Below, in pieces: positions 1 to 34,834 of a stretch of 34,834 nucleotides of DNA (position 1 is the first letter of the stretch; every line of letters starts with the position of its first letter). The stretch lies in assembly GCA_016290215.1 (NCBI GenBank), contig JAEETH010000037.1, positions 1 to 34,834 on the forward strand, read 5' to 3'. Source of the DNA: Bacteroidales bacterium. Its GTDB lineage: Bacteria > Bacteroidota > Bacteroidia > Bacteroidales > F082. The position numbers were made by a program, and so were the translations under genes. The notes beneath the pieces were generated by a model. It saw nothing but the letters and a program-made list of their open reading frames with translations, did not search any database and was not told the DNA's origin.

Positions 1-41
1 TTGCTCCCCAGCAGAGCCTTCCTCCGTTTCAGCTCGCACTG

Positions 42-49
42 CAAAGATA
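42..49 (-). promoter_or_regulatory. Leftward -7 promoter box at the left edge
   Basis: Read on the minus strand this is TATCTTTG, a perfect Bacteroidota -7 box (TAnnTTTG), followed by GCAG as is common at start sites in this phylum. No clear TTG -33 box lies 19 nt upstream. It would drive a leftward gene outside the window, so positions 1-41 would be its leader. Positions 1-133 hold nothing else I can support; the open frame on the plus strand here has no family resemblance. Confidence 0.5.
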
Positions 50-133
50 CTCTTTTAGACTTATCTCTGCCTATCATATTTTGTCGTTTTTTGACCTCCG
101 TCACCAACCATTTTTGGCAACATTACCTTTATT

Positions 134-1327
134 TCAACAACCAAAGGAAACCGCTTCGTCAGAGGCGGTTTTTTTCGTTCGGATAACCAATTTCTGTTCC
201 CCTTTCAATGTGGTGGCAAACAAATAGGTTTCGTCGCCATCGCCGATTTTCAAGGTTTTCCGCAATTCAGCCACCGAAAGCGGGAAGTTGCGTACGGCAA
301 TGCTGGCCTTTTCAACATCGTGAAGCAAAACCTGCTTCACCTTTTTATTATAAGGTGCCCAACCTTCCACCTCGAAGATGCGGCCAGGAAAATCTGAAAC
401 CAATCGCTCTGAAGTGTATAGATTGCTGTTTTTATGTAATTTAAGCACATCAAAACGCTGCGTCAGCAATTTGTAGCACCCCGCTTTCATCACAGCCGGA
501 TTGGGTTCATAAAGATATTGCATAACACCATCGGCGAGCCGAATAGGACTAATGCGTTCTTCCTCTTGTGTGAAATGCAGCTCAGGCTGAGTAGTCAGCA
601 GATTGACACAAACAAAACGTATTTCCCCTTGATAGCCTCGTTCCATGAGGATGTTCAACTCCTTGCACTCGTTGGCAACTGCCACCACATGAACCTCTCT
701 CACATGATGCAAATCTTCCAGAGCTTTGCTAACGTCAAGCATCGGCGACAGCTTCACCATCACCTTTTCAGCTTTTTGGAGCAGCAAGTCCTGGATTGCC
801 GTCACATCGGGCGTGCAGTCGCTGATGGAAACGGTCTTGCGGCCATGCATGTCTCTTCGGGCTGGGTCTATAAAAATACAATCTTTTGGATCACAATGGT
901 TTAAATACTCCTCAGCCGTTTCGTTCCACACCTCAACGTTGACCTCCAGCACTTCAAAATTATGTTTTGCCAAATTGCAAAGCTCGGCTTGCCGCTCCAC
1001 ATAGTCAGCTTGCCCAAAGTGTCGTGAAATGAAATAAGTGTCAATGCCGAGACCTCCAGTGAGGTCGGCAAAGGTTTGGCCTTGCAGCAAAGTGGCTTTG
1101 TATTGTGCACTAGCTTCAGAGGAACATTGCTCGATGGAGAGATGTGCGGGGAAGAGCAGGTCTTCATTATCGCTCCACGAAGGCACTTTCTTTCGCAACA
1201 ATTGTCGTGCTTCTATCTGTCGCAGTGCCAAGGAAACGTCAGTGCCGACGGGCGCCTTTTTCAAGGCGAGCGTCGGCACGTCGGCATTCAGGTTTTCCCT
1301 GATGAATTGTTTGGTAATCTCGTTCAA
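134..1327 (-). CDS. Class I SAM-dependent methyltransferase, THUMP-like/PG1098-type
   Basis: Predicted cytoplasmic S-adenosylmethionine-dependent methyltransferase of about 397 residues. The visible signature is a class I motif I (DLTGGLGIDTYF) and a motif IV FIDPARRD, matching the Bacteroidota family with a PG1098-type ferredoxin-like region and a C-terminal THUMP-like domain. The THUMP-like fold suggests an RNA substrate, but the target is unknown. The open frame extends upstream to 1378 inside rluB, yet there is no early ATG. A TTG at 1325-1327 overlaps the rluB stop codon (TTGA) and is the most economical start, implying translational coupling. The final residues run through a hairpin at 148-171. 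The family assignment is secure; the start and the substrate are inferred. Confidence 0.82.
   Translation of the reverse strand: MNEITKQFIRENLNADVPTLALKKAPVGTDVSLALRQIEARQLLRKKVPSWSDNEDLLFPAHLSIEQCSSEASAQYKATLLQGQTFADLTGGLGIDTYFISRHFGQADYVERQAELCNLAKHNFEVLEVNVEVWNETAEEYLNHCDPKDCIFIDPARRDMHGRKTVSISDCTPDVTAIQDLLLQKAEKVMVKLSPMLDVSKALEDLHHVREVHVVAVANECKELNILMERGYQGEIRFVCVNLLTTQPELHFTQEEERISPIRLADGVMQYLYEPNPAVMKAGCYKLLTQRFDVLKLHKNSNLYTSERLVSDFPGRIFEVEGWAPYNKKVKQVLLHDVEKASIAVRNFPLSVAELRKTLKIGDGDETYLFATTLKGEQKLVIRTKKTASDEAVSFGC
148..175 (+). terminator. Hairpin plus T-run overlapping the 3' end of the methyltransferase gene
   Basis: A 7-bp stem AAACCGC/GCGGTTT (148-154 with 165-171) is followed on the plus strand by a T-run to 175, the form of an intrinsic terminator. 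On the minus strand the trailing sequence is less U-rich (TTTCCTTTGG). The hairpin lies inside the last codons of the leftward methyltransferase, so part of that protein's tail is encoded by terminator sequence. No rightward gene is visible upstream, so its use by a plus-strand transcript is uncertain. Confidence 0.5.
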
Positions 1328-2757
1328 TTTCCAAGTTTCTTCAGATTCGCCACCTCGAGGTCGGTGAGGAAACGCCACTCGCCACGGGGAAGTTTGTACT
1401 TGTCAAGACCGGCAAACATCACACGGTCAAGCTTGGTCACTTCATAGCCGAGGTGTTCGAAGATGCGGCGAACGATACGATTGCGGCCCGAGTGAAGCTC
1501 GATGCCGATGCTCTTCTTGCTGTCGTCGTCTTGGTCGTAGGCGACGTTGTCAGCGGCAATAGGACCATCGTCCAACTCGATGCCTTCGGAGATGCGCAAC
1601 ATGTCATTCTTGGTCAAAGGCTTGTCAAGGATGACATGATAGAGCTTCGGAACTTCGCTGCTCGGATGGGTCAACTTCTTGGCCAAGTCGCCGTCATTGG
1701 TAAACAGTAGCAGGCCAGTGGTTTGCTTATCGAGACGGCCCACGGGATAAACGCGCTCGGGGCAGGCATTCTTGACGAGTTCCATCACCGTGTCACGCTC
1801 ATACGGATCGTCGGAAGTGGTGATGTAGCCTTTAGGCTTGTTGAGCAAGATGTAACGGAGCTTCTCGCGGTTAAGGGTCTGACCGCCGTAAACCACCTTA
1901 TCTTCGGTCTTCACCTTATAGCCCATGGTGGTAATCACCTCATCGTTCACCATCACACAGCCGGCCTTGATGAGGTCGTCGGCTTCGCGGCGTGAGCAGA
2001 TGCCACAGTCGGCCAAATATTTATTTAAGCGGATTTCGCCAGTGGCTTTCGGGCGGTCGTACAGCGGGTCTTTCTCGCGAACATAACCCTTGCGGCCACG
2101 GCGCGGTTCTTCTTCGTCATCGTAGCGGCGGCGCGGACGGTCGTCGAAACGGCGGTTGCCCCCACGCGGACGCTCATCATCGAATCTACGACGTGGACGC
2201 TCATCATCGAATCTACGACGTGGACGCTCATCGTCATCAAAACGACGTCTTGGGCGGTCGTCGTCAAAACGACGGCGGGGACGCTCGTCATCGTCAAACC
2301 TACGACGCGGTCTATCATCGTCATGGAAACGACGCTCACGCGGCTTGTCATCATCGAAGCGACGGCGTGGACGGTCGTCATCATCAAATCTGCGACGCGG
2401 ACGGTCGTCGTCATGGAAACGGCGTTCGCGCGGCTTGTCGTCATCGAAACGACGGCGTGGACGCTCGTCATCGTCGAATCTGCGGCGCGGGCGGTCGTCA
2501 CGACGGCCTTCGCCACGTTCTTCGTCGTCGAAGCGACGGCGGGGGCGGTCACCAAACTTACGGTCGCCGAACCTGCGGTCGCCACGGTTGTCATCAAAAC
2601 GGCGCTCACCTCTCGGCTTGTCGCCAAAACTTCTCTCTTCGTGTCCTTCCTCGTCACCGTCACGGTGATAGAATTTGAAGGACTTTCTCTGTTGGAACTC
2701 TTCCGGTTCCCCAATTCTGGTGCGCGGACGCTTGCCAGATCTTTCGTTGTCAGTCAT
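1324..2757 (-). CDS. rluB: RsuA/RluB-family pseudouridine synthase with long Arg/Asp-rich repeat tail
   Basis: Converts a uridine in ribosomal RNA to pseudouridine, probably 23S rRNA as for RluB. The 477-residue product starts at the ATG at 2755-2757; the frame continues upstream only through the leader. Residues 1-225 are a charged low-complexity extension. Residues about 243-290 form an S4 RNA-binding domain (RLNKYLADCGICSRREAD). The catalytic domain follows with the signature GRLDKQTTG, whose Asp343 is the expected nucleophile. Typical enzymes of the family are about 240-300 residues, so the extra length is all N-terminal. The stop overlaps the TTG start of the methyltransferase downstream. 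A minus-strand -7 box at 2880-2887 implies a leader of roughly 115 nt carrying a GGGACGCGGGACT repeat. RluF is an alternative member of the family. Confidence 0.88.
   Translation of the reverse strand: MTDNERSGKRPRTRIGEPEEFQQRKSFKFYHRDGDEEGHEERSFGDKPRGERRFDDNRGDRRFGDRKFGDRPRRRFDDEERGEGRRDDRPRRRFDDDERPRRRFDDDKPRERRFHDDDRPRRRFDDDDRPRRRFDDDKPRERRFHDDDRPRRRFDDDERPRRRFDDDRPRRRFDDDERPRRRFDDERPRRRFDDERPRGGNRRFDDRPRRRYDDEEEPRRGRKGYVREKDPLYDRPKATGEIRLNKYLADCGICSRREADDLIKAGCVMVNDEVITTMGYKVKTEDKVVYGGQTLNREKLRYILLNKPKGYITTSDDPYERDTVMELVKNACPERVYPVGRLDKQTTGLLLFTNDGDLAKKLTHPSSEVPKLYHVILDKPLTKNDMLRISEGIELDDGPIAADNVAYDQDDDSKKSIGIELHSGRNRIVRRIFEHLGYEVTKLDRVMFAGLDKYKLPRGEWRFLTDLEVANLKKLGN
2086..2628 (-). repeat. 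Coding minisatellite in the rluB-like gene
   Basis: Residues about 44-224 consist of imperfect units of 8-10 residues such as RPRRRFDDDE, interleaved with KPRERRFHDDD, which occurs twice. Unit length varies by whole codons, so expansion or contraction would keep the reading frame. The repetition also keeps other frames open across this stretch; I treat those as shadows. The composition (Arg-Pro-Arg-Arg-Arg-Phe-Asp-Asp) resembles disordered RNA-binding tails in some RNA helicases and chaperones, which would suit a ribosome-modifying enzyme. Confidence 0.9.
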
Positions 2758-2791
2758 TTTGTTGGTATATAAAAATTGTAGATGTGATATT

Positions 2792-2835
2792 GGACTACGG
2801 GACGCGGGACTGCGAGACTCGCAAATTTCAGGTCC
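2792..2835. repeat. Dispersed GGGACGCGGGACT repeat, copy A
   Basis: The core GGGACGCGGGACT lies in the 5' leader of the rluB-like gene, followed by TGCGAGACTCGCA, which contains the short palindrome TGCGAG/CTCGCA. Related copies occur at 24403-24443, with an identical 13-nt core, and at 26185-26250. All three are intergenic. Function unknown. Confidence 0.7.
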
Positions 2836-2879
2836 CATCGTTTCGAAGAATTGAGGTCCCAAAGTCCGATAATGGGCGG

Positions 2880-2887
2880 CAAAAGTA
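2880..2887 (-). promoter_or_regulatory. -7 box for the rluB-methyltransferase operon
   Basis: Minus-strand TACTTTTG fits TAnnTTTG exactly. No TTG is found at the ideal -33 position. It is divergent from and close to the rightward promoter at 2907-2936, giving a compact back-to-back promoter region. Confidence 0.55.
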
Positions 2888-2906
2888 CAAAGAAATTCGG
2901 AAACTA

Positions 2907-2936
2907 TTGCGATTTAGGAAATAATTGTTACTTTTG
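2907..2936 (+). promoter_or_regulatory. Consensus Bacteroidota promoter for the 58-residue gene
   Basis: TTG at 2907-2909, exactly 19 nt, then TACTTTTG at 2929-2936 matches the Bacteroidota primary sigma consensus perfectly. Transcription should start near 2943, which rules out the in-frame TTG at 2925 and supports the ATG at 2958. Confidence 0.8.
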
Positions 2937-2957
2937 CAGCAGAAACCATTCGGAAAA

Positions 2958-3134
2958 ATGACGACAACAACTTTGAGATACGACGAAAACAATCAGATGG
3001 TGCTTGATGCCTTAGGAAATCTGATTAGCTCTGGATTAGCAACTGTTGACGAGACTATACCCGAAGGCAGCATGACTGTTTCGCAATTTGGCGCATTATT
3101 AAAAAACGAAATCAGAAAAAGTTATCGTGCATAA
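2958..3134 (+). CDS. Small orphan protein, 58 residues, function unknown
   Basis: A short acidic-to-neutral protein starting MTTTTLRYDENNQ and ending in a basic tail (KNEIRKSYRA). I do not recognise a family. It is likely real because a perfect consensus promoter ends 21 nt upstream of its ATG. Its size and the pattern of a structured N-terminal half followed by a helical tail are what one sees in orphan antitoxins, but no toxin gene follows: the next gene is a convergent XRE regulator whose stop is about 20 nt away. The absence of a signal peptide or membrane segment suggests a cytoplasmic protein. The antitoxin idea is inference only. Confidence 0.55.
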   Translation: MTTTTLRYDENNQMVLDALGNLISSGLATVDETIPEGSMTVSQFGALLKNEIRKSYRA

Positions 3135-3154
3135 AATCATTCCTTCCAAAATGG

Positions 3155-3391
3155 TTATTTGGTAACGATTTTGTTTCTTCGCTCCCTCCATTCCGAAAAG
3201 CACTTAAAGAAATCGTAATCCAAAATATCACAGATTTTCAGCAGCAAATCAGTGTAAATCCACTTGCGGTTAAGAATCTTGTAAGCGTTTTGTCGCGAGC
3301 AACCGAGTTGCTTGGCCAACCACGTGATGCTGCGCCCTTGCTCGACCAGTGCTGTCTTGATGATTTTCCCTATATGCGGTTCTTCGTTCAT
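3155..3391 (-). CDS. Small XRE/Cro-type helix-turn-helix regulator
   Basis: A DNA-binding protein of 78 residues. The helix-turn-helix is visible at about residues 22-40 (ITWLAKQLGCSRQNAYKIL), close to the XRE pattern. The C-terminal half (LLLKICDILDYDFF) continues the typical five-helix fold and ends in a basic tail. I chose the ATG at 3389-3391; an in-frame TTG at 3427 would add 12 residues that look unlike the family. It is preceded by an unusually long, hairpin-rich leader (3392-3656) with a -7 box at 3657-3664. Targets are unknown. Orphan XRE proteins of this size occur widely in Bacteroidales. Confidence 0.75.
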   Translation of the reverse strand: MNEEPHIGKIIKTALVEQGRSITWLAKQLGCSRQNAYKILNRKWIYTDLLLKICDILDYDFFKCFSEWRERRNKIVTK

Positions 3392-3656
3392 CGGTTTGCC
3401 TTTGCGTGAGCCTTGCGCGGTGGGCAAACAAAACGGGCGGAACCGTTTTGATTGCTTACTTGAAACCGAAGGCTCGGCAAAGCCCGTAAACGCAAATAAA
3501 CAACAAACAATTCACGCCCTAAGACGCGAACCATTCGCCACTTATTTCTCGTTTACTTCCAATTTGCCGATTTTCGGTTTAGAGAATAAGAGCGTAAAGC
3601 TCGGTGTGACTATCTCAATATTCTAATTGTACTATCTTCTGTCGATTTAGTTTGGG
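3392..3656 (-). promoter_or_regulatory. Long structured 5' leader of the XRE gene
   Basis: About 260 nt lies between the -7 box and the XRE start codon, with no ATG-initiated gene on the minus strand. It contains several hairpins: GAGC/GCTC around TTTAC, CCGA/TCGG, and an 8-bp stem CAAAACGG/CCGTTTTG (3429-3436 with 3443-3450) whose minus-strand 3' side runs into GTTTGCCC, attenuator-like. A stop-free stretch reading ...TPSFTLLFSKPKIGKLEVNEK lies here but is preceded by an in-frame TAG and has no ATG. A regulatory leader is more likely than a gene. Confidence 0.5.
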
Positions 3657-3664
3657 CAAAAGTA
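3657..3664 (-). promoter_or_regulatory. -7 box upstream of the XRE leader
   Basis: Minus-strand TACTTTTG fits TAnnTTTG. The -33 region reads TGG rather than TTG, so this is a partial match. Confidence 0.5.
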
Positions 3665-3711
3665 GGGATTATTTGAATTGGTTGCCACATTTTGACCGTT
3701 ATTTTCATCAA

Positions 3712-3745
3712 CAAAAGAAAGGAAATGCCATTTGACACTTCCTTT
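3712..3745 (-). terminator. Probable terminator of the lipoprotein operon
   Basis: A 7-bp stem AAAGGAA/TTCCTTT (3718-3724 with 3739-3745) lies just beyond the stop of the small lipoprotein. On the minus strand it is followed by a T-rich stretch (CTTTTGTTG). The stem is AT-rich and hence modest. Confidence 0.5.
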
Positions 3746-3775
3746 TCATCATAGATTATATACAATTTTCAAAAG

Positions 3776-4015
3776 CTATTGCTTGTAACATCTGAATATT
3801 TCATTGTATCCTGACTGCAACGCTTCTGTTCTCAGTTTGATTTCCAAATCATTGCAGTTTTTTGCTCCCCATGATTCAGGATCCATAGTTGTACTACCGT
3901 AATAGTAATTATCTGTAGCATCATATTCTTCACATTTGCAGTAAGAACTTTTGTTGCATTGTGAAAATAGCATTAGGCTGAATAATGCTACTGCAAAGAT
4001 TAGTACTTTTCTCAT
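3776..4015 (-). CDS. Small Cys-rich lipoprotein, unknown function
   Basis: A 79-residue predicted lipoprotein. The N-terminus MRKVLIFAVALFSLMLFSQC gives a lipobox with Cys20 as the lipidated residue, so the mature part is about 60 residues. It contains further cysteines (YCKCEE, NCND, FRCYK) that could form disulfides in the periplasm or at the surface. I recognise no family. It lies 23 nt downstream of the FN3 lipoprotein on the same strand, so the two are probably co-transcribed from the promoter near 5464 and may act together at the envelope. Confidence 0.65.
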   Translation of the reverse strand: MRKVLIFAVALFSLMLFSQCNKSSYCKCEEYDATDNYYYGSTTMDPESWGAKNCNDLEIKLRTEALQSGYNEIFRCYKQ

Positions 4016-4038
4016 AGTATTATGGTTTTACTTAACAA

Positions 4039-5400
4039 TCAATATTCTATCTTTTCCAATTCCTTTTCCATTTCCTCTATCAATTTGAGTCCATTGCCAC
4101 CATACCAAGTATTTGTATCGACATTATATGCTAAAGCAAGACCTCCCGAAATGCCAGCAGAGTTTTCTGTGATTATTCCACAATAAACCCATCTTTGTCC
4201 TTGGAATACATCAATCCACGGTGTATAACTAAAAGAAGCCCATGTATCTGTACCTGGCATGGTCTCTATAACAACATATTCATCAGTGTCAGGATCTTTC
4301 ACCTTCAAATATGCTGTTGTTGGTGTACCACAACCAGATGAGGTCGGATTAGTCCATCTTAGAGTTATTTTGGTACTTGTTGCCGTATGACTCGTATAAT
4401 GAACTGGGCAAGGACTATAGACTGTTGGTGTGTTATTGAAGTAGGCATACGAACTATAACTGCTCTCTCCAGCACTATTAACCGCCTTCACCTTATAGTA
4501 ATTACTACCGTTCATCGGATTCCTATCATTATAATCGGTATACTCTGTTGTAGTAATCAGTGAATAACTACCATTAGCAGATGAGCTTCTATATACTTTA
4601 TAGGACGTGGCATTTGATACTGAGTTCCAACTTATTAAAACCCATGTTTCACCCACAACACTATTATCGTGTGCCTCAACACCAGTGGGAGCATCAGGAA
4701 CAGTGGTGGTACCCCCACCGCCGCCTCCACCTCCACCACCGGATGAATAATGGCAGTAGGCGTAAGAACTTAACTCACTTTCTCCATAGTCATTTATCGC
4801 TTTTACTTTATAGTAATTGTTCTCATAAGGAACATTGTCATAGATATAGGTGTTACTCGTTGTTCCAATTGTAGTATTATAACTATTACCACTTTCAGAC
4901 CAGTAAACCTTGTAGCTGGTTGCATTGGAAACGCTATTCCATGACACTTTAATCTGAGAACCGCTAACTGTAGCAGACACACCAGTCGGAGCTGATGGCG
5001 CAGAACCTGTTCCGCCGCCACCACCGCCGCCACCTCCTCCTCCATTACCACCCCCGTTTTCGTTGTGATAATAGCATGATGTGGAACTATAGGAAGAACT
5101 TCTTCCGTATTCGTTTCTTGCGTAAACTCGGTAGTAATTGTATCCTTCGCTGGGCGAATTGTCGGTATATGAGGTGCTATATGCTGTTCCTATAGAATAG
5201 CCATCTCCGTCAGTTATTACATATGAATCAGCACTCTCAACACTATTCCAAGTTAGTTTGATTGTTGTTCCAGACACATATGCACTTACTCCTGTTGGTG
5301 CGGACGGAGCTTCTTTTTTCTTGCAAGCTACCATAAACAACACGGACACTGATAAAACAGCAAAAGCCACCAGAGTTCCTACCCAAATCTTTTTCTTCAT
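4039..5400 (-). CDS. Lipoprotein with four fibronectin type III-like domains joined by poly-Gly linkers
   Basis: A 453-residue envelope protein. The signal peptide ends in the lipobox MVAC, with Cys26 lipidated. FN3-like modules are visible at about residues 31-112, 134-219, 234-322 and, more divergent, 328-427. The first three share the APTGV...W.SV.....Y.V......Y.D pattern and end with YY(K/R)V.A.N.YG. Long glycine runs at 116-131 and 221-230 separate the first three modules and would act as flexible spacers. No enzymatic domain is present, so a binding or adhesion role is inferred. The C-terminus is a short acidic helix (EEMEKELEK). A minus-strand -7 box lies at 5464-5471. The poly-Gly codons are a repeat tract likely to vary in length. 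Confidence 0.85.
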   Translation of the reverse strand: MKKKIWVGTLVAFAVLSVSVLFMVACKKKEAPSAPTGVSAYVSGTTIKLTWNSVESADSYVITDGDGYSIGTAYSTSYTDNSPSEGYNYYRVYARNEYGRSSSYSSTSCYYHNENGGGNGGGGGGGGGGGTGSAPSAPTGVSATVSGSQIKVSWNSVSNATSYKVYWSESGNSYNTTIGTTSNTYIYDNVPYENNYYKVKAINDYGESELSSYAYCHYSSGGGGGGGGGGTTTVPDAPTGVEAHDNSVVGETWVLISWNSVSNATSYKVYRSSSANGSYSLITTTEYTDYNDRNPMNGSNYYKVKAVNSAGESSYSSYAYFNNTPTVYSPCPVHYTSHTATSTKITLRWTNPTSSGCGTPTTAYLKVKDPDTDEYVVIETMPGTDTWASFSYTPWIDVFQGQRWVYCGIITENSAGISGGLALAYNVDTNTWYGGNGLKLIEEMEKELEKIEY

Positions 5401-5463
5401 TTTTTTCTTTCACCCAGTTCTATCCCATCGGGCGCGTCGGTTTTAAGGTTATTTATTACTTCG

Positions 5464-5471
5464 CAAAGGTA
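5464..5471 (-). promoter_or_regulatory. -7 box for the FN3 lipoprotein operon
   Basis: Minus-strand TACCTTTG fits TAnnTTTG and lies about 64 nt upstream of the FN3 lipoprotein ATG. No TTG -33 box is found at the ideal spacing. Confidence 0.5.
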
Positions 5472-5613
5472 AAAACAACCCACCTATGTCACTCATCTTC
5501 AGCGTCATCCATTTGGCGCGAAATATTATCTTTTTTAGTTGTCGGAAATGTAAACGGATTGGTGACACCATCAGATATACATCAAAAATGGCATCATTTT
5601 GGTACCAACATGG

Positions 5614-5641
5614 TTGCAAATTGAAAAAATGTGTATTTTTG
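5614..5641 (+). promoter_or_regulatory. Promoter of the yefM-yoeB module
   Basis: TATTTTTG at 5634-5641 matches TAnnTTTG, with TTG at 5614-5616, a 17-nt spacer against the ideal 19. Transcription would start about 20 nt before the antitoxin ATG. YefM-type modules are normally autorepressed at this position, although I see no obvious palindrome. Confidence 0.6.
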
Positions 5642-5667
5642 CAGCAAAAAAAAGAAAGGAAAACACC

Positions 5668-6015
5668 ATGATTGTAGTCAGTAGCAGAGAATTCAGGACA
5701 AACATGATGAGTTATTTTACAGAGTCAAACGGAGATGATTTCATTGTCAAGACCCGCGACCACGGCGCATTCAAGGTCAGCATCAAACCCGTAAAGAGAG
5801 ACGATACCATACTCAGCATTCCGCCAAAGTTCCGTCGCGACCCATACGAAATCAGCCCAAGCGGCGATCCCTTCTTTGCCGACCAAAGGAACATCGACAT
5901 GTTGGAAAAACGGCTGAAAGAAGCAGAAAGTGAAGAGGCCAAATCCCATGAAATGCTTCCTGGTGAATCATTGGACGAATTCCTAACCAGAATTGAGCAT
6001 GAGTTACAAGATTAA
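5668..6015 (+). CDS. yefM: YefM/Phd-type antitoxin
   Basis: The 115-residue antitoxin partner of the YoeB-like toxin downstream. The N-terminus (MIVVSSREFRTNMMSYF) resembles the Phd/YefM fold, in which a small DNA-binding domain precedes a disordered toxin-binding tail; the Lys/Glu-rich C-terminal half (EKRLKEAESEEAKSHE) fits that tail. I chose the ATG at 5668 because the promoter -7 box ends at 5641, which removes the longer upstream frame. Its last 17 nt overlap the toxin start, typical of co-translated toxin-antitoxin pairs. It should neutralise the toxin and repress the operon. At 115 residues it is somewhat longer than E. coli YefM (83). Confidence 0.8.
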   Translation: MIVVSSREFRTNMMSYFTESNGDDFIVKTRDHGAFKVSIKPVKRDDTILSIPPKFRRDPYEISPSGDPFFADQRNIDMLEKRLKEAESEEAKSHEMLPGESLDEFLTRIEHELQD

Positions 6016-6274
6016 GTTCTTAGATAGTGCTTCAAAAGATGCGCTCAAATTGAAGCAGGAAGAGCCAAAATCATTTACCAAATTAATGAGAATGGTAGAT
6101 GAATTGAAGGAGCATCCCATGACTGGTACTGGCAAGCCTGAATACTTGAAACACGATAAACGAGGTGTGTGGTCAAGGCGAATAACTCAGAAACACAGAC
6201 TTATTTACAAAATCTACAATGATGTTGTCGTTGTAGAAGTGGTTTCAGCCTACGGTCATTATGGGGACAAATAG
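5999..6274 (+). CDS. yoeB: YoeB/Txe-family mRNA interferase toxin
   Basis: A 91-residue ribosome-dependent endoribonuclease of the RelE superfamily that would cleave mRNA in the ribosomal A site. The core KPEYLKHDKRGVWSRRIT followed by HRLIYKI aligns closely with E. coli YoeB (KPEPLKH...WSRRITEEHRLVY). The catalytic equivalents are visible: the Glu of KPE, an Arg of SRRIT, and the His-Tyr near the C-terminus (GHYGDK). The start is taken as ATG 5999, in the TTGAGCATGAG context; the upstream TTG at 5993 is less likely. It overlaps the antitoxin gene by 17 nt. It converges on the GSCFA gene with an 11-nt gap and no visible terminator between them. The toxin looks intact. Confidence 0.92.
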   Translation: MSYKIKFLDSASKDALKLKQEEPKSFTKLMRMVDELKEHPMTGTGKPEYLKHDKRGVWSRRITQKHRLIYKIYNDVVVVEVVSAYGHYGDK

Positions 6275-6285
6275 AATCTCCGTCC

Positions 6286-7239
6286 TTAATTATACAGGTT
6301 TTCCAAAACTACCCCTGGATAACACCACTGCATTTCCTTGATTTTCTTTTCCTTCTGAAATTCAAACTTTTGGAAGGCCTTGCTTTCGGGAAACAACGGC
6401 CTATGTTGCAGCATCTGCTTCAACTTGGCGGCGGCTTTCATGGCAGATTTTTCTTTAGGATCAACAGCGAAATCGACGAATCGTTCCCAGATGTAACGCA
6501 CCGCCTGCTCGGTAGGATGCACCATGTCTTCCTTGTAAAAACGATAGTCGCGTAATTCGTCCAAGAGGATTTCGTAGGCGGGGAAATAATGGGCGTTTTC
6601 AAATTGCTTGCACACTTGGTCGACAGCAAATAACAAAGCAGCCTTGCTCAACTGGTTTTCGTGCAAACCGTCTTTCAAATGGCGCAAGGGCGAAACGGTG
6701 AAGATAAACTGCTTGTCGGAATGCTGTTGAACAATTCCTGAAAGGTATTGCGAAGACTGTTCTACCGATAGAAACTGCCTTTCAAACTGATGGGCAGGCA
6801 GTTTATGGCAGTTGGAGACCACTTCTTGTGTCTCCTTATTTCTGAAAACCCATGAGGTTCCCAAACTGATGACGACCCACTTGGAGTCCAAGAAATGCGC
6901 ATGGGCTTCGGCCAAGCTCTGGTTCACTTGTTGCAGCAATGCCTCTTCAGTAGTGTTCCAAAACGCCGTATTATGGCTAAAAGTGCAGTATTGCCCCTCA
7001 CCCACTCGAATTACATCATCATGGCAGAATGGCTTGCCACTATTCAGCCGCTCCACCGACTGCACGATGCTGGCGGGGTTGTAGAGCACGCCAAAGGGAT
7101 TCACAAGGGCATCGAAACCCAAGCCACGGCAAAGTGCGCCCACCTCGTCAGCGAAACAGGAACCTAAGAAGAGCAAACCATCGCCATAATGGATGGTTTG
7201 CTCCAAAGGATTAATCTTTATCTCAGTTTGAAGGTTCAT
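6286..7239 (-). CDS. GSCFA domain-containing protein
   Basis: A 317-residue protein with the family-defining motif LGSCFADEVG at residues 24-33, followed by NPFGVLYNPASI, the conserved second block of the GSCFA family. That family is related to SGNH/GDSL-like hydrolases; Ser27 would be the nucleophile and DMVHPTEQA near residues 241-249 supplies the Asp/His block. The natural substrate is unknown. No signal peptide is seen, so it is probably cytoplasmic. Its ATG overlaps the stop of the thioredoxin reductase gene (ATGA at 7236-7239), indicating translational coupling in one operon. Confidence 0.9.
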   Translation of the reverse strand: MNLQTEIKINPLEQTIHYGDGLLFLGSCFADEVGALCRGLGFDALVNPFGVLYNPASIVQSVERLNSGKPFCHDDVIRVGEGQYCTFSHNTAFWNTTEEALLQQVNQSLAEAHAHFLDSKWVVISLGTSWVFRNKETQEVVSNCHKLPAHQFERQFLSVEQSSQYLSGIVQQHSDKQFIFTVSPLRHLKDGLHENQLSKAALLFAVDQVCKQFENAHYFPAYEILLDELRDYRFYKEDMVHPTEQAVRYIWERFVDFAVDPKEKSAMKAAAKLKQMLQHRPLFPESKAFQKFEFQKEKKIKEMQWCYPGVVLENLYN

Positions 7240-8177
7240 TTATGCTCAGCCAAAAACCGCTCCACTTCAATACCAGCCATGGCACCCGTTCCTGCAGCCA
7301 CGATGGCCTGGCGATAGATGCGGTCCTGGCAGTCGCCGCAAGCGAAGATGCCCTCTACATTGGTGGCCGTCGACTTGGGCTTGGTGATGATGTAGCCTTC
7401 CTCATCCATATCAAGGATACCCTTGAAGGGTTCAGTGTTGGGTGTGTGACCGATGGCCTCAAAGAAACCATCCACATAAATGGTGCGTTCTTCTTTGGTG
7501 TCGCTGTGATAGAGCACAGCGCCTTTCAGCTTCTTCATAAAGCCTTGCTGCTCGCCAAACAGTTCCTTGGTCTGGTGCTTCCACAGCACTTCGATGTTAG
7601 GTGTGTTGAGCACACGATGCTGCATGGCCTTGGAGGCACGCAACACGTCACGGCGGACAATGAGATAGACCTTATTACAAAGCTTGGCCAAATAGGTGGC
7701 ATCCTCGCAGGCCGTGTCACCGCCGCCAACTACCGCGACATCCTTTCCTTTATAGAAGAAACCATCGCAAGTGGCACAAGCTGACACGCCGCCGCCCTTG
7801 AATTCCTCTTCGGTGGGCAGACCCAAATAACGCGCCGCAGCACCCGTGGAAACAATGATAGAGTCGGCTAAAATCTCGCCGTCATATTCTGTTGTCACCT
7901 TAAAGGGACGTTGGCTGACATCAATAGCTGTGACTTCGCCTTCGCGAATTTCAGCACCAAAGCGCAAGGCCTGCTGACGGATATCTTCCATCATGTCGGG
8001 ACCATTTACGCCCTTCGGGTAGCCAGGGAAGTTCTCGATTTCGGTGGTTTGCGTGAGTTGACCGCCGGGTTGCATCCCTTCGTAAACGACGGTTTTCACG
8101 TCAGCGCGGCAGGTATAAATAGCGGCTGTATAGCCAGCAGGACCTGAGCCAATTATCAGACATTCAATATGTTCCAT
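7236..8177 (-). CDS. trxB: Thioredoxin-disulfide reductase
   Basis: A 313-residue FAD- and NADPH-dependent enzyme that reduces oxidised thioredoxin in the cytoplasm. The N-terminal FAD-binding motif GSGPAGYTAAIY lies at residues 11-22, the redox-active pair is CATC (ACATCDGFF), and the NADPH-binding motif is VVGGGDTACEDA. The C-terminal FAD motif GIFACGDCQD is also present. The length is typical of bacterial low-molecular-weight TrxB. The leader carries a tract of repeated TTTAGAG/TTTAAAG units and a -7 box at 8225-8232. It is the first gene of an operon with the GSCFA gene. Confidence 0.96.
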   Translation of the reverse strand: MEHIECLIIGSGPAGYTAAIYTCRADVKTVVYEGMQPGGQLTQTTEIENFPGYPKGVNGPDMMEDIRQQALRFGAEIREGEVTAIDVSQRPFKVTTEYDGEILADSIIVSTGAAARYLGLPTEEEFKGGGVSACATCDGFFYKGKDVAVVGGGDTACEDATYLAKLCNKVYLIVRRDVLRASKAMQHRVLNTPNIEVLWKHQTKELFGEQQGFMKKLKGAVLYHSDTKEERTIYVDGFFEAIGHTPNTEPFKGILDMDEEGYIITKPKSTATNVEGIFACGDCQDRIYRQAIVAAGTGAMAGIEVERFLAEHK

Positions 8178-8178
8178 T

Positions 8179-8218
8179 TTCTTAAGTTTAGAGTTTAGAG
8201 TTTAAAGTTTAAAGTTAT
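8179..8218. repeat. AT-rich heptamer tract in the trxB leader
   Basis: Tandem copies of a roughly 7-nt unit (GTTTAGA, GTTTAAA) fill the space between the trxB start codon and its -7 box. Comparable tracts precede rseP (21695-21765) and groEL (26137-26184). Confidence 0.65.
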
Positions 8219-8224
8219 TATCTG

Positions 8225-8232
8225 CAAAAATA
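8225..8232 (-). promoter_or_regulatory. -7 box for trxB
   Basis: Minus-strand TATTTTTG matches TAnnTTTG, about 48 nt upstream of the trxB ATG. The -33 region is not a clear TTG. Confidence 0.55.
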
Positions 8233-8274
8233 ACTTTTTTTTCGGAAAGTGGACATTTGTATGAAAAACATTCG

Positions 8275-8282
8275 TATCTTTG
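8275..8282 (+). promoter_or_regulatory. -7 box for tRNA-Pro
   Basis: TATCTTTG fits TAnnTTTG, 31 nt upstream of the tRNA 5' end. TTG at 8257-8259 is only 15 nt upstream, so the -33 element is suboptimal. Confidence 0.5.
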
Positions 8283-8312
8283 CAGCCGCAAATCGAGAGA
8301 TTGATATGCAAT

Positions 8313-8386
8313 CGGGGTGTGGTGCAGTTGGCTAGCATTCTTGCATGGGGTGCAAGCGGTCGCCCGTTCGAGTCGGGCCACTCCGA
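8313..8386 (+). tRNA. tRNA-Pro (anticodon GGG)
   Basis: A full 74-nt cloverleaf: acceptor CGGGGTG/CACTCCG with one G-U pair, D stem GTGC/GCAT, anticodon stem CTTGC/GCAAG enclosing loop ATGGGGT (anticodon GGG), five-base variable loop, and T stem GCCCG/CGGGC with loop TTCGAGT. The discriminator is A. The 3' CCA is not encoded, since CAAA follows. It reads proline CCC and CCU codons. It is followed immediately by a strong intrinsic terminator and stands alone between a leftward reductase gene and the leftward adhesin gene. Confidence 0.96.
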
Positions 8387-8387
8387 C

Positions 8388-8420
8388 AAAAGAGCAGCTG
8401 ATGATTCGGCTGCTCTTTTT
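8388..8420 (+). terminator. Intrinsic terminator of tRNA-Pro
   Basis: An 11-bp perfect stem AAAAGAGCAGC/GCTGCTCTTTT (8388-8398 with 8409-8419) with a 10-nt loop, ending in a T-run. It starts two bases after the tRNA 3' end. Confidence 0.92.
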
Positions 8421-8452
8421 GTTTGCCTACCATTCACTATGAAATCCATAAA

Positions 8453-8484
8453 TCAAAAACGGCCACCTCAATTGAGATGACCGT
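8453..8484 (-). terminator. Intrinsic terminator of the 1731-residue gene
   Basis: On the minus strand a long stem including G-U pairs (ACGGTCATCTC with GAGGTGGCCGT, 8459-8484) encloses a tiny AATT loop and is followed by TTTTTGATTT. It lies just over 20 nt beyond the stop codon of the large leftward gene. Confidence 0.88.
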
Positions 8485-8506
8485 TTCGTTTGAATAAAAC
8501 CAAAGT

Positions 8507-11500
8507 TTAGTTTCCCTTGGAGGGCTCATACACCACTTTAAAGCGGTTGGCAGGGTCATCCGTCGTGGCTTTAAAAGTATAGGTTGGATTCTGGAGCAAG
8601 TCGATGTCGGCACCAGTTTCGTTGTCGATGAGATGGAGATAGTCCATGTCGAGGTTTTGGATGTCGACACTGAAGGTATAAATGCCATCTTGACTGGCTT
8701 TGAAGCTGATAGGAGTGCTGTTTTCATCATTACGAGCCACAACTGCGTAGTCATGACCGTTTTCAGCGATGTAAACTTTGGTGCCTCCTTCGTTGAGCAT
8801 CAACTTCTCAAGAGTGCTGCCACCATCGAAGTTGATGATAGCACGGTCGATAACTGAGCCTGTCGAATTACCACCAAGCAGATTAATGACCACCTGACTC
8901 TTGCTGCCCGTAGAGGTCTTGGTGAAATGGACGGCCTCACCGTTAGGATTAGAGGTGACCACAAAGACGCCCTGCATCGGGCTGATAACCTGTGTTTCTG
9001 CTGCGATAATATCGTTGTCGGCACCATTCATGACATAAAAAGGACGTTGTTCTGCCAAATAAGCATTGCAGGGATAAGGATTGCCCACGAGATTCCATCC
9101 GGGTGCCTCTGCCTCAGAGACGTAGTCCAAAGTGACCGCACCGTTATGGCTGTTCAACAAACCAGCAAAAGAGAGAACAATGCTATTGCTGTTGGCATAG
9201 AGATACCCTTTTTCAGAAGCGAGGCTAAAGGTTCCCGACTTGTAGTTGATCCATTCCAAAGACTGAGACTGGTCGTAATAATAGAGGTCATAGCTGTTCG
9301 ACAACATATTGGCAACCAAAGAGGGCCTAACGCCATTGACAGGTGCCGAAATCAACTGCCAACCGCCCAAACTGTTGTAGCCACCAATGCTTTTCTGCAT
9401 CGTTCCATTCACACTGCCCGTAGCAACAAGTTGGGCACCATCGGCAATGATAAGACCTGTATTAACGGTGTTGGTGAGCGTCCCTGTAACCGTCAAGGTC
9501 TTACCTGATTGAAGGGTGAGTGACTGACCAGCAGATATGGTCAGGTCGGCAACTTCGACATCCATATCCAACGAGCAAGGCGCATCTATGAAGACCTCAT
9601 CCTCTGCGGTAGGCAATGCCCCACCTTGCCAATTGGCAGCATTACTCCAATTGCCTTCTGCAACAAAATGATATTCCGAATCTACTGGCGTGATGCCAAG
9701 GAGAATATGGTTCTTCACCGACAACACCCCATGGTATTCAGAATAACCACTATAGTTGGTTGGAGGAGACATGGGGTTATAATTGGTGTTATCGGAATAC
9801 ACGTATATGGCTTGGTTGGCGTTAGAGTTATACACCGAGCAGGCCATGTGAGGACTATAGGAATAACCATTGCTGTTGTCATCGGCGACCAAAACAAGGT
9901 TGGAAGTGCCGTCATACTCAAATGGAGTGGTGAAAGTTATGAAAGTCCATGCATTGGCGGTCATAGTCACCTCGCCGCTAAACACTTTGTCGGAGGCCGA
10001 TACGGTAATCCAATCAGTTTGGTTACTGAATGATGATTTCGTCGTTGCCATTAGATAGAAATCGTAAGTACGGGTCTTTTCTTCTCCTCCATTGTAGAAA
10101 GCGATGCTGTTGATGGTTCCTGCCATGCCAATTTCATCTGCAGTATAAATCTGCTGACTTAAGGTATACTTATAATAGTTGTAGCTGGGGAGATAATTGT
10201 TGGTTGTATAGTTTTCACCAATTTCTAAGGCATGGACGAAGGTGGCCACAAGGTTATGATCGTTGGTAACATTAAAGGTGTATGGATTAGCACTTGAGAC
10301 AACTGCGCCATTCTCAGTCCAACCGGCAAACACGTAGCCATCGGCAGGTGTAGCGGTTACGGTGCAGGATTCACCATAACTGAACTCGCCGCCACCACTC
10401 ACTGTACCATAACTGGCATTGCTCGAAGTGGCAGTGACATTGAAAACTGCGGTTGCGGCTGCACAGTTGCAGTCGAATTCATAAAGCACGCCGGCACTAG
10501 GGTTGGAGTTTGTTGCCATTTCGTAAATGACCAAGTCACCTTCCTCATACTTCACCACAAAGGAACACTCGTTGTCATAATTACCTTTAGTCCAAGTCAA
10601 CGTGACATGAGTGCCGTTGCCGATTTCAATAGTTTGGGTAGCAAAATTAGAGCCGCTATTGATAGTGAGACTTTGCGAAGCGGTACCGTCATCAAAGCTG
10701 ACCGTGAGTGTAGCGCCGTTCCAGCCATCGTTACCTGAGTATGAATCATGTAGTTCGAAGACCATATTGCAGGTGTTCTTTAAGGTCTCATTGCCTTGTG
10801 CCATGAGATCACCGTCGGCAGTCATCGTGAAGGTGACAGCAATCATCTCGCTTTCGGGGCAATTGGCCGCAATGGTGACATTGAACTCGCAGGAAACCTC
10901 CTCGCCCACCGCGATGACACCCACGTTAATAGGCGAATTGGAAACATTGACGTAATCGCTTGAAGAAGTCATAATAGCGATGGCGTTAGTAGCTTGGTAA
11001 TGACCCTCGTTCTTGAACTTGGCGGTCAGGGTAAACGTTTCGCCAGAAGTAAAACTGCCGTCCCATTCCATGCCCTGATAGGTTAGTATGGCCTGTTGGG
11101 CGGTGATAGTAATTTCGTCAGTCCAGGTCTCAGTGCCACAAACCATTTCAACACCAATTTGGAATTGGGTACCGTCCTCCACCCCTTCAGCAATGATAAA
11201 GCTGAAGGCATCTTGCAGTGTGACGGTGCTACCAGAGGATAGCGTATTGAACTCAGCGATTCCATCGGTGATGTTGAGACGGTTGTCGTCGCAAGTCAAA
11301 GAAACGGTGGTGATGCCACTGGTTGATTCTGTACCCACATTCTTCAACGTCAAGCTCAAGCCTGTCTCTTGATTGACAGGAGCAGCTTCAGGCGTATAAG
11401 CCTCTACACTCAAATTGGGACCTTCAATAATGATTTCCTCAAAGTTCGCAACCAAGTTCCTGTTAGAAGTAATGACAAAGGTGTAAGTAGCTTGGTTGGA

Positions 11501-13702
11501 GACTACTGTTCCGTTTTCAGTCCAATTCAAAAACTCATAGCCATCGTTGGCCACGGCTATTAGAGTAACGTTGGAACCTTCGTTGTAAGTACCTGTGCCT
11601 CTGACGATACCGCCCGCACTCGGGTTGACAGTGGCAGTGACGGTATATGTGCCCTGCGCGAAGTTCGCCACACAGGTTGTGTTTTCCGTAACATAGAAGC
11701 TATAGGTGGGATCGGTCGAAGCCACACTTCCGTTTCTTGTCCAATTGACAAAGGTGTAACCCGCATTGGCCGTGGCAGTAAGGGTACACAATGAATGGGC
11801 GGAATAGGTGCCTGCTCCGGTTACTGTACCACCCGCCGTGGGATTGGCAGTAGCCGTGACGGTATATGAGCCTGAACCGCTACCGCCACCGCTGGAGTAT
11901 TGGCTAAGCGAAACATTGGAACCGCCAGTGACCGTGGCATTAAGATAGCTTTTAGGACCATAAAAAACAGGTGTGCCGTTACTGACGGTGACACCGCTCT
12001 TGAGTGTCGGTGCGGATGGAGCTGAAACTACCAATCCAGAGGAATTGCCGCCGCCAGGACCTCCACCGCCAGGGTTCCAACCGCCACCTCCACCGCTACT
12101 AACGGTTGGGGTTAAAAAGGCTATAACGTTTCCTCCATAGGTCATTGAATACCAAGTATTGCTGCTCACCGATGAGGATTGATAACATGTCTGTGCGAGC
12201 GTGCTGCCCGATTCTAATCCGCCGACGGCAATGAGGACACCGCCATTGAAATGGAACTTCTTGTTTTCCTCAGAGTTGGCATCAATGGCCACTTCGGGCG
12301 ATGCAGCACCGATGGCATAAATAAGGCCACCCTCAATGACCACATTGCCATTAGCGTCAATTCCGTCGTTGTTACTGGAACGAGAATAGAGATAGCCATC
12401 CGTAACATACAAGTCTTGCGCCGCGTTGATGCCGTCGTCGTATGCCTCAATCGTAGTCTCGCCACCTGTGACATTGAGATAATTCTTACTCTCGATTCCT
12501 TCGGCATTGCGACCAGATGTGGTGACATACAAACTGCCGCCGCTGATGTTGATGCCACCATAACAGATGGTAGTATTGCCCTGTTCATCCTTGTAGCCAG
12601 CCTTGATGCCTTTCGCCGCCGAATAGTATTTATTGTCGACCCAATCGGTGTTGGAAGTGTAGTTCGTGTTTTCGGTGCCGTTGCCGTTATTGTAATAAAG
12701 GCCACCTGTGGTAGAAACCGTAATGTTGCCTCCGCTGATGTTCAATACATTGTCGCATTTCATACCCTTGCCGCCAGAGCCAGTGGCTTTGAGGGTGAGG
12801 GTGCCACCGCTGATGTTGATGTCGCCGTCAGCACTCAATCCACAAGCGGCATTGGTCTCCTGGTCAGTTGAGTCCCATTCACCTTTACCCGTGGTGGTGA
12901 CGTTGATGACGGGATCGCCTGAGATGTAAGCGTCGCCTTGGCATTTAATGCCTTTGGCAGCAATGGCATCGCTATTAATAGTGATGCTGCCACCGCTGAC
13001 ATAAACGTTGCCTGAGTCCTCGTCCTCATGGTCAACAGTCATACCAGTAGAGGTTTCGCCGTCGAGGTCACACTGTATGCCGTCGTCGCCCGTACCACTG
13101 ATATTGACCGTGCCACTTTCCATGAGAAAATACTGGTTGCAAGATATGCCATCACCTACAGCCGAGGTGACATTAATAGTTGCATTTTTGACGGAGATAT
13201 ACTCACCCGCCTTGATACCATGACTCGTATTGCCCACGATATTAAGCGTGCCTCTTTGCTTAAACTCGGCATGGCCTTTCACGTAAAGGCAACCTTTTTG
13301 CGAACCATTGGCAGCATCGGTAAGGGTGTTGGTAGTGCCATCCATCAGCTTAATATTAATGCGTTTGCTGTTTTGGATGTGGATGGCGGCGCCACTGTAC
13401 ACTGGGGTCGTGTTGGTCAGCGTGAGTCCACTCAACTGAATGGTAGCCTTGAAGGAGCCCGACATGTAAAACTCGCCGTCAGTTGACATGCCCGAAAGTG
13501 TGTAGGTAATTTCTTCTGCAACATCGGCACTTTGAGCTATCGAAACATGTGCCCCGCTTTGCGTAACAGTCAGATACTGTGCCACGTTGTCATCTACAGT
13601 CACCGTCGCTGTCGTGCCGTTGTAACTCACAGTGACGTTGTTGTCAGCCCAAGTCGACAGGCAGGCAACAATCATCATTAATGTCAAAATTAATCTCTTC
13701 AT
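8507..13702 (-). CDS. Giant secreted adhesin-like protein with Cthe_2159-type beta-helix and bacterial repeat domains
   Basis: A 1731-residue exported protein. Its signal peptide ends near TWA-D at residues 19-20; an IVAC lipobox at 11-14 is possible but short. Residues about 60-500 form a parallel beta-helix of the Cthe_2159 carbohydrate-binding type, with repeated (V/I)NISGG and GDDGI(Q/D) turns. A Gly/Trp/Pro linker lies at 536-555. Three InlB/Flg_new-type repeats follow at about 612-682, 685-754 and 1086-1156 (VTATANPTAGG..., GY.F..W..NG). Between them are CARDB-like regions (760-960) and a FELHDSYSGNDGW module (982-1060). A GNWSNAANWQGG module starts near 1350, and the end has the NGHDYAVVARND region that in T9SS cargo usually precedes the sorting domain. 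Here the protein stops at FKVVYEPSKGN with no recognisable type A sorting tail. It lies directly after the T9SS terminator with its own -7 box. Surface binding is inferred. Confidence 0.85.
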   Translation of the reverse strand: MKRLILTLMMIVACLSTWADNNVTVSYNGTTATVTVDDNVAQYLTVTQSGAHVSIAQSADVAEEITYTLSGMSTDGEFYMSGSFKATIQLSGLTLTNTTPVYSGAAIHIQNSKRINIKLMDGTTNTLTDAANGSQKGCLYVKGHAEFKQRGTLNIVGNTSHGIKAGEYISVKNATINVTSAVGDGISCNQYFLMESGTVNISGTGDDGIQCDLDGETSTGMTVDHEDEDSGNVYVSGGSITINSDAIAAKGIKCQGDAYISGDPVINVTTTGKGEWDSTDQETNAACGLSADGDINISGGTLTLKATGSGGKGMKCDNVLNISGGNITVSTTGGLYYNNGNGTENTNYTSNTDWVDNKYYSAAKGIKAGYKDEQGNTTICYGGINISGGSLYVTTSGRNAEGIESKNYLNVTGGETTIEAYDDGINAAQDLYVTDGYLYSRSSNNDGIDANGNVVIEGGLIYAIGAASPEVAIDANSEENKKFHFNGGVLIAVGGLESGSTLAQTCYQSSSVSSNTWYSMTYGGNVIAFLTPTVSSGGGGGWNPGGGGPGGGNSSGLVVSAPSAPTLKSGVTVSNGTPVFYGPKSYLNATVTGGSNVSLSQYSSGGGSGSGSYTVTATANPTAGGTVTGAGTYSAHSLCTLTATANAGYTFVNWTRNGSVASTDPTYSFYVTENTTCVANFAQGTYTVTATVNPSAGGIVRGTGTYNEGSNVTLIAVANDGYEFLNWTENGTVVSNQATYTFVITSNRNLVANFEEIIIEGPNLSVEAYTPEAAPVNQETGLSLTLKNVGTESTSGITTVSLTCDDNRLNITDGIAEFNTLSSGSTVTLQDAFSFIIAEGVEDGTQFQIGVEMVCGTETWTDEITITAQQAILTYQGMEWDGSFTSGETFTLTAKFKNEGHYQATNAIAIMTSSSDYVNVSNSPINVGVIAVGEEVSCEFNVTIAANCPESEMIAVTFTMTADGDLMAQGNETLKNTCNMVFELHDSYSGNDGWNGATLTVSFDDGTASQSLTINSGSNFATQTIEIGNGTHVTLTWTKGNYDNECSFVVKYEEGDLVIYEMATNSNPSAGVLYEFDCNCAAATAVFNVTATSSNASYGTVSGGGEFSYGESCTVTATPADGYVFAGWTENGAVVSSANPYTFNVTNDHNLVATFVHALEIGENYTTNNYLPSYNYYKYTLSQQIYTADEIGMAGTINSIAFYNGGEEKTRTYDFYLMATTKSSFSNQTDWITVSASDKVFSGEVTMTANAWTFITFTTPFEYDGTSNLVLVADDNSNGYSYSPHMACSVYNSNANQAIYVYSDNTNYNPMSPPTNYSGYSEYHGVLSVKNHILLGITPVDSEYHFVAEGNWSNAANWQGGALPTAEDEVFIDAPCSLDMDVEVADLTISAGQSLTLQSGKTLTVTGTLTNTVNTGLIIADGAQLVATGSVNGTMQKSIGGYNSLGGWQLISAPVNGVRPSLVANMLSNSYDLYYYDQSQSLEWINYKSGTFSLASEKGYLYANSNSIVLSFAGLLNSHNGAVTLDYVSEAEAPGWNLVGNPYPCNAYLAEQRPFYVMNGADNDIIAAETQVISPMQGVFVVTSNPNGEAVHFTKTSTGSKSQVVINLLGGNSTGSVIDRAIINFDGGSTLEKLMLNEGGTKVYIAENGHDYAVVARNDENSTPISFKASQDGIYTFSVDIQNLDMDYLHLIDNETGADIDLLQNPTYTFKATTDDPANRFKVVYEPSKGN

Positions 13703-13739
13703 TGTTGTTTGATTTTTGATTAGTCATTATTAAGGGGTG

Positions 13740-13747
13740 CAAAAATA
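13740..13747 (-). promoter_or_regulatory. -7 box for the 1731-residue gene
   Basis: Minus-strand TATTTTTG matches TAnnTTTG about 38 nt upstream of the ATG. It separates this gene's transcription from the T9SS operon, whose terminator lies just upstream. Confidence 0.6.
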
Positions 13748-13862
13748 TTATTTCCCAAAATGACGATTTTAAACAACATTGCTAAAGAGTAGAAAAATCG
13801 GGCTAAAAAAGAAAAATGGAAGTTTTGCCAACATCAAACAAGTGGAAGAACAACCCATAAAA

Positions 13863-13895
13863 ACGAAAAAAGGACACCCTCGCGGATGTCCTTTT
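13863..13895 (-). terminator. Intrinsic terminator of the T9SS operon
   Basis: On the minus strand AAAAGGACATCC pairs with GGGTGTCCTTTT (13884-13895 with 13868-13879), a 12-bp stem with one G-U pair and a GCGA tetraloop, followed by further T residues. It lies 20 nt after the gldN stop. Confidence 0.92.
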
Positions 13896-13914
13896 CCTTT
13901 CGAATCTCAAACCA

Positions 13915-14757
13915 TCAATATTCCCAAAGTCCTTCTTCGAAACTGATCATTGCGTTCTTGATGCGCTCCGATTCGTAGAGGGCGTCAATGTTGAATGCAT
14001 AGGAATTGATGTAACGGTCATAGACGTTTTCCTCTTTGATGATGTAGCTGTCGAAGATACGCTTCTGCAACACTTCATCATAGGTGCGACGTTGTGCCGA
14101 GTTGTTACGGTTGAAAGCAAAAGCCTTGGCCAACACGTCACGGGAGTCCTCGTAAGGCACCCAGCAGACCTGTGACAGACCGCCGTCATCGTCAACGACG
14201 ATGGGACCCAAGGCAATGATGCGGACGAGCATCTGCGACAATTTCTTGTCGAAATACCAGTCTTCCTTGATTCTCAGACGGGTCACATTAAGCATACGGT
14301 CTTTAAACTCAATCTCGTTCGGCACTTCCTCGCCGTCTTTCCAAATGACCGGCGGGTCGCCAATCTTTGTGTTTTCCTTTTCAAAGTCGGCCAGCGTCAA
14401 CGGTGTCACCATGTCGTCGATGTTGTTTTCGACACGGTAAGGGGTGATGTCACCGCTTTGGATGCCGTCGTAGATGACCGTGATGAGGTTTCTCCAGTCC
14501 TCAGTCGGATTGATAGGATAGTAGAACACTTGATTGATCTTCTGACGGAAGTCGATTTCCCTGATAATCGTCTTCTTCCACATGATGTTTGACTCATCAA
14601 TCTCTGGAAGCGGCGAAGGGGCCTTTTCGTTCATGATTTGCTGCTGACCGGAGATGATGCTGTTCTTCGGGGGCTTGATGTCGGTCGTCTGGGCGTTAAG
14701 GCTCAGGCTGCCGAAGAGCACCGCAAGGGTCAACATGGAAACAAGTGTCTTTTTCAT
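13915..14757 (-). CDS. gldN: T9SS ring protein GldN/PorN
   Basis: A 280-residue periplasmic component of the type IX secretion system. In the known system it forms, with the lipoprotein GldK/PorK, a large ring under the outer membrane. The N-terminus has a Sec signal peptide ending NAQ-TT near residue 23. The mature sequence carries the family block IMWKKTIIREIDFRQKINQ and FYYPINPTEDWRNLI, with a conserved C-terminal half (LRIKEDWYFDKK...ALGPI). The length is close to the family's roughly 300 residues. It is the last gene of the cluster, 24 nt after gldM, and is followed by a strong terminator. Confidence 0.95.
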   Translation of the reverse strand: MKKTLVSMLTLAVLFGSLSLNAQTTDIKPPKNSIISGQQQIMNEKAPSPLPEIDESNIMWKKTIIREIDFRQKINQVFYYPINPTEDWRNLITVIYDGIQSGDITPYRVENNIDDMVTPLTLADFEKENTKIGDPPVIWKDGEEVPNEIEFKDRMLNVTRLRIKEDWYFDKKLSQMLVRIIALGPIVVDDDGGLSQVCWVPYEDSRDVLAKAFAFNRNNSAQRRTYDEVLQKRIFDSYIIKEENVYDRYINSYAFNIDALYESERIKNAMISFEEGLWEY

Positions 14758-14781
14758 CTTATAAGGGTTTTAAGTATTCAA

Positions 14782-16524
14782 TTACTTGATTTCGATACCG
14801 ATGGGGGTTTCGAGGGTCTTGGTCTTGCCGTCGTTACCTCTCACCTGGATGGCGGTGAACACGAACATGTCACCCACATTGGATTGGCTGATGGCAGTCC
14901 TGATCTCATCGGTGAAACCGCCAGCGTTAGCCTTGGCTTCCTTGGTGGTACCGCTCTTGGTCTTGTAACGGAAGGTATAACCGACCACATCGTAGTGAAC
15001 ACCGTCGAAGTCGAAGTCCTTCATCTCAGCTTCCACACGACCTGCGGCAAGCAATGCATTCTTCGACACCAAACCGTTCACAACATTACGAATAAGGGCT
15101 TCAGGCTTGGGAAGGTCTTTCACACGGAACTTCATGCTACCAAGGCTGGAACCAGCTGACGTGACGCTAATGGTCACTTCGTTGGCCTCACCCGGACGCA
15201 AGTTGTAAGTGCCGTTACCAGTTCTGGTCAACGAGCCGCTGCTAGCACTAGCAGAAATCTCGCCACCAACACCGCCACCAACGGCAATCGGGTTGTCGAT
15301 ACCACGATACACCACATTCATCTTGGTGGCCGAAACGCTCACCGCAGGAGGAGCCACGACAAATGAACCTTGGAAGGGGTATTCTTCCATTTGGTTGGTG
15401 GAAGGATCCAACATGTCGATGATACCAGTATAGCTGTGTGAGCCAACGCCGACGTTCCATTCCAACGGAATCACGCCTTGGGCATTGCTGGTGTATTCTT
15501 TCTCAGCACCACCGTCGAGTTTAACGCGGGCGGTCAGTTGAGAGTTCTTCCAAGCAGTCACCATGGCCTGGGCCTTATAGGTCTGGCCGGAGAGGAGGTA
15601 GCCGCTTTCAGCAAACACCTTGGCACCGATTTCATCAAAGGTGAAGTCAGTAGCGTGGATGTCCGACATTAATTCGGTAATGGCATTCAACTCTGCGGTT
15701 TGGGCTTCAGAGATAATCTTGTTCAACAAGGTCACGTCAGCAACCAACACAGTGTGGTGGAAGTTATGATATTCCCAGCTGTCTTGCACCATGTCGGTTG
15801 AACCAGGATAATAGCTAATCTTGGCACCATAGTAGTCACCATCAAAAGAAAGCTTCTTAAGTTGGCTCTCAGTGTAGCCATTTGCAAGCAAATAATCTTT
15901 CGAACCGAAGATACTATCAGTGATAAGACCGATTTGCTGAAGATGTTCCGGACCTGCGGCTTCAATCAACTTGTGGCGGAATCTCTTCATTTTTTCAGAA
16001 AGATCGTATGCTTTGCCACCATTGCCGGGACCCTCGGGGTTACCCATCATGATTTCAGTGGGTTGGTTGTAACCGTCTCTCGACTTCACCTTGGAGGTGT
16101 TGATGTCGTAGATAGTACGTCCATTGAGGGTGGTGTTAGAGTTCTTCAACAATCCTCTTTCATTAATAGCCATCTGGATTGCTTCTTCATCCGAAGTAGC
16201 CTTAGCGAGTTCAACTTGCTTCACCAAATCCCATTTCAAGGCTTCGACGTAGTTGATGAAATCCGTGGCTTCCTCTCTCAAAGCTTGGGCCTTTTCCCAA
16301 TAGGGACCGACCTTCTCTTGATCGAGGCCATACTGCTCCTCAAAGGCAGCATATTTCTGGCTAATCTGATTCGAGAGGGTGATGTTTGTAGTTTGCACAC
16401 CCGTATTCACTGTGTCGAAGGCATCCAAGATGTCCTTCGAGACATTCATTGCTAACAAGGCAGTATAGACCAGGTACATCATACCGATCATTTTCTGTCT
16501 TGGGGTTTCTTTATAGCCTGCCAT
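14782..16524 (-). CDS. gldM: T9SS motor protein GldM/PorM
   Basis: A 580-residue inner-membrane protein whose large periplasmic part spans towards the outer-membrane ring and transmits motor force. The N-terminal transmembrane helix (residues about 12-27, MIGMMYLVYTALLAMN) follows a conserved MAGYKETPRQK, whose Arg9 corresponds to the residue that pairs with the GldL transmembrane glutamate in studied systems. The remainder forms the D1-D4 periplasmic domains. Family members are usually about 515 residues, so this one is somewhat long. It lies between gldL (45 nt gap) and gldN (24 nt gap). Confidence 0.96.
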   Translation of the reverse strand: MAGYKETPRQKMIGMMYLVYTALLAMNVSKDILDAFDTVNTGVQTTNITLSNQISQKYAAFEEQYGLDQEKVGPYWEKAQALREEATDFINYVEALKWDLVKQVELAKATSDEEAIQMAINERGLLKNSNTTLNGRTIYDINTSKVKSRDGYNQPTEIMMGNPEGPGNGGKAYDLSEKMKRFRHKLIEAAGPEHLQQIGLITDSIFGSKDYLLANGYTESQLKKLSFDGDYYGAKISYYPGSTDMVQDSWEYHNFHHTVLVADVTLLNKIISEAQTAELNAITELMSDIHATDFTFDEIGAKVFAESGYLLSGQTYKAQAMVTAWKNSQLTARVKLDGGAEKEYTSNAQGVIPLEWNVGVGSHSYTGIIDMLDPSTNQMEEYPFQGSFVVAPPAVSVSATKMNVVYRGIDNPIAVGGGVGGEISASASSGSLTRTGNGTYNLRPGEANEVTISVTSAGSSLGSMKFRVKDLPKPEALIRNVVNGLVSKNALLAAGRVEAEMKDFDFDGVHYDVVGYTFRYKTKSGTTKEAKANAGGFTDEIRTAISQSNVGDMFVFTAIQVRGNDGKTKTLETPIGIEIK

Positions 16525-16569
16525 AATTCTTACTCCTTTTTTATATTAAACAATCAGTTTCGAGTAGAA

Positions 16570-17412
16570 TTATGCCTTGATATTCATTGCTGACAACATT
16601 CCACCATAGACATTGTTCAAAGCGGACAAGCGCTGTTGCAACTGGGTCAACTGCTGGTTGAGTTGACCGGCGTTCTGTGATGAAGCGTTGAGGTTTTCCA
16701 TGTACTTGTTCATAGTTTCGGTCAACTTCTTGCTGGCAGCTGAAGTCTGCTCGGCACCTTGCAGTTGCAACTCATAGATAGAGTTGAGCGAAGTCATGCT
16801 GCTGGCAACTTTCTTGATGGTGTTGGCATCGAGAGCGCTGAAGTCGAGCTTGCCCAAAGAATCGGAAAGTTTCTGGTTGGTTTGGACGTATGCATTCGAG
16901 AATTCAGAGATTGACTTCGTGGCGCGGTCCATGGCAGTGGCATAGTTGGTAGTAGCAGCCAAAGCATTGGAGATGTCGGCCATCTGACCAGCATTTTCAG
17001 CCAATTTGTCAATACCTCTACCAAGTTTCTTGAAGGTGTCTTCAGAGACATTCATCTTTTCAAGCATCTTGCTCAGCATGGCATCTTCAGCGCCAGTGAG
17101 ATTGCTGGAAGAGGCGCCTGTTGTGGCAAACTGAGTACGCGTTTTTCCATCCCATTCTTCGTCAAGTTCAACGAAAACGTTGTCCCATGCATATTCGACA
17201 TGCTGTGGCTCAAAAGCCGACATAAAGAAGATCAATGCCTCGATACCCAGACCGAGAGCCAGCATAAAGTCAGCACCAGGAATGTGGGTCAGTTTGAAGT
17301 AAGCACCGATCATAACCACGGATGCGCCCCAACCATAGAGGTATCCCATAAAGGTTTTGAACTTTCTCGAAGTGAGGAATTGTTGGAATTTGCTAAGTTC
17401 TTTCTTTGCCAT
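16570..17412 (-). CDS. gldL: T9SS motor protein GldL/PorL
   Basis: A 280-residue inner-membrane protein that, with GldM, forms the proton-driven motor of type IX secretion and gliding. Two transmembrane helices are visible at about residues 21-41 (MGYLYGWGASVVMIGAYF) and 48-66 (FMLALGLGIEALIFFMSAF). The second contains Glu58, matching the essential membrane glutamate of the family. The long C-terminal part is predicted coiled-coil and cytoplasmic (NLNASSQNAGQLNQQLTQL), closer to PorL (about 309) than to the shorter GldL of Flavobacterium. No gliding is implied; non-gliding species use the same proteins for secretion only. Confidence 0.95.
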   Translation of the reverse strand: MAKKELSKFQQFLTSRKFKTFMGYLYGWGASVVMIGAYFKLTHIPGADFMLALGLGIEALIFFMSAFEPQHVEYAWDNVFVELDEEWDGKTRTQFATTGASSSNLTGAEDAMLSKMLEKMNVSEDTFKKLGRGIDKLAENAGQMADISNALAATTNYATAMDRATKSISEFSNAYVQTNQKLSDSLGKLDFSALDANTIKKVASSMTSLNSIYELQLQGAEQTSAASKKLTETMNKYMENLNASSQNAGQLNQQLTQLQQRLSALNNVYGGMLSAMNIKA

Positions 17413-17471
17413 GACAATTTGAATTTAAGTTGATTATTTTATTTATTTAATTAATTGATTTCTTTGTTTGT

Positions 17472-18881
17472 TTATCTGTACACTCTCGACATTCTCGGAT
17501 TGTCGCCCTTGTTACGGCCTAAGTAAGGCTGGATGCAACGGAAGCCCGTGTAGCAGTTGGCTGAATCTTGATATTGATAGTCGCGGGTAGTGACTTGCAT
17601 ATAATAGGAAATGTCCTTCCATGAGCCACCACGCACCACTTTACGCTTCATGACCGGCGGGTCGTCGATTTTTGCGTTGTAGGTATAGTTGGGGTTCATG
17701 TCCCAAGTGAAGTTATAGGAATTGGGATCGTAAGCGGTGTTGGTCCACTCGGCCACATTACCAGCCATGTCGTAAAGACCCCAGCCGTTGGGCGGGTAGC
17801 AACCCACGACGAGGGTGCGCAGACCACCGTCGGCAAGGTAGTTACCTCTTCTCGGCTTGAAGTTGGCCAAGAAGCAACCTTTGGCGTTGTTGGGGTTAGG
17901 ACCGCCCCACGGATAAGGATTCAACATCTGACCGCCACGAGCAGCCCATTCCCATTCGGTTTCGGTAGGCAGACGGAACTCCGACACGTCAATGCCCTTA
18001 CGCGTGCGCAGGTAGGCGTTGAGCAATTCGGTACGCCACACGCAGAAAGCGCGAGCCTGTTGCCAAGTGACACCGACCACCGGATAGTTGTCGTAAGCCG
18101 GATGCCAGAAATAACGCTCCGTCATCGGGTCGTTGAATGAATAGCTATAGTCGTGAATCCAGCACAGCGTGTCAGGATAAACGTTGATGACCTCGGCACG
18201 GGCATAGACCGAACGGTCGCTATAGCCCTGCTTACGGTTCGTCCAAGCACCCTTTCTGTCGACATTAATACCTGCATCGGCTTCGCCAATCGAATAATCG
18301 TTGCCCACCAGCTTGTCCTCAGAAAAGTCTTTCTTGGCAGCGGCGACCATGTCGAACCAGAAATAGGAGTAGTACAGTTTTCTCGTGTCGATTTCCTTTC
18401 TGCGGAAATATCTCTCATGTTCAGGAAGGTACATTGGTTCGAGAGCTTCACGAACTTCCTGTTCCTTGCTGTTCCAATCGAGTTTTTCCTTCCAATTCAA
18501 CCTCGGCGGATCATACACCTCACCCGTCTTGCTCTCGGTGATGGCATATCTGTCCGGGAAGTTGTCAGCAAGGATTCTTCTTGCGATGGAGTCTCTCACC
18601 CAATAAACGAACTGACGGTATTCGTTGTTGGTGATTTCGGTTTCGTCCATGAAGAATGCCGAAACTGACACCGTTTTGGGTTCGTTCAGGAATGAGCCTG
18701 TGATGTCTTCACCACCTACGCCCATTGTAAAATTACCCTGCGGGACAAAAACCATCCCATACGGGTCAGGCTGATTAAAGGTTTTGTTGGACTTTCTTAC
18801 TCCAACCAACTCGCCTTGATTTGAATTACCACAGCCTGCAAGCAGCAGCGCAATGGAAAAAACGAACAATAGTCTTTTCAT
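17472..18881 (-). CDS. gldK: T9SS ring lipoprotein GldK/PorK
   Basis: A 469-residue outer-membrane lipoprotein of the type IX secretion ring. The lipobox LLAGC places the lipidated residue at Cys17. The body is an FGE-sulfatase-like domain, seen in FVPQGNFTMG, EWEWAARGG, NVAEWTNTAYDPN and the final VVRGGSW...TGFRC block, as in all GldK/PorK proteins; catalytic sulfatase-activating activity is not expected. It should associate with GldN. Positions 18882-19101 upstream hold a candidate promoter (18987-18994) and AT-rich sequence, so gldK may start its own transcript separately from porP. Confidence 0.96.
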   Translation of the reverse strand: MKRLLFVFSIALLLAGCGNSNQGELVGVRKSNKTFNQPDPYGMVFVPQGNFTMGVGGEDITGSFLNEPKTVSVSAFFMDETEITNNEYRQFVYWVRDSIARRILADNFPDRYAITESKTGEVYDPPRLNWKEKLDWNSKEQEVREALEPMYLPEHERYFRRKEIDTRKLYYSYFWFDMVAAAKKDFSEDKLVGNDYSIGEADAGINVDRKGAWTNRKQGYSDRSVYARAEVINVYPDTLCWIHDYSYSFNDPMTERYFWHPAYDNYPVVGVTWQQARAFCVWRTELLNAYLRTRKGIDVSEFRLPTETEWEWAARGGQMLNPYPWGGPNPNNAKGCFLANFKPRRGNYLADGGLRTLVVGCYPPNGWGLYDMAGNVAEWTNTAYDPNSYNFTWDMNPNYTYNAKIDDPPVMKRKVVRGGSWKDISYYMQVTTRDYQYQDSANCYTGFRCIQPYLGRNKGDNPRMSRVYR

Positions 18882-18986
18882 CTTCTTGACAATGATATGA
18901 TTACTATTTTTATTTATTTATTCTTGCTTTACTTTTGTCGGCCCGATTTCGCCATTTTCTACCGACGGTTTAGTATTAAAAACCGC

Positions 18987-18994
18987 CAAAATTA
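18987..18994 (-). promoter_or_regulatory. Candidate -7 box for gldK-gldL-gldM-gldN
   Basis: Minus-strand TAATTTTG fits TAnnTTTG, about 105 nt upstream of gldK. The -33 box is not a TTG. TCGGCCC occurs on both sides (18938-18944 and 19012-19018) as a direct repeat, possibly an operator. The rest of the 220-nt gap is A/T-rich without further signals. Confidence 0.4.
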
Positions 18995-19101
18995 GAAAAT
19001 ATTATGTTCTATCGGCCCATTTTTTTCATTTTTTTTCGATTTTTTTATTCTCAATGCGAATTAATCCGAATTAAAACGACCTCAATTTCGCCCCAAATTC
19101 A

Positions 19102-20076
19102 TCACAAATACCTAACGCTTCGGTAGTCTCTCGGGGTCCTGTCAAGGTCAAGTTTGAAACAATAACTTAGTGCTATCTCATGTGAGCCCGGCACACCCAA
19201 GCCCATGGTATTAATATCGTATGCATATCCAACTGTGATGTCCTTGATGGTGAGCCCCACCATGAGGCCAACGGATTCCTGCGGACGGTAGTTGACACCC
19301 AAAGAGAAGAGGTCCCTGTAGACGACCTTCATGCTGGCATTCAATTGTGTGGAGGCGATGTCGCTCATCACACTCACCGAAGGCACAAAAGTAAATGAAG
19401 GTATGTCCTCGAAACGGAAGGGCCAACCTGCAATCAAATAGAAGGTTCTGTCAGTAGTAAAACTGGCACTCGTCTCCGAATTGTCGCTAAGGGATTTGGT
19501 CATGCTTTGGAGCACGTTGACGACCGAGACACCTATATAAAACGACTCAGGAATTTGCCAGAAAATGCCCGCATTGAAATCGAACAGCAGGTCACTCTCC
19601 TCGCCCAAACCTTGGAGAAGCGGGTCGCCTTCGCTGGTGGGATGAAGCTGTGAGAAATCGACGGAGCGGTTGAGCATTGTCCCTGCCAAACCGATACCCA
19701 ACACAGAGCCACCCAAATCCATGTGGAAGGAATAGCCCAATCCTACATTGACGTTATTCTCGAATCCGAGTTTGTCCTGCATCACCGAAAAGCCGAGGCC
19801 GCCGTGCAAAAAACGAAGGGGCATGTCACCCGTCAACAAAAACGTCTTTGGGGCGACGTCGTTGCCATCATTATCGACGAAACCTGCCCATTGCATACGA
19901 TACAGTCCCATCAAATTAATCCCTTCACTCATTCCATTGAAAGCAGCATTGGCGTAGGCATAGGAATTGGAGAAGTTGGTGAAAATGGGAGCTTGTTGGG
20001 CCACGGCATCACCCGCCATCCAAAACACGACAAACAACAGGAGAATATGTCTTATTTTGCTTTTCAATTGCAACAT
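19102..20076 (-). CDS. porP: T9SS outer-membrane protein PorP/SprF family
   Basis: A 324-residue outer-membrane beta-barrel-like protein. A signal peptide ends VAQ-QA near residue 27. The mature start QQAPIFTNFSNSYAYANAAFNG, with LMGLYRMQW soon after, is the PorP/SprF signature. The C-terminal half has alternating strand pattern and ends ALSYCFKLDL, as in the family. In studied systems PorP/SprF proteins help attach T9SS cargo or adhesins at the surface. It is the first gene of the cluster, in the same order as the porPKLMN arrangement known from Porphyromonas. The 220-nt gap to gldK suggests a partly separate transcript. Confidence 0.93.
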   Translation of the reverse strand: MLQLKSKIRHILLLFVVFWMAGDAVAQQAPIFTNFSNSYAYANAAFNGMSEGINLMGLYRMQWAGFVDNDGNDVAPKTFLLTGDMPLRFLHGGLGFSVMQDKLGFENNVNVGLGYSFHMDLGGSVLGIGLAGTMLNRSVDFSQLHPTSEGDPLLQGLGEESDLLFDFNAGIFWQIPESFYIGVSVVNVLQSMTKSLSDNSETSASFTTDRTFYLIAGWPFRFEDIPSFTFVPSVSVMSDIASTQLNASMKVVYRDLFSLGVNYRPQESVGLMVGLTIKDITVGYAYDINTMGLGVPGSHEIALSYCFKLDLDRTPRDYRSVRYL

Positions 20077-20215
20077 CGTTGACGAGATTGAAGCCGCTAA
20101 AATACAAAAAATAGTATTCTCTCGGCAATTAATTTTGACCTAAATTATTAATTCGCTGATTATTAGTTTTCTAAAATTCAATATTTAATTCCATTCAAAA
20201 TTTCGGCCTTACAAC

Positions 20216-21694
20216 CTACTTGAAGAGCCTGATAATATCATTGCCATTGGCTAAGATGACCAATCCCAACACGATGATGAGACCCACGGTTTCGGCCACT
20301 TCCATAAACTTGTCACTGGGTTTGCGGCGCGTGATAATCTCAACCAACAGGAAGAGAATGTGGCCTCCGTCCAAAGCAGGAATGGGCAGGATGTTCATCA
20401 CGGCGAGGGCGATGGACAAGAAGGCCGTCATGCGCCAGAAGATGCTCCAAATCCACTGGTCAGGGAAAATCTTTCCGATGCTGATGAAGCCACCAACACT
20501 CTCGTAAGCCTTGGTCTTGGGAGAGAAGATGAGCTTGACCTGCTTCCAATAGTCATTTAGCTCGTCGAAGGTCTTTGAGAAGCCAGCGGGAATGGCCTGG
20601 AAGAAGGTGTATTCCTTGGTCTCAATCTCATAATAATCAGGCAGATAAGTCCTGCAATAGGCACCTATCACGCCCTCTTCGGGAAGATGCATGGCCAAGG
20701 TGACTGTGTCGCGGTCGCGCAACACAATGACTTCAATATCTTGATTCTTGAACTGCTTGATGTTTTTTACAAAATCCTGATAATAAGGTGTTTCTATCTC
20801 ATTAATGCCGATGATAGCATCGCCTTCCCTCAGCCCACCGACCTGAGCGGCAGAATTGTCCATCACTTGGTCAACCACGAAGGGGAAACGATATGTGATG
20901 AAATTGGGATCCTGCGAGCTGAGCAGCTTGGTGACCGCATCTTCGGGCAAATTAATGACCGTATCTCTTCCATTACGTTTCACCTCAACTGCCTTGGCCT
21001 TGTCGAGGATGATTTGCATGGGGATGTCCTGGAATCTCTCGATTTCTTCGCCATCGACGGACAGGATCTGGTCGCCGTCGCGGAAGCCCAGCTCAAAACC
21101 CAGGCTATCGACGCTGATACCATACTTGTTGACTTCGGTAGTAGGAAGATACTGTTCGCCTTCCTTGGTGAGCAGGCCGATATAGATGACGAAAGCCAGC
21201 ATCACGTTCATAAACACACCCGCAACCATGATGATGAAACGTTGCCAAGCGGGTTTGGAGCGGAACTCCCAAGGCTGAGCGGGTTGCTGCATCTGCGACT
21301 TGTCCATCGACTCGTCGATCATGCCAGCGATTTTGTTGTAACCACCCAGCGGGAACCAGCCGATGCCGTATTCTGTCTCATCACTGCGGCGCCAGTCGTC
21401 CTCGGACAAGGTGCTAAGGTCGATGGGCTCGTAGTTTTTCTGCTTCTTCCCTGCGGCGTCTTTGTATTCAGTGACTGTGTATTTCTCGGGGACATTCTTC
21501 GAGAAAAACTTGAAGCGCCATTTGCCGTTCACCTTCTTGCAACGGAAGAGCGAAAAGCCCCAATCGAAGAAGAGGTAGAATTTTTCCACGCGGGTCTTGA
21601 AAGCCTTTGCGGCAAGGAAATGGCCCAACTCGTGGACGAAAATCAAAATAGAGAGGGAAAGGAAGAATTGTAATACCTTAATTAATATAGTCAT
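20216..21694 (-). CDS. rseP: RseP-type site-2 intramembrane metalloprotease
   Basis: A 492-residue inner-membrane zinc protease that cleaves substrates within the membrane, classically anti-sigma factors and remnant signal peptides. The zinc motif HELGH lies at residues 21-25 in the first membrane helix, and the second metal-site motif NILPIPALDGG is at 434-444. Two PDZ-like regions occupy about 190-250 and 275-340. An insert of about 90 residues (KKVNGKWRFKFF...WRRSDETEYGIGWFP) follows the first helix, as is common in Bacteroidota members. Its leader is long, about 200 nt, and carries heptamer repeats and a palindromic element. The substrate in this organism is unknown. Confidence 0.93.
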   Translation of the reverse strand: MTILIKVLQFFLSLSILIFVHELGHFLAAKAFKTRVEKFYLFFDWGFSLFRCKKVNGKWRFKFFSKNVPEKYTVTEYKDAAGKKQKNYEPIDLSTLSEDDWRRSDETEYGIGWFPLGGYNKIAGMIDESMDKSQMQQPAQPWEFRSKPAWQRFIIMVAGVFMNVMLAFVIYIGLLTKEGEQYLPTTEVNKYGISVDSLGFELGFRDGDQILSVDGEEIERFQDIPMQIILDKAKAVEVKRNGRDTVINLPEDAVTKLLSSQDPNFITYRFPFVVDQVMDNSAAQVGGLREGDAIIGINEIETPYYQDFVKNIKQFKNQDIEVIVLRDRDTVTLAMHLPEEGVIGAYCRTYLPDYYEIETKEYTFFQAIPAGFSKTFDELNDYWKQVKLIFSPKTKAYESVGGFISIGKIFPDQWIWSIFWRMTAFLSIALAVMNILPIPALDGGHILFLLVEIITRRKPSDKFMEVAETVGLIIVLGLVILANGNDIIRLFK

Positions 21695-21765
21695 TGTTTA
21701 ATGTTGATTTGTTGACTGTTTAATCGTTTAATTGTTGATTGTTTAATTGTTTAATTGTTGACTGG
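21695..21765. repeat. GTTTAATTGTTGA tandem tract in the rseP leader
   Basis: About five imperfect copies of a GTTTAATTGTTGA-like unit stand directly before the rseP start codon. The same unit, more degenerate, precedes groEL at 26137-26184. AT-rich, no coding potential. Confidence 0.7.
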
Positions 21766-21789
21766 CTTCGGGCTTCGGGGCCTTCGATA

Positions 21790-21857
21790 CTTCGACAAGC
21801 TCAGCACTCAGGCACTCTCTGCTTTTGTTTAAGGTCCCTGAGCCTGTCGAAGGGCCG
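21790..21857. repeat. Palindromic dispersed repeat, core TTCGACAGGCTCAG
   Basis: CTTCGACAAGCTCAG (21790-21804) and CTGAGCCTGTCGAAG (21838-21852) form a 15-bp inverted repeat with one mismatch and a 33-nt loop. The right arm with flanks (21831-21857) matches 33906-33932 in reverse complement at 26 of 27 positions. Shorter related cores occur at 28195-28210 and 29334-29349. This is a REP-like mobile palindrome. Confidence 0.85.
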
Positions 21858-21903
21858 TCTCTTATTGCCAATACATTATCTTATAGTTCTACAAAAAAGT
21901 GTG

Positions 21904-21911
21904 CAAAGATA
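21904..21911 (-). promoter_or_regulatory. -7 box for rseP
   Basis: Minus-strand TATCTTTG followed by GCAC matches TAnnTTTG. It sits 8 nt beyond the M23 stop codon and predicts a leader of about 200 nt for rseP. Confidence 0.5.
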
Positions 21912-21918
21912 AGGATTT

Positions 21919-22854
21919 TTAGTTACCGTTGGGATTATTAATCGTCATATATTCAGCGGGATTAATGGCGATGCCACTGCGCCACAGCTCAAAATGCAGG
22001 TGTTCTGATTCCTCCGCCTCACCCGAGCGACCCAAAATGGCAATGGCCTCCCCTGCCTTGACGTAGTCGCCTTCCTTCTTTAGCAAGGTCGCATTATGCT
22101 TATACACAGAGAAATAGCTATCTTCGTGTTGGATACCGATGCAATAGCCGTTGTTGATGCTCCAAGTGGAAAACACCACTGTGCCATCCAAGGTGGCATT
22201 AATAATCTGGTCGCCGTCGGTGACAATGTCGACACCAAAATGTCCATCATCAGGATTAAAGCCCTTAATAATGGTGCCAGTGAGCGGGACAAAGAAGTTT
22301 TTCACCAATGAACTTGGTTTGGCAGGCGGCAGATAGTCGTCACCGAAAAGGTTATATTGGCTTTGGGCCTCATACTCCGCACGAAGCAGGCTGTCCTGCA
22401 CGGACTTTTTCAATGTAATCGTGTCAGTAACACCTTTAGGCAGCGGTTCATAGATATTAATCGATGCCAAGGCACTGTCGGCGGCGAAGTCATAGCCTTC
22501 GACGATTTTTTTCAGATTCTCAAAATAAACGTCCTTTTTCATCATTTCATTTTCAATCGAGTCGGCACGAAGGTTGAGTTCATACACTTCTCGGTTGAGG
22601 TTGGTATCGGTATAGCCCGGAATGTATTCGCGCAAAGGCGTGAAGGCAATAATGAAGGTCGTGATGATGATAAGCAGCAGGGCAATGCCGATGATGACGA
22701 GAATCAGATTCAGCAAATTCAGCTTGAAGCCCAATATTTCCTTTTGGGATTCGTCATGCCTCAACAAAAAGTCGTATTTCCGATTCAGTTTCTTCAAAGA
22801 AACATTGCGGAGGTTGGGTTTCCTATGCTTATTATTTTGAGGGGTTTCTGACAT
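21919..22854 (-). CDS. Membrane-anchored M23 family metallopeptidase
   Basis: A 311-residue protein with an N-terminal cytoplasmic segment, one transmembrane helix at about residues 46-71, a coiled-coil-like stretch near 85-120, and a C-terminal LytM/M23 domain facing the periplasm. The zinc ligands are visible: HFGVD (His205, Asp209) and HLH (His285, His287), so an active peptidoglycan endopeptidase is likely. M23 proteins cut peptide cross-links in the cell wall during growth or division, or open space for envelope machines. It is upstream of rseP, but an internal -7 box suggests separate transcripts. Its own -7 box is at 22893-22900. Confidence 0.9.
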   Translation of the reverse strand: MSETPQNNKHRKPNLRNVSLKKLNRKYDFLLRHDESQKEILGFKLNLLNLILVIIGIALLLIIITTFIIAFTPLREYIPGYTDTNLNREVYELNLRADSIENEMMKKDVYFENLKKIVEGYDFAADSALASINIYEPLPKGVTDTITLKKSVQDSLLRAEYEAQSQYNLFGDDYLPPAKPSSLVKNFFVPLTGTIIKGFNPDDGHFGVDIVTDGDQIINATLDGTVVFSTWSINNGYCIGIQHEDSYFSVYKHNATLLKKEGDYVKAGEAIAILGRSGEAEESEHLHFELWRSGIAINPAEYMTINNPNGN

Positions 22855-22892
22855 TTTGCTATGTGATAGGTCACTTCATTATTAATAATCGG

Positions 22893-22900
22893 CAAAATTA
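22893..22900 (-). promoter_or_regulatory. -7 box for the M23 peptidase gene
   Basis: Minus-strand TAATTTTG matches TAnnTTTG about 39 nt upstream of the M23 ATG. Confidence 0.5.
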
Positions 22901-22984
22901 GGAAAAAATTGCGGAACAGCTGAAAACTTTGATAATCTACCGCAAAAAAGGAAAACGAAATGCCACAAAAAAGGAAAATGAATT

Positions 22985-23014
22985 TTGTAAATAATTAAAA
23001 AATAAGTATTTTTG
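22985..23014 (+). promoter_or_regulatory. Consensus Bacteroidota promoter for the DUF4143 gene
   Basis: TTG at 22985-22987, exactly 19 nt, then TATTTTTG at 23007-23014: a perfect match to the phylum consensus. It places the transcript start near 23020 and fixes the start codon at 23039. Confidence 0.82.
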
Positions 23015-23038
23015 CAGCCGAAACAAACCACAAAAAAA

Positions 23039-24331
23039 ATGGTTTATCTACATCGCACATCTGACATCATTTTGAAAGAAAGGCTTGAGGCCTTCGGAGC
23101 CGTATTGATAGAAGGACCAAAATGGTGCGGCAAAACAACCACCACCGAACAAATCGCAAAAAGTGTCATCAAACTGCAAGACCCCGATATGCGCAACGAG
23201 TATCTTGCCACGGCTGCCTCAAAACCATCGTTGTTGTTACAAGGCGAAACACCACGGCTTATCGATGAATGGCAAGACGCTCCCGTCATTTGGGATGCGG
23301 TTCGTACAATGGTGGACAAGCGAAACCTTCCCGGGCAATTCATTCTGACAGGATCGAATGCCGTTGACAAAAAAGCCATCTTTCACTCAGGCACAGGCCG
23401 TATTTCCCGAATGAAAATGCTTCCCATGAGCCTATGGGAATATGGTGAATCGAATGGGAAAATCTCACTTCAACAGTTATTTGACGACCCAACATTGGAC
23501 ATTGATGGCATCACTTCTGATATGCAGGTGGAAGACCTTATCTTCGCCGCATGTCGCGGAGGATGGCCTGCAACCATCAATATCAAGTCGGATAAGGCAA
23601 AACTCTTTGTGGCAAGGGATTACGTTGATTCCGTGTGCAAAGAGGACATTTCCCGAATCGACGGCGTACAACGCGATGAAAGAATTGCCAAGAAACTGCT
23701 TCGCAGTTATGCCAGAAACATTTCGACATTGGCCAAACAAACTTCCATCCTCGCCGATATAGTTTCCTCGGGCGAAGTTTCGCTGACCAAACCGACTTTT
23801 GAGGATTACGTCAAGGCGTTGGAAAGGCTCTTTGTTATTTGCGACATCGACGCTTGGTGTCCAGCCATCCGAAGCAAGACTGCCATCCGAAGCGGCCATA
23901 AACGGGCGTTCATCGACCCATCCATAGCAGTTGCCGCATTGGAAATTACTCCAGAAGCCCTGCACACCCAACTCAAGACTTTCGGTTTCATCTTTGAGCA
24001 AATGTGTGTCAGGGACTTAAAAGCCTATACTCCTGATTTCGATAGCCATTTGTCTTATTACCGCGACCGTTACGGATTGGAGGCCGACCTTGTCCTTCAC
24101 CTGAATGACGGGCGATATGCTTTGATTGAATGTAAACTTGGCAGCCAAGAGATAGAAGAAGGAGCTGGACATTTGCTTGAATTGCAAAGTCTTGTCCGTG
24201 AGTATAACAAAAAGGAAAAGCAAGTTCCCCTTCGCGAGCCTGACTTATTAATCATCCTCACGGGCGGCAAAATGGCCTACACCCGCAACGATGGGGTGAA
24301 GATTATTCCATTGGCGGTATTGAAGCCTTGA
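23039..24331 (+). CDS. AAA-type ATPase with DUF4143 domain
   Basis: A 430-residue protein of the AAA_14/DUF4143 family, widespread in Bacteroidota and without a settled role. The Walker A loop is GPKWCGKTTT (residues about 27-36 of the chosen start) and the Walker B-like block is RLIDEWQ. Sensor-like LTGSNAV follows. The C-terminal DUF4143 half ends with a nuclease-like pattern (LEADLVLHLNDGRYALIECKLG) in which D-(x)n-ECK resembles a PD-(D/E)XK core. The ATG at 23039 is favoured because the upstream in-frame ATG at 23012 lies inside the promoter. It is a single-gene unit between divergent and convergent neighbours. DNA-related function is inferred. Confidence 0.88.
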   Translation: MVYLHRTSDIILKERLEAFGAVLIEGPKWCGKTTTTEQIAKSVIKLQDPDMRNEYLATAASKPSLLLQGETPRLIDEWQDAPVIWDAVRTMVDKRNLPGQFILTGSNAVDKKAIFHSGTGRISRMKMLPMSLWEYGESNGKISLQQLFDDPTLDIDGITSDMQVEDLIFAACRGGWPATINIKSDKAKLFVARDYVDSVCKEDISRIDGVQRDERIAKKLLRSYARNISTLAKQTSILADIVSSGEVSLTKPTFEDYVKALERLFVICDIDAWCPAIRSKTAIRSGHKRAFIDPSIAVAALEITPEALHTQLKTFGFIFEQMCVRDLKAYTPDFDSHLSYYRDRYGLEADLVLHLNDGRYALIECKLGSQEIEEGAGHLLELQSLVREYNKKEKQVPLREPDLLIILTGGKMAYTRNDGVKIIPLAVLKP

Positions 24332-24351
24332 TTTATTCTTTTGAATATAAG

Positions 24352-24387
24352 CAAAAAGGCCGACCGCTTTCGCAGTCAGCCTTTTGC
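24352..24387. terminator. Bidirectional terminator between the DUF4143 gene and groEL
   Basis: A stem built from AAAAGGC.GAC and GTC.GCCTTTT (24354-24364 with 24375-24385) with one mismatch, flanked by A-run and T-run, sits between two convergent genes and can serve both strands. Confidence 0.75.
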
Positions 24388-24402
24388 TCGTTTCCATTAT
24401 GT

Positions 24403-24443
24403 GACTTGGGACGCGGGACTAAAAGACGCGGGACACGAGACTA
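24403..24443. repeat. Dispersed GGGACGCGGGACT repeat, copy B
   Basis: GGGACGCGGGACT and a second, partial unit AAAGACGCGGGACACGAGACT are adjacent here. The 13-nt core is identical to the copy at 2792-2835. Confidence 0.7.
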
Positions 24444-24458
24444 CCTTGTTCGCAGGTC

Positions 24459-24503
24459 TTTCCGCATTCCTAATTCCGCATTCTGCATTCTGCATTCAGA
24501 ATT
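24459..24503. repeat. GCATTCTGCATTC tandem tract after groEL
   Basis: Four imperfect GCATTC-type units (CCGCATTC, CCGCATTC, TGCATTC, TGCATTC) run up to the groEL stop codon. No coding or hairpin-terminator features. Confidence 0.6.
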
Positions 24504-26136
24504 ACATCATTCCGTCCATTCCGCCGCCCATGGGCATAGGAGGTGTAGGAGGCGTAGGCTCCTTGTGATTGCTGATGACGCACTCGGTGGTCAACAGCAT
24601 GCCAGCGATAGAAGCAGCGTTCTCCAAGGCGACTCTCGACACCTTAACAGGATCGATGACACCAGTGCTGAGCAAGTTCTCATAGACCTCAGTACGGGCA
24701 TTGAAGCCGAAGTCGTTCTTGCCTTCCATGACCTTGTTGACGACGACCGAGCCTTCGAGGCCGGCGTTTTCAACAATCTGACGCAGCGGCTCTTCCAAGG
24801 CGCGCTTAATGATGGCGATACCCGTGGTCTCGTCCTCGTTTTCGCCCTTCATCTTCTCGATGGCCTTGATGGCGCGGATGAAACCGACACCGCCGCCAGG
24901 GATGATACCCTCTTCGATGGCAGCGCGAGTGGCGTTCAAAGCGTCCTCGACGCGGTCTTTCTTTTCCTTCATCTCGACCTCAGAGGCGGCACCCACGTAG
25001 ATGACTGCCACGCCGCCGGCCAACTTGGCCAGACGTTCTTGCAGTTTCTCGCGGTCGTAGTCGCTCGTGGTGGTCTTGATTTGGGCCTTGATTTGGTTGG
25101 TGCGGCCTTCGATGTCCTTCTTGGCACCATGACCGTTCACGATGGTGGTGTTGTCCTTGTTGATGCTGACCTTGTCAGCCTGACCCAACATTTGCAGGGT
25201 GGCATCCTCAAGTTTGTAGCCCTTCTCTTCGCTGATGACAGTGCCACCAGTCAGGATGGCGATGTCTTCCAGCATCTCTTTACGACGATCACCGAAGCCA
25301 GGAGCCTTGACGGCTGCGACTTTCAGCGAGCCACGCAGACGGTTGACGACCAAGGTAGCCAAAGCTTCACCGTCGATGTCCTCAGCGATGATGATGAGGG
25401 CACGACCGGTTTGCAAGGTCTTTTCGAGCACGGGCAGCAAGTCCTTCATCACGGAGATCTTCTTGTCGTAGATCAAGATGTAAGGATTCTCATAGACGGC
25501 TTCCATCTTCTCGGTGTTGGTGACGAAGTAAGGCGAGATGTAGCCACGGTCGAACTGCATACCTTCGACGACGTCGACGTAGGTGTTGATACCCTTGGCG
25601 TCCTCAACGGTAATGACGCCTTCTTGTTTCACCTTGCTCATTGCCTCGGCGATAAGGCCGCCGATTTCGCTGTCGTTGTTGGCAGAGATGGTAGCCACTT
25701 GTTTGATCTTCTCGTTGTCGCCATCGACCTTCACCGACATCTTCTTCAACGAAGCGACCACAGCGGCAACAGCCTTGTCGATACCACGCTTCAGGTCAAG
25801 CGGGTTGGCACCGGCGGTGACGTTTTTCAGACCCGTGGCCACGATGGCTTGAGCCAACACGGTGGCAGTAGTAGTACCATCACCAGCGAGGTCGTTGGTC
25901 TTGGAAGCCACTTCCTTCACCAACTGAGCACCCATGTTCTCAACGGGGTCGATGAGTTCGATTTCCTTGGCGACCGTCACACCGTCCTTGGTGATTTGGG
26001 GAGCGCCATACGACTTTTCGATGACCACGTTACGACCTTTGGGGCCGAGGGTCACCTTCACTGCGTTTGACAATGCGTCGACACCTTTCTTCAGGCCGTC
26101 ACGCGATTCGATATTGAAAAGAATGTCTTTTGCCAT
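24502..26136 (-). CDS. groEL: Chaperonin GroEL (Hsp60)
   Basis: The 544-residue large subunit of the GroEL-GroES chaperonin, which folds cytoplasmic proteins in an ATP-driven cage. Conserved blocks include [17 protein letters not shown], the ATP-site [11 protein letters not shown] (residues about 87-97), and [15 protein letters not shown] near the end. The C-terminus is the typical Gly/Met tail ([10 protein letters not shown]). Length is normal. It follows groES after a 116-nt spacer filled with repeats, unusually long for this operon. Codon use appears highly biased, as expected for an abundant protein. Confidence 0.99.
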
Positions 26137-26252
26137 GATATTTGTTGTTTATTTGTTGACTGTTGAAGTGTTTAATTGTTGTTTGACACGGGACTGCGGG
26201 ACTCGTGACGCGGGACGGTCTCGCGTCCAATAGTCTCGTGTCTCACGTCTAT
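26137..26252. repeat. Repeat-filled spacer between groES and groEL
   Basis: Next to groEL lies a degenerate GTTTAATTGTTGA-type tract (26137-26184). Beside it is a third copy of the GGGACGCGGGACT family (26185-26250), here palindromic: GACACGGGACT at its left pairs imperfectly with AGTCTCGTGTC at its right, and GACGC pairs with GCGTC inside. It would sit in the groES-groEL mRNA and could affect processing or the ratio of the two proteins. Confidence 0.7.
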
Positions 26253-26531
26253 TTAGATGATTGCGATAACGTCGTTTTCACGCATAATCATGTAATCCTT
26301 GCCGTCGAGATGGAACTCGGTGCCAGCGTATTTGCCATAGATGACAGTGTCACCGACCTTCAGGGTCATTTGGTTGTCTTTCGTGCCAGGACCCACAGCT
26401 ACGACGGTTCCTTGTTGGGGTTTCTCTTTGGCGGTGTCAGGGATGATGATACCGCTAGCGGTTTTCTGTTCGGCGGCTGCGGGCTCGATGACCACGCGGT
26501 CGGCCAGAGGTTTGATTGATAATTTTGCCAT
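26253..26531 (-). CDS. groES: Co-chaperonin GroES (Hsp10)
   Basis: The 92-residue lid of the GroEL cage. It begins [18 protein letters not shown], with the usual mobile loop ([19 protein letters not shown]) and ends [14 protein letters not shown], as is standard for the family. First gene of the groES-groEL operon. I see no CIRCE element upstream; a weak -7-like TATC/AATCTTTG sequence near 26591-26598 has one mismatch to consensus. Positions 26532-26686 otherwise hold no clear feature. Confidence 0.98.
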
Positions 26532-26686
26532 AATTATTCTGATTTAAAATTTAATGATTCAAAATTGACTTCGTCGAATGCTTTGCATTTCAAAGATTGA
26601 ACGGCGGGGGTTAGTCACATTTCGTGCCAAAGTGGAAAATGGCAGGGTTTTGTCAGTCGGGGTGACAAAGTGACACAAAAAGGGTT

Positions 26687-26694
26687 TATCTTTG
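26687..26694 (+). promoter_or_regulatory. -7 box for the MATE transporter gene
   Basis: TATCTTTG followed by CACTC matches TAnnTTTG, 19 nt before the ATG at 26713. The -33 position is ACA rather than TTG. Confidence 0.55.
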
Positions 26695-26712
26695 CACTCG
26701 AATTCGACGACC

Positions 26713-28104
26713 ATGTCAAACATCAACGACGAGCGGAAAATCAACGAGCGGTACAAGATGATGACAGAACAGCCCGTCAGGCGGCTGATCCTCAAGCTGG
26801 CTGTACCCACCATCATTAGCATGCTCGTGACCACCATTTACAATATGGTGGACTCGTTTTATGTGGGTCATTTGAGCACCGAGGCCGTGGCAGGCGTAGG
26901 CGTTTCGTTTGCCTACATGGCCTTTATTAATGCCTGCGGATTCTTTTTCGGGCATGGCTCGGGCAACTACATCTCGCGGGCTTTGGGGGCAAAACAGGGA
27001 CAGAATGCAGGTCGTATGGCGGCCACAGGCTTCTTCACACCATTAATTGTAGGTGCCCTTGTGGGTTGGAGTTGTCTGCTGTTCATCTCGCCTCTATCGC
27101 GGGCCATGGGCGCCACCGACACTATCCTCCCCTACGCCAACAACTACCTGCGGTTCATCCTCCTTGCCACGCCTTTCATGATGTCGTCGCTGACGCTCAA
27201 CAACCAGCTGCGACTACAAGGCAACGCCCGCTTCGGCATGATTGGCATCGCCTCAGGCGCCATCCTCAACATCATCCTCGACCCCATTTTTATCTTTGTA
27301 CTTGACTTGGGTGTCAGTGGAGCTTCGTTAGCTACAGCGGTGAGTCAGTGCTTCGGCTGGTGCATTTTGCTTTGGGGCACTTCGCGACCTGGCAATGTCC
27401 ACATCAAATTCAAGAACTTCACCCCTACCCTATACTATTACAAGGAAATCACGCGGGGCGGTTTGCCCTCTTTGGCACGACAGGCTTTGTCGGTGGTGGC
27501 CACCATCAGCCTCAATCGTATGGCGGTGCATTATGCCTTGCCCGGCAACGAAGCCTCAACGGTGGCTGCCTTTACCATCGTGTCGCGCATCACCATGTTC
27601 TGTTTTGCCGTTGTCATTGGGTTCGGGCAAGGTTTCCAGCCCGTGTGTGGCTATAACTATGGCGCCAAACTCTATGCGCGTGTCAAGGAGAGTTATATGT
27701 TTTGCATCACACTTTCCACGGCATTTCTGATTGTCTTAGCATCGGTGGTCTACATTTTCGCTCCCGACATCATTTCATGGTTCCGTGGCGAGGACCCCGA
27801 GCTCATCCGCGTGGGCAGTCAAGCTTTGCGCTGGCAGTGCATCGCTTTCCCGCTGATGGGTATGTGCACTGCGACCAACATGCTGTTCCAAAACATCGGC
27901 TACACCTGGCAAGCCACCTTGCTCTCGATGTGCCGTCAGGGCTTGTATTTTCTGCCTGCGGTCTTCATCATGTCGTGGCTTTGGGGCATCACAGGCCTCG
28001 AAGCCGCCCAAGCCGTCGCCGATGTTTGCACCTTCTTGACCTCGCTGCCATTTGCTATTTGGATTAGCAGGGAACTTAGCGCGAAGTCACAAAAGTGTCC
28101 ATAA
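26713..28104 (+). CDS. MATE family multidrug/Na+-coupled efflux transporter
   Basis: A 463-residue inner-membrane transporter with about 12 hydrophobic segments. Its N-terminal pattern PTIISMLVTTIYNMVDSFYVG is characteristic of the DinF/NorM-type MATE superfamily, and a second repeat half begins near RGGLPSLARQALSVVATISL. These proteins export cationic drugs or metabolites using a Na+ or H+ gradient; the substrate here cannot be predicted. The ATG at 26713 is chosen because the -7 box ends at 26694. The last codons (QKCP and the stop) fall inside the 248-bp repeat that starts at 28087, so the C-terminus may have been replaced or trimmed by insertion. Confidence 0.92.
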   Translation: MSNINDERKINERYKMMTEQPVRRLILKLAVPTIISMLVTTIYNMVDSFYVGHLSTEAVAGVGVSFAYMAFINACGFFFGHGSGNYISRALGAKQGQNAGRMAATGFFTPLIVGALVGWSCLLFISPLSRAMGATDTILPYANNYLRFILLATPFMMSSLTLNNQLRLQGNARFGMIGIASGAILNIILDPIFIFVLDLGVSGASLATAVSQCFGWCILLWGTSRPGNVHIKFKNFTPTLYYYKEITRGGLPSLARQALSVVATISLNRMAVHYALPGNEASTVAAFTIVSRITMFCFAVVIGFGQGFQPVCGYNYGAKLYARVKESYMFCITLSTAFLIVLASVVYIFAPDIISWFRGEDPELIRVGSQALRWQCIAFPLMGMCTATNMLFQNIGYTWQATLLSMCRQGLYFLPAVFIMSWLWGITGLEAAQAVADVCTFLTSLPFAIWISRELSAKSQKCP

Positions 28105-28334
28105 CTCGAAATTTTGTTGAGATATGGACACTTTTGGGTGTTATTGTCGAAATAATTTGGCCGTGACAACCATAAACAAACGGCTGCCACGGTGCTTCGA
28201 CAGGCTCAGCAACCTTGTGACAGCCCTACACCACCCTGCCCAGGCTGTAAGGCTGTCGTACCACGGCAGCCGCATGATTCATTCGCGCATTGCAAATGTT
28301 GATATTCAGGACTTTTGAGTTGCAAAATTCGGAA
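28087..28334. repeat. 248-bp structured repeat, copy 1
   Basis: Long imperfect direct repeat with copy 2 at 29222-29468, estimated near 85% identical. From its left end it holds a hairpin GTGTCCATA/TATGGACAC (extended by CTC/GAG and by AAAA/TTTT), which acts as a terminator candidate right at the MATE stop. Next comes an outer stem CGGCTGCC/GGCAGCCG (about 28180-28272), and within it an inner stem GACAGCCCTACA/TGTAAGGCTGTC with one mismatch. A TTCGACAGGCTCAG core lies between the outer and inner 5' arms. No open frame spans it. Confidence 0.88.
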
Positions 28335-28416
28335 AAACAAGGAGAACAGGATATCTCCCGAGAACCGCTTCTTCCGCCTTGATGCGGGATTCCGCCTGAT
28401 GGATGGCCAAGTCCAT
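28306..28416 (-). other. Short open frame, possible gene remnant
   Basis: A 36-residue minus-strand frame starting MDLAIHQAESRIKAEEAVLG and ending inside repeat copy 1. The amphipathic helical start looks protein-like and the frame is open further upstream (SLNKPIGLKSQEG) to a stop. No promoter is visible. It may be the tail of a lost gene; it could equally be chance. Confidence 0.25.
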
Positions 28417-28468
28417 ACCTTCCTGGCTTTTCAGACCTATCGGTTTGTTTAGCGATTATTGTTAGACA

Positions 28469-28505
28469 ATCCGTCGAGGACATCAATGCGACACCCTCGA
28501 CGGAT
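28469..28505. repeat. 11-bp inverted repeat after the HdeD-like gene
   Basis: ATCCGTCGAGG (28469-28479) and CCTCGACGGAT (28495-28505) are perfect complements around a 15-nt loop, 27 nt beyond the HdeD-like stop. No T-run follows on the minus strand, so it is a stem-loop or 3'-end stabiliser rather than a standard terminator. Confidence 0.7.
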
Positions 28506-28531
28506 ATGAAGTCAAATGTATAGGAAATCTA

Positions 28532-29107
28532 TCAACCTTTGAAGGTCTGATTGACTTGATTGACGACATTCTTCACTTCCTTCTCGAAGCGGTTCACACC
28601 TGCCAAGGCGACGATATGAGCCAAACCGGAGACGATGATGGAGATGCCGATGAGGGTTGTGAGCGTCTTGGCAGTGACGTCAAGATTCTTGAGGCCGAAG
28701 AAGCCGAGGACGGCACCAACGATACCCAGCAACAGGATGGCCCACCATGAGGGGAAACCCACCTTCTTGTAATCAAAGCTCTGGACAGCCACACTAATAC
28801 CCTCGATAATCACCCAAATGGCGAACATGACCGGGAGTGACACGGCGGCACCAAAAATGTTGAACAATATGAAGAAGCCGAAGAAGATTTCAAGCAAAGC
28901 CATCAAAATGCGGGAAGCACTGTTGGGCATGAATGCCTGCGTCCTGAAAGTGAACACCATTCTAAAGATACCCGAGAAGAGGGTCAACAAACCCAGAATC
29001 CATGCCGTGGAAAGAAGGGTAATGTCGGGTCTCATGATGCAGATGACGCCAAGGGCGATGAGAAGGATACCTGAAATGCAGAGCCAAATTTTTTTACTTG
29101 TCTTCAT
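28532..29107 (-). CDS. HdeD/DUF308 family membrane protein
   Basis: A 191-residue integral membrane protein with about six short hydrophobic helices (for example IWLCISGILLIALGVICI and WAILLLGIVGAVLGFFGL). The repeated pattern G..L...G...........L....G is that of the DUF308 family, which includes HdeD, linked to acid resistance in enterobacteria. Its role in Bacteroidota is unclear. The gene stands alone, leftward, between the two copies of the 248-bp repeat. I find no clean TAnnTTTG box in the 114 nt before copy 2. The last residues (VKNVVNQVNQTFKG) form a soluble helix. Confidence 0.88.
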   Translation of the reverse strand: MKTSKKIWLCISGILLIALGVICIMRPDITLLSTAWILGLLTLFSGIFRMVFTFRTQAFMPNSASRILMALLEIFFGFFILFNIFGAAVSLPVMFAIWVIIEGISVAVQSFDYKKVGFPSWWAILLLGIVGAVLGFFGLKNLDVTAKTLTTLIGISIIVSGLAHIVALAGVNRFEKEVKNVVNQVNQTFKG

Positions 29108-29221
29108 AATTTGAACAATTTAATTTGTTGATTAATTTGATATTAGATAATTTTCGTCTTCATTGTTTATTGAAATCGGCGATAAAAATACAAAAAAACC
29201 GCAGATACGGACACTTATAAA

Positions 29222-29468
29222 TCACAAAAAGTGTCCATAACTCGATATTTTGTTGAGATATTGACACTTTTGAGTGTTATTATCGAAATAATTTTGCCGT
29301 GACGACCATAAACAAAACGGCTGCCACAGTGCTTCTACAGGCTCAGCAACCTTGTGACAGCCCTACACCACCCCGCCCTTGTAGGGCTGTCGTACCACGG
29401 CAGCCGCATGATTCATTCGCGCATTGCAAATGCTGGTAATTCAGGCTTTATGAATTACAGATTCGGAA
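29222..29468. repeat. 248-bp structured repeat, copy 2
   Basis: Same orientation and order of elements as copy 1 (28087-28334). The left hairpin keeps GTGTCCATA against TATTGACAC (one change). The outer stem GGCTGCC/GGCAGCC is identical, and the inner stem is now a perfect 12 bp (GACAGCCCTACA/TGTAGGGCTGTC). The loop between the inner arms differs most between copies, while the arms are kept. It lies between the HdeD-like gene and the end of the 275-residue gene; 29469-29529 holds nothing further. Confidence 0.88.
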
Positions 29469-29529
29469 GAACGGGTCTATGTTATCAAAGATATATTCGT
29501 TGCCTGTTACCATATAGTACTATAAATCT

Positions 29530-30357
29530 TTAATACTCGAATATCTCATCGCCTAATAAATCCTTTATAACCGGGTGTTTCCAGTAGATATGAGTTACTT
29601 CTTCTGTTTCGCAAGTACGAGGGTCTATTATTTCACTGTTAGTCTGTCCACAACCCACTATTTGTAGGTTTGTAGATTTAGATAGAAGTTTTGCAGCTTC
29701 AGCAAGATAAACATCGAGTTTATCCTTTTCATTTGTGTCATTGTCATCGCAATCTTGGTAAGCCTCACTAATCTCAGCCATCTTCGTTTGAATGTCTGGC
29801 AAGTACCAATCGGTCACTGACTGTTTTTCTTCTACAACAAGCCCCGATGAACTATTAATGCTGACTATTCTTTGGTATGGATTATAACGAGGGTCACCAT
29901 GGCTATTATAATCCATTGGCATAAACAAGGCAATGTCGAAAACCTTTCCTCCTTGATTGTCCGATTTGAAATTCAAGTCGAAGACATCCTCCATCTTTCC
30001 TGTTTCCTTATTCATCACTACAATCTTGTAAGGAATTCCGCTGTTGTTTTGCAGTTCGTCATAATCCTTAAGATGTTTGAAATCAATGTTGGTCGTGACA
30101 TCAATACGGCATGGTTTGTTGTCAAGGAAACCTGAGAAATCGCACTTTATCCCATAGTCAAGAGATGGTGTCAGACCAAACTCACGTTGGTAACCTGTGA
30201 AGAAATCGAGTTCTGCCTTTAGGCCATACCATGCTGGTTTTGGCAAAGTAGTATATTGTTTGTTGAGATAATGGTAAGCTTTCCTTTTCCCATCCCTATG
30301 AAGGATAGCAAAAGTCATATTTTTGATTCCGTTATATAAATGCGCTGGATGTGCCAT
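29530..30357 (-). CDS. Unrecognised 275-residue protein, possible PD-(D/E)XK-like nuclease, downstream of abiH
   Basis: I do not recognise a named family. No signal peptide or membrane helix is present. Residues 44-94 have the pattern YGLKAELDFFTGYQ (Glu49), KCDFSGFLDN (Asp73) and CRIDVTTNIDFK (Asp86, Thr88), which resembles the E...D...(D/E)xK layout of the PD-(D/E)XK nuclease fold, with Thr instead of Lys in the last position. A Cys-containing segment (IVGCGQTNSEIIDPRTCE) near the C-terminus is followed by THIYWKHPVIKDLL. It lies 52 nt downstream of abiH on the same strand, suggesting a two-gene unit. Nuclease activity and a defence role are inference only. Confidence 0.6.
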   Translation of the reverse strand: MAHPAHLYNGIKNMTFAILHRDGKRKAYHYLNKQYTTLPKPAWYGLKAELDFFTGYQREFGLTPSLDYGIKCDFSGFLDNKPCRIDVTTNIDFKHLKDYDELQNNSGIPYKIVVMNKETGKMEDVFDLNFKSDNQGGKVFDIALFMPMDYNSHGDPRYNPYQRIVSINSSSGLVVEEKQSVTDWYLPDIQTKMAEISEAYQDCDDNDTNEKDKLDVYLAEAAKLLSKSTNLQIVGCGQTNSEIIDPRTCETEEVTHIYWKHPVIKDLLGDEIFEY

Positions 30358-30409
30358 CTATTTTCCTTGTAAACGATTCGAATTTTATTATTTCCAGTAT
30401 ATTTCGATG

Positions 30410-31279
30410 CTATGACTGAAATGTTCTGTAATTAGATGAAACAATACCTAACTTATTTGCCACATCTTCGATATGCTTTATCTCTTTATCGTTGTGATAT
30501 GAGAACTCCCACTGGGTTGTCGCATTCACACATTTTTTCACTTCAATGAAATAGGGCATGTCTACATCTGCTATTGAGTGACCTATCACCACCACCTCAT
30601 CTACATTTGCCAGCCCATCAAAAAAAACATGATTCTTTCCTATTATCTGTTTCGTCTTCTTCTCCAGCCTGTTTATTGTTTTCACGATAGCCCTGTAGTT
30701 GGCTTCGTGGTCATAGAAGTCCTCTTTTATATTTGGTGGCATGGAGGCTGGGGTGTTATGCCCAACTATCAGCTCATCACCTTTCGACGCTCTTCCATGA
30801 ATATGCACTATTTTATCATCAACAATCCCATATATCATTTCCAAGGTATCAGAATAGTTGAATGTCAAAAACACGTCTGTTGGGTCAAAACTAAAACGCT
30901 TCAACGGCGCAACGCCAGTCAAGTTTATACTCTCGCACCATTCCGTAAAGGTCTTGCTGAACTTCTCACAAATCTCCACGAAGTGATACTGCACCTCCGC
31001 CTCTACCTCTTCAACAGAGCGTGTCACATGATCCATATCCAAGGTGTGCCCTTCCCGAAGGAAGTCGTATATCGCTTTCACATTGTATTTTCCCAACGCC
31101 CCTTCCAAATCCGACCACAAAAGATTCGATGGGTTTCCTGACACATTGCCGAAATAGTATTCCAACATCCTCATCATCCACGCTTCGCCTTTCAGCTTCA
31201 GGAACTCATGATAATCCCAATAGCGAGTTGACAATCCATGCGCCAAGTCAAAACCATTACCAATAATATAAAGTTTCAT
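30410..31279 (-). CDS. abiH: AbiH-family abortive infection protein
   Basis: A 289-residue cytoplasmic protein of the AbiH family, first described as a lactococcal phage abortive-infection factor. Family hallmarks are visible: IIGNGFDLAHGLSTRY at residues 5-20, LTFNYSDTLE at 138-147, VHIHG at 158-162, and VIGHSIADVDMPYF at 231-244. The first block resembles a nucleotide- or Rossmann-like loop. The mechanism is unknown; loss of the host cell after phage infection is the classical reading. Length is typical for intact members. A possible -7 box lies 170 nt upstream (31449-31456). It forms a probable operon with the 275-residue gene. Confidence 0.88.
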   Translation of the reverse strand: MKLYIIGNGFDLAHGLSTRYWDYHEFLKLKGEAWMMRMLEYYFGNVSGNPSNLLWSDLEGALGKYNVKAIYDFLREGHTLDMDHVTRSVEEVEAEVQYHFVEICEKFSKTFTEWCESINLTGVAPLKRFSFDPTDVFLTFNYSDTLEMIYGIVDDKIVHIHGRASKGDELIVGHNTPASMPPNIKEDFYDHEANYRAIVKTINRLEKKTKQIIGKNHVFFDGLANVDEVVVIGHSIADVDMPYFIEVKKCVNATTQWEFSYHNDKEIKHIEDVANKLGIVSSNYRTFQS

Positions 31280-31448
31280 ACTATATAATGCGTCTCGAAG
31301 TTTGAACCACTGATATGCGAGGTTAGGGTGGTTTTCGTTTGCTGGTTAGCGTTTTAAAATATTTTGAATTTGCAGATTCACTACATTAGGAACAAAGCGA
31401 AGAATGCGCTTTCTCTGGCCGTTCCGATTTCTCCCGGAATGGCAGGGG

Positions 31449-31456
31449 CAAAAATA
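31449..31456 (-). promoter_or_regulatory. Candidate -7 box for abiH
   Basis: Minus-strand TATTTTTG matches TAnnTTTG but is about 170 nt upstream of the abiH ATG with no TTG at -33. The 31280-31541 interval otherwise shows no gene I can support. Confidence 0.35.
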
Positions 31457-31541
31457 GGGAAATTTTCTTTTGGGTGGAGAGAAAAGAAGCAAATCTTTCA
31501 CAAATCTGCCGAAAATACCGTTTCCATTTGGAGAATATTGG

Positions 31542-31549
31542 TATTTTTG
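31542..31549 (+). promoter_or_regulatory. -7 box of the VapBC-type module
   Basis: TATTTTTG followed by CGGCG matches TAnnTTTG, 24 nt before the antitoxin ATG. No TTG at the ideal spacing. Confidence 0.55.
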
Positions 31550-31573
31550 CGGCGATAAAACAATGTTAGGAAC

Positions 31574-31846
31574 ATGACAGCATTAGAATTAAATGCGGAA
31601 TTGTACCGCGCAATGGGTGAGATTGCCGATGATGAGACTTTGTTGGTCAAGGTGCTGTATTTTGTGAAGGGACTTGCACCTGCAAAAAAGTCTAAGGACA
31701 AAAAGCATGGTATGGATGAAAATGAAAGATTGGATGCCGCATTGGCAAGGTTTCACAAGGATTGGGGCGGCGATGGCAGTGCTCAGGAGATTGCTGATGA
31801 ATTAAGGCACAATGTGGTAAACAATAGAACCATAGAAGATTGGTGA
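31574..31846 (+). CDS. Antitoxin partner of the PIN-domain toxin
   Basis: A 90-residue protein immediately preceding a PIN toxin, so it is called an antitoxin from context. The N-terminal half (MTALELNAELYRAMGEIADD, then LLVKVLYFVKGL) is helical; the middle is a Lys-rich linker; the C-terminal part (AQEIADELRHN..NNRTIEDW) ends in the acidic/aromatic tail common in toxin-binding segments of Bacteroidota antitoxins. It is not an obvious AbrB or Phd type from the sequence. Its stop lies 2 nt before the toxin ATG, indicating translational coupling. Confidence 0.75.
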   Translation: MTALELNAELYRAMGEIADDETLLVKVLYFVKGLAPAKKSKDKKHGMDENERLDAALARFHKDWGGDGSAQEIADELRHNVVNNRTIEDW

Positions 31847-31848
31847 CC

Positions 31849-32253
31849 ATGCAGACACACGAGACATATCTTTTGGACACTTGCATTTGCATAGCTCTAA
31901 TCAAGGGAAATGCTACAGTTGTGGAGCATATCAGACAGGTAGGGTACACCAACTGTAAAATTTCCGAAATAACACTTGCTGAATTGTATTTTGGCGCAGT
32001 CAAGTCAGGGCACCAGAAACACTTTGAAGATGTCTATGAAATCAAGGATCTCTTTGAACAATACCCCATTTCTAATAGCCTGAAGGAATATGGTGAAATT
32101 CGTTGGCAATTGGAGCGCACGGGAATGAAAATCGACCATTTTGACACGCTCATCGCTGCAACAGCTCTTCAGGAAGATTTTATTCTTGTAACGGGCAACA
32201 TAAAACATTTCAATCGTATCCCTGGGTTGCGAATTGAAAACTGGATGGAGTAA
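31849..32253 (+). CDS. vapC: VapC-type PIN-domain ribonuclease toxin
   Basis: A 134-residue Mg2+-dependent ribonuclease of the PIN superfamily. The acidic catalytic residues are visible in order: Asp in YLLDTCICIALI, Glu in ITLAELYFGA, Asp in IDHFDTLIAATAL, with the closing block TGNIKHFNRIPGLRIENW. VapC toxins usually cut tRNA or rRNA to arrest growth. ATG 31849 is preferred over the upstream in-frame TTG and GTG codons because it follows the antitoxin stop at once. The gene ends 20 nt before the convergent GH95 gene, with a hairpin at 32282-32305 as likely terminator. The toxin looks intact. Confidence 0.92.
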   Translation: MQTHETYLLDTCICIALIKGNATVVEHIRQVGYTNCKISEITLAELYFGAVKSGHQKHFEDVYEIKDLFEQYPISNSLKEYGEIRWQLERTGMKIDHFDTLIAATALQEDFILVTGNIKHFNRIPGLRIENWME

Positions 32254-32273
32254 GTTTGGGATTCCCAAATACC

Positions 32274-34517
32274 TCACCGCGAAGTCACTTTAGAATGCGT
32301 GACTTTTCCATTCTTCCATTTACATTCCACCACCTTGCCACCACGAGCGCAAAGCCCCTTAAAATAGCCATCTTTCCATACCGATGGCAAGGCGGGCAGT
32401 AATTCTAGTTCGCCATCATGGCTTTGCAGCAGCATCTCGGCAATACCCGCCGTGCCGCCAAAGTTGCCGTCGATCTGGAGAGGTGGATGAGCGCAGAAGA
32501 GATTGGAATAGGTGCCTGCTGAATGGCTTCCGTCAAGATGGAGTGCCGGCTCGAGCAGGTTCCTCAATAGATGATAGGCATGGTCGCCGTCGTGAAGGCG
32601 TGCCCAGAAACAGATTTTCCATGCCCTCGACCAGCCCGTGCCTTCGTCGCCACGGCGACGTAAGGTCTCGCGACAGGCATCCATTAATTCTGGCGTCTTC
32701 GATTGAGTCAGCATCGTGCCAGGATACAAACCAAAGAGATGCGACACATGGCGGTGCTGCGGCTCCACTTCCTTATAATCCTTCAGCCACTCCTGCAGAT
32801 AACCCTGCTCGCTGACCTGCATCGGCGGAAAATGTGATTTTGCAGTTGTTAGGCTATCAACGAAAGATGCGTCAACACCCAATATGCTCGCAGACTGACA
32901 AACAGCATCATACAGCTCGCTGACAATCTGCACGTCCATTGTGCTACCCATACATACACTGACGGCGGTGCTATCGTTGAGCCAGAAAGCGTTTTCGGGT
33001 GATGTAGTCGGGGCGGTGACAAGCCAGCCGTGCTCGGGCTCCACTATCATCGCGTCGAGGAAAAACTGTGCCGCCTCTTTCATTAATGGATAGGCTTCTC
33101 GCAAAAATGCCGTGTCCTGCGTGAACTCAAAATGCTGCCATGCATGGAGGGCTAGCCAAGCCCCGCCTGTATTGGTCGCGCCCCATGAAGGATGCTCACC
33201 TGGTGCTGTGAAGCCCCAAGGGTTGCAGACCACATGTGCGGTCCAGCCTCGGGCACCGTAGAAGTCACGAGCCGTCTTTCTTCCTGAAGGCATTAATCCC
33301 TCAGCAAAGTGAATTAATGGCAGATGCAGCTCCGAGAGGTTGCAGACCTCGCAGGGCCAGTGGTTCATCTCCACATTGATGTTCAGGTGGTAGTCACCGT
33401 TCCAAGGCGTTTGGATAGTGTTGGCCCACAGTCCTTGCAGGTTGGGTGGCAGCAGGTCCTCGCGGGTGGAGCTGATGAGGAGATAACGCCCATAGTGGAA
33501 ATAACAGGTAGGCAGCCAAGGGTCGTCATTGACAAGGAAGTCTTTCCAATGGTCTTCCAAGGTCAGGTCTTGTTTCTCTTTAGGGTCGCCAATCATCAAC
33601 TCCACGCGGTCGAACAGCTCGTGATGGGCTTTTAGGTGGTCATTCTTCACCGCTTCAAAGCCTTTTGCCATGGCATTTTGCAGGTGTTCGTTGACGTATG
33701 TTTCTGGGTTGTCACACATGAAATCTGTTGCAGCGCAGAAATAGATGACGGTTTCATTGTTTTCGACAACTGTTTGTGCCTTAGCATAATATCGCATTCC
33801 TTCCATGCCTTCAACGTTGCTGTCCAGCTGGCCAAACATAATGACGCTGTCAGCATAGGTGAAAACCTCTGCTTTTTCAGGACGGGAGAGATTTACTTTT
33901 AGGGTCGGCCCTTCGACGGGCTCAGGGACCTTAGATTCGCCAGGCTCAGGGACCTTAACTTTTATCACCGAAACATCATCCTTGCGGGAAATGAAAGCCT
34001 CGCGCTCGTAGTGTTGACTACCTTTATCAAAAGAAACCTTGTGGATGGCATCATTGAAGCAAAGCGTTCGCTTATAATTGATTACGGAATCCGAATTTGG
34101 ATATTGATATTCGATGGTCATATTGCCCAAGGTCTGGTAACAACCAAAAGGTACCTTTGCGCCTTGACCGTGGCCCGAACCTTGACCCCCACAGACGAAA
34201 GTCTCATACATCAGGTTTTGGGCTTCGTCGTTCTTGCCATCCTTCAACAGGCGTTGAATATCCGGAAGCGATTGCAAGGCCAAAGGATTGCTGTCGTCAC
34301 TCGGTGCGCCACTCCATAAAGTGATGTCATTCAACACAATGGTCTCCTTTTCCACCCTGCCATCGGGCATCATGCCGAGGTGGCCGTTGCCCAAAGGGAG
34401 ACATTCCTCCCAGAGCTGGGCGGGGGCAGTGTGGGTGAGGTTCCACTGCAGTTGTGGGGATTGCTTTTGGCAACCGCAAAACATGAATAAGGGGATAATG
34501 AAAAGAAGATGCTTCAT
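32274..34517 (-). CDS. GH95 family alpha-L-fucosidase/galactosidase lipoprotein
   Basis: A glycoside hydrolase of family 95, 747 residues, anchored by a lipobox ending CGC (lipidated Cys about residue 16). Such enzymes release L-fucose, or in some subfamilies L-galactose, from host glycans or plant xyloglucan. Family blocks are intact: the start [19 protein letters not shown], then [10 protein letters not shown], the Asn-bearing [12 protein letters not shown], the catalytic Glu block [11 protein letters not shown], and [15 protein letters not shown] with the catalytic Asp region. The ATG at 34515-34517 is used rather than the upstream TTG at 34529. Residues about 188-204 ([17 protein letters not shown]) are a translated copy of a dispersed repeat inserted in a loop of the N-terminal beta-sandwich domain. 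It is probably periplasmic or surface-exposed. Confidence 0.94.
32282..32305 (+). terminator. Terminator of the vapBC module, inside the GH95 3' end
   Basis: A 7-bp stem AAGTCAC/GTGACTT (32282-32288 with 32299-32305) ends in TTTT on the plus strand. It overlaps the last codons of the convergent fucosidase gene. Confidence 0.6.
33906..33956. repeat. Dispersed palindromic repeat inserted in frame in the GH95 gene
   Basis: Two arms in tandem, CCCTTCGACGGGCTCAGGGACCTT and CGCCAGGCTCAGGGACCTTAA, share a 24-nt period. 33906-33932 matches the reverse complement of 21831-21857 at 26 of 27 positions. Translated on the minus strand they give KVPEPGES then KVPEPVEG. The insertion is 51 nt, a multiple of three, so the enzyme frame is intact. 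Confidence 0.85.
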
Positions 34518-34553
34518 GGCAATAGACAACCTTTATTTCGGAATCGATCATGG

Positions 34554-34561
34554 CAAAAATA
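34554..34561 (-). promoter_or_regulatory. -7 box for the GH95 gene
   Basis: Minus-strand TATTTTTG matches TAnnTTTG, 37 nt upstream of the ATG at 34517. Confidence 0.55.
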
Positions 34562-34562
34562 C

Positions 34563-34598
34563 ACAAAAAAACCGAAACGGCGAATGATCGTCTCGGTT
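34563..34598 (-). terminator. Intrinsic terminator of the gene at the right edge
   Basis: On the minus strand AACCGAGACG pairs with CGTTTCGGTT (34589-34598 with 34570-34579; one G-U pair) around a 9-nt loop and is followed by seven T residues. It lies 55 nt beyond the stop at 34654; positions 34599-34653 hold nothing else. Confidence 0.85.
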
Positions 34599-34653
34599 GG
34601 AGTCCTCCCCCATGTCGGCCGAACCAGCCAAACAGGTCCGACTCACAGGAAAA

Positions 34654-34834
34654 CTATTTTTTCTTTTGAAAAACTAATTCTACTCCATGTTGAAATAAAG
34701 TCATTGTGTTCTTTTCCGGATCAAATTCAAATGTTGCCCCTATCGGGTCATACTTAAATTTGTCCTTGTCAACTGCTTCAAACGCAAAAACATCATCGCC
34801 AATCTGCGCAATCAATGTGTTTCCTTCTTTTGTT
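34654..34834 (-). CDS. 3' end of a leftward gene, unrecognised C-terminal domain (partial)
   Basis: The last 60 codons of a gene that continues beyond the window, ending TAG at 34654-34656. The fragment reads like a small beta-domain (DVFAFEAVDKDKFKYDP then ATFEFDPEKNTMTLFQHG) and ends VELVFQKKK. This resembles the C-terminal beta-domain (DUF3471-like) found after serine hydrolase/beta-lactamase-type or S41-type domains in Bacteroidota envelope proteins, where residues of the form F.....G....L.Q.G recur. The catalytic part is outside the window, so the identity is a guess. A clear terminator follows the stop. Confidence 0.7.
   Translation of the reverse strand, partial: TKEGNTLIAQIGDDVFAFEAVDKDKFKYDPIGATFEFDPEKNTMTLFQHGVELVFQKKK

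Follow-up and report, generated by a model that had tools for sequence, protein, structure and literature searches.

The two copies of a 248-bp sequence that bracket an HdeD-like gene in the window (the whole 34,834-nucleotide stretch of the Bacteroidales contig JAEETH010000037.1 that was analysed) are composite scars, in each of which the end of a PDC-S27 ATPase gene and its palindrome are joined to a REPIN and a tail. They lie at the junction of a MATE transporter gene and a GH95 glycoside hydrolase gene, an insertion hot spot that is empty in many sister genomes and filled by PDC-S27 in others. The best overall explanation, to which we assign a probability of about 0.7, combines these scars and the hot spot with the insertion and loss of palindrome-bearing PDC-S27 units.

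Composite origin of the repeats

The copies at positions 28087-28334 and 29222-29468 are direct repeats, as the original prediction held. They are 90% identical over their whole length (E 4e-88), and their similarity extends, as judged by eye, about 15 bases past these ends. The structural elements ascribed to them are likewise present: the terminator-like GTGTCCATA hairpin folds with z-scores of -7.1 and -5.5 in the two copies, with 0/200 shuffles equally good; an outer CGGCTGCC/GGCAGCCG stem encloses an inner 12-bp stem, GACAGCCCTACA/TGTAGGGCTGTC, which is perfect in copy 2 and broken by a single mismatch in copy 1; and the core is of the TTCGACAGGCTCAG type, reading TTCTACAGGCTCAG in copy 2. 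The copies do not, however, form the single 248-bp unit that had been supposed: their pieces recur apart from one another in the genome of origin and in related genomes, which rules out one 248-bp mobile element.

Positions 1-87 of each copy comprise a palindrome and the final 9-10 codons of a PF01637 ATPase gene (MVVTAKLFR(Q)*), and positions ~95-186 a REPIN formed by two inverted GTAG-tagged REPs, followed by the tail. In copy 1 the palindrome, which is the terminal one of the PDC-S27 cassette of the ATP475 type, spans 28091-28136 and contains the MATE stop codon. This type of palindrome adjoins the ATPase 3' end, and the last 10 codons and stop of the gene (MVVTAKLFRQ*) follow at 28141-28173 on the minus strand, as identified from the translation and the matching 3'-end position in intact ATPase genes (loci L059 and L060). 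The REPIN at 28181-28272 is the inverted GTAG-REP pair that had been described as the outer and inner stems; the TTCGACAGGCTCAG repeat nested in its left REP (28196-28209, plus strand) is absent from the G016 copy. The corresponding parts of copy 2 are the palindrome at 29227-29272, the last 9 codons and stop (MVVTAKLFR*; minus strand, from the translation) at 29280-29309, the REPIN at 29318-29406 and a nested CTTCTACAGGCTCAGC repeat at 29332-29347 on the plus strand. Copy 2 alone is accompanied by what remains of the region upstream of the ATPase (CGCAGATACGGACACTTATAAATCAC; 29200-29225, minus strand), a sequence that elsewhere lies upstream of intact ATP475 genes. The earlier statement that neither copy codes for protein thus needs qualification, as their origin is partly coding, with the ATPase codons lying beside the hairpin.

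The ATPase matches the PADLOC candidate defence gene PDC-S27 (E 5.5e-205), and the residues D393 and E407xK409 are invariant in 45/45 ATPases. A Pfam scan of three unit ATPases recovered ATPase_2 and other AAA models, with DUF234 in one, and no known transposase; the candidate cassette is a single 1.4-kb gene with no recombinase of known type. According to the sections of PMC12988326 considered here, few single-gene defence candidates are as common as PDC-S27 and PDC-S01, and most PDCs still await experimental validation. The gene that ends in both copies is the same AAA+ ATPase with a PD-(D/E)XK-type signature, whereas at the window locus the intact gene is missing and only its last 9-10 codons and the upstream remnant are left; palindromes, bracketing repeats and presence or absence at fixed sites go unmentioned in those sections. 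A literature search by titles and the beginnings of abstracts found nothing on palindromes or mobility of this family, a result that does not establish their absence from print. Protein relatives of the ATPase occur in 7 plasmid and 3 phage records (E <= 1e-30). Among the flanks of three of these (a Phocaeicola plasmid, the Segatella hominis HDD12 plasmid and a phage record) a clear upstream palindrome was seen by eye only in Segatella, where the ATPase is WP_218456567.1, and no bracketing repeat was evident in any. At the DNA level the plasmid records gave no match to copy 2, and the phage records none to 28087-29480.

The REPIN belongs to a family of its own. Its REP hairpin, GTAGGGCTGTCGTACCACGGCAGCC, is of the 20-40 bp type with a GTAG tag at one end and has 23 scattered copies in the genome of origin at up to 3 mismatches (reversed control, 0), an inverted partner being visible by eye beside 23/23 of them; in 15/16 aligned copies the left REP carries a nested TTCGACAGGCTCAG-type repeat. 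A RAYT-like ORF of 221 aa, which is likely to be the REP partner, lies among REP copies (locus L237, contig C29) and has a REPIN inside it; it scores below cutoff against both NCBIfam REP_Tyr_transpos (E 9e-13, 48.3 bits, cutoff 80) and Pfam Y1_Tnp (20.8, cutoff 23). The Y1_Tnp genes recovered by a Pfam search of this and the family genomes were rejected as partners, with REPs at 0/31 loci (L057, L058 and L067-L095, some shortened by contig ends). The GTAG tag, the hairpin, the scattered copies and the inverted dimers, whose GTAG ends face inward (TT) or outward (HH), are shared with the REPINs or BIMEs of GTAG-REPs in the portion of Di Nocera et al. 2013 (PMC3733652) considered here, and the RAYT-like gene, flanked and interrupted by repeats, may be a further likeness. 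That portion places GTAG repeats in Proteobacteria, Cyanobacteria, Chloroflexi and PVC, whereas the host here is a Bacteroidales-type genome, and the nested TTCGACAGGCTCAG-type repeat is a further difference. The proposal of a mobile element consequently survives in part, distributed between this REPIN family with its RAYT-like gene and the hairpin of a variably present ATPase cassette.

The MATE-GH95 junction and other occupied sites

The insertion site is bounded on the left by the 3' end of the MATE gene (26692-28104, plus strand) and on the right by that of the GH95 gene (32274-34529, minus strand). The sequence CGCGAAGTCAC, part of the overlap of the two 3' ends, is found at 28080-28090 and again at 32278-32288, while empty sites hold one copy. 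Comparison of 24 stretches downstream of MATE (20 that are mainly the closest matches, together with the window, G021, G018 and G016) showed abutting 3' ends, and hence an empty site, in 12 stretches from 11 genomes. A PDC-S27 gene and/or palindrome lies next to or near MATE in 11/24, GH95 falling outside the retrieved stretch in 4 of these (G144, G138, G151 and G121), and one stretch, that of G133, gave no GH match. Full-length PDC-S27 ATPases are present in G021, G018, G106, G121 and G123. Several sister genomes carry this ATPase between the same palindromes at the site where the window holds the HdeD-like gene (DUF308; 28532-29107, minus strand).

Differences in occupancy are also apparent in closely matched pairs and at other loci. 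Two 73-bp repeats that are 100% identical enclose the ATPase of G018, and G121, with flanks 98-99% identical to those of G018, has one repeat copy and no ATPase; a palindrome without the ATPase gene is found in G012 as well. A second locus is occupied in G016 and G021 and empty in G104, G146 and G117, in which the whole 200-bp junction aligns at 80-82%. Besides MATE-GH95 there is one locus with occupied, single-palindrome and palindrome-free states and another with occupied and empty states. The palindrome type of the window is found in only 14/99 genomes of the genus, including its own.

Palindromes and duplications around PDC-S27 genes

From 85 ORFs matching the ATPases, 78 were left after identical proteins and short flanks had been dropped, and 17/118 other ORFs were dropped from the controls as overlapping an ATPase on another frame or strand, which lowered the control count of repeats of at least 40 bits from 12/118 to 4/101. 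Such direct repeats bracket 42/78 ATPases in this first set (p 7e-15), 41/42 starting within 330 bp of the ATPase start. In an independent set they bracket 16/79 ATPases versus 6/225 other ORFs (p 2e-6), adjoining both ends in 14/16 and 1/6 respectively; that only 16/79 genes of this set have them speaks against a cassette. Related genes are not independent in these counts; grouped at 70% identity, bracketing repeats occur in 27/51 and 16/62 groups. Upstream stems of at least 11 bp precede 43/78 ATPases versus 14/101 other ORFs in the first set and 42/79 versus 16/225 in the second (p 5e-17), a strong upstream palindrome being absent by this rule in 35/78 and 37/79 ATPases. Downstream stems are weaker (31/78 versus 20/101, and 24/79 versus 38/225). 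For the 72 genes whose upstream stem could be used, a stem of at least 8 bp is common to both members in 7/7 pairs with >90% protein identity; the share is 47% at 70-90% (15 pairs), 15% at 55-70% (72 pairs) and 3-4% below 55% (2462 pairs). Bacteroidales PDC-S27 genes thus often carry a subtype-specific palindrome upstream, and part of them also one downstream.

Some units additionally have a duplication of neighboring DNA outside the palindrome. By a strict rule, adopted as a looser one flagged 44/157 ATPases, many of these repeats being palindrome parts, non-palindromic repeats bracket 14/157 ATPases versus 0/319 controls (p 1e-7). Duplications of neighboring DNA bracket about 10/157. They are 36-93 bp long with copies differing by 2-14%, unlike a normal transposase footprint, and the fixed-length duplication of a classical transposon was not found.

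The palindromes might instead serve regulation only, the upstream one as an operator immediately before the ATPase promoter and the downstream one as a terminator, with the insertions and duplications resulting from ordinary recombination in defence islands. The stable hairpin fold, the greater frequency of upstream over downstream palindromes in the first set and the usual position of the former ~30-160 bp before the ATPase start in the displayed examples agree with this. Yet both ends often share sequence, which an operator and a terminator need not do, the palindrome occurs without the gene in G121 and G012, and target duplications bracket some units. We regard this possibility as doubtful, a judgment that concerns the mechanism and overlaps with the descriptive part of our preferred explanation.

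It is alternatively conceivable, if unlikely, that cassettes are moved, with long duplications, by machinery that is generic or acts in trans (RAYT, phage integrase or transformation), the ATPase being one cargo among others. In G140 an unrelated DUF7723/DUF4160 pair is bracketed by a ~75-bp duplication that includes the window-type palindrome, so that insertion may be independent of the ATPase. Across genomes the MATE-GH95 site is home to several different genes, HdeD itself lies between two copies in the window, and three DUF4143 (PDC-S01) genes of the same genome are bracketed by repeats of 54-89 bp. The DUF4143 signal is nevertheless weaker than that of PDC-S27: bracketing repeats of at least 40 bits occur at 4/28 loci, one of them actually an ATPase_2 gene, and upstream stems of at least 11 bp in 7/28, with search ranges slightly unlike those of the PDC-S27 survey. 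Moreover, palindrome sequences follow ATPase subtypes from one organism to another, and there would be no call for this if the ATPase were mere cargo.

It is improbable that the 248 bp were simply duplicated in tandem in a recent local event that left HdeD between the copies and has no wider meaning. Only two full-length copies were found in the genome of origin (40/132 first candidates scored; 3/3 in a second search), in the same orientation and 1.1 kb apart, and local duplication may explain that pair; in other genomes, however, the site holds full-length copies and no HdeD, and the upstream remnant is confined to copy 2.

The original reading as a structured noncoding or regulatory RNA with stems kept by selection, which the good hairpins and the several copies among relatives had favored, is rejected as extremely improbable, as 0/37 stem pairs changed on both sides in 16 aligned copies (87% identical, which limits power), pairing across them (92.7%) was no better than in shuffles (92.9%), no Rfam family matched the window at the gathering threshold and the pieces of the repeat recur separately. 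Slid pairings did score lower (30-40%), which is no surprise given that the structure was derived from these same sequences, and the conservation of the inner stem follows from its two arms being copies of one REP.

A candidate single-gene mobile cassette

Going by sequence comparisons, the PDC-S27 gene with its palindromes looks like a candidate single-gene mobile cassette. The ATPase gene and its palindromes would be inserted as a unit, often beside gene 3' ends, with a long target duplication that would let the neighboring gene keep its end. Recombination between the bracketing repeats could then remove the cassette and leave a solo palindrome, and the ATPase protein probably recognizes its own palindrome. 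In the window itself the ATPase is absent, its upstream remnant is retained and HdeD lies between the two scars.

Such a cycle is reminiscent of solo-LTR-like scars, in that two direct repeats bracket a gene and some sites have one repeat and no gene; here, however, the repeats are short gene-specific palindromes and the unit is without a reverse transcriptase or known transposase. As with integrative elements at gene 3' ends, the target 3' end is in some cases duplicated and the gene stays intact, whereas here a single 1.4-kb gene with no recombinase of known type is accompanied by duplications of variable length (36-93 bp). Only tentatively might PDC-S27 be viewed as a new kind of single-gene mobile element: its AAA+ ATPase, with a PD-(D/E)XK-type nuclease signature, would recognize the palindrome of its own subtype, insert its gene beside the 3' ends of others while duplicating a long stretch of target, and on loss leave a solo palindrome behind.

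The cognate palindrome provides a concrete DNA substrate for testing PDC-S27, and gain and loss could be quantified from sites with the gene, a single palindrome or nothing. Should the gene move itself, defence-system counts in these bacteria would include selfish elements, and PDC-S27, now counted as a candidate phage defence, would be, or would have begun as, a selfish element.

Composition of the two repeats

The two direct repeats flanking the HdeD-like gene (28532-29107, - strand), at 28087-28334 and 29222-29468, proved to be real, being 90% identical with the same elements in the same order and orientation. Each contains a palindrome whose hairpin folds far better than shuffled sequences (z -7.1 and -5.5 in copies 1 and 2) and also a REPIN part, whose folding is weaker (z -3.6, a value reached by 2 of 200 shuffles, and -5.5). 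The DNA adjoining the palindrome translates as MVVTAKLFRQ* in copy 1 and MVVTAKLFR* in copy 2, which fit the C-termini (VVMDDLFRQ and similar) of ATPases matching PF01637 (three scanned, one with a C-terminal DUF234). In five related genomes (G021, G018, G106, G121 and G123) a full-length ATPase gene has the window palindrome on both sides, just past its stop codon and upstream of its start, and G165 has the identical arrangement on a different contig. The sequence that precedes the upstream palindrome of intact ATPase genes is likewise retained in the window, upstream of copy 2; given this remnant and the C-terminal codons beside the palindromes, both copies are remains of an ATPase gene end.

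Profile searches of these ATPases recovered the PADLOC candidate defence family PDC-S27 (E 5.5e-205, 3.6e-191 and 9.7e-197), and a D...ExK signature is invariant in 15/15 and 45/45 aligned proteins. According to PMC12988326, PDC-S27 combines an ATPase with a fused PD-(D/E)XK member, and most such candidates await experimental validation. The ATPase profile also weakly matched TnsC among PDB sequences (E 0.0057), a possible likeness that is only a lead.

A single repeat, GTAGGGCTGTCGTACCACGGCAGCC, consisting of a GTAG tag and then a hairpin, accounts for both the outer and inner stems. The GTAG ends of the two REPs face each other, with the inner stem built from the facing halves and the outer stem from the distal ones; in the terminology of PMC3733652 this is a TT dimer. 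The window's own genome has 23 copies of GTAGGGCTGTCGTACCACGGCAGCC at up to 3 mismatches (reversed control, 0), all 23 with an inverted partner alongside, as judged by eye over about 170 printed bases. A second repeat, TTCGACAGGCTCAG, is nested in the left REP and is missing from the G016 copy. On own-genome contig C29, REP copies lie around and inside a 221-aa ORF resembling REP-associated tyrosine transposases (RAYTs), a likeness below both curated cut-offs, and the REPIN may have been moved by this RAYT-like protein. The RAYT-like ORF (L237, 1229-1894) contains a REPIN with its reading frame open throughout. A variant of the nested repeat, CTTCGACGGGCTCAGG, occurs in frame within the GH95 gene at about 33911-33926 (protein ...KVPEPVEGP...). 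On contig C88 of the same genome (L057, about 70-73 kb), an IS200-like transposase gene sits among many copies of another short repeat, which contains CCCCGTAGGGG or variants and differs from the window REP.

The own genome yielded no third full-length copy, either among the 40 of 132 first-look candidates scored or, with the first 86 bp as query, among the three candidates, all scored. Pieces recur at many places. Matches of any kind occurred in 13 of the 40 genomes of the first search (long ones in G021, G018 and G016), and a search with the first 86 bp gave matches in 14 of 99 genus genomes, the window's genome being counted in both. The original prediction that the retained stem reflects selection for structure was not borne out. 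Across 16 aligned copies, none of 37 pairs in three helices was altered on both sides, and 92.7% of cells were paired, as against 92.9% for shuffles and 30-40% when the pairings were slid. With copies that are 87% identical, the power of this test is limited. Stem mismatches do accumulate across these copies.

Repeats bracketing the ATPase family

A first set comprised 78 PF01637-type ATPase ORFs with sufficient flanking sequence, drawn from the genus and from further relatives; its controls were 101 non-overlapping ORFs of the same loci. Flank-to-flank direct repeats of at least 40 bits bracket 42/78 ATPases versus 4/101 controls (p 7e-15), two of the four being ATPase-like by sequence; stems of at least 11 lie upstream of 43 ATPases versus 14 controls and downstream of 31 versus 20. 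An independent set of 79 ATPase ORFs from named loci (the best 80 of 583, mostly Bacteroidales or Bacteroidia by title) gave bracketing repeats in 16/79 versus 6/225 controls, upstream stems in 42/79 versus 16/225 and downstream stems in 24/79 versus 38/225. Grouped at 70% identity, 27/51 groups of the first set and 16/62 of the independent set (again the best 80 of 583 loci) have bracketing repeats; in all these counts related loci are not independent and many genus-genome assemblies are incomplete. Because every ORF was started at its first ATG/GTG/TTG, some upstream distances are inaccurate. In printed examples the bracketing repeat is usually a palindrome, distinct for each subtype, and each flank holds one or two copies. 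Related ATPases of different organisms often have the stem in common, and at some positions both partners of a pair have changed, as between L259 and L059 (72% identity).

By a fixed rule (at least 30 bp, at least 85%, little internal pairing), non-palindromic repeats bracket 14/157 ATPases versus 0/319 other ORFs (p 1e-7). Four of the 14 (L168, L197, L202 and L278) look to us like palindrome parts, and L165 and L233 are one locus in two genomes, leaving 10 genes at nine sites, their repeats measuring 36-93 bp. The duplicated DNA of some, most clearly L148, L153 and L165, includes the 3' end of an adjacent ORF or lies next to it; two such neighbours we take to be RadA and ABC-F. A search for such a neighbour at L162, L167 and L274 found none, and the association with gene 3' ends is thus a tendency rather than a rule.

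The window also encodes an AAA_14/DUF4143 protein (23012-24331, + strand; PADLOC PDC-S01, E 3e-60). The own genome gives 28 DUF4143 matches; three of its DUF4143 genes (L426, L436 and L449) are likewise bracketed by repeats, here 54-89 bp long.

Sites with and without the ATPase unit

In G018 the L195 locus holds an ATPase between two identical 73-bp repeats. G121, whose flanks are 98-99% identical, lacks the ATPase and carries a single copy of the repeat; this pair is equally compatible with precise loss by recombination between the repeats and with precise gain. Related palindromes, likewise without an ATPase, occur in G012, and the locus palindrome is absent from the stretch read in G019, G145, G131, G090 and G118. 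Where G018 has its unit, G019 and G131 (L370, L373) carry a different palindrome, TCTAACCGAACGG...TCGGTTAGAGA, and no ATPase; this could represent a solo scar from a different subtype. Over the full 200-bp junction of the L233 locus, G104, G146 and G117 are empty. The site search scored three candidates per genome, so absence in it is uninformative.

The window site lies between the 3' ends of a MATE gene (26692-28104, + strand), present in 56 of 80 genus genomes searched, and the GH95 gene (32274-34529, - strand). Among 24 stretches inspected downstream of MATE, mainly from the closest relatives, 12 (11 genomes) are empty, the two 3' ends abutting and overlapping; 11 have a PDC-S27 gene, its palindrome or both, alone or several in a row, and between them represent at least three subtypes; and one (G133) gave no GH95 hit. 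GH95 falls outside the fetched stretch in 4 of the 11 occupied cases. Of the seven with both edges visible, five (window, G021, G016, G106 and G143) show a piece of the 3'-end overlap at each edge, which in the window is CGCGAAGTCAC at 28080-28090 and 32278-32288; the left copy is altered in G018, and none was seen in G123.

The window's insertion hot spot holds, among others, the HdeD gene and an AbiH family gene (30410-31279, - strand; Pfam E 1e-57), beside which lie a PIN-domain gene (31840-32253) and an ORF given no family (29530-30357). Of 60 genus genomes, own genome counted, 13 contain HdeD relatives; in the other genomes having both, the HdeD relative and the MATE gene are on different contigs. 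On contigs other than that of the MATE site, G140 has a DUF7723/DUF4160 gene pair (L389, 477-1720) between two ATPase-palindrome copies, bracketed by a direct duplication of about 75 bp that includes the palindrome, and G151 has an ATPase with an internal deletion.

Possible mobility of the ATPase unit

The copy composition, the presence or absence of the unit, the bracketing repeats and the subtype-specific palindromes are direct observations. The ATPase probably recognises its own palindrome, and the unit would be inserted with a long duplication and later lost by recombination. Three readings of the mechanism, not all exclusive, are in our estimate equally likely, each with a probability of about 0.3: a generic process that moves the units, a purely regulatory role of the palindromes, and self-mobility of the ATPase unit.
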